Part shown: positions 1-27,659 of the stretch, in pieces
Layout of the letters: each line of letters begins with the position of its first letter
Position numbering within the stretch: the first letter of the stretch is position 1
IMG/VR virus record: IMGVR_UViG_3300036792_000120
Coordinates: 1 to 27,659 of that record
DNA: 27,659 nucleotides
Source of the DNA: a virus
Direction: 5' to 3' (one strand)
Program-made: the position numbers and the translations under genes
Notes under the pieces: generated by a model
The model's database searches: none
The model's input: the letters and a program-made list of their open reading frames with translations, nothing else
What the model was told of the DNA's origin: nothing

Positions 1-1865
1 TGGACGTCGGCGCCGTCGGTCGCACGCCGATAGGCCTCGATGACCTGCGCCTGCTGCTCCTGGGGAAGCTGTGCGATCTTCTGCCCAGCCAGCCGGCCGT
101 TCATCTCGTCGGCCGCAGCGCCCATCTTCTCGGGGTACAGTTTGGCCGCCTGATTGACCTCGGCCACGGCGTCCGGGCTTGGCAGGATGCCGTTGTCGAG
201 CGCCTTGCCGACCGCGGCGGCGGTCTGTTTGGCCGACTGCACCCGCAATTCCGGGTCCTGCGCGAGCGTCCGGACATAGGCCGACAGCAGGAACGGGTTC
301 TGGCCAACCTGCTCGGCGGTGAACGGCGGGCCGCCATGCGCCGCGGGCGCGCCGCCGTCCGGACCGAGCCGGTGCAGCACGTCCGAAACGTAGCTCGAGG
401 TCGACTTGCCATTGCCGTCCCGGGCGTCCCGCAGGTATGGCGTCGGGCTGCCGGCCGGCGCGACATTGCCGGGTCCGGAGAAATACGCCACCGCAATGCG
501 GGCCGGGTCGCCATTATAGCGCTGGGAATAGTCGGCGAGGATCCGGGCATTCACCGCCCGATTGTCGGCCGGATTGTCGATGCGCTCGCCGGGCTTGGCA
601 TATTGGGCGAACGTGGCCGGCATGATCTGGCCGGGCCCGCGCGCGCCGTCGATGCTGTTGCCGATGGCGGAATTGTTCCCGGACTCCTGTCCCAGGATCG
701 CCGCCTGCATCTTGTCCGGATCAACCTTGGCGCCTGACGCCAGCACATCAGCCTTGACGCCATCCGGCAGCGATTGGACGCCGCGCAAATGCTGCGCCAT
801 CGCAGCGGCCGCGGTGAGGCGCTGGGCGCCCTCGGCGTCACCGATGTCGCGGGCGCGCTGGATCGCGAGGCCGACCGCGGGATCCTCGGGCTTGATGATG
901 CCCTTGGCCAGCCCATCCTCGAAATGCGTCGTGATCTGCCGGTTGGCATCGATGTTAACCTTGGCGTCGGCCGTCAGGTAGGCCAGCCGCGACATGCCCT
1001 GGGTATAGAGCCGGCTGCGGTCGACCTCCCGCAAGTTCGGGTTTTGCAGGATCGACTGCTCTAGCGCCTTTTGTGCCTCGGGCTTGCCCTTCTTGTTGAA
1101 GGTCTCGTCGACATGGGAAACGACGGCCTCGCCCTGCAACAAAGCCGTGGTGTTCTTCTTCTCAATGTCGATCTGGTCCTGCGGCGTCTTGAACAGCGGA
1201 TTGGTCGCCAGCGCGTCATAGGACGCATTCATGCGGGCGACGGCCTGCTGGAACTGCGGGGTGTCCGTTCCGCCTTGCCGCGCCAGCGCGATTGCGGTGT
1301 TCTTCTGGTCCTCGATCGTGGCCGTGATCGACTTCTTCTGATTTTCGATATCGTTCGAAGCCGTCGCGTTCGTGATCGCGTTGGAGTGCTGGGTCTGAAG
1401 CTGATCGGCCTGCTGCGAGATTGCCTGTCCGACCTCGCCGCCGCCATGCTGCGAAAGGTACTGCGCCTTCCACGCATCTGCGGCAGTTTTGAATGCGGCG
1501 GGATCGGTCGGATACTTCTGATGCAGATCGTTCATCTCTTGCGAGATGACGTTGCTGTGCTGCGCGATCGTGCCAGCCTGCACCGCGTTGTTGTAGACTT
1601 CTCCTGCCCGCCCGAAGATCACCGAGTTGGCGGGGTTGACGACATTGACCGAGCCGTCGGCGTTGAGCGTGACCTTCTGGTTCTGCAGATCGTCGGCGGC
1701 CTGATTCCTTGCCATGTCCGTCGCGATGTCGCTGGTGGCATCGGCCACCTTGCTCATCGCGCTCGCCATCAGATCGGCATTCTGCTGAATGTCCGAACGC
1801 GACACCTGCGATTGCGGCGCGGTCGATGTGACGATCTGGTTACCGACTGAGGGGAGATCGACCAT
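1..1865 (-). CDS. Internal virion protein with lytic transglycosylase (SLT) domain, partial
   Basis: A reading frame starting with ATG at 1865 stays open for about 620 codons and runs off the left edge, so the C-terminus is missing. The first 360 residues are Gln/Ala-rich and look helical. An SLT-type lysozyme-like domain follows: the probable catalytic glutamate is E394 in GQESGN, then GARGPGQIMPATF, and further on AVAYFSGPGNV, the usual SLT order. Large podovirus proteins of this kind are ejected with the DNA and open the peptidoglycan; the T7 analogue is gp16. The start overlaps the stop of the preceding gene as TAATG, which indicates translational coupling. The virion-protein assignment rests on the domain plus the position after the tail tubular genes. 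An endolysin role is less likely because of the size. Confidence 0.8.
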   Translation of the reverse strand, partial: MVDLPSVGNQIVTSTAPQSQVSRSDIQQNADLMASAMSKVADATSDIATDMARNQAADDLQNQKVTLNADGSVNVVNPANSVIFGRAGEVYNNAVQAGTIAQHSNVISQEMNDLHQKYPTDPAAFKTAADAWKAQYLSQHGGGEVGQAISQQADQLQTQHSNAITNATASNDIENQKKSITATIEDQKNTAIALARQGGTDTPQFQQAVARMNASYDALATNPLFKTPQDQIDIEKKNTTALLQGEAVVSHVDETFNKKGKPEAQKALEQSILQNPNLREVDRSRLYTQGMSRLAYLTADAKVNIDANRQITTHFEDGLAKGIIKPEDPAVGLAIQRARDIGDAEGAQRLTAAAAMAQHLRGVQSLPDGVKADVLASGAKVDPDKMQAAILGQESGNNSAIGNSIDGARGPGQIMPATFAQYAKPGERIDNPADNRAVNARILADYSQRYNGDPARIAVAYFSGPGNVAPAGSPTPYLRDARDGNGKSTSSYVSDVLHRLGPDGGAPAAHGGPPFTAEQVGQNPFLLSAYVRTLAQDPELRVQSAKQTAAAVGKALDNGILPSPDAVAEVNQAAKLYPEKMGAAADEMNGRLAGQKIAQLPQEQQAQVIEAYRRATDGADV

Positions 1866-2347
1866 TACAGCCCCATCATCAAAGGCGCCGCAGCTTTGAG
1901 CACATCGCCGGCCGCAGTGATATTCCCGGCGAACAGCGCATTGCTGGCCGCTGAATTGTAGTAGGCCGCGTCGTTCCGCTCCTGCGTCGATTGCGCGAGG
2001 ATCGAATCCACGGTGATCGTCTTGTTCATTGTGCCGATGTTTTCGGCGTTGTCGCGGAGCGCGGCGCCGGTCGGAGAGTTAGGGTCGGCATTGGCCGCCG
2101 CCCGCACAGCGTCAATATTGCCCAACGTCTGCGTCAGGTTGCGCGTCATCTGGCCGCCGGTCTGCACGGCCTTAAGGTCACCATAGGTCGCGGCGGTCTC
2201 CAGCTTCCGCGCCTGGAATTCGTCCGCATCCGCAGTGCCCTGCGCTTTCAGCAGGTCCGAATAGGTGGACAGGCCGGCCGATGCCAGCGACATCCCGCCC
2301 GCGCCGCCGCCACCGCTATCGCCTCCACTCGCGCCAGAGCTACCCAT
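1865..2347 (-). CDS. Small internal virion protein candidate
   Basis: This 160-residue protein has a Gly/Ser-rich N-terminus (about residues 1-20) and then an Ala/Gln/Asn-rich helical body without Cys or catalytic motifs. GAGGGG lies 8 bases before the ATG. Its stop is fused to the start of the transglycosylase gene (TAATG). Its size, composition and place between tail tubular protein B and the large transglycosylase protein resemble the small core or ejection proteins of T7-like phages (gp14 position). No sequence family is recognised, so the role is inferred from gene order only. Confidence 0.55.
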   Translation of the reverse strand: MGSSGASGGDSGGGGAGGMSLASAGLSTYSDLLKAQGTADADEFQARKLETAATYGDLKAVQTGGQMTRNLTQTLGNIDAVRAAANADPNSPTGAALRDNAENIGTMNKTITVDSILAQSTQERNDAAYYNSAASNALFAGNITAAGDVLKAAAPLMMGL

Positions 2348-2359
2348 GAAGTATTCCCC

Positions 2360-4612
2360 TCATATCGAAATCTCCATGCCGAGTTCGGGAATCGTCAGCG
2401 TACCCGGCGTATCCTTGATGATCGCAACGCGCGGGTCATAGGAGTAACCGGACGGTCTCCACTCCTCGACGGTCTCGCGCAACGGTGGCGGCAGCGTCGG
2501 ATTGTCGCCCTGATTCCACGTCGTTACTCGGCGGATGTTCATGACCGTTCCGAGCGCCGGAGACGTCGGCGTGAGTTTTCCGCTAAACAGCTTTGCAAAA
2601 TAGAACCCTGTTGAGTTGATGACGTAAGCCGCAAAGAACGATATCCGCCGCGGCAACATCCGCTGGTGCATGTCCGGCCCGGACGGTTCGTCACCCGGGA
2701 AAGGCTCAGCAATCATCGTCCACGGCAGGCCAGCAACCAGCGACGCCGCCGCGAGGTTTTCACCGCCATTGTTTTGCGGAATGATGAATCCATTGGCGTC
2801 GATCTGGTAGGTGCCCATCGCGCGGTTGACCTGATCCATCAGCGCCACGCTTTGCGAAGCCCAGAACCACAGCGGTCCTTTGCCGCCGGGCGGAGCGAAC
2901 GGAGCAGGCATCGCATTCACGAAAACCGCGCTGTCAAGATAGAGCGTGTCATCCAGTCGTTCGCAAATCCCCTGACCAAGGTAGGTCGAGGTGAAATGCA
3001 CATCGCCATTCCATGCCGATACCCATTGCGTCGTGCCTGCCCCGCCCCACGGCCCCCAGCCGATCTTGGGTATCTCGGCGCCGCCGCGAATGTCTCCTAG
3101 GTTATATTTTCCTACCACTAGCGAGCCGTTCGCATTCAACACGTAGGCATATCGCTCGTTGAACTGACCGTCGGCCGTCGGGATTGCAATCGCCGTGATG
3201 CCGCTGAACAGATGCTGATGGAAATCGGTCAGGCTCTTGGTGCGGAACGGCCGGTAGTAGTCGCCAACCGCAACAATAACCATCATGCTATTCGCGCCAG
3301 CGTTGGCGTAGACAATCACTTCTTGCGACTTGCGCGGTTGCACATTCGCGGCGCCATCGCTCGACAGCAATTGAAACTGCACACTGCCTGGTTTCAACGG
3401 GTTGGTCGGCGAGATCGGAATGTAATAGATCACGCCGTCGCAGAACACGAATTCCGAACTCTCCGCGCCGGGCACCACATCCTGCACTTTGGCCTGCGCC
3501 GGGATAAGTTCGAACATCGCATTGTCAGGAGCAACGTTGCTGGCATCCGTATAAAGATCGTTCTGCGCATTAATGGCCGACCACGAAACCCCGCGCGGCA
3601 CATCTGGAAATCCACAAAAGCCAAGCCTGAATTGATCGGTAAACACCGAGGACGGAAATCCTCGGAAACTATTCATGACCTCATCATCCCACACAGCGAT
3701 AGCCTGCGGACTGCCCGTGGTTATTGCGGTGATGTTGCTTGATGCAGCCGGTCCTACCAGTTCTTCGCCGACCGCGAACGAAGTGCCGGTGATAGGCTGG
3801 ACTGTCAGAGTGGAGGATCCAACGCCGAACACGATACCCTTCGCGCCGCTCGTTTTGCCTATCACTTCAGTTCCAATTTGAAAACCAGCCGTGCTGCCAA
3901 CCGCTATGGAGTCGCTTCCGATAAGCGTTTCCTCGACCGTCGCGTTAATGACGGTCGAACTCACCATGGTACCGAGCAGAATTTGGCTATTGATGTAGCG
4001 AATCCGCGTACCGTTCATCGCCGACGTCACGATCGGGGAGGAAAACGTCACGGTGATAGCGCCGGTCGTCGCGCTTGGCAGCGCCGTGATATTGGGAGGA
4101 GTGATGCGATAGAACGGGGTACGCTTTTGGCCGGTAACGATGACGGTTTCGGTATAGTCTGCGATCGACCAAACCGAAACGCCATCCCACGACACGACCT
4201 GCGGGCGCATCGAATTGCCAAAGCAGATCGTGATGGTCAGCCCGAAAATGGCCCAGCGGATTGAATATATGTCGGTTGCAGTAGCCCACGGCAGCGCGGC
4301 GCCCCCGCCCTGCAGCGTGAACGATTGCAGGACCGCGCCGGCGTCGCTGATGATCTGAAGCAGGCCGGCCGCAAAGCCGATCTTGAAGTTATTGCCAGGC
4401 GAGATCGTGAACTTCTCGATGCGCACGTCCGTCGTCGGGAACAGCGCCCGGCGCCCCGGGCGGTTCTGAAACCCGCCAGCATTGAGAATGCGCGCGTTGG
4501 TCATCTGGCGCAGGCCGCCCTTGCGCGCGGGATGGGTATCGTTGCGCTTCAGGTCAACGTCGACTTCGCCGAACGAGAAATCGGTCTGCGAGCCCTGAAT
4601 TTGTTTTGGCAT
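2360..4612 (-). CDS. Tail tubular protein B-like (tail nozzle) protein
   Basis: This 750-residue protein has an N-terminal pattern typical of podovirus nozzle proteins: a conserved opening with DLKR, then GLRQMTNARI and GGFQNRPGRRALFP (about residues 20-58). The rest is beta-rich with many short Gly/Ser/Thr stretches. The middle part (about 190-300) is rich in Thr/Ser/Val and may be an inserted domain. In T7 the equivalent (gp12) forms the distal tube through which DNA leaves the capsid. It follows the gp11-like gene by 12 bases with AGGGGTG 6 bases before ATG, and precedes the internal virion genes, the standard order. The call is a family-level inference from the N-terminal motif and context. 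Confidence 0.65.
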   Translation of the reverse strand: MPKQIQGSQTDFSFGEVDVDLKRNDTHPARKGGLRQMTNARILNAGGFQNRPGRRALFPTTDVRIEKFTISPGNNFKIGFAAGLLQIISDAGAVLQSFTLQGGGAALPWATATDIYSIRWAIFGLTITICFGNSMRPQVVSWDGVSVWSIADYTETVIVTGQKRTPFYRITPPNITALPSATTGAITVTFSSPIVTSAMNGTRIRYINSQILLGTMVSSTVINATVEETLIGSDSIAVGSTAGFQIGTEVIGKTSGAKGIVFGVGSSTLTVQPITGTSFAVGEELVGPAASSNITAITTGSPQAIAVWDDEVMNSFRGFPSSVFTDQFRLGFCGFPDVPRGVSWSAINAQNDLYTDASNVAPDNAMFELIPAQAKVQDVVPGAESSEFVFCDGVIYYIPISPTNPLKPGSVQFQLLSSDGAANVQPRKSQEVIVYANAGANSMMVIVAVGDYYRPFRTKSLTDFHQHLFSGITAIAIPTADGQFNERYAYVLNANGSLVVGKYNLGDIRGGAEIPKIGWGPWGGAGTTQWVSAWNGDVHFTSTYLGQGICERLDDTLYLDSAVFVNAMPAPFAPPGGKGPLWFWASQSVALMDQVNRAMGTYQIDANGFIIPQNNGGENLAAASLVAGLPWTMIAEPFPGDEPSGPDMHQRMLPRRISFFAAYVINSTGFYFAKLFSGKLTPTSPALGTVMNIRRVTTWNQGDNPTLPPPLRETVEEWRPSGYSYDPRVAIIKDTPGTLTIPELGMEISI

Positions 4613-4624
4613 ATGGCACCCCTA

Positions 4625-5305
4625 TCAATTAGGCGTGCCGGTCCCGGACCAGCCATAAGGTGTTTGGCGCCAAGGCTTGCGGCTGCGACGGATCGCGGTG
4701 TAGCGCGAGTTGAAGATCGCATATTTCGGCTTCTGCATATCGTGCCGGGCCTTGGCGCGATCCAGCATCGCCATCGCCTCTTTGGTCATCGCATCGGCGT
4801 TTGCGGTATCCGAATGAAAGCCGCGGTAGATCCCGGCCATCACAAACATCTGCAGCGCCACGATTACCGTCGGCGTGGCAAACGTCGGGTCGGAGTTTTT
4901 CGAGAAGATGCCCTTGATCGTGACAGGAAGCGGCGTGGTCGGCGGATTTGGCGGCGGCGGCCCGCCCTGGGCGTTGACGACGATCTGGTTATTGAAGATG
5001 TCCCAGACGCAGGGCACGTCATTCAGACGCACCATGATCAGATGCACGAGATCGGCCGGAAGATTGTAGGCGGTATCGTATTGATCGTCATCAGGCGCGT
5101 TCGCGGCCGGCGGCAAAAGCCGGACGTCGGTCAGCCAATCCCACGGATGGTCCTCGCAGACAAAGGCCAGCGCGCGCTCATAGGCCGGGGACGCGGCATT
5201 CCACTCCTCGGAACCATCGTCGGCGGTCATGACCAGGTTGTCGCTGGTTTGCGACAGCGCGGAGTTGATCAGGGTCAGCTTGTCGAGGGGCCACTGGAAT
5301 GCCAT
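4625..5305 (-). CDS. Tail tubular protein A-like (adaptor) protein
   Basis: This 226-residue protein has features of T7 gp11-like adaptors: an N-terminal helical segment with LTLINSALSQ, the stretch YERALAFVCEDHPWDWLTDV (about 42-61), a YDTAYNLPADLVHLI motif (about 76-90), and a C-terminal helix (about 146-195). Such proteins form the ring joining portal to nozzle. A proline-rich loop (about 114-124) is unusual. The gene starts 43 bases downstream of an intrinsic terminator and 30 bases after a GGTGCGTTGC element, so it probably has its own promoter or depends on read-through. The length fits the family (about 200 residues). Function is inferred from pattern and from adjacency to the nozzle gene. 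Confidence 0.62.
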   Translation of the reverse strand: MAFQWPLDKLTLINSALSQTSDNLVMTADDGSEEWNAASPAYERALAFVCEDHPWDWLTDVRLLPPAANAPDDDQYDTAYNLPADLVHLIMVRLNDVPCVWDIFNNQIVVNAQGGPPPPNPPTTPLPVTIKGIFSKNSDPTFATPTVIVALQMFVMAGIYRGFHSDTANADAMTKEAMAMLDRAKARHDMQKPKYAIFNSRYTAIRRSRKPWRQTPYGWSGTGTPN

Positions 5306-5335
5306 GGCTCACGCTCTGCCGGGCGGCGTTCCATC

Positions 5336-5345
5336 GCAACGCACC
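5336..5345 (-). promoter_or_regulatory. Copy 1 of recurrent GGTGCGTTGC element
   Basis: On the minus strand this reads GGTGCGTTGC. It sits between the terminator and the tail tubular A gene, 30 bases before that gene's ATG, in non-coding DNA. It is one of five exact copies in the same orientation in the morphogenesis region. Confidence 0.5.
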
Positions 5346-5347
5346 GC

Positions 5348-5376
5348 AAAAAAATGCCCGGCTATGAACCGGGCAT
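5348..5376 (-). terminator. Intrinsic terminator between head and tail genes
   Basis: On the minus strand a perfect 8-bp stem, ATGCCCGG/CCGGGCAT, with a 7-base loop (5362-5368) is followed directly by seven T (5354-5348, the first shared with the stem). The plus strand has no T-run after the stem, so it acts on leftward transcription. It lies 28 bases after the stop of the last head-side gene and before tail tubular protein A, the same relative place as the T7 late terminator between genes 10 and 11. Confidence 0.85.
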
Positions 5377-5404
5377 CAGTCTGGGAGGCTATGGCTCTTG
5401 AATT

Positions 5405-5932
5405 CTAGCCAGTCATCGTCGCGTTGGAATTGGCGAGGCGGTCCTGCTCGGCCTTTTCGGCCGCCGCTTTGTCGCCCGCGGCCTTCTTCTGGTCGCGCTT
5501 GCGCATCTGCTCGAGTTCGGCCGGGGTCGGCTCGCCCTTGCGGCCGAACGGGCGCCTGACCCTGGGGTCTGGCCGCGGCGCCGGCGACTTGACCAACGCC
5601 TCGTCAGCAGCGACCTGGTCGGCCTCGGCCTTCTTCTCGGCCTGCTTTTCGTGGAACGCCTTCAACCGCTCATTGGCCTCGGCGACCGCCTTGGCATGCT
5701 CGTCGATTGCGGCCTGTTCCTCGGCGGTCAATTCGACCGGCGGCTCTCCGGCGGCTTCGCGGGCGCGGGCCTCGTCCTCGCGGCTCCACGGCTCATGGCT
5801 CCATTCGTCCGGGAAGCGCGACACGGCACTGTGCGCGTCGATCGCGTAGGGAAACGTCACCGGGCCGTCGATGATGTGGTGGGCGACCGCGGACTGGCTG
5901 GCGGAAATCTTGACTGACCTGGAATCTGGCAT
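5405..5932 (-). CDS. Charged coiled-coil protein, unknown function
   Basis: This 175-residue protein is not recognised. Residues 1-50 contain a short beta-like segment. From about residue 52 it is a long, very charged Ala/Glu/Lys stretch that should form coiled coil, broken by a Pro/Arg segment (about 117-137). GAGGA lies 7 bases before the ATG. It is the last gene before the terminator, after the capsid and cement-like genes. In comparable phages this slot holds small head proteins or assembly factors, but nothing in the sequence decides this. Confidence 0.6.
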   Translation of the reverse strand: MPDSRSVKISASQSAVAHHIIDGPVTFPYAIDAHSAVSRFPDEWSHEPWSREDEARAREAAGEPPVELTAEEQAAIDEHAKAVAEANERLKAFHEKQAEKKAEADQVAADEALVKSPAPRPDPRVRRPFGRKGEPTPAELEQMRKRDQKKAAGDKAAAEKAEQDRLANSNATMTG

Positions 5933-5945
5933 CGGGTTTTCCTCG

Positions 5946-6161
5946 TTAGCGGCCGGAACTCAGCATGCCGGTCCCGTAGCTGTAGGAGCCGACGTTGTTG
6001 TGATTGCGGTCGATGATCGCTGCGGACGGTTTGCCGGCGGCAACCGCGGCCACGACCTGCCGCAGCATGTCCGCGAGCGCCGCGTTTTCCGACTGCGTGC
6101 GCTCGCCGAAACTCGCATTGGTGTTGATGGTGAGGGTGAACGCCCCGCTGCTGACAGCCAT
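5946..6161 (-). CDS. Small conserved-type structural-region protein
   Basis: The ATG at 6161 overlaps the stop of the preceding gene as TAATG, giving 71 residues. A longer start at 6191 is possible but would overlap that gene by 31 bases. The protein has a beta-like start (AVSSGAFTLTINTN), an Ala-rich helix with DMLRQVVAAV, and a Gly/Ser/Tyr-rich tail. It is not recognised. Tight coupling to the cement-like gene suggests a head-related or neck-related part. Confidence 0.6.
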   Translation of the reverse strand: MAVSSGAFTLTINTNASFGERTQSENAALADMLRQVVAAVAAGKPSAAIIDRNHNNVGSYSYGTGMLSSGR

Positions 6162-6688
6162 TATGCGTCCACCTGACATTTGCTGAGCCACGAGGTCACG
6201 GTAACGCTGGGGCTGGTGCCCCCGACCACCACGTAGGCCTTGACGTAGCGGTAAAGGATTTCCTGCTGGAGGTTGCTGACCAGGCGCTGGAACAGCGTGC
6301 CGGCGCGGCCGGATGGCGGGATGGCGGGGCTGGCGCCGAGAATGGTGGAGATCTGGCGGTTAGCGGTCAGCGCCGCGATGTCGAAGAAGTCGAGCAGCTC
6401 GACGTTGCCGTTGCCGAACGCACCGTCATTCGAGCCGAGCAGTGCGAAGCGGTAGAATTCGTCGGTCGTCACCATGTTGACGGCGGTAATGTCGACGGTC
6501 CAGAGCATCTCGGTGCGGCCTGCGGCGGACACCGGATTGGAGCCGCCGAGGTCGAGCAGACCGGAGTTGAGGTTGTTGAGGTAGCCGGTCGCGGTGATGG
6601 TCTGTGCCGACGTGAAGGCGGTCAGTGCGTCGTAAGGCGCCTTGTAGAGAGACGGTTGCGACGGGATCGTGAGTGCCGTGAGGGCCAT
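6161..6688 (-). CDS. Probable capsid cement/decoration protein (Bbp16-like position)
   Basis: This 175-residue protein starts with ATG at 6688, 6 bases after AGGAG, and lies directly downstream of the major capsid gene (12-base gap). It reads like a compact beta-rich protein, with segments such as EMLWTVDITAVNM and LYRYVKAYVVVGG. In phage BPP-1 the gene after the capsid gene encodes the cement protein Bbp16 of similar size, and this protein has the same place and general character. The identification is from context and general resemblance, not from a decisive motif. Confidence 0.55.
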   Translation of the reverse strand: MALTALTIPSQPSLYKAPYDALTAFTSAQTITATGYLNNLNSGLLDLGGSNPVSAAGRTEMLWTVDITAVNMVTTDEFYRFALLGSNDGAFGNGNVELLDFFDIAALTANRQISTILGASPAIPPSGRAGTLFQRLVSNLQQEILYRYVKAYVVVGGTSPSVTVTSWLSKCQVDA

Positions 6689-6700
6689 GGAAGTCTCCTG

Positions 6701-7678
6701 TTAAGCCACGATCGCGGCGTTGGTGATGGAATCGAGCCGGGCGATGGCCTTCGGATGCTCGCGGGCAAAACCGTAATCCCACTTGATATGCGTGGAATCG
6801 AACGGCTGGCCGACGGTCGGGCCTTCCGCCATCACTGAAAGCGGGGTCTGCTCGATGGCGTAGAAGCCGCCGGGCCGGAACGACACGCAGTAAATCGAGG
6901 ACGTCACCGCCGAGCCGCCGCCGGAGGCGACCTCGCCGAACGGCAGAAGATCCGGGCTGTCGTCCGGCTCGTAGCCGAACAGTAGCGGCAGACCCTTGAA
7001 CTTGATGATGCGGCGGCCAAAATCATCCTCGGCGTAGCTGACAGTCTGGTTGACCAGCGAATTGTTGCGCGCCGCGGCGTCGAACTGCGGCATCAGACCG
7101 CGCGGCACGATCCAGTGCGTCGGCTTGTTCACCAGCCAGTAAAGCGCGTCCATGTTGGCAAGCGAAAGCGCGCCGCCGCCAGAGGCGGCCGAATTGTGGA
7201 TCTGGTTGCCGGTGATCGGGGTGGTGTTGTTGCAGCGGACCTGAATGCCGTTCGGCGTGCGCGGATTGGACGAGTTGTCCGATTTGATGCAGTTCTGCGA
7301 GAAGAACTGGCCGAGCGCGATGCTCTTGAGCTTCTCCTGCTTGTACTTGCCCTCGGGGCCGAGCCGGTCGATCATGGCGCGGTCGGCGAAGATGTAATCG
7401 TCGATGAAGTAGGTGTCTTCCTCGCGCAGGTTGAACGAACCGAGGTTCTGTTCGCCGGCTTCGTTGAAGCCGCGGAAGCTGACAGCCGGAAGCGAGGCGA
7501 TGTCCATATAGGCCCGCTTGCCGCGCTCGGCGGGAAGGATCGGGATCGCCCGCATGACGTCCGATTCCTCGATCATGTTTTCGACGAACGCGCGGGTCGG
7601 ATCGTTGACGTCGATCGACTTCGCATACTCGACGAAGTTGGTGGGCGTCGTGATCGTGGTGGTGAGCGAGACGGCCAT
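6701..7678 (-). CDS. Major capsid protein
   Basis: This 325-residue protein lies directly after the scaffold gene, with AAGGA about 8 bases before its ATG. The length and the order portal, scaffold, this gene, cement-like gene match the BPP-1-like podovirus head module. The sequence fits an HK97-fold shell subunit: an N-terminal arm, an extended segment with TYFIDDYIFADRAMIDRLG (about 89-107) followed by a long spine-like helix, and a C-terminal half of beta segments with loops such as FGYEPDDSPDLLPFG (about 233-247). No protease or cleavage site is evident. A GC-rich hairpin just before its ribosome site may affect expression. The call is firm from context, less so from motif. Confidence 0.82.
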   Translation of the reverse strand: MAVSLTTTITTPTNFVEYAKSIDVNDPTRAFVENMIEESDVMRAIPILPAERGKRAYMDIASLPAVSFRGFNEAGEQNLGSFNLREEDTYFIDDYIFADRAMIDRLGPEGKYKQEKLKSIALGQFFSQNCIKSDNSSNPRTPNGIQVRCNNTTPITGNQIHNSAASGGGALSLANMDALYWLVNKPTHWIVPRGLMPQFDAAARNNSLVNQTVSYAEDDFGRRIIKFKGLPLLFGYEPDDSPDLLPFGEVASGGGSAVTSSIYCVSFRPGGFYAIEQTPLSVMAEGPTVGQPFDSTHIKWDYGFAREHPKAIARLDSITNAAIVA

Positions 7679-7692
7679 TTACGTTTTCCTTC

Positions 7693-8523
7693 TCAAGACG
7701 CGCGGCGTTGGGCCGCGCGCTGGTCCTGCGCAGAACGTTTCTGTTCGAAACTCATGGTGTCGTAGCCGGGAATGCCGGTATCGGGCGCGGCGCGGTGCTG
7801 CTGCGAGAAGCCGGCCGTACCCTGCGTGGTGACCTTCTGGATGATCCGCTCGAACGCCTCGACGTGGCGCGCGGTGACCAGCATGCCTGCGAGCGCCCGG
7901 GCATCGCCCTTGTCGGCGGACGCATCCATGCCGGTCAGCCAATTGATGACGCTGTCGACGCGGGCCGGCGCGGTGGCACCGAGCTTGGCGATCTCGGCCG
8001 CCTTCGCGGTCTGGATCGCCTGCTGGGTGCCGACCTCGTTGCCAGCGTAGACGCCGAGCAGTTCGGACACCGCATCCTGCGTCATGCCGTGCTTGTGGGC
8101 GACGGCGCGGAGTTGGGCCAGCGCGGGGTTGTTGGTGTCGAGTTTGTATTCGACGCCGGCCGGCGGCTTGAAATCGGCGGGCAGGTCGAGTTTGTAATCG
8201 TCGGCCTTCTGCGGCCGGGCCGCGGCCTTGACTTCTTCCGCTGCCTTGAAGGTCTTGAGCTCGTCGCGCTCCTTCAGGTCTTTCGCGAGCGCGGCCGGAT
8301 CGACCTTGAGTGAATTCTTTTCGGCGTCCCAATAGCTGTCGGGGATGCCGTCAGGCCGTGTCGTCTGGGAGGTCGTAGCCTGCGACGCGGGTGTTTGGTC
8401 CGATGCGACGGCGGGTGCCGGGCTGGCCGGCGTAGCTGACGGCGCGGGGGCTGGGGACGACAACGGGCTGCTCACCGCCGCCGGGGCCGATGCTTGAGCC
8501 TGTGATACCTGTTCGTCCGCCAC
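7693..8523 (-). CDS. Scaffolding protein
   Basis: This 276-residue protein begins with GTG at 8523, preceded by AAGGGAG with a 9-base gap. The N-terminal 50 residues are a Pro/Ala/Ser-rich disordered tail. The rest is charged and helical, with the segment DDYKLDLPADFKPPAGVEY (about 108-126) seen in many phage scaffold-like proteins and a basic, Gln/Arg-rich C-terminus (about 255-276) suited to binding capsid subunits. It sits between the portal block and the capsid gene, as scaffolds do. The first 173 bases overlap the Bbp19-like gene in another frame. Confidence 0.75.
   Translation of the reverse strand: MADEQVSQAQASAPAAVSSPLSSPAPAPSATPASPAPAVASDQTPASQATTSQTTRPDGIPDSYWDAEKNSLKVDPAALAKDLKERDELKTFKAAEEVKAAARPQKADDYKLDLPADFKPPAGVEYKLDTNNPALAQLRAVAHKHGMTQDAVSELLGVYAGNEVGTQQAIQTAKAAEIAKLGATAPARVDSVINWLTGMDASADKGDARALAGMLVTARHVEAFERIIQKVTTQGTAGFSQQHRAAPDTGIPGYDTMSFEQKRSAQDQRAAQRRAS
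7699..7719. other. GC-rich hairpin before capsid ribosome site
   Basis: A perfect 8-bp inverted repeat, CGCGCGGC/GCCGCGCG, with a 5-base loop covers the last codons of the scaffold gene and ends 20 bases before the capsid ATG. There is no T-run, so it is unlikely to be a terminator. It could be an mRNA stability or processing element. Confidence 0.6.
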
Positions 8524-8737
8524 TTTCGCGAGCTCCCTTGGCCATGAGGCCGATCAATGTGGCCGCGAACCTGCGTTCCCCCTCGTCTCGCTGCAACGCA
8601 CCGTCCGAGTTGACCGGAGCAATCGACATCAGCCGGCGCTGCAGAAACACGTAGAGCATGTGGCCGTCGGCGGACCGCGCGATGCGATCGATCGCCTCTT
8701 TGCAAATCTCCTGGCTCGGGTGGATTTCATCGCTCAT
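8351..8737 (-). CDS. Small portal-downstream protein (Bbp19-like)
   Basis: This 128-residue protein starts at the ATGA overlap with the portal stop. Residues 1-75 read as a compact helical domain (SQEICKEAIDRIARSADGHMLY, RRLMSI, then RDEGERRFAATLIGLM). The remainder is a Gly/Pro/Arg-rich tail. Proteins of this type, a short domain around a tyrosine-led helix and a G/ERR helix, are found between portal and scaffold in BPP-1-like phages (Bbp19). The tail region is coded in DNA that also codes the scaffold N-terminus in another frame. The gene's existence is well supported by coupling and composition. The family name is tentative. Confidence 0.6.
   Translation of the reverse strand: MSDEIHPSQEICKEAIDRIARSADGHMLYVFLQRRLMSIAPVNSDGALQRDEGERRFAATLIGLMAKGARESGGRTGITGSSIGPGGGEQPVVVPSPRAVSYAGQPGTRRRIGPNTRVAGYDLPDDTA
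8593..8602 (-). promoter_or_regulatory. Copy 2 of recurrent GGTGCGTTGC element
   Basis: An exact GGTGCGTTGC on the minus strand, inside the Bbp19-like gene (reading G-A-L in that frame) and 69 bases before the scaffold start codon. Confidence 0.45.
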
Positions 8738-10353
8738 GCCGCGGGCCCCGGCGTGGCATTGCCGGGATCGGCAACGTGACGGCCCATGGTCAGCTTCGCC
8801 ATCTGGTCGGTGGCCTGGGCGACCTGATCGACCGGCCGCAGCGGCAGGAGATCGGCGACATCGGCCTCGTTGATCCACTCCTCCATGGATTTGCGGCCGT
8901 CGACGTTCATCTTGAATTCCTCGGGATAGATGCCACCCAGCGTCGCCGCGGTGTTGGCGGCTTCGGCCAGGCGCTGCAACTTCGCGGCGGCCTGTGTCGG
9001 ATTGAGAGGTTGGGTCGACACCATCTTGCCGTCGACCGTGACGGGCTGGATGGCCTGCGACTTCTCCAGCAGATATTTGAACCGGATGAAAATCTGCGCG
9101 AGGTCGCGCCAGAACGGCATGCCGGGCGTGCCGATGCGGCGCTGGGCGCGCGCGGCCTCGTCCAGCCACTGCGCGCGGGTCGGCGGGGTATCGCCGGTCT
9201 GTTCGGGCAGGTCGACATAGAACAGCTTGCGCAGCTTCTTCAGCTTGTCCTCGTAGGAATAGTTGGCTGAATTGGCCGGCGGCGCGTCGTAGATCTTCTT
9301 GATCGCAACCTCATGGCCCGGCTCGACCGGATATGCCATGCCGGATTCGAAGCCCTGCTCGACGCTGGAAAAACTGAAACTCGGGAACGTCATCGGCGGC
9401 CGCAGCGACAATTCCATGTTCTCGCCGAGCATCAGTTCGGCCTCGTCGATCTGGCGCAGGCTGGGCAGGCCCTGCAGCAGAGGGCCAAGGCCGAACGGCG
9501 AATCCGGCGTCGGGTTGAAGCGGCCGACCCAAAGCGGACAGCAGCCCTCGCCCTTGATCACGACGTCATGCACGAGGTGATTGGCACCCTCGCCGATCAT
9601 GACGACGTGCTGCCAGGTTTCGTCGCCCTTCTCCTGCCACAGACGCCAGAAACCCCAGGCGACCACGGTGCGGCGCTTCGGTGCCTCGGTGATCTTCTTG
9701 ATGATGTCGGGCGCGATCTTGCCCCAGATTTCCTCGCCGACAAGTTCGCGAACGTTGAGGTTGCGGGTGTGGCGGACAACAAAGCGGTCGTCGATGTCGC
9801 CATAGGGGCCGAGGTTGATCTCGAGCTCGCGCAGCGGCACCGCGGAATTGATGATCGGATAGGTCGGGTGCGGCCGGTCGATCCACAGCGCCACGGTGCC
9901 GATCGACAGGTCGGGATAGAACGCCTTCGGCACCTCGGAGTAGAGGTTCGATGCCTTCATGGCGTTGAAGATCACCTCGTCATCGTTCTTGATCTGGTCC
10001 TTGACCTGCTTCCAGATCGGACCCTTCTCGCCGCCGGGCAGGTCCATGCCGGGCCCGCGCTTGCACCACGGCTTGTCCGGCGACATGAAGCCGTTGACGA
10101 CCTCGGTGACGAAATCGCCGCACAGAATGAATGCTTCGTCGGTGTTTAGATCGCCGGCGTCCTGGATACGGACGATGGTGTCGGACGAACTGGCCGAGGC
10201 CAGCGAGCGCTGACGGTGTGGCGAGGAGAAAAAATAGCACTCGCGGAAATCCATCTCCCACTGCGTTTTCCACGCGCGGCAGGCGGCGAGGCGATCCTTT
10301 GCCTCCTGCTCGAGCGGGCTGGCAGCGGTGGCTTTCGGCGGGGCTTTTGCCAT
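8734..10353 (-). CDS. Portal (head-to-tail connector) protein
   Basis: This 539-residue protein matches the pattern of the podoviral head-to-tail connecting protein family (PF12236 type). The N-terminal part has FRECYFFSSPHRQR, then TDEAFILCGDFVTEVVNGFMSPDKPWC. A central part carries YPIINSAVPLRELEINLGPYGDIDDRFV, and later EAELMLGENMELSLRPPM. In the virion it forms the twelve-fold ring that passes DNA and anchors the tail adaptor. The ATG at 10353 overlaps the preceding stop as TGATG, so I prefer it to the GTG one codon earlier. It is followed by the Bbp19-like gene with an ATGA overlap. The length is normal for the family. Confidence 0.88.
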   Translation of the reverse strand: MAKAPPKATAASPLEQEAKDRLAACRAWKTQWEMDFRECYFFSSPHRQRSLASASSSDTIVRIQDAGDLNTDEAFILCGDFVTEVVNGFMSPDKPWCKRGPGMDLPGGEKGPIWKQVKDQIKNDDEVIFNAMKASNLYSEVPKAFYPDLSIGTVALWIDRPHPTYPIINSAVPLRELEINLGPYGDIDDRFVVRHTRNLNVRELVGEEIWGKIAPDIIKKITEAPKRRTVVAWGFWRLWQEKGDETWQHVVMIGEGANHLVHDVVIKGEGCCPLWVGRFNPTPDSPFGLGPLLQGLPSLRQIDEAELMLGENMELSLRPPMTFPSFSFSSVEQGFESGMAYPVEPGHEVAIKKIYDAPPANSANYSYEDKLKKLRKLFYVDLPEQTGDTPPTRAQWLDEAARAQRRIGTPGMPFWRDLAQIFIRFKYLLEKSQAIQPVTVDGKMVSTQPLNPTQAAAKLQRLAEAANTAATLGGIYPEEFKMNVDGRKSMEEWINEADVADLLPLRPVDQVAQATDQMAKLTMGRHVADPGNATPGPAA

Positions 10354-10562
10354 CACGCCGCTTTCGTCATCGGGGATGACATGCCCGCACCGGACAAGGC
10401 GAGCGCGGTCCCGTAGCGGGCCATTAGCGCCGCAGTGTCGCCGCTTGCCTCCTGCTGCAGCGCCACGATCTGCGTATTCGACGCCTGCTGCTGTTCGGTC
10501 GCGAGGTTAGGATCGGTCGCCAGTTGGGGTTGGCTCTGCTGCATGGTCGCGGACAATTCCAC
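10353..10562 (-). CDS. Small Gln/Ala-rich protein
   Basis: This 69-residue ORF starts with GTG at 10562, preceded by GAAGG with a 6-base gap, and ends in a TGATG overlap with the portal gene. It is rich in Gln, Ala, Ser and Thr and probably helical (about 20-45). No family is recognised. Small ORFs before the portal are common in related phages and may be connector or packaging accessories. An ATG at 10544 is an alternative start. It overlaps the preceding gene by 56 bases. Confidence 0.5.
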   Translation of the reverse strand: MELSATMQQSQPQLATDPNLATEQQQASNTQIVALQQEASGDTAALMARYGTALALSGAGMSSPMTKAA

Positions 10563-10950
10563 CGGTAGCCTTCAGGTGGCGGAACAGGGCATCCGGACGC
10601 AATGCAGCGCAACGCACCCCGATCAGGTGCGAAACCGCCGTGGTGCAGAATAGACCAAGGCGCATCCACGGCAGATCGTCGCGGACATCGACCGTAATGC
10701 TGGCGTTATCCTTCAGGATCGCGGCGATGACGGTCTGTGCCGATGGGCCGTCGACCAAAACCTTGAGCCGGGTGCGGCGGAATCCGACGTCGTAGATCCA
10801 CCACTGCCCGAGATCCGGCATCCATGCCAAGGCCGAGACGTGTTTGAAGCGGCCGAGCGCGATCATGGCGAAAAACCAGTTCTCGGCATGGCGGTGGAAC
10901 ACCACGGTCCAGCGCGCGGCCTCGATGCCGAAGGCGCTGATCTCCCTCAC
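10507..10950 (-). CDS. Conserved-type phage protein between terminase and portal
   Basis: This 147-residue protein is joined to the large terminase by an ATGA overlap. It is rich in aromatics (WTVVFHRHAENWFF, LGQWWIYDVGF) and has a motif with one Cys, FCTTAVSHLIGVRC, followed by LRPDALFRHL. Short proteins with a similar C-x-x-x-V-x-x-L-x-G-x-R pattern occur beside terminases in other podoviruses and are usually unassigned. A cysteine-hydrolase-like fold is conceivable but unproven. The gene's reality is well supported by composition and coupling, its function is not. Confidence 0.55.
   Translation of the reverse strand: MREISAFGIEAARWTVVFHRHAENWFFAMIALGRFKHVSALAWMPDLGQWWIYDVGFRRTRLKVLVDGPSAQTVIAAILKDNASITVDVRDDLPWMRLGLFCTTAVSHLIGVRCAALRPDALFRHLKATGGIVRDHAAEPTPTGDRS
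10609..10618 (-). promoter_or_regulatory. Copy 3 of recurrent GGTGCGTTGC element
   Basis: An exact GGTGCGTTGC on the minus strand inside the preceding gene (there reading V-R-C, a different frame from copy 2). It lies 46 bases before the GTG start of the small protein that leads into the portal gene. Confidence 0.45.
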
Positions 10951-12512
10951 GACACCCGCCGCATCGACTTGCGCCTATTCCAAGTCTGCACGCCCTTCAC
11001 CGGCACGTTGCCCATGGTGACGGCCTTGCCCTCGCCGCCCCCGAGCAACTGGTTTTCGAAGGCTTCGCAGATGTGGCTGTACTGGTTCTTTTCCGGCTCC
11101 TCGGAATAGCGCTCGCCGGAAACCCGCAGCCGCCGCATGAAATAGCCACCGGCGAGCCCGGTGATCAGCGTGACGCAGGAGGGATCAATCAGCAGCGATG
11201 ACGGCCGGCCTGATTGCGAGCGTCGCATCAGCACGCCGTTCACCGCCTCGCGGCGGATCGAGTACATGTTCTGCGGGTTCGGCGCAGGCAGCACCTTCAT
11301 GCCATTTTCGGCGAATACCTGGAACGGCGTCTTGTCGGTGGCCTGCCCGCGGTGTTGGCCCGCCGGATCACCCCAAAAAACGAAGCTGTGGCCGGGATAT
11401 TGCTGCGCAAGATAGGTCTTCAGCAGCGGCGCGAACTCCACGGCGCTCATGTCGCGGCCGATATACTCCCGCTGGATGAACCAGTCGGCCCGCAGGCTTT
11501 GCCCGATCGCGGCAGCCGGCATCCGGCCGAAGTCGAGGCCGACGATCACGGGATGGTTCGGGATGATCTCCAGCGGCCGCGACGCGACGTTCGCCTCGCG
11601 ACTGAAGGCCGGGTAGACCGGGTTGCCGTCGGTGACGACGCTCGACCGGTTCATGATGTTGGCATCGATCCACGATTTGGTCTTGCCGGCGATCTTCTCC
11701 TCGTAGAACGCAGGCGGCAGGTATTTCAAATTCTCGGCAACCGGGTTCGGCTTGTAACCGATCAGCCGCCGCTGCGGCTTGCCGGCGCCGTCGTTGTATT
11801 CCTCGAAATTCTCCAGAAGCCCCGGCGGCTGCATGTAGAACGCCCAATTGGCCGGCTTCTTCAGCGCGTTGCGCTTTTCCTCGGTCATCCAGTCCGGCGG
11901 CGGCACGTCGCCACGCATGATCGGCAGCCAGTGATCCGCCGGCGGCGCGTTGGTGTCGGCAATCAGCCCGCCCCAGGCGCAGCCCCCGTCCTTGACCGCG
12001 GGAAACCGCGGCGGCGAGACGCGCCCGACCGCCTCCGAGAAAACCTCGTATTGCGCGAACTGCACCTCGTTGAACCAGATCAGCGACGTCTCCAGGGACA
12101 TGAAGAACGATTTGGCGTCCCGGATGTCCTCCATCGCCACGAACGTCACGTCGAGCTCGAGCGGCCCGACCCGGATCTCATGCCGGTACGGCCGCGTCTC
12201 GTAGAAAATCCCGAACTCGCCGGCACCCGTCCCCGGCCGAAACCAGTCCTTCCACGTCTGGATCGTGGTTTCCTCGAGCTTGGCGTAGGTCTCGCGCAGG
12301 ATGTGCACCCGGAACCGCTGCCGCCCGTCCGGCTGCCGCGGCTGCTCGAGCGCGCGCTGGAACACATGCATGCAGCACGCCGAAGACGTGCCCGACCCGA
12401 CCGGCCCCTGAATGATCTTCACACGCGAGGTCTTGTCCCGCATGAACGCCTTCAGCACCGCACCGTCAGGACGGAAGATCGGGAAGCCGGTGGCGGGGTC
12501 CTTTTCGATCAT
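10947..12512 (-). CDS. Terminase large subunit
   Basis: This 521-residue protein is the packaging motor and nuclease. The N-terminal ATPase domain has a P-loop-like stretch VKIIQGPVGSGTSSA (about 31-45), an R-x-T helix (HILRETY, 70-76) and a Walker B-like LIWFNE (144-149). The C-terminal RNase H-like nuclease domain shows VGLDFG (D327) and FWGDPAG (D382), the expected first two acidic residues. The Walker A lysine position (residue 42) is Thr, which is unusual. The start overlaps the upstream small gene (ATGA) and the end overlaps the next gene (ATGA), so this is a tight operon. The overall type is that of BPP-1/T7-like podoviruses. Confidence 0.88.
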   Translation of the reverse strand: MIEKDPATGFPIFRPDGAVLKAFMRDKTSRVKIIQGPVGSGTSSACCMHVFQRALEQPRQPDGRQRFRVHILRETYAKLEETTIQTWKDWFRPGTGAGEFGIFYETRPYRHEIRVGPLELDVTFVAMEDIRDAKSFFMSLETSLIWFNEVQFAQYEVFSEAVGRVSPPRFPAVKDGGCAWGGLIADTNAPPADHWLPIMRGDVPPPDWMTEEKRNALKKPANWAFYMQPPGLLENFEEYNDGAGKPQRRLIGYKPNPVAENLKYLPPAFYEEKIAGKTKSWIDANIMNRSSVVTDGNPVYPAFSREANVASRPLEIIPNHPVIVGLDFGRMPAAAIGQSLRADWFIQREYIGRDMSAVEFAPLLKTYLAQQYPGHSFVFWGDPAGQHRGQATDKTPFQVFAENGMKVLPAPNPQNMYSIRREAVNGVLMRRSQSGRPSSLLIDPSCVTLITGLAGGYFMRRLRVSGERYSEEPEKNQYSHICEAFENQLLGGGEGKAVTMGNVPVKGVQTWNRRKSMRRVS

Positions 12513-12703
12513 TCTTCCACCGGGACCATCTTAAAACCCCGAGCCCACATCGCCGCGAGCGTGAAGTCCGCCCACTTTTCCGCATCGTCCTGCGTCGTGT
12601 TGGCAAACTCCTCGACCGCATGCGCTATCAGCGCCTCGCGCGCGCCGTTCCCTCGGTGCCGCTCAATACGCACCACCGGCAGGTCGATGATCTCGGCGCT
12701 CAT
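12509..12703 (-). CDS. Small acidic protein before large terminase
   Basis: This 64-residue protein has AAAGGG 7 bases before the ATG and an ATGA overlap with the terminase gene. It contains DLPVVRIERHRGNGAREALI and then an acidic helix ending in WARGFKMVPVEE. It is not recognised. The codon pattern and tight coupling make it likely to be real. Its place suggests a packaging accessory. Confidence 0.6.
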   Translation of the reverse strand: MSAEIIDLPVVRIERHRGNGAREALIAHAVEEFANTTQDDAEKWADFTLAAMWARGFKMVPVEE

Positions 12704-12951
12704 TCCGCGACCCTTTCAGGAAAAACAAAAAATCCGGACAGACAACAGTTGGAAGAAAATCGCGAGGGGCGGACGGGAGATCGATGAACTTCGCCGCGAT
12801 TTTCCCCCCGCCGGTCGCCTGGGCGATCTCGGCCGCGGAGGACCCCGCCGGTACCCTCCGCAATGTTCGCTCTCAGCGTGAGAGTGCACATTACCCTCCG
12901 AGGGGAATACATATCGAGCAATATCAATTGGTTGCGAGGCTCGCGTGTCAG
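12704..12951 (-). other. 248-base gap between small terminase and next gene
   Basis: No gene here is convincing. Three overlapping short minus frames exist; the longest starts at 12955 with an ATGA overlap to the small terminase stop and runs to 12716, and another ends in an ATGA overlap at 12703. None has natural-looking protein composition throughout. The stretch holds a direct repeat and a dyad described separately. It could be a packaging recognition region. Confidence 0.45.
12852..12900. repeat. 9-bp direct repeats flanking a dyad (possible packaging site)
   Basis: TACCCTCCG occurs at 12852-12860 and again at 12892-12900, exactly 40 bases apart. Between them lies a perfect 6-bp inverted repeat, CTCTCA/TGAGAG (12870-12875 and 12879-12884, 3-base loop). 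It is next to the small terminase gene, where pac or cos sites often lie. Confidence 0.45.
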
Positions 12952-13413
12952 TCACGTGTCGTTCCCATTGAGTATGGGACCAACAGGCTGTTTTGGCGCG
13001 TCAGACAGGTCGATGACGTAACCAGCCTTTATGTCAATGTTCACAGACACTTGCGGGTCAGCGCTCGGCTTGATGCCCGCGATCGCCAGCATATGCTTGG
13101 ATGCGTCGAGGCTGACGTGCTCGGATCCCGCGTCGAGCAATTCAATCAGCCTAGCGGAAGCTCGCATCGTGCCTGCGGCGATGGATTCGCGGGCAGCGCG
13201 ATCAGCAAACATCCGTATCTCAGGTTTTTTGAGAGCGCCCGAAAGATAGTTCGGGTGCATGCCAGTGCGCTCGGCTGCGGCTTTTATGGTTTTGCATTCG
13301 CCGGTGACGAGCAGGTGAACGACCTCAGCAATACGCTTCGGAACCCGCTTGATTTTGACCGGATTTACTTCGTTTGGAGCCGGAACGGCTTGCAAGGCAT
13401 TTGCTGCGCTCAT
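12952..13413 (-). CDS. Terminase small subunit candidate
   Basis: This is a 153-residue protein from ATG at 13413. The frame stays open upstream to an ATG at 13515, but those 34 extra residues read less naturally and would cover the GGTGCGTTGC element at 13447. Neither start has a good ribosome site. The N-terminal third has a helix-turn-helix, RIAEVVHLLVTGECKTIKAA and then AERTGMHPNYLSGALKKPEI (about residues 26-65), as expected of a protein that recognises the packaging site. The remainder is an Ala-rich helical part (RASARLIELLDAGSEHVSLDA), then a beta-like C-terminal segment that could contact the large subunit. The position shortly before the large terminase supports the call. Confidence 0.72.
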   Translation of the reverse strand: MSAANALQAVPAPNEVNPVKIKRVPKRIAEVVHLLVTGECKTIKAAAERTGMHPNYLSGALKKPEIRMFADRAARESIAAGTMRASARLIELLDAGSEHVSLDASKHMLAIAGIKPSADPQVSVNIDIKAGYVIDLSDAPKQPVGPILNGNDT

Positions 13414-13446
13414 GGGAGCGAAGATGGCTTTGCAGGATGGCCCGGA

Positions 13447-13456
13447 GCAACGCACC
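13447..13456 (-). promoter_or_regulatory. Copy 4 of recurrent GGTGCGTTGC element
   Basis: An exact GGTGCGTTGC on the minus strand, 33 bases before the preferred start (13413) of the small terminase. Confidence 0.45.
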
Positions 13457-13489
13457 GTTGGCACAAGAGCGGCTACACCAATAGTAAGC

Positions 13490-14110
13490 TTATGCTGTAG
13501 CCGGACCTGTGCCATGTTGTGCCACGGCGCGGCGGCGATACCATGTGCGGCGACTGATGCCCTCGCCTTCCCACGGTCGGCAATCGCTTATGGATTGTTT
13601 CTCGTATTCCTTCCGTGACTTACATCCCTTGGCGCGCCTTTGAGCCTGTTTGCGGAAGCGGTCACGTTCGCGGCGGCGTTTGGCGCGTGCTGCCTTGCTT
13701 TCGTCGATCGCGCCGATGGTGGTTATTCCGAGCATTGTTCGTTGCTCCCTGGTGAGACGCAGCCGCCACGCCAGTTGATCGGCGGTCCATCGTTGAGGGT
13801 TTGCGAGGGCCTGTCCGACGAGGTCGCGCTGTTCGGCAACCGTGAGCCATGGGGCCCAGGATTCGATCCAGTTGGTGACGTGCTTGCGGGGGTGCGCGAG
13901 GCAGGCCAGATGGTTCACGGCGATGTAGAGGTCCTCGCGGCCGGCATCGTCGTCGGGCAGCTTGTCGAAACCGCCATATCGGCTACGGAACAGAATGCAG
14001 AGATCGCGAATGCGAAGTCCGACGATCTGCATGGGCGACAGCTTCTTGCGCTTCCCTTTTTGCTTTCGGGAGAACCACTTAACGTTGGCGGCGCGCTGTG
14101 CCTTCTGCAT
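13490..14110 (-). CDS. Basic conserved prophage protein, possible nucleic-acid binding
   Basis: This 206-residue protein is very basic at both ends. The N-terminus has SRKQKGKRKK. The middle has a helical domain with LPDDDAGREDLYIAVNHLA and NWIESWAPWL (about 50-95), then LTREQRTMLGITTIGAID (about 118-135). The C-terminal part is Arg/Lys-rich and ends in EGISRRTWYRRR, which looks like the recognition helix of a helix-turn-helix. Proteins of this layout are common in rhizobial prophages, usually without assigned function. It is the first gene of the morphogenesis block, after a structured leader and a GGTGCGTTGC element, so a role as late regulator or DNA-binding packaging factor is possible. 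That is inference only. The antisense reading frame (13640-14278) is a shadow. Confidence 0.72.
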   Translation of the reverse strand: MQKAQRAANVKWFSRKQKGKRKKLSPMQIVGLRIRDLCILFRSRYGGFDKLPDDDAGREDLYIAVNHLACLAHPRKHVTNWIESWAPWLTVAEQRDLVGQALANPQRWTADQLAWRLRLTREQRTMLGITTIGAIDESKAARAKRRRERDRFRKQAQRRAKGCKSRKEYEKQSISDCRPWEGEGISRRTWYRRRAVAQHGTGPATA

Positions 14111-14280
14111 CGCCTATTGGGCGTGGCACAGGTCTATCCGCAACGCACCAAGGAGGATTCGGGGCCGATAATTAGCTCCGAAATCCCCCTTGAAAATGGG
14201 GGGATTTATGAGGATATTTCCACTGTTGCGGACGCACGAATGCGCCCGCTATTGTTGCAAACAGACTCCGACGACTGATA
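14111..14280 (-). promoter_or_regulatory. Structured leader of the morphogenesis block
   Basis: This gap has no gene. Read leftward it holds a 7-bp stem with a TTCG tetraloop (14247-14230, GGGCGCA/TGCGTCC, one G-T pair), then a perfect 9-bp stem AAATCCCCC/GGGGGATTT with a 9-base loop (14181-14207), then copy 5 of GGTGCGTTGC. Neither stem is followed by a T-run. It probably contains the promoter or leader of the late genes. Confidence 0.5.
14140..14149 (-). promoter_or_regulatory. Copy 5 of recurrent GGTGCGTTGC element
   Basis: An exact GGTGCGTTGC on the minus strand in non-coding DNA, 29 bases before the ATG of the basic protein at 14110, nearly the same spacing as copy 1 has to its gene (30 bases). 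Confidence 0.5.
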
Positions 14281-14517
14281 TCACGACACCCGGCGACCGT
14301 TAACGGCCTTGATACGCTTTCCTGCGACTGGAACATGGGGCAAGCTCGCTTCGGATAAGTGCGCCGCCGCGATCTCGACCTTCAACGTATCCAGTACGGT
14401 GCGCGCAAACCCGATATGAACGCGTGCCTCAGCGTGCGTGAGCTTGCCGTCTTCCAGCTTTTTCCACAGGCTCAGCATCTTTTCTCGAACGTCTCCGGTA
14501 TCGACCAAGCTTGTCAT
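14281..14517 (-). CDS. Small helical protein, unknown function
   Basis: This 78-residue protein starts with ATG at 14517 after AAGGAG and a 6-base gap. That good ribosome site supports this start although it overlaps the preceding gene by 89 bases. It is mostly helical (REKMLSLWKKLEDGKLTHAE, then HIGFARTVLDTLKVEIAAAH) with a basic tail. No family is recognised. It is the last gene before the late-block leader. A regulatory or anti-terminator role would fit the place, but nothing in the protein shows it. Confidence 0.6.
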   Translation of the reverse strand: MTSLVDTGDVREKMLSLWKKLEDGKLTHAEARVHIGFARTVLDTLKVEIAAAHLSEASLPHVPVAGKRIKAVNGRRVS

Positions 14518-15127
14518 TTACTGCTCCTTGAAGGCCTGTGATAGATCGTGCCAAGCTGTCGGCCTCTTGCTCCAGCTTGGAGATTCTCTCGCGCTCGCGA
14601 CGTTGGGCAATGCTGCCGTCCTCTATCGGACGCCACGTGTCGGCAAAACACCAAGACTTGCCCTTGCAAATGTCTGCTTCAAGTGCCTCAGAAGCGACGG
14701 CAATTTCGCTCGAGTTGAGATAAAAACCACGGCCGTCGGACATCGGGAAAAACTCGCATCGATTTGGGTCTGCGGCCTCATCAACTAGCCAATAAAGCTG
14801 ATGTCGCGAACTCGCGACGAAGACTCCGAAAGGACGATTCTCGCCAATTACCCTTACGAGGTACGGCAGGGCGACGTCAGGAAATTCATCCAAGGAGATT
14901 TTGGAGATCGCAAGCTTGGCTATATCCCGCTTCCGACGCGCCTCGGTAAGCGTGGGAACATCACGAAGTGACCCCAGTCCATGCCAACGCTCGCGCCCAG
15001 CAACCCAATGCCGGTAGAACCAGCTCTTGGCGCGCTCGTTCGTAACTGTCAAATACAGGCCGCCCTGCGCGAAATACCTGCCGCGCTTCAAACGGGCTAA
15101 ATTGTCGGCGTGAGTTATGATCGGCAT
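14429..15127 (-). CDS. Orphan integrase arm-binding-like (DUF4102-type) domain protein
   Basis: This is a 232-residue protein. Residues about 9-78 follow the pattern of the N-terminal arm-DNA-binding domain of tyrosine integrases (DUF4102/PF13356 type): RGRYFAQGGLYLTVTNERAK, then SWFYRHWVAGRERWHGLGS, then a helix with TLTEARRKRD. What follows is not the core-binding or catalytic domain and has no R-H-R-Y series. There is a middle segment with FGVFVASSRHQLYWLVDE (about 100-117) and GRGFYL, a coiled coil (about 174-200), and a basic C-terminus. It therefore cannot recombine DNA but may bind it. It overlaps the preceding gene by 13 bases and the next by 89. The integrase lies 12 kb away. The domain call is by pattern only. 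Confidence 0.65.
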   Translation of the reverse strand: MPIITHADNLARLKRGRYFAQGGLYLTVTNERAKSWFYRHWVAGRERWHGLGSLRDVPTLTEARRKRDIAKLAISKISLDEFPDVALPYLVRVIGENRPFGVFVASSRHQLYWLVDEAADPNRCEFFPMSDGRGFYLNSSEIAVASEALEADICKGKSWCFADTWRPIEDGSIAQRRERERISKLEQEADSLARSITGLQGAVNDKLGRYRRRSRKDAEPVEKAGRRQAHAR

Positions 15128-15669
15128 GCCGTCTGCGCTTCCTTGCGTTCCCTCAATCGCTCCCGCATTGTCTTCCGATGCAGTTTCCAGCGTTTTTTAG
15201 CTGCTTTTCTCGCTATTTCCGTTCGATGCTCAGCGCTGAGCATAACCATCCGTTTCTGCGCTCCAAGCTTCCCGGACTCCGACATCACGGCAGGAGCTGC
15301 CCGCTCGATCATCCGCTTTGACACCCTGCGCCCCTGCGAATGTACCCGCTTGCCGTCCCTGCCCTCCCAGCGCGATTGCATGCGCTGTGCGGCCTCGAGG
15401 TTGATCTTCATTTCGAACTCGACCGCGAACAGTTCGGTGAAATCGTCGAACATCGCGGCTGAGAGCCCCTTGGCCCTGGTTGGCCCCAGTGCCTTGTCGG
15501 TGCGACCGTCGGCTATTCCGATCAGGTCGTCACAAACCTTGTTCGACAGCCCGAGCAGATCCTTGACGGTGCGGAATGCCTCGACCAGATCGTCATAGGT
15601 CCGAAACCGCGCGATTACCTCGCCGGCGGCTGGAACCGTAATGCTGGCCGCTGTTGTCAAGTTCACCAC
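15115..15669 (-). CDS. Conserved-type rhizobial prophage protein with helical N-domain
   Basis: This 184-residue protein has FRTYDDLVEAFRTVKDLLGL and SNKVCDDLIGIADGRTDKAL (about 22-61), which resembles a helix-turn-helix region, then FDDFTELFAVEFEMKINLEA, and a basic tail with SAEHRTEIARKAAKKRWK. Proteins like this recur in rhizobial prophages without assigned function; DNA binding is likely from the basic tail and N-terminal helices. The frame opens with two GTG codons (15669, 15666) directly at GGGGAG, so the TTG at 15660, 8 bases after GGAGG, may be the true start. It sits mid-operon between the arm-domain gene and a helical protein. Confidence 0.6.
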   Translation of the reverse strand: MVNLTTAASITVPAAGEVIARFRTYDDLVEAFRTVKDLLGLSNKVCDDLIGIADGRTDKALGPTRAKGLSAAMFDDFTELFAVEFEMKINLEAAQRMQSRWEGRDGKRVHSQGRRVSKRMIERAAPAVMSESGKLGAQKRMVMLSAEHRTEIARKAAKKRWKLHRKTMRERLRERKEAQTACRS

Positions 15670-15690
15670 CTCCCCGGCCGGCCGAACCGA

Positions 15691-16146
15691 TCAAGAACCG
15701 GCGGTGGTTTGGGCTTCACCACCGGTTTGAAACGTGGCCGCTTGCCCGACCTCCTGAGCGGGCTTTGGCGCATTGGCGTCACCCATACTGGGTTGAATGT
15801 TTTGGCTCACTGCCAGCTTCGGCTGCGAATCCCCGGAGCCGTTGACGGAGTTTCCCAGGACTTGGGCCGCGAATTTGAGATCGTCAGCGAGCTCGGTGAT
15901 TTGCGGTGTCAGGCCCTCGACGTCAGCGGCATGAGCCGGTGCCGCAGCGTTGAATGCCGCGTAGGCCCTATTCAGCCGTTCGATGTTTGCCGCGGCCGCG
16001 AGCGCATTTGCCTTCAGCCCCTTCAGTTCCATTGCCATCCTCTTGTTCCTCTCGTGGCGTTCGTTTTCGCGTGTGAATCTTGCGGCGATCAAATGCGCTT
16101 CCGCGATCCGGACAGCCTCGCCGAGCTGCGCGGTGAAATAGCTCAT
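15691..16146 (-). CDS. Helical protein with disordered tail, unknown function
   Basis: This 151-residue protein starts with an ATGA overlap to the tiny membrane ORF upstream. Residues 1-95 are strongly helical and Ala-rich (EAVRIAEAHLIAARFTRENE, LKANALAAAANIERLNRAYA), probably coiled coil. The last 45 are Pro/Gln/Gly-rich and disordered. No family is recognised. Single-strand binding proteins also have such acidic or polar tails, but no OB-fold pattern is visible. Confidence 0.55.
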   Translation of the reverse strand: MSYFTAQLGEAVRIAEAHLIAARFTRENERHERNKRMAMELKGLKANALAAAANIERLNRAYAAFNAAAPAHAADVEGLTPQITELADDLKFAAQVLGNSVNGSGDSQPKLAVSQNIQPSMGDANAPKPAQEVGQAATFQTGGEAQTTAGS

Positions 16147-16262
16147 CTCACCCTCACGTTCGGCTGCACGCTATCGACCCACAGCCCTGCCACGATCGCG
16201 GCCGATCCGAACACGATCAGCGCTATTGCCGCTGCGATGATGATCGCGGTCGGGTCTTTCAT
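16143..16262 (-). CDS. Tiny membrane protein (39 aa)
   Basis: This ORF starts with an ATGA overlap to the gene upstream (16262) and ends with an ATGA overlap to the gene downstream (16146-16143). It codes for a short N-terminus (MKDPT), one hydrophobic segment of about 22 residues rich in Ala/Ile/Val (residues 6-28), and a polar tail. Overlap at both ends argues that it is translated. Function is unknown; small inner-membrane phage proteins often act in exclusion or lysis timing. Confidence 0.55.
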   Translation of the reverse strand: MKDPTAIIIAAAIALIVFGSAAIVAGLWVDSVQPNVRVR

Positions 16263-16456
16263 TCCGCGGCCTCGTGGCTCGGCATATTCGCAAGCATTCG
16301 GCGTTCGATGCGGTTGAGGATATCCATAGCCTCGGCTCGGTCATCGAGGTCGACGAGGATGATGCCGTGAGCCTTGGCAAACTCGGCCTCGGCCAGATTG
16401 ATATCCGCGATCGTGGCCGCAATTGATGCCATGGCTGCCTCAGAATTGAAGGGCAT
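16259..16456 (-). CDS. Small acidic helical protein
   Basis: The ATG at 16456 has GGGAG 8 bases upstream, giving 65 residues. A longer frame to 16597 would be antisense-like reading of the helicase gene in another frame and lacks support. The protein is helical and acidic (ATIADINLAEAEFAKAHGII, LDDRAEAMDILNRIERRMLA). It overlaps the helicase 3' end by 17 bases. It is not recognised; a helicase accessory is possible by position. Confidence 0.55.
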   Translation of the reverse strand: MPFNSEAAMASIAATIADINLAEAEFAKAHGIILVDLDDRAEAMDILNRIERRMLANMPSHEAAE

Positions 16457-17288
16457 CTGAATCGCTCCCGTATTGTGGCGTGAAGCGGCCGGTGGCGGCT
16501 TCGACCGTGAAGTGGCATGTGCCGAGCTTGCCGGCGCCGATCTCGCGCACCTTGGCACTGATGACCTTAGCGGTGTTGTTGCCGGCGTCGCGGACAACGA
16601 TCAGGCCATTGTCGCATTTGTTGTACCAGTTCATCGATCCCTCGATGTCGGCAAGGCTCACAACGCGCCCACCGTTCGCGCTGATGGCCTTGGTGGGATG
16701 GGCCGCCACAATCACCACGGCGTTCATGGAGCGGCAGAAATCCTTGATCAGCATCAGGCAGCGGCCGATGTAATCGGTCATCATTTCATCGCGCTTGCGG
16801 GCGCGGTCGAGCTCATTCCATGGGTCGATGAACACCATCTCCGCGCGTCGGTTGGCAACCGCCCAGGCCGCGCGATCGAGCACCCAGTCGATGGTGTGCG
16901 CTGGCTCGTATTGCGCATGCGGGATCGCCGACTGGATGGTGCATTGGGATTGGCAGAAATGCTCGAATTGTCGCTTCGTGCCGCGCCAAATCTGGCTCAG
17001 TTTCTCCCGCATATGGTTCTCGTTTTCGGGAGCGTACAGGAACGAGCCGACGCTCTTTTCGAGCGCCATTTTCAGCAGCACGTTGAGCATGAAGGTCGAC
17101 TTGCCGTGGCCGGCGATGCCGGTGAGCACGACGAATTGTCCGAGGTAAAACTTGAATATTTCGTCGAGCTCAGGCCATCCCGAGCCAAACGCCTGCTGCG
17201 CAACGGATCCCCGCTGCGGCAGATCGGCGAGCGTGTATAGGCCAAGCGGCACGGATTGATCCGGAAAATCGACGACTTCAGCGCTCAC
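16440..17288 (-). CDS. RecA/DnaB-fold replicative helicase-like ATPase
   Basis: This 282-residue protein has a Walker A, GIAGHGKST (57-65), a motif FLYAPENENH (83-92) as in DnaB/Twinkle-type helicases, a Walker B MVFIDPWNEL (151-160), the sensor-like VVIVAAHPTK (191-200), and a C-terminal motif around SMNWYNKCDNGLIVVRD (218-234). This corresponds to the C-terminal motor of T7 gp4/Twinkle or DnaB. No primase or N-terminal DnaB domain is present, so it is a motor-only form. It would unwind DNA at the phage fork. It overlaps the DUF1376-type gene upstream (ATGA), an initiator-plus-helicase pair like lambda O-P or phage DnaC-DnaB modules. Confidence 0.82.
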   Translation of the reverse strand: MSAEVVDFPDQSVPLGLYTLADLPQRGSVAQQAFGSGWPELDEIFKFYLGQFVVLTGIAGHGKSTFMLNVLLKMALEKSVGSFLYAPENENHMREKLSQIWRGTKRQFEHFCQSQCTIQSAIPHAQYEPAHTIDWVLDRAAWAVANRRAEMVFIDPWNELDRARKRDEMMTDYIGRCLMLIKDFCRSMNAVVIVAAHPTKAISANGGRVVSLADIEGSMNWYNKCDNGLIVVRDAGNNTAKVISAKVREIGAGKLGTCHFTVEAATGRFTPQYGSDSDALQF

Positions 17289-17980
17289 AGAACCCCCTCA
17301 ATGCCGTTCCACTTGAAGCCGCCCTGTTCTGCGGCCGCGGCTTTCCGCTCTTTCGCTAGCTGGTTTTTCTTGGCGAGCGCGCCCTTCACGGCGTTGAACC
17401 AACTGCGCTGCTGACCGGCCCATTCGGTCATGGCAAGCAGCTCAGCACCGACGTCGATGTTGGGGAAATTGGCTTTCCACTGGTCAAAATGCTGCTGATT
17501 TAGCCGGATCACGCCGCTTTCGAACGCATAGATCTTGCCAGTCGACGGCGCGCCCTCTGGCGCCTCGTCTTCTTTCTTTGGTAATAGGTTATCGGTAGCT
17601 AGAGCATTGCTAGCTTCCGATTCTAGCAATGCTAGCTTTTTGCTAGGGTTTTGCTTGGCGTTTGCTTTAGCTTTGCCACCTTCCGAGCCAGCCTTTGCTC
17701 TCTTCTCGTAGTTCGCGTGCGATGTCTCCAAGTCTTTCGCGATACGCCCATGGTGCCACCCTGGTTGCTCGAAGAACTTCTCGAGGACCACCCTCTCCCG
17801 CTTCCACTCTGCCGACGTCATCCGCGCGATTGTCGCCAGCAGCTTGTCATCATCCGGCAGCGAGCCGGTTGACCAGTGATGAAACATTAGCAACAGGTAC
17901 GAGCCGAGAAGACCGCGATCGAGATGGCCGGTATCGCGCAGCAGATCGCCGATGTGGATTGGCATTTTCGGAGGGTTCAT
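17285..17980 (-). CDS. DUF1376-type replication protein (initiator/loader candidate)
   Basis: This 231-residue protein has an N-terminal domain of DUF1376 (YdaU) type: MPIHIGDLLRDTGHLDRGLL, then LLLMFHHWSTGSLPDDD (about 6-45), a winged-helix-like unit found in phage replication proteins. A basic linker (about 88-115) with KAKANAKQNPSKK follows, then a C-terminal helical part with FDQWKANFPNIDVGAELLA. It lies directly before the helicase gene and after RusA, overlapping both by 4 bases, which supports a role in origin recognition or helicase loading. The linker-coding DNA holds an 11-bp perfect inverted repeat and several GCTAG units. Confidence 0.75.
   Translation of the reverse strand: MNPPKMPIHIGDLLRDTGHLDRGLLGSYLLLMFHHWSTGSLPDDDKLLATIARMTSAEWKRERVVLEKFFEQPGWHHGRIAKDLETSHANYEKRAKAGSEGGKAKANAKQNPSKKLALLESEASNALATDNLLPKKEDEAPEGAPSTGKIYAFESGVIRLNQQHFDQWKANFPNIDVGAELLAMTEWAGQQRSWFNAVKGALAKKNQLAKERKAAAAEQGGFKWNGIEGVL
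17603..17633. repeat. Perfect 11-bp inverted repeat inside the replication gene
   Basis: AGCATTGCTAG (17603-17613) and CTAGCAATGCT (17623-17633) are separated by 9 bases. Further GCTAG/TAGCTA units lie on both sides (17595-17646). On the plus strand a T5 run follows at 17637-17641, so antisense transcription might stop here. It lies in the linker-coding part of the DUF1376-type gene, where sequence is free to vary. Confidence 0.6.
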
Positions 17981-18435
17981 GCGCAGCGTTCCTCCGAACG
18001 TCGAACCAGATCGGCCATGGTGAGAGGGGGCAGCGGCACCACCGTCACACGACAGCCGAACGGCGCCATGCCAAACTCGACTACCAGGCGGCGCATGTGC
18101 TTGGGGGAATCGTCCTCGATCAGTTCGATTTTGCGCAGATAGTCGATCAGCGCCTTGAGACCGTTGTCGAGGTCAATCCTGCTGAGCGTTTCGGACAGCA
18201 CCACCCGCAGCTCGAAACGCTGCACCTTGGCGAGCTTGAGCGGACTGTTGGCCCTGCCCTTCGCCGCGAGCACGTACGCATTCGCCACGTTGTGCCATGC
18301 CTTAACCTTCCGCACCGCCGACCAATCAACCCGACGTGTGCGGTTGACCGATGGCGGTGCGGGAAGATCCAGCACGATATCCGGCGGCGCCGCGAACGGC
18401 GGATCGGCCATGGATGGTGCGGCGGCGTGCTCCAT
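17977..18435 (-). CDS. rusA: RusA-family Holliday junction resolvase
   Basis: This 152-residue protein carries the RusA signature: SRIDLDNGLKALIDYLRKIE (85-104) with D88, D90, K94 and D98, then LIEDDSPKH (105-113). In the family these acidic residues bind metal and cut four-way junctions. An N-terminal PAPPSVNRTRR (26-35) matches the usual P-S-x-N-x-x-R start of the domain. It resolves branched DNA from replication or recombination before packaging. The ATG at 18435 overlaps the upstream stop (TGATG) and the end overlaps the next gene (ATGA). An in-frame ATG at 18411 is a possible later start. Confidence 0.85.
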   Translation of the reverse strand: MEHAAAPSMADPPFAAPPDIVLDLPAPPSVNRTRRVDWSAVRKVKAWHNVANAYVLAAKGRANSPLKLAKVQRFELRVVLSETLSRIDLDNGLKALIDYLRKIELIEDDSPKHMRRLVVEFGMAPFGCRVTVVPLPPLTMADLVRRSEERCA

Positions 18436-18983
18436 CAGTGCACCGGCGCTCCGGCAATGGCTTCCTCGAGATCGACCTGAGCGCCGGGGACTGCGGAATC
18501 CGGTGCCTCGGTCGGCCGCTTCTTCTTGAACGCGGCCATGAGCACGGTCTGGCCTTCATGCCAACCGTTGATCCAAAGCTGCTGAGCGTCCTGGGCCAGG
18601 TTCTTCGGAGGCTCGCAGGTATCGCCGGACATGCCGGCCGTCTTGCCATTCTCGAAGTTGTCGACCTGTGCTTGCTCGAATAGCTGCGGCTGTGATCCGA
18701 CCTTGAGGCCGGCCCACCGCGCGAGACGCTGGGCGCGTTCGAGCACACCCTTCATCTTCTTCGGATTGTCGGCGAGGATCATGTCCTTGATGTCGGCGAG
18801 TGCGCCCTTGCCGAGGTCAGACTTGGCGAGATCGGCGACTGCGGTGCGATCGGCCTTCGCCTTCTCGACCAAGGCATCCGCAGTTTCGTATTTCCGCTTG
18901 TGGTGCAGCGTGAGTGCGCGTTTCTCATCATCGGACAGCGACGAATTGTGCCCGATGCCGTTTCCTTCCTTCTTCTTAGCCAT
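18435..18983 (-). CDS. RMF-like domain protein
   Basis: The start at 18983 (ATG, GGAG with 6-base gap) is preferred over the TTG at 19016; it gives 182 residues. Residues 1-105 are helical and charged (DEKRALTLHHKRKYETADAL, KGALADIKDMIL). Residues 109-146 resemble ribosome modulation factor: FENGKTAGMSGD, a Cys and Pro pair, then WINGWHEGQ, paralleling the G-x-x-A-G-x-x-G ... W-x-x-G-W pattern of E. coli RMF. RMF dimerises 70S ribosomes in stationary phase. Whether this protein contacts ribosomes is unknown. It lies between a small ORF and RusA, tightly coupled to both. The pattern call is moderate; a DNA-metabolism role is the alternative. Confidence 0.6.
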   Translation of the reverse strand: MAKKKEGNGIGHNSSLSDDEKRALTLHHKRKYETADALVEKAKADRTAVADLAKSDLGKGALADIKDMILADNPKKMKGVLERAQRLARWAGLKVGSQPQLFEQAQVDNFENGKTAGMSGDTCEPPKNLAQDAQQLWINGWHEGQTVLMAAFKKKRPTEAPDSAVPGAQVDLEEAIAGAPVH

Positions 18984-19248
18984 AGATTGCTCCAGGTTGC
19001 CGGTTGTGGATGCCAAACACGACCCGCAAAATCTCCTCGATCTCGCGGTCGATCATTCCGTGCGGCGTTGTCAGACACAGCGGCAGCGGCTCATCTGATA
19101 GGCCGTAGAAACTGTCCGCCGCGTCACTGGGTTTGGGGGCCAGGGGCGAAGACGCGGCGGCGCTGTCTGCCGAAGGGCTCCCACCCCCAGCAAACTCTGC
19201 GAACGGATTTGGTAGCGCGGGCATGTGATGCTCAAAAGTTGCCGACAT
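18976..19248 (-). CDS. Small protein, unknown function
   Basis: This 90-residue ORF overlaps the RMF-like gene start by 8 bases. The N-terminal half is Ser/Ala/Pro-rich and disordered. The C-terminal half has CLTTPHGMIDREIEEILRVV, likely a strand plus helix. No ribosome site is evident before the ATG at 19248. It is not recognised and could be a leader gene for the replication operon. Confidence 0.5.
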   Translation of the reverse strand: MSATFEHHMPALPNPFAEFAGGGSPSADSAAASSPLAPKPSDAADSFYGLSDEPLPLCLTTPHGMIDREIEEILRVVFGIHNRQPGAIYG

Positions 19249-19286
19249 AAGGCTGCCGGCGCGCCACGCGGGACACTCAGAAAGGT

Positions 19287-19799
19287 CTACGTCTCGGCGG
19301 GTCCTGCCTTGCGGCGAACCAAGGGGCGATACGCTTCATGATGCGGTTGAGGCTGCGCGCTATAAAATTCCTCATCCTGAAAAAGAGCGGCATGCGGAAT
19401 CTGCGAGGCGAAGTCAGCATCGAGAAGCGCCTTCATTTTGCGACGGTGAATGCGTTGTGCGACGGCAAGATCGATGGCGCCGAAGAAGGCCTTGAGCTGA
19501 AGCCACCAGCGCGGGGTGGCATCTGTCATCACGCCAGCTAGAAATTCCCGGCCGTGATCGCTGTGCAGAAGCGCGACGAATGCGTCAGTCGGGATTTTAG
19601 AATTACCGGTCAGCCAATATTCGACCGTGCGAAGCGGATACCCGGTGATATCAGCGAGTTGCGCGGCCGTCTTTACAGGGAAAATCTCGCGCGCCTTGTC
19701 GACGATTTTCAAATTCGACCGCAGGAAGTTGCGTGATCGACCGCCAGAATTTGCGGTTCCAATTTTTGCAGAATTCGGCGCTCGCTGTGAAGGTTTCAT
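19287..19799 (-). CDS. HTH DNA-binding protein at the cII position
   Basis: The ATG at 19799 gives 170 residues; the frame is open further (to 19952), but that part overlaps the palindrome-rich gap and reads as Ala/Ser/Arg filler. A helix-turn-helix is visible at about 44-65, KTAAQLADITGYPLRTVEYW, with a following helix FVALLHSDHGREFLAGV. The C-terminal half has a basic helical part (AVAQRIHRRKMKALLD). The gene is the first after cro on the leftward operon and before the replication genes, the position of lambda cII or of a cI/cro-controlled activator. It may act on the palindromes upstream. That role is an inference from order. Confidence 0.65.
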   Translation of the reverse strand: MKPSQRAPNSAKIGTANSGGRSRNFLRSNLKIVDKAREIFPVKTAAQLADITGYPLRTVEYWLTGNSKIPTDAFVALLHSDHGREFLAGVMTDATPRWWLQLKAFFGAIDLAVAQRIHRRKMKALLDADFASQIPHAALFQDEEFYSAQPQPHHEAYRPLVRRKAGPAET

Positions 19800-20099
19800 C
19801 ACGCACTCACACTGTCGGGGGGTTTTGGATGTCGATCGAGCTTGAAGCGCTCTTGCGCAACGTGATCTGGCTGCTGCTGCAGCCGCGCTGTCCGCGCTGA
19901 TCGTTATCAATTTGATAATTTGGCTCGCGCGATGAAAGAATTTGTTCCCCAATGGAACATTGCGCGGCGCGGAATCGAAAGTTTCGCGATTCGAAAAATA
20001 AATGTGTGCTGGGCAGAGCGCGTGTGCTTTGCTGACCCTCTACTTTTGCGCTGGAGGGTTGGGAATGGGGAATGTGATTTTGTTTCCGAGGCGTCGGCG
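19800..20099. promoter_or_regulatory. 300-base palindrome-rich gap between cro and the HTH gene
   Basis: No gene is supported here. It holds three dyads: TTATCAA-T-TTGATAA (19904-19918), TGTTCC-N5-GGAACA (19943-19959) and GAATCG-N9-CGATTC (19972-19992) with an inner CGAAA-G-TTTCG. It also holds the strong ribosome site GGAGGG (20053-20058) and ATG (20065) of the long form of the plus-strand repressor frame. It probably contains regulator binding sites and perhaps a rightward establishment promoter. Confidence 0.5.
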
Positions 20100-20312
20100 T
20101 CATGCGCGCGCCTCGGCAGTCAGAGGGTCGGCCTCAAAATCGTCTGCTGTGACGGCGCCGTCCGAAAATTCTTTGAGCTTCTTGATCGTCGACCAGTCGG
20201 GTCGCACAACCTGGCGGCGAATACGGGACACGGTGACTCGGGAGCAGCCGATTGCCTCGGCCACAGCCTCATCCGACAGCGACCTTTCGGCCATGAAAAC
20301 TGACAGGTGCAT
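20100..20312 (-). CDS. Cro-like repressor
   Basis: From ATG at 20312 this is a 70-residue protein that is almost entirely one helix-turn-helix unit: LSDEAVAEAIGCSRVTVSRI (12-31), then DWSTIKKLKEFSDGAVTADD. Its size, single domain and divergence from the XRE repressor across an operator cluster are typical of Cro. The predicted -10 ends 6 bases before the ATG, so the mRNA would start at or next to the start codon. No ribosome site is visible before this ATG or the in-frame ATG at 20294. It would bind the same 17-bp sites and commit to lytic growth. Confidence 0.72.
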   Translation of the reverse strand: MHLSVFMAERSLSDEAVAEAIGCSRVTVSRIRRQVVRPDWSTIKKLKEFSDGAVTADDFEADPLTAEARA

Positions 20313-20318
20313 CGCTGA

Positions 20319-20348
20319 TATGTACACCGAGCGTACAATCCCCGTCAA
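20319..20348 (-). promoter_or_regulatory. Leftward early promoter (cro and replication operon)
   Basis: On the minus strand there is TTGACG (20348-20343), an 18-base spacer, then TACATA (20324-20319). Operator O1 begins 5 bases after the -35 box and covers the spacer and most of the -10. The layout is identical to the rightward promoter at 21361. Confidence 0.65.
20321..20337. promoter_or_regulatory. Operator O1
   Basis: TGTACACCGAGCGTACA is a 17-bp site with perfect outer arms TGTAC/GTACA. It overlaps the leftward early promoter. Centre at 20329. Confidence 0.7.
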
Positions 20349-20355
20349 GACAAAA

Positions 20356-20372
20356 CGTACACCCGGTGTTCT
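20356..20372. promoter_or_regulatory. Operator O2
   Basis: CGTACACCCGGTGTTCT is a variant site in which ACACC-C-GGTGT is perfectly symmetric and one outer arm is degenerate. Centre at 20364, 35 bases from O1. Confidence 0.6.
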
Positions 20373-20390
20373 GTACAGGGAAGACGATCC

Positions 20391-20407
20391 CGTGCACGAT
20401 GTGTACA
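20391..20407. promoter_or_regulatory. Operator O3
   Basis: CGTGCACGATGTGTACA has one good half site (TGTACACA on the minus strand) and one weaker (CGTGCACG). Centre at 20399, again 35 bases from O2. It covers the proposed repressor start codon, which would permit self-repression. Confidence 0.6.
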
Positions 20408-20802
20408 TGCCTGTAAAGAAAGCGAAAAAGCCCCAGAAGGTGATCTCGCGGCTGAAGCGGCCGAGCTTTCAGCCGACCAAAATCAAGGAATGTCGGGAGC
20501 AAAAAAATCTCTCGCAGGAGCAACTCGCCTACCATGTCGGCGAATACCTGGCTGAAAGAGGCCTTGCCAAGGGCTACAGCTATTCCATGATAGGCCGGCT
20601 CGAGCGGGGGAAGGTGCGGTATACCCAGCCCATAATGGAGGCCATAGCCGACGCGCTGGGCGTTGACGTACCTACGCTTATCGTGGGGCCGCGCGAGCAG
20701 CACGCTCCCCCACCGTTCTGGAGCGAGGCCACTCCAGAGGAGCGAGAAAAGCTGGCTGAATATGCCCAATTCTTGGCGAGAAAAGCCGGAACCGCCGCAT
20801 GA
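20392..20802 (+). CDS. XRE-family phage repressor (CI-like), no cleavage domain
   Basis: The GTG at 20392 follows AGGGAAG by 8 bases and gives 136 residues; an ATG at 20407 is an alternative. After a basic N-terminal arm (KKAKKPQK) comes an XRE helix-turn-helix, residues about 29-97: IKECREQKNLSQEQLAYHVG, then SYSMIGRLERGK and MEAIADALGVDVPTLI. Residues after 98 form a short Pro then helical tail. There is no S24/LexA-like peptidase part, so induction cannot be by RecA-stimulated self-cleavage. The frame is open far upstream: an ATG at 20065 with GGAGGG 6 bases before it would give 245 residues, the extra part lying antisense to cro. Operators O1-O3 precede or overlap the short start. It would hold both early promoters off. 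Confidence 0.75.
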   Translation: MHDVYMPVKKAKKPQKVISRLKRPSFQPTKIKECREQKNLSQEQLAYHVGEYLAERGLAKGYSYSMIGRLERGKVRYTQPIMEAIADALGVDVPTLIVGPREQHAPPPFWSEATPEEREKLAEYAQFLARKAGTAA

Positions 20803-20915
20803 GGACGACTGTAATAAAAAAGCTGATCCGCAGGAAGCCTAGACCCGCGAAGCCCGCAGAACCTGAGCCCAATTTCACGCCGGAGCCACTGGATCCGACG
20901 AACCATCCGGATTGA
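20799..20915 (+). CDS. Tiny basic/proline-rich ORF (38 aa)
   Basis: This ORF starts with an ATGA overlap to the repressor stop. It encodes a basic N-terminal half (KKLIRRKPRPAK) and a Pro/Glu/Asn-rich tail. It is too short for the usual gene callers. Coupling suggests that it is translated; function unknown. Confidence 0.4.
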   Translation: MRTTVIKKLIRRKPRPAKPAEPEPNFTPEPLDPTNHPD

Positions 20916-20917
20916 AC

Positions 20918-21031
20918 GTGGGGCATTACGCACTTGTTGCTGCACTGATTGCACCGCTGGCCGGTATGCCGGTCGCTGCCTTACTCGTCGTGCTCAGAGC
21001 GTTTAAAAATGGTCCTGACAATCGAACTTGA
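20918..21031 (+). CDS. Tiny membrane ORF (37 aa)
   Basis: The GTG at 20918 (or TTG at 20912, which overlaps the previous stop) opens an ORF with one hydrophobic helix (YALVAALIAPLAGMPVAALL) and a basic tail. It resembles a single-span membrane protein. No clear ribosome site is present, so confidence is low. Confidence 0.35.
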   Translation: MGHYALVAALIAPLAGMPVAALLVVLRAFKNGPDNRT

Positions 21032-21155
21032 TGTTTGCATCGTCGTCTTTTACGTGATCGGCGGCCTTTCGCGAGCAATCAGGTGGGGCTGCTTTCGTGC
21101 GGTGAACCGCCACGAGGGGAAACCTCCGTTTCTGACCCCCATGCCTAAGCGCTGA
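21009..21155 (+). CDS. Tiny membrane ORF (48 aa)
   Basis: ATG at 21009, overlapping the previous ORF by 23 bases. It has a hydrophobic segment (LDVCIVVFYVIGGL) and then a basic tail (RAIRWGCFRAVNRHEGK). Coding status is uncertain; it belongs to a run of four short ORFs between the repressor and the second operator pair. Confidence 0.35.
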   Translation: MVLTIELDVCIVVFYVIGGLSRAIRWGCFRAVNRHEGKPPFLTPMPKR

Positions 21156-21158
21156 CCC

Positions 21159-21332
21159 GTGGAACTTTTGTTCCTCGCTCCCATCGTGATCGGTATAGCT
21201 ATCAAGCCGCCGAAGATGGGCGACCTCAAGATCTTGTTTGACGCCGAATTTTGCAGGATTGCCCTCCCCGTCGCGCTGTTAATCTGGCCGGCCTACGGCT
21301 TCCTGATTCTGCTGCTCCTCAACGTCCGCTAA
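21159..21332 (+). CDS. Small membrane protein (57 aa)
   Basis: GTG at 21159, open for 57 codons, with two hydrophobic segments (ELLFLAPIVIGIAI and IALPVALLIWPAYGFLILLL) separated by a short polar loop with KPPKMGDLK. The topology is a small two-span hairpin, known for exclusion or holin-like proteins. It ends 5 bases before operator O4. As part of the repressor-side transcript it could be made in lysogens. Confidence 0.45.
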   Translation: MELLFLAPIVIGIAIKPPKMGDLKILFDAEFCRIALPVALLIWPAYGFLILLLLNVR

Positions 21333-21337
21333 ATTCT

Positions 21338-21354
21338 CGTACACCTCGTGCACA
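21338..21354. promoter_or_regulatory. Operator O4
   Basis: CGTACACCTCGTGCACA matches the operator pattern with one weaker half. It lies upstream of the rightward early promoter; centre at 21346, 34 bases from O5. Confidence 0.65.
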
Positions 21355-21360
21355 TTTCGC

Positions 21361-21390
21361 TTGACGAATGATGTACACCTCGCGTACAAC
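21361..21390 (+). promoter_or_regulatory. Rightward early promoter
   Basis: TTGACG (21361-21366), an 18-base spacer, then TACAAC (21385-21390). Transcription should start near 21397, shortly before GGAGGT (21403-21408) and the ATG at 21414. It drives the recombination and excision genes. Confidence 0.68.
21372..21388. promoter_or_regulatory. Operator O5
   Basis: TGTACACCTCGCGTACA is a perfect TGTAC-N7-GTACA site within the rightward promoter, starting 5 bases after the -35 box, as O1 does in the leftward promoter. Confidence 0.72.
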
Positions 21391-21413
21391 GATCTCCACA
21401 ATGGAGGTCACCC

Positions 21414-21695
21414 ATGGCTGATATCCCCTTCACCCAATACCTGATGCCGAACGGTCGCCGGTCGCCGGTCACGATCGACCGACCGGACGACATCGCGGCA
21501 AAGGCCCAAGCGATCATCGAGCGCGGTTATCGCTTCGAATGCGAGATGCTGTCGGATTACTCGACCGTCAGCCTGACCATTGCGGACGATGATGACGACC
21601 ACGAAATCGAGGTGGTGCCGAACGGTCCCGAGGTGCCTACCGCGATTGATCGGATGATCGAACGCTTCGCCACAAAGCTCGCGGTGTCCGCATGA
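21414..21695 (+). CDS. Small acidic protein, first gene of rightward early operon
   Basis: This 93-residue protein starts 5 bases after GGAGGT, a strong ribosome site. It has a beta-like pattern (FTQYLMPNGRRSPVTIDRP), a helix (IAAKAQAIIERGYRFECEML), an acidic run of five Asp (DDDDDHE, about 59-65) and a C-terminal helix. Similar small proteins open early operons in rhizobial prophages but I know no function for them. Being the first gene under the repressed promoter, it is made at once on induction. A role in blocking a host process is possible but not shown. Confidence 0.68.
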   Translation: MADIPFTQYLMPNGRRSPVTIDRPDDIAAKAQAIIERGYRFECEMLSDYSTVSLTIADDDDDHEIEVVPNGPEVPTAIDRMIERFATKLAVSA

Positions 21696-21937
21696 ACCGG
21701 ACCGCCAACGAGCGCGGCGATGCCCTCCCGCACCGGCTCGATACCGCAATTCCGCTCGCGGTAGATATTGCCCTGCTCGCGCGCGATCCCGCGGTGAGCC
21801 TCACGGCCGCCGCGGGTTTGATCGAGCAGTACGCCCGCACACGAGCCAGTGAAGCTGCTGCCGACGCGGTTCTCGAAACGGGCAACCGGCTGATCGCGGC
21901 GATCGACGCTCCACTCGCACGGAAGGAACCCGTGTGA
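21692..21937 (+). CDS. Small Ala-rich helical protein
   Basis: This 81-residue protein starts by ATGA overlap with the previous gene. It is Ala-rich and helical throughout (LAVDIALLARDPAVSLTAAA, ARTRASEAAADAVLETGNRL). It is not recognised and has no membrane segment. The end overlaps the next tiny ORF (TGATG). Confidence 0.55.
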   Translation: MNRTANERGDALPHRLDTAIPLAVDIALLARDPAVSLTAAAGLIEQYARTRASEAAADAVLETGNRLIAAIDAPLARKEPV

Positions 21938-22062
21938 TGCGCAAGCCCGATGTGGTGGAAGTCGTCGCGATTGCCGTCCCGCTGCTGGTGGAGGCCGTCG
22001 CCGTTTTCATGTTCATCGCGATGGTGGCTGTGTGGATAGCGCTGGGGAGCGGTCAGCTATGA
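21937..22062 (+). CDS. Tiny membrane protein (41 aa)
   Basis: The TGATG overlap with the gene upstream and ATGA overlap with the next support translation. It has a short polar start (MRKPDVVE), then one long hydrophobic segment rich in Val/Ala/Phe (about 9-35), ending SGQL. It is probably a single-span membrane protein of unknown role. Confidence 0.5.
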   Translation: MRKPDVVEVVAIAVPLLVEAVAVFMFIAMVAVWIALGSGQL

Positions 22063-22139
22063 ATGGCTTGCCCTTCGCCTTCGTCATCAGCGGCTGGATG
22101 TGGCTCGGGCTGTTCCTACTCGCGAGAGCGGTCATCTGA
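22059..22139 (+). CDS. Tiny membrane peptide (26 aa)
   Basis: An ATG in an ATGA overlap opens a 26-codon ORF, nearly all hydrophobic (FAFVISGWMWLGLFLLARAV), ending in a TGATG overlap with the zinc-ribbon gene. The exact chaining at both ends suggests translation, at least as a coupling peptide. Confidence 0.42.
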   Translation: MNGLPFAFVISGWMWLGLFLLARAVI

Positions 22140-22477
22140 TGCGCGCGCCGGCAAAGCCAATGCAGGCCTACTGCCGACGCTGCGAGAAGCTGTTTTGCTA
22201 CTTCATGACGAATGCCCGGCGCGTGTTCTGCGGGCCGTGCGTCGAGCTAGAGCGAGCCGATCACGACGAGTTCTATCGCCAACAACGTCTCAAACAAGCA
22301 GCGGTGAGGTTCCATGAAAATCGACAAGCCGGGAATTTATTTCGGCGTTTCCGAGGCCGATTACCGGGCGGATCCCTGCCCTTCGCCGAGTCTTACACAA
22401 TCGCTGGTCAAGACGCTGATCGAGCGGAGCCCGCGCCATGCGTGGACGGAATGCCCGCGGCTAAATCCGCAGTTTGA
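22139..22477 (+). CDS. Zinc-ribbon protein overlapping the nuclease gene
   Basis: This 112-residue ORF starts at a TGATG overlap. Residues 11-39 hold two CxxC pairs: YCRRCEKLF and FCGPCVELE, a small zinc ribbon, followed by a charged helix (ERADHDEFYRQQRLKQ). The last 55 codons run inside the next gene in another frame and may be passive. Such short zinc proteins in early operons often bind DNA or host proteins. No family name is certain. Confidence 0.55.
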   Translation: MRAPAKPMQAYCRRCEKLFCYFMTNARRVFCGPCVELERADHDEFYRQQRLKQAAVRFHENRQAGNLFRRFRGRLPGGSLPFAESYTIAGQDADRAEPAPCVDGMPAAKSAV

Positions 22478-23222
22478 GTATGACGACGACACCAAGTTCG
22501 ATCTCGGAAACGTCGCGCATCGCCTGATGCTTGGCCGCGGCAAGGAAATCGAAGTCGTGCAATTTGCCGACTGGCGCACCAAGGTCGCCCAGGAAGCACG
22601 CGAGACCGCCGCCGACGCCGGCAAGATCGCCGTTCTCCAGCACCAGTTCGAGCAGGCAGCCGAGATGGTCGAGGCCGCGCGCCGACAACTCGCCAAGCAT
22701 GAGGATAACGATGCGTTCGCCGACGGCGCCGGCGAGGTCATGATCTGCTGGCAGGAGGACGGCATCTGGTTCCGATCGCTGATCGATTGGCTGCACACCG
22801 ATCTGCGCACCGTGGATGACTACAAGACCTCGGGCATGTCGATGGCGCCGCATATCATCGGCATGCGCGCGGAGGCGGCGGGCTGGCACGTTCAGGCAGC
22901 GTTTATCGGGAGAGGGCTCGATATCCTCGACCCGGCCGGTGCCGGGCGTCGCCGTTACCGTTTCATCGGCCAGGAGACGGACAAGCCGCATGCGCTGACC
23001 GTCATGCACATGGATGAGCATTGGCTCACGATGGGCCGCAAGAAAGTGCAGGCCGGCGTTGCCTTCTGGGGCGTGTCCAGCAAGCTCGGCAAATGGCCGT
23101 CCTATCCAGCGCGCGCGGTCGTTCCCGAATATCCCAGCTTCAAGGAAAAACAGTGGCTTGAGCGCGAGCTCGCCGGCGACTTCGAGGCGATGAACGACAA
23201 ATCCTTGATGTTTGCAGGTTGA
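22314..23222 (+). CDS. PD-(D/E)XK nuclease, RecE/exonuclease VIII-like (DUF3799 type)
   Basis: This 302-residue protein shows the PD-(D/E)XK exonuclease order: GNVAHRLMLG with H69, E141 in GEVMICWQEDG, D158 in FRSLIDWL, and VDDYKTSG (168-174) with D169 and K171. A later helix AEAAGWHVQAAFI (about 186-198) corresponds to the C-terminal QxxxY-like motif of this group. The length fits DUF3799/RecE-type nucleases, which resect DNA ends 5' to 3' for phage recombination. The next gene is an ATPase of recombinase type, its natural partner. ATG at 22314 has GAGGTTCC just upstream. It overlaps the zinc-ribbon ORF by 164 bases. Confidence 0.8.
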   Translation: MKIDKPGIYFGVSEADYRADPCPSPSLTQSLVKTLIERSPRHAWTECPRLNPQFEYDDDTKFDLGNVAHRLMLGRGKEIEVVQFADWRTKVAQEARETAADAGKIAVLQHQFEQAAEMVEAARRQLAKHEDNDAFADGAGEVMICWQEDGIWFRSLIDWLHTDLRTVDDYKTSGMSMAPHIIGMRAEAAGWHVQAAFIGRGLDILDPAGAGRRRYRFIGQETDKPHALTVMHMDEHWLTMGRKKVQAGVAFWGVSSKLGKWPSYPARAVVPEYPSFKEKQWLERELAGDFEAMNDKSLMFAG

Positions 23223-23224
23223 CC

Positions 23225-24196
23225 ATGAATTATCACGCAGTCCCAGCAGTCCGCTCCGAAGAACCTCTGCTACTCGGCATGATCGGGCCGCCCGGCGGCG
23301 GCAAGACGCTATCCAGCCTCAAGGTTGCGAAGGGCATCCAGTCCGTGCGCGGCGGCGACATCATCGTCATCGACACCGAGGGCGGCCGCTCGCGCAAATA
23401 CAACGATCAGATCCCGTTCAGCATCGTCGAGTTGCCGCCGGGCGCGCGTTCGGACGCCTTCCTTGATGCAATCAATGCCCAGCTTCCATCGAAGCCGGCC
23501 GCGATCGTGATCGATTCCGCGTCTGATGAACACGAAGCCTATCTCGAATGGCACGACGAGATGGTGCCGAAGATGGGCAACAACGAATGGGCCGCCTGGG
23601 CGAAGCCGAAAGCGGCGCGCAAAAAGCTGATCTCAGGAATACTCAAGATCAAGGTGCCGCTGATTTTCACGTTCCGAGCTCGGGAAAAGACCAAGCAGGA
23701 TGTCGTGAACGGCAAGAAAACGGTCGTTAACATCGGCTGGCAGCCGGTGGCGCCGCTCGAAATCGTTCACACGCTCGACCTGACGTGCATTCTTCCTCCG
23801 CGCGCCGATGGCGTGCCGGTATGGAAGTCCGACAAGATCGGCGAAGATTTCATCATCAAGCTCCCGAATTACCTCGCGCCATACATCGAGCAAGGCAAGC
23901 CGCTTGACGAGCGGATGGGTGCCGCGTTTGCGCGATGGGCGCGAGGTGACGACACCGCCAGCGCGGTGAAGTCGGCGACGTCATCTCCTATTGTCCCGGC
24001 AGGACAGGGTGACGTCGCCGACGATAAATCTGCAGCCGAGTGGGATGTCGAGCTCGGCGAGGAAGCCAAGAAGGGCACCGATGCTCTGCAAAAGTTCTGG
24101 CTCACAATTCCCCGCGTGCATCAGACGACGCTCAAGTCTGCGCTCGATCGTCGGCACAAGGCCACCGCCGCGCAAGCCGATCAGGTGTCGGCATGA
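23225..24196 (+). CDS. Sak4-like RecA-fold ATPase (single-strand annealing/recombinase type)
   Basis: The ATG at 23225 is preferred to the TTG at 23219. It has a Walker A at GPPGGGKTLS (21-30), then IIVIDTEGGRSRKY (46-59), Walker B AAIVIDSASDE (92-102), and later the sensor-like VPLIFTFRAREKTK, followed by a C-terminal part with LALKS-type helical composition (about 270-324). This is the AAA_24/Sak4 pattern of phage-encoded recombination ATPases. With the nuclease it forms an end-resection and annealing pair. No single-strand binding protein is obvious beside them. The 324 residues include an extra acidic and Ala-rich tail compared with the core domain. Confidence 0.78.
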   Translation: MNYHAVPAVRSEEPLLLGMIGPPGGGKTLSSLKVAKGIQSVRGGDIIVIDTEGGRSRKYNDQIPFSIVELPPGARSDAFLDAINAQLPSKPAAIVIDSASDEHEAYLEWHDEMVPKMGNNEWAAWAKPKAARKKLISGILKIKVPLIFTFRAREKTKQDVVNGKKTVVNIGWQPVAPLEIVHTLDLTCILPPRADGVPVWKSDKIGEDFIIKLPNYLAPYIEQGKPLDERMGAAFARWARGDDTASAVKSATSSPIVPAGQGDVADDKSAAEWDVELGEEAKKGTDALQKFWLTIPRVHQTTLKSALDRRHKATAAQADQVSA

Positions 24197-24702
24197 GCGG
24201 GGATATGAGATCCTATCCTGAGAATACCAGGCCATTTCCAGAAATTCCGGACGATGATGCGGATTTCACGCCGGACCTGGCGCGAAAGATCATCGCGAAG
24301 TACCACGAGATACTCGCCAACCCGGTTGCGGTCCATTTGAACATGCTACGCGGCGGGATTGCGAAGCCATCGTGGGCTCAGATCAAACATCTTTATCCGG
24401 AGGAGTTCGGTGCTCCTGCCCAAGGAAAGCCGGACTGCGGGGCCGAGGTTCAGCAGCATATCGGCTGGATCAAGCTCTACGTCGAGGGAATGACCGTCGA
24501 TAACTGGCGAGACATGAAGCTTCGCGCCGAGCGGCAGCTTGAGAAATTGTCGGATGCCGTTTCGCTCACATCGACCAACTGCCAACCCCTTAACAAGAAA
24601 ACGCGATGTGAAGCGTGCAATCTTCTAGAGCCGTGCGACGATCCGGGCTGCCCTAACGCACTCTCCTCCCCCGAACGAAACTCCCCCAACTCAGGAGAAT
24701 AG
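24193..24702 (+). CDS. Conserved-type prophage protein, unknown function
   Basis: This 169-residue protein starts at an ATGA overlap with the ATPase gene. It has ADFTPDLARKIIAKYHEILA and AVHLNMLRGGIAKPSWAQIK (about 22-65), a central helical part (HIGWIKLYVEGMTVDNWRDM), and four Cys near the end (CEACNLLEPCDDPGC) that could bind zinc. Proteins with this N-terminal pattern are frequent in rhizobial genomes without known role. The Cys cluster may be a late-acquired tail. Confidence 0.6.
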   Translation: MSGDMRSYPENTRPFPEIPDDDADFTPDLARKIIAKYHEILANPVAVHLNMLRGGIAKPSWAQIKHLYPEEFGAPAQGKPDCGAEVQQHIGWIKLYVEGMTVDNWRDMKLRAERQLEKLSDAVSLTSTNCQPLNKKTRCEACNLLEPCDDPGCPNALSSPERNSPNSGE

Positions 24703-24706
24703 AACG

Positions 24707-25318
24707 ATGGCCGACCGCAAGCCGATTCTGTGTCTCGATTTCGACGGCGTGATCCATAGCTATTCGAGCGGCTGGAAAGGCGCGGCCGTGATCCCCGATC
24801 CGCCTGTCGCGGGAGCCATGCGCTTCATCTGGGATGCCTTGGAGCACTTCACGGTAGCAATCTATTCGTCGCGCTCCGGCCAGTCTGGCGGCATCAAAGC
24901 GATGCGGGCATGGCTCACCGAGAACTTTCGGTCTCATTGGGCGGCTGACCGCACGCAATGCGATGACAAACTTGCCGAGATCGAATGGCCTACCGAAAAG
25001 CCGGCAGCCATGGTCACGATCGACGACCGCGCCCTTACGTTCGACGGCACATGGCCAGCTATCGCGGATCTGAAGGCTTTCCAGCCGTGGAATAAGCGGC
25101 CATTCGGCGCGACCGGCACATATCCCCAAGGCGTTCTGAACGACGGGGATGAAGGCGCGCTCAAGATGGGCATCGCCTTCGACAAGCAGGATGGCCTTGT
25201 CCATCTTGAATTTGGGAAGCCTGTCGCATGGATTGCTTTCCCGCCGGAGGTTGCGATCAATTTCGCGCGCAGTCTCCTGAAGGCCGCTGGCGCTCGCAAG
25301 GTCGAGATTTCGCTGTGA
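24707..25318 (+). CDS. HAD-type phosphatase domain with extra C-terminal domain
   Basis: This 203-residue protein has HAD motif I LCLDFDGVIHS (8-18, D11 and D13), motif II YSSRSG (53-58), a Lys at about 98 and motif III TIDDRAL (104-110). This is a complete small HAD core of the kind seen in phage 5'-nucleotidases or polynucleotide-kinase phosphatases. After residue about 143 comes a second unit, DEGALKMGIAFDKQDGLVHL then EFGKPVAWIAFPPEVAINFA, which I have seen as a separate small protein in rhizobial prophages. Function may be removal of 3'- or 5'-phosphates during DNA repair, but substrate cannot be read. It follows the early recombination genes. Confidence 0.72.
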   Translation: MADRKPILCLDFDGVIHSYSSGWKGAAVIPDPPVAGAMRFIWDALEHFTVAIYSSRSGQSGGIKAMRAWLTENFRSHWAADRTQCDDKLAEIEWPTEKPAAMVTIDDRALTFDGTWPAIADLKAFQPWNKRPFGATGTYPQGVLNDGDEGALKMGIAFDKQDGLVHLEFGKPVAWIAFPPEVAINFARSLLKAAGARKVEISL

Positions 25319-25412
25319 GGCGTCCACGCTCCCCCACCATGCACTCTGAGGTGCGGCGATGACCTGGCGCTACGACCTACCCAAATGCCCTGTTTCACCG
25401 GAGGATCGAGGA

Positions 25413-26141
25413 ATGACAACCAAATCACCGGCAGAGCAGATAGACGTGCGGTTGTTGCCTTGTCCGTTTTGCGGGAGCGCGCCGGATACATTGCTGCGCG
25501 GCCATTATTTTGCGCACGACGTTGAGCAGAAAAAGTCTGCCAAGAAAGGTGCAATTCTATGTCCTACCTGCCAAACACGATCCCCTGAAGCAAGCTGGAA
25601 CACCCGCCAGCCCGCCGTCTCGGCAGGGGAGCCGGTCGAAGCTGAGTACGTCAAAAAAGTCTGTAAGGGTTTGCGCCGCGGACAGGCGCTTGGAAATGAG
25701 GCTGCGGCTAATCTGATTGAAGCATTGTATCTAAAATCTCTTGCCGCCCTCCCGCCCTCAAACCCGCCGGGAGCCGAGCCGTTTACGGCCGCTGACGCTT
25801 GGCATGATCTGATCGAAAAGGATGACCGCACGTCGCCCGAGGAATATCCGGACCACGCGCTAATCACCGCGGACGAACTTGCCGACTACATCCAGCGCGC
25901 TCTCGCCCCCAATCCGCCGGGGGATGTGCGCGAGAAGGTGATCGAGGCGCTGACACTTTGCGAAGACGTACTATCGCGCGCTCCGTTCTCAACCGAAATT
26001 TTGCCTAACGGCATGCATCCACAACTGTTGATTACAAAGGTGCGGGACGCGCTGGAACTCGCCTCTCCCAAGGACGCGGAGGCTAGTCCCGACGTGAGTG
26101 CGCATGAACGCGAGTCCCCTTCAACTGGAGAACCAAAATGA
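25413..26141 (+). CDS. Lar-like zinc-ribbon (restriction alleviation type) protein
   Basis: The ATG at 25413 has GGAGG 8 bases upstream; an in-frame ATG at 25359 also has a weak site. The first 65 residues carry the Lar pattern: LLPCPFCGSAP (C17, C20), CPTC (C50, C53), then ASWNTR (61-65), with loops longer than usual. Rac Lar in E. coli lessens type I restriction. The remaining 175 residues are a separate mostly helical region (HDLIEKDDRTSPEEYPDHAL, REKVIEALTLCEDVLSRAPF) not in typical Lar (about 60 residues), so this is an extended form. Anti-restriction function is inferred from the family only. Confidence 0.65.
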   Translation: MTTKSPAEQIDVRLLPCPFCGSAPDTLLRGHYFAHDVEQKKSAKKGAILCPTCQTRSPEASWNTRQPAVSAGEPVEAEYVKKVCKGLRRGQALGNEAAANLIEALYLKSLAALPPSNPPGAEPFTAADAWHDLIEKDDRTSPEEYPDHALITADELADYIQRALAPNPPGDVREKVIEALTLCEDVLSRAPFSTEILPNGMHPQLLITKVRDALELASPKDAEASPDVSAHERESPSTGEPK

Positions 26142-26572
26142 ACGCGAACATGCCGACAATGGTCGGTTCATCAACCGCGCACGCCACTTATTCGGCGGAC
26201 GCTCTTTTTGCCAACAATTTCGCCAACAACGCGATCGGGCATTTGCCCGGCGCAGCCCAAGCGCTTGCCCATCAACTTCAGCCAAACAAAGGAAATCCCA
26301 TGTCAACTCGCCGCATCGTGCAAGTTTTCATCGCAGACCCGAACGATAACATCTCCCTGGATGACTGCCTGCTGTTTAAGAGTGAGGAAAAGTTGACCGA
26401 CGCGACCGACCAAGAGCTTTTCTTCGAACTCGACATCAAGGACATGCTCGAAAAGCACAATGAGAAGCGCGTCAAGATCGTCGATAAGAAAGTCAAAGAC
26501 CGCACCGAATATCTGGAGCCGGCCAAGGTTCGCGACCTCAAGATGGTCGTCGTGACGGTCGCCAACCTCTGA
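26138..26572 (+). CDS. Small protein with two possible starts
   Basis: One ATG at 26138 overlaps the Lar-like stop (ATGA) and has GGAG 7 bases before it. A second in-frame ATG at 26300 has AAGGA 6 bases before it. The long form has an Ala/Asn-rich N-terminal 54 residues. The common part (90 residues) is STRRIVQVFIADPNDNISLD then an acidic helix and KDLK-type basic strand, a compact alpha/beta domain. It is not recognised. Two isoforms are possible. Confidence 0.6.
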   Translation: MNANMPTMVGSSTAHATYSADALFANNFANNAIGHLPGAAQALAHQLQPNKGNPMSTRRIVQVFIADPNDNISLDDCLLFKSEEKLTDATDQELFFELDIKDMLEKHNEKRVKIVDKKVKDRTEYLEPAKVRDLKMVVVTVANL

Positions 26573-26608
26573 CGGGGTCTAGCTTTGACCGCAGGGGATG
26601 GAGCAACC

Positions 26609-27157
26609 ATGACCGAACTTCCTCGGCTCGCCTTATCGGTTCGCCAGCCATGGGCTTGGGCGATTGTCTGCGCCGGCAAAGACATTGAGAACCGAAGCTG
26701 GCAGGCGGTGAACTATGGGCTTCGCCAGCGAGGTCGGATATGCATCCATGCCGCAAAGGGCATGGGGCGCGACGAATACGATTCCGCGCAAGATACGATC
26801 AATCACATCCTACACTCGCAAGGAAAGGAATTGCGCTGCCCGGCGGCTCGGGATCTGGTGCGTTCCGCCATCATTGGCAGCGTCGATGTCGTGGACGTAG
26901 TGAACGACAGCAATAGTCCGTGGTTCTTCGGCCCGCGAGGGCTCGTATTATGCGACGCTGAGGTTTGGTCGCCGATCCCTTGCGTCGGTCAACTTGGGTA
27001 TTTTGACTGGAAGCGCGCCGATATCGAACTGCCAGAACCCGCGAAGTGGATGCTCCCGCCGGCACCCAAGCCGGTTCAACAACCACTCCCGATCGCACCG
27101 CGCGCGGACGACCTATTCAGCGATCCTGTGTCCCAAGTGAAAGACGGCGGCAAATGA
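26609..27157 (+). CDS. ASCH-domain protein
   Basis: The ATG at 26609 follows GGAG by 5 bases and is preferred to the TTG at 26585. It encodes 182 residues. The N-terminal ASCH signature is clear: LALSVRQPWAWAIVCAGKDI then ENRSW (8-31), followed by GRICIHAAKG (42-51), and later SAIIGSVDVVDVV and WFFGPRGLVL. ASCH domains bind RNA or modified bases, and some are amidohydrolases acting on acetylated cytidine. The C-terminal 30 residues are Pro-rich and disordered. It ends with ATGA overlap to the excisionase-like gene. Confidence 0.75.
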   Translation: MTELPRLALSVRQPWAWAIVCAGKDIENRSWQAVNYGLRQRGRICIHAAKGMGRDEYDSAQDTINHILHSQGKELRCPAARDLVRSAIIGSVDVVDVVNDSNSPWFFGPRGLVLCDAEVWSPIPCVGQLGYFDWKRADIELPEPAKWMLPPAPKPVQQPLPIAPRADDLFSDPVSQVKDGGK

Positions 27158-27540
27158 AGCCATTGCCGCCAATTCGTGACGACACCTTGTTGACGCTCCA
27201 GCAGGCTTGTGATTATGGCTTTGCTGGCGGAGCGACGCCAGCGACCCTGAAACACGAATGGTCGTTGGGCAATCTTGAGCTATCGAAGATCGGCCGTTCC
27301 TATTTCACGACGCCGGCAAAACTCAAAGCCATGGAAGTGAAATGCCTCGCAGAGCCTCCGGCCCGAAACTCTGGTTCGACAAGCAACGAGGAACCTGGAC
27401 AATCATCGACGGACGAAGCCGTCGCCGCACGGGATTCACTCATGAACAAACTGGAGATGCTGAAAAGGCCCTCCGCGACTACATCACGTCGAAACACCGG
27501 GTTAAGGACAGTCCGACCCCTTTCATCGCAGACGTCTTAG
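27154..27540 (+). CDS. Excisionase-like small HTH protein
   Basis: The 128-residue frame starts at an ATGA overlap. Residues 10-65 look like a winged helix-turn-helix of Xis/MerR type: LLTLQQACDYGFAGGATPAT then LKHEWSLGNLELSKIGRSYF and TTPAKL. The rest overlaps the integrase start in another frame and is Ser/Thr/Asn-rich, perhaps not functional. The position directly before the integrase and under the rightward early promoter is that of an excisionase, which directs the integrase to excise. The family is inferred from the domain and the order. Confidence 0.62.
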   Translation: MKPLPPIRDDTLLTLQQACDYGFAGGATPATLKHEWSLGNLELSKIGRSYFTTPAKLKAMEVKCLAEPPARNSGSTSNEEPGQSSTDEAVAARDSLMNKLEMLKRPSATTSRRNTGLRTVRPLSSQTS

Positions 27541-27659
27541 CCGCTTATTCGACCGAGCATCTAGCCCATAAAGTCAGCGGGCACCACGCGCTTTACGACA
27601 TCAAGAAGTTGGGAAAATGGTGGGGCGACAAGCGAGTAAGCGAAATCAGCGCCAAGACA
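27342..27659 (+). CDS. int: Tyrosine integrase, N-terminal part (cut by right edge)
   Basis: The ATG at 27342 has GGAAG 4 bases upstream. The 106 residues present start RRASGPKLWFDKQRGTWTII, a beta hairpin arm domain as in phage and plasmid tyrosine recombinases that begin with a kLW/wykRgt motif. HEQTGDAEKALRDYI follows, then a SAM-like core-binding part (FIADVLAAYSTEHLAHKV, KKLGKWWGDKRVSEI). The catalytic domain with R-H-R-Y lies beyond the window. The start overlaps the excisionase-like gene by 199 bases. This is the gene expected to carry the phage into and out of its site. Confidence 0.8.
   Translation, partial: MPRRASGPKLWFDKQRGTWTIIDGRSRRRTGFTHEQTGDAEKALRDYITSKHRVKDSPTPFIADVLAAYSTEHLAHKVSGHHALYDIKKLGKWWGDKRVSEISAKT

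Follow-up and report, generated by a model that had tools for sequence, protein, structure and literature searches.

Late transcription is understood in few phages outside the enterobacterial models. The nearest functional parallel to the locus described here, by comparison with the literature only, is the Caulobacter GTA, in which the GafY protein together with RpoD activates promoters having a degenerate -35 element (PMC11150451). Binding by GafY reportedly takes place far upstream and requires IHF (PMC11150451). Among phages, the lambda cII promoters PRE, PI, and PaQ carry TTGC words around the -35 position of sigma70 promoters, with cII needing TTGC-N6-TTGC, while the zinc finger protein Ogr of P2 and the C protein of Mu are late activators that work on host sigma70 polymerase. 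In T7, the class III promoters consist of a short exact word that recurs on the late strand ahead of the capsid and tail units, beside terminators.

We analyzed an IMG/VR virus record of 27,659 bases with a G+C content of 61% (the whole stretch is called the window below), in which the 10-mer GGTGCGTTGC is repeated. Its late block is a podovirus module with terminases, a portal protein (PF12236), a GP7-like capsid protein (PF20911), and tail proteins (phrog_394 and phrog_376). A similar late gene order and a distant large terminase (34% identity to BcepC6B) are found in the podoviruses BPP-1 of Bordetella and BcepC6B of Burkholderia, but the examined part of BcepC6B (22.7 of 42.4 kb) shows no enrichment of the word or its core and no homologue of the XRE-type protein discussed below. 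Like the Caulobacter GTA, the locus is an alphaproteobacterial phage-like late cluster in which an activator would aid RpoD at a degenerate -35; unlike there, a short and almost invariant word overlaps the -35, and the candidate activator is XRE-type. With lambda cII it would share a phage activator reading TTGC words around the -35 of sigma70 promoters, but a second upstream TTGC is present only at copy 5 of the window, and no such column is conserved in the promoter family. A lambda cII site was rejected on these grounds (one of five window sites; no upstream repeat conserved across 133 sites). P2 Ogr and Mu C likewise serve several late promoters through one common activator site and host sigma70 polymerase, but their sites differ and neither protein belongs to the family of the XRE-type candidate. 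The T7 class III promoters resemble the window in their repeated short exact word on the late strand adjoining terminators, whereas here a sigma70-type -10 box is present and our searches found no single-subunit RNA polymerase.

The repeated word in the window and in related phages

Five exact copies of GGTGCGTTGC lie on the minus strand of the window, which is the late-gene strand (Table 1), and none elsewhere; the backwards version, used as a control, has no copy. The initial annotation had reported these five copies and none in the rightward half, and both statements held, with the coordinates exact. It had also put the expected number well below one, which dinucleotide shuffles of the window confirm (mean 0.21, maximum 2), but the selection of the best among some 500,000 possible 10-mers has to be allowed for. 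The window count alone is not decisive because several other G+C-rich 10-mers are equally common (5-9 copies each), and one-mismatch forms, whose count it had proposed as a check, number 7, not above chance. Distances of 30, 69, 33, and 29 nt to the next start codon held with re-called gene starts, whereas the 46 nt given for the copy at 10609-10618 differs, as the gene caller prefers an ATG 64 nt away. The claim that two copies are non-coding held in part: three are intergenic on the re-called starts (5336, 13447, and 14140), as 13413 is a more probable start of the small-terminase homologue than 13515.

Table 1. Features of the window bearing on the repeated word, with coordinates of the whole stretch.
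Feature	Position	Strand	Remarks
GGTGCGTTGC copy 1, upstream/-35 element	14140-14149	-	before the late block's first gene; 29 nt to ATG at 14110
Copy 1 weak candidate -10 box CAATAG	14114-14119	-	T-7 missing; score 0.1
GGTGCGTTGC copy 2	13447-13456	-	before small, then large terminase; 33 nt to ATG at 13413
Copy 2 -10 box CATCTT	13421-13426	-	score 8.3
GGTGCGTTGC copy 3	10609-10618	-	within the final part of the preceding gene; a small gene and the portal gene follow
Copy 3 candidate -10 box CCTGTT	10583-10588	-	score 3.6
GGTGCGTTGC copy 4	8593-8602	-	before scaffold-like gene and capsid gene
Copy 4 -10 box CAGGTT	8568-8573	-	score 6.3
GGTGCGTTGC copy 5	5336-5345	-	immediately after terminator, before tail genes
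Copy 5 -10 box GAGCGT	5311-5316	-	A-11 and T-7 kept; score 0.7
Intrinsic-terminator-like hairpin GCCCGG-TTCATA-GCCGGGC + T7	5346-5377	-	ends capsid unit; abuts copy 5
Candidate cognate activator, 181 aa, XRE/Cro-cI-type HTH	15115-15660	-	HTH at residues about 18-88
Integrase-type Arm-DNA-binding domain (PF13356)	14429-15127	-	beside the candidate activator; no catalytic domain detected
Late block's first gene, function unknown	13490-14110	-	predicted leaderless
Small terminase	12952-13413	-	phrog_2538; predicted leaderless
Large terminase	10947-12512	-	phrog_2
Portal	8734-10356	-	PF12236
Scaffold-like protein	7693-8523	-	phrog_3742, phrog_458
Major capsid protein, GP7-like	6701-7678	-	PF20911
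Tail protein	4625-5305	-	phrog_394; predicted leaderless
Conserved protein	18435-19016	-	weak match to ribosome modulation factor (PF04957, below cut-off)

With the window count not decisive, it is the relatives that settle the reality of the word. Large-terminase and portal searches yielded 55 loci with 37-90% protein identity, on contigs that are uncultured and possibly incomplete. The exact 10-mer is present in 36 of them, nearly always on the late strand and with flanks that are unrelated from site to site, and in near-whole contigs all exact copies but one lie on the late strand. Four relatives without the exact 10-mer keep the core with changed edges, such as CTGTGCGTTGGG or CGTGCGTTGC. 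The 8-base core GTGCGTTG has 119 late-strand against 10 opposite-strand copies in 17 related phage contigs, with 5-9 copies per phage in mixed reading frames, and it ranks among the top strand-biased words found de novo in most of these contigs. The conservation of the word is thus shown by computation. Two outcomes that, according to the initial annotation, would have refuted it did not occur: the word is kept at the same places in close relatives, and the Bradyrhizobium chromosome shows little excess of it. One prophage-holding Bradyrhizobium genome (9.7 Mb) has 30 copies, 6 in the prophage and 24 outside, against 18 for the backwards control, so that the word is not a strong host signal.

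The simplest alternative holds that the repeats reflect chance, coding constraint, or a recombination or packaging word without any role in transcription. The abundance of other 10-mers in the window speaks for it, but the strand bias, unrelated flanks, and mixed frames in the relatives, as well as the -10 and ATG geometry described below, leave practically no room for this explanation.

Two database assignments among these phages deserve mention. A recorded Microcystis phage (PP395640.1) has 66% G+C and its relatives among Bradyrhizobium-type phages; its true host may be an associated heterotroph. A contig binned as the actinobacterium Salinibacterium (SCSV01000188.1) is one of these phages, and its assignment is probably a binning error.

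A second element at fixed spacing and the gene starts behind it

Across 133 non-redundant sites, the only conserved columns besides the core are adjacent to it or lie 27-37 bases past its start. The second element, (G/C)CAYNNT, begins 17-19 bases after the 10-mer, and a shift-tolerant model describes it as (G/C)(C/G)CAYNNT(G/C) with the A at 81% and the T at 79%. The log-likelihood gain of the bipartite motif is 308 versus 40 ± 6 in shuffled flanks, the shuffles preserving base composition only. A -10 model trained on near-start sites only (defined below) was found in 24 of 62 non-redundant other sites against a background of 7.6% (P 7e-12), and it matches these only at the expected offset; the fixed position of the second element is therefore a computational result rather than an inference. 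Not every site is strong, as only 39% of the held-out site class pass the strict -10 score and about 15% of forward cores have no good -10 even when judged by a model fitted on them. In the window, two of the five copies (1 and 5) have weak boxes; one relative (L001) has a better box, CATTCT, at the place of that of copy 1.

The A and T four apart in this element match A-11 and T-7 of the sigma70 -10 box, while the TTGC of the 10-mer sits at -35, with spacers of 17-18 bp at the window sites. The sites fulfill two expectations for an activated sigma70 promoter: A-11 and T-7 occur in a -10 box spaced 17 ± 1 from the -35 position, and a conserved non-sigma word (GGTGCG + TTGCGN at about -41..-30) overlaps a nonconsensus -35. 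The promoter itself is well supported by sequence, in the absence of transcript 5' ends, binding, or reporter data; the use of RpoD is inferred. A sigma54 promoter (GG-N10-GC at -24/-12) was rejected because GG and TTGC fall into one 10-mer and no conserved column lies at the needed distance.

With many copies on one strand, placed ahead of late units and behind terminators (an arrangement of terminator and copy that is also present in many relatives), the architecture resembles that of T7, and the copies could mark promoters served by a polymerase or sigma factor of the phage itself, as known from T7 or T4. Against this, single-subunit RNA polymerase (PF00940) was detected in none of 17 records, some of which may be incomplete, by a search that finds the enzyme of T7 with an E of 1e-109; sigma region 2 was not found in 13 phages, and region 4 was above cut-off in only one. 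In addition, A-11/T-7 boxes at sigma70 spacing are untypical of T7-type promoters, and we consider this reading very improbable.

The distance from core to start codon has a sharp mode at 30-36 nt (35 sites). A Shine-Dalgarno sequence precedes only one of these 35 near-start genes, compared to 31 of 41 starts at 44-80 nt and 342 of 576 forward genes overall. All 35 begin with ATG, while the more distant starts comprise 30 ATG, 9 GTG, and 2 TTG. In 22 of 29 near-start sites, 6-7 nt separate the -10 box from the ATG. Gene starts were taken from our own simple caller, which favors Shine-Dalgarno sites and ATG; the former bias runs against the low Shine-Dalgarno count at near-start genes, whereas the latter somewhat weakens the uniform ATG count. 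The pattern as such is shown by computation and points to leaderless mRNAs, which, like the start sites, remain inferred from sequence alone. Without transcript 5' ends, the mRNA start is predicted at or adjoining the A of the ATG (13413) for copy 2 and at the ATG (5305) for copy 5.

The full pattern of word, spacer, -10, and ATG was found in at least 120 stretches of IMG/VR (some of which come from one and the same contig) against 24 in all for a pattern with the word reversed. In these 120 stretches, the distance from word to -10 peaks at 18-19 and that from -10 to ATG at 6-7, whereas the reversed control is flat, and two or more cores are present in 70 of 120 stretches versus 3 of 24 control stretches. 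Our search of the open-access literature, judged by title only, found the word in 16 papers, none of them with phage or promoter in its title.

Alternatively, the word could act in the mRNA as a translation initiation element, a processing site, or an ops-like antitermination or pause site. The tight distance of 30-36 nt to many ATGs and the absence of Shine-Dalgarno sequences there speak for this, as does the fit of the word to the consensus pause pattern, which is G-10 Y-1 G+1. However, the second element keeps its distance from the word even at starts that lie 44-79 nt away and have a Shine-Dalgarno sequence, and antiterminator loading sites should precede terminators, whereas many copies directly follow them. 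An mRNA-level signal thus appears highly unlikely. The initial annotation had listed a late promoter element, an activator site, and an mRNA signal as possible meanings; the first two are supported together, while the third is disfavored by the constant spacing from word to -10 at start-codon distances ranging from 30 to 79 nt. The position of the copies, after terminators and upstream of the -10, also led us to discard an ops-like pause site. Pairing of GUGCGUUGC with the loop of 16S rRNA helix 31, which would include one G-U pair and in which the invariant T forms the weaker pair, was also set aside, as the DNA-level -10 spacing explains the data.

Candidate readers of the word

The edges of the word vary between phages, with dialects that include GGTGCGTTGC and TGTGCGTTGG. 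Within phages, the base before the core agrees at 0.74 versus 0.35 ± 0.02 expected and the other edge position at 0.75 versus 0.53 ± 0.02; of eight control columns, three are mildly raised and the remaining five lack the effect. These computed dialects are phage-specific and therefore imply a phage-encoded reader.

Among gene families, the sole non-structural one found in every contig spanning its place is that of the 181-aa protein encoded just before the late block. This protein has no Pfam match up to E 1 (including HTH_3 and HTH_31) and no significant PHROG match, so that its XRE/Cro-cI assignment rests on predicted fold only and not on family. Its AlphaFold2 model has a pLDDT of about 80-94 over most of residues 18-88, with best fold matches to an XRE protein (Z 8.9) and to 1rio (Z 8.4), the lambda cI-NTD with sigma region 4; the Foldseek E is only 0.04. 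The model thus predicts a helical HTH domain of lambda-repressor-like fold, whose putative recognition helix has an almost invariant lysine (K56), and a basic helical C-terminus.

The candidate was then followed in sequences not used in finding it, namely phage Mwe-JY08 and prophages found through the XRE gene. Mwe-JY08, a held-out isolated phage whose large terminase is 40% identical and on which our open-access literature search found no paper, has 6 forward cores with -10 boxes and an XRE homologue (E 3e-13). Neither core enrichment nor an XRE homologue was seen in the examined 30.0 of 34.2 kb of Pelagibacter phage Hodr. The XRE gene led to 20 Bradyrhizobium prophage regions, in all but one of which no structural homologue of the window could be detected; in 13 of the 20, a core lies on the same strand and at most 1.5 kb downstream of this gene (2.6% expected each). 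The nominal P of 1e-16 overstates independence because some of the regions may share ancestry. The other seven have an XRE homologue with no core nearby; matches to the C-terminus only (L130-L135), also with no core nearby, were left out of the counts. Co-occurrence of the XRE gene with the word in relatives, Mwe-JY08, and unrelated prophages is thus shown, while direct DNA binding, activation, and the identity of the activator are inferred. Dialects track XRE subfamilies imperfectly, with L032 as an exception.

In many regions of Bradyrhizobium in which no structural homologue of the window is detectable (L138-L140, L146-L153), a single core (about 780-850, in XRE orientation) directly follows the XRE gene and precedes an uncharacterized gene pair, and these may be one-promoter versions of the same promoter-XRE system. 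A family search on genes downstream of the core in unrelated prophages remained mostly blank.

The same promoter could instead be read by a regulator or sigma factor of the host, by a cofactor of the GcrA type, or by some other small protein of the phage. GcrA (PF07750), an alphaproteobacterial regulator known to bind sigma70, is encoded by several phages, and there is no direct evidence on what reads the word. However, GcrA is present in only 4 of the phages and absent from the window, the 24 copies outside the prophage in the Bradyrhizobium genome compare to 18 backwards copies, and the dialects favor a phage-encoded reader. Another reader is therefore unlikely, though a host factor or other small phage protein remains possible. 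The GcrA homologues were found in G006, G008, G009, and G011 (e.g., L063:586-1161). As a universal cofactor, GcrA was rejected because it is missing from most phages. A GcrA-dependent promoter, which calls for the gene in the phage and a methylatable GANTC close to the start, does not fit either, with GANTC within 60 bases of only one of five window sites.

Proposed mechanism and implications

Taken as a whole, the 10-mer is likely the upstream half of a sigma70-type phage late promoter that is read by an XRE-type activator. It would cover about -41 to -32, including a partial -35 (TTGC), and be followed 17-19 bases on by the degenerate -10 box with A-11 and T-7. Such a promoter would probably be opened by the housekeeping RNA polymerase of the host (RpoD type), brought there by a word-reading phage activator, most likely the XRE/Cro-cI-type protein whose gene closely precedes the late block. 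A single promoter would serve each late unit (first gene, terminase, portal, scaffold-capsid, and tail), often directly after a terminator; the timing is inferred as well. With a gene start only 6-7 nt beyond the -10 box, the mRNA would begin at the AUG and be translated leaderless, while a start further away would use a Shine-Dalgarno sequence.

A bolder reading, which we would neither endorse nor dismiss at present, is that of a widespread undescribed late system in which fast-diversifying XRE-type activators each read their own dialect of GTGCGTTG and direct host RNA polymerase to make largely leaderless late mRNAs, with the activator-promoter pair being exchanged among unrelated phage types.

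The promoter family appears to be previously undescribed and common to many viruses of Bradyrhizobium-like soil bacteria, and the candidate activator is not named in any database. For this large set of uncultured viruses, the analysis provides a precise, testable promoter rule together with a candidate activator, and the rule offers a way to predict late operons, start codons, and leaderless genes. The joint change of an activator and its sites could be studied along the natural series that the dialects provide.

Follow-up and report, generated by a model that had tools for sequence, protein, structure and literature searches.

A probable lambda-type immunity region with five TGTAC-type operators, conserved in related phages

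An XRE-family regulator gene lies between two outward-facing promoters in a 27,659-base viral record (the whole of this stretch is here called the window), and the two promoters carry the same operator composite, which raises the question of whether this locus is the lysis-lysogeny switch of a temperate phage. In phage lambda, 17-bp operators lie at two outward early promoters around the repressor gene, one set overlaps the repressor promoter, and the cI mRNA is leaderless. Our sequence analysis indicates that the region is very probably a lambda-type immunity region, i.e., the lysis-lysogeny switch of a temperate phage, and that the XRE gene probably encodes the prophage repressor. The arrangement is real and conserved, and it is a new example of a long-known type of switch.

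The composite TTGACG-N5-TGTAC-N7-GTACA occurs in exactly two copies in the window, which face outward, and every coordinate given for them by the first-pass annotation proved correct (Table 1), as did the 18-base spacer between -35 and -10 at both promoters and the location of the -10 within or beside the operator. The exact TGTAC-N7-GTACA word was found twice in the window and never in 100 dinucleotide shuffles, while the full composite, present in two exact copies, is expected only 0.07 times even when three mismatches are allowed; the twin composite is not a chance occurrence. The -10 hexamers TACATA and TACAAC are weak matches to TATAAT, with three and four of the six bases, respectively. 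Judged by gene order, the leftward promoter is the equivalent of lambda PR, as it is followed by cro, replication and structural genes, and the rightward one is the equivalent of PL, leading into RecE/Sak4-type recombination genes.

Table 1. Features of the putative immunity region and its flanks (window coordinates)
Feature	Position	Strand	Description
Leftward early genes after Cro	16440..20103	-	RusA-like 17977-18435, DUF1376 17285-17980, DnaB-like AAA 16440-17288
Cro-like HTH protein	20100..20312	-	70 aa, Pfam HTH_26, ATG 8 nt past O1, no Shine-Dalgarno
Leftward early promoter	20319..20348	-	TTGACG 20348-20343, five bases, O1, TACATA 20324-20319, 18-base spacer
O1	20321..20337		TGTACACCGAGCGTACA (minus-strand reading, 20337-20321, TGTACGCTCGGTGTACA), covers spacer/-10 of leftward promoter; exact TGTAC-N7-GTACA; matrix 24.9, best in window
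O2	20356..20372 (centre 20364)		CGTACACCCGGTGTTCT, weak; 35 bp from O1; matrix 6.8, rank 5
O3	20391..20407 (centre 20399)		CGTGCACGATGTGTACA, 70 bp from O1; matrix 13.5
XRE-family repressor (probable)	20407..20802	+	131 aa, HTH_3, no S24 peptidase, ATG at O1 start +86
Tiny ORFs after repressor	20799..21332	+	Read from sequence; several overlapping, some apparently membrane proteins
O4	21338..21354 (centre 21346)		CGTACACCTCGTGCACA, 34 bp upstream of O5; matrix 16.1, rank 3
Rightward early promoter	21361..21390	+	TTGACG 21361-21366, five bases, O5, TACAAC 21385-21390, 18-base spacer
O5	21372..21388		TGTACACCTCGCGTACA, over rightward spacer/-10; exact match; matrix 24.4, rank 2
First rightward genes	21414..24196	+	Two small ORFs, exonuclease VIII-like 22314-23222, Sak4/AAA 23219-24196

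A weight matrix trained on other phages, with the window left out, ranked O1, O5, O4, O3 and O2, in this order, as the five best sites in the window; the mean maximum score in shuffled windows was 8.5. The further operators O2, O3 and O4 were present at the centres proposed for them, with spacings of 35, 35 and 34 bp, and the matrix scan detected no sixth operator near either promoter, which gives five sites in a 3+2 arrangement. The consensus of the 17-bp operator is TGTAC[G/A]CC-N-GG[C/T]GTACA. O2 has three mismatches, and its score alone does not reach genome-wide significance, as a window is expected to contain about 1.8 sites with a score of 6 or more; its support comes from its register and from the relatives. 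GTAC was found at the O2 position in the family members recovered by the composite search described below, which did not use O2, and the site is weak and only half conserved. A palindrome with the 5-7-5 format of the operators and another word, TGTTCCCCAATGGAACA, lies downstream of the Cro-like gene at 19943-19959.

The first-pass annotation had placed the repressor-side genes at 20392-21332, between the promoters; this placement stands, and the start of the repressor has to be moved, as the ATG at 20407 is the most likely one and not a site near 20392. The gene is divergent from that of the Cro-like protein, for which tblastn to relatives gave 22 homologous loci at 41-68% identity. The aligned members of the repressor family have 91-131 aa. 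Only HTH families match the XRE repressor, with no S24 self-cleaving domain among the matches, and repressor cleavage of the lambda type, driven by RecA, is therefore not expected; from its sequence, RecA-stimulated self-cleavage of this protein is unlikely. The HTH folds of the XRE and Cro-like proteins were predicted at pLDDT 87 and 85, respectively, and are nearest to C-proteins, the 434 and P22 repressors (P22 c2 for the XRE model), SinR and DdrO, with weak Foldseek E-values (0.002 and above). Searches of viral contigs with the XRE and Cro proteins returned no matches, whereas the DNA operator pattern succeeded. The Cro-like protein had no tblastn match in the phages collection, though the isolated phage Yong-M4-211 encodes one, and the repressor had no match in plasmids and no NCBIfam model at cut-off.

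Ahead of the repressor ATG, 24 of the 25 TGTAC-type loci have a hexamer of the form NANNNT at positions -12 to -7, which puts an A at -11 and a T at -7, and the 25th (L045) fits the pattern if its second ATG, at +88, is the start. These are the two most important positions of a -10 element. The hexamer preceding the repressor ATG has the form CANNNT, and its A and T are kept also where O3 is not recognisable. In the window, O3 overlaps the putative repressor -10 (CACGAT, 20395-20400) and the A of the ATG. In most loci O3 is a distinct variant with a CGTGCA left half and T at position 10, a base that is rare there in O1, and the -11 and -7 bases within it deviate from the operator consensus. 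No Shine-Dalgarno sequence precedes the repressor start in any of 28 cases, and the Cro ATG is located within about 0-3 nt of the expected leftward transcription start. The repressor transcript would start at its AUG, so that O3 would serve as operator, -10 and start codon at once, and leaderless or nearly leaderless mRNAs are probable for both regulators. A precedent is phage PY54, in which the cI and cro mRNAs both start at the AUG, as determined by RACE (PMC4488713).

The first-pass annotation had suggested scanning related prophages for the 17-bp pattern, and a scan of viral contigs recovered a family of immunity regions with the same plan. The composite DNA pattern, searched in 2.9 million viral contigs, gave 19 loci, 12 of them with a Cro/XRE pair and the same geometry, and a second pattern, which ran from O1 across the -35 into the beginning of O2, recovered 25 loci, a set that overlaps with the first. 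With chance matches and duplicates excluded, and with L046 and L047 counted after inspection, the module is common to 24 loci and the isolated phage Yong-M4-211 (OM868079.1). The pattern matches in L033 (Pseudonocardia) and L036 were discarded as chance, since no Cro/XRE homologue occurs there. In nearly all loci the distance from O1 to the Cro ATG is 7-10 nt (12 in L042) and the repressor ATG is at +85 or +86 from the O1 start (+88 for the second ATG of L045). O1 and O3 are 69-70 bp apart where O3 is recognisable, and O4 and O5 are 34-36 bp apart; most loci have TTGAC some 10-11 nt ahead of O5, and two Bradyrhizobium-type loci have a weaker -35 there. The right-hand operator pair was present in 20 of the 22 loci tested, and an automated geometry scan found no match in 581,620 shuffled bases. 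The patterns by which most relatives were retrieved fix some operator bases, and the conservation of these is in part a product of that choice; retrieval does not constrain the offsets, the central CC/GG, sites O3-O5 or the proteins. Apart from Cro and XRE, loci with the same operators have little in common with the window. Yong-M4-211, recorded as a Synechococcus phage (L057, OM868079.1 11497-16832), has the same operator word and geometry, with the repressor ATG at +85, the Cro ATG at +9, 69 bp between O1 and O3 and 35 bp between O4 and O5. In the stretch of its record that was read, neither the Cro gene nor the operators are annotated, and the annotated start of the repressor lies upstream of the conserved ATG. 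Apart from this case, the module was found in phages of rhizobial type and in environmental contigs, and the recorded host of Yong-M4-211 may deserve a check. Among openly licensed PMC papers we found no published description of the TGTAC operator.

The lambda-like layout proposed earlier is conserved not only in these about 25 loci but also in an integrated Bradyrhizobium prophage with an integrase. The module occurs in a 949-kb contig of Bradyrhizobium japonicum in8p8, where leftward structural genes, including a connector (PF12236) and terminase, lie on one side and a phage integrase followed by apparent host genes on the other, which supports its reading as a prophage. From such relatives we infer that the window phage is temperate. 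The host-side scan found the exact pattern in 1 of 265 genomes of the genus Bradyrhizobium, where it is uncommon at that stringency. The window phage has head-tail-connector structural genes of the podovirus type, and its host is probably alphaproteobacterial.

The RusA-like assignment in the leftward operon is based on sequence and tblastn to relatives, and further leftward lie genes for terminase, head-tail connector, major head protein and tail proteins. On the right, the small ORF at 21414 has a GGAGGT ribosome site. The leftward early and first rightward genes are predicted to be silenced in the lysogen. The XRE stop overlaps the ATG of the next ORF, and the tiny ORFs at 20799-21332 could be genes expressed in lysogeny, placed like rexAB of lambda. 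We recognised no integrase in the window, which is a fragment. A 232-aa protein encoded inside the leftward operon (14429-15127, minus strand) has an integrase-type arm DNA-binding domain (PF13356, E 1.8e-9) and no integrase catalytic domain.

We propose that an XRE dimer would bind the 17-bp palindromes and, at O1 and O5, block RNA polymerase at both outward early promoters, silencing the leftward cro, replication and late genes and the rightward recombination genes. Lambda OR2 lies at -42, and O2, with its centre at about -43 from the inferred repressor start, would hold the same activating position. Filling of O3, which covers the repressor -10 and start codon, would switch off repressor synthesis, and the divergent Cro-like protein may bind the same word, chiefly at O3, and so commit the phage to lysis. 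What we show is the sequence, its geometry and conservation, and the protein families; binding and repression, autoregulation, activation by way of O2, leaderless starts and the order of filling among the sites are inferred.

As in lambda, divergent repressor and Cro genes have operators between them, a second cluster lies at the other promoter, and the repressor gene is located between the clusters; the sites are likewise 17 bp long, the promoters flanking the repressor face outward, and one set lies over the repressor promoter. In contrast to lambda, which has six operators (three on each side) 23-24 bp apart and a CI with a self-cleaving C-terminal domain of the S24 type, five sites stand here in a 34-35 bp register, that domain is absent, and the gene order is mirrored. 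We read the 3+2 plan as closest to that of phages N15 and PY54. In N15, phiKO2 and PY54, the repressor and cro genes diverge from a region with three operators, and two more operators lie at a second operon; in N15 and phiKO2 the sites are of 16 bp, TA-N10-TA, and OL controls repA of the plasmid prophage (PMC4488713, PMC4997575). The immB-like number of three OR and two OL sites is thus present, whereas the operator is the 17-bp TGTAC-N7-GTACA instead of TA-N10-TA, the register is 34-35 bp, the second operon has RecE/Sak4-type recombination genes in place of repA, and a relative is chromosomal, beside an integrase, rather than a linear plasmid prophage.

Phages sharing the RecE of the window lack the TGTAC word, and two of them appear to be heteroimmune versions of the switch. 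L006 (8547-8974) and L007 (6360-6785) have the same geometry, with the Cro ATG at +9, the repressor ATG at +85 and 34 bp between O4 and O5, built on TTTTAGCCCAGCTAAAA-type (TTTTAG-type) dyads, and in L006 TTGACG and five bases precede O5. An arginine in the recognition helix is found in 16 of 16 aligned TGTAC-type repressors and 16 of 16 TGTAC-type Cro proteins, and it is replaced in both regulators of L006 and L007; it is suggestive, from only two loci, that operator word and recognition helices change together. In the Rhizobium phages RHph_N2 and RHph_Y1_10 the repressor has 42% identity over 56% of the query, a 17-bp dyad lies 8 nt from the Cro ATG and 85 nt from the repressor ATG, and related dyads occur at the rightward promoter, but the operator word is of the GTAACACC/GTCACA type and not TGTAC. 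In Rhizobium phage RHph_I1_23 (L058), TTCAGTC repeats at 2370-2390 and 3680-3696 flank the repressor, perhaps as a further operator word.

The arginine common to XRE and Cro also bears on how the sites are shared, as the repressor might bind O1-O5 and Cro only O3. The Cro of phiKO2 binds only OR3 (PMC4997575), so that shared binding by Cro cannot be assumed, and with PY54 as a further precedent (PMC4488713, PMC4997575) and O3 a distinct variant in most loci, this division of sites is a serious contender; the embedded -10 accounts for the distinct bases of O3 equally well, the common arginine speaks against it, and we consider it somewhat improbable. Far less credible is control by a host regulator such as LexA, which would make the locus an SOS-controlled promoter pair. 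The alphaproteobacterial LexA box, GTTC-N7-GTTC, has the 4-7-4 format that GTAC-N7-GTAC formally resembles, and the repressor is without a RecA-cleavable domain. The conserved site is, however, an inverted repeat over its full length, in which the inner CC/GG and the outer T/A are conserved, and not a direct repeat. Where its word changes, the recognition helices encoded by the neighbouring phage genes change as well, and GTTC-N7-GTTC is absent from the window; we rejected this reading. One GAAC-N7-GAAC match to the LexA format, GAACCGATCAAGAAC, lies at 15684-15698, just upstream of the ORF at 15115-15669, and about one is expected by chance. That the pair is a decayed or non-phage one (e.g., toxin-antitoxin or restriction-controller) is less probable still, as its fold matches do include restriction-modification C-proteins and HipB/HigA antitoxins, but it sits between divergent phage replication/structural and recombination operons, has the same placement in the Bradyrhizobium prophage, and adjoins no recognised toxin or restriction gene.

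Within the immunity-switch reading, we put forward a broader proposal, which we hold to be nearly as likely right as wrong. The window would belong to a widespread environmental family of temperate phages with one rigid scaffold, i.e., five 17-bp sites in a 34-35 bp register, leaderless regulators and one operator fused to the repressor -10 and start codon. Only the operator word and the helices would vary (TGTAC, TTTTAG and the words of the Rhizobium phages), giving heteroimmunity, and induction would proceed without RecA-driven cleavage of the repressor. The analysis yields a precisely defined candidate operator and a predicted regulon for phages that are largely uncultured, together with a DNA signature by which their immunity regions can be located directly. 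The loci with the same geometry and a different word form a natural series for the joint change of repressor helix and operator, and the lack of a cleavable domain in the repressor makes the induction of these prophages a point of interest for a lambda-style switch.
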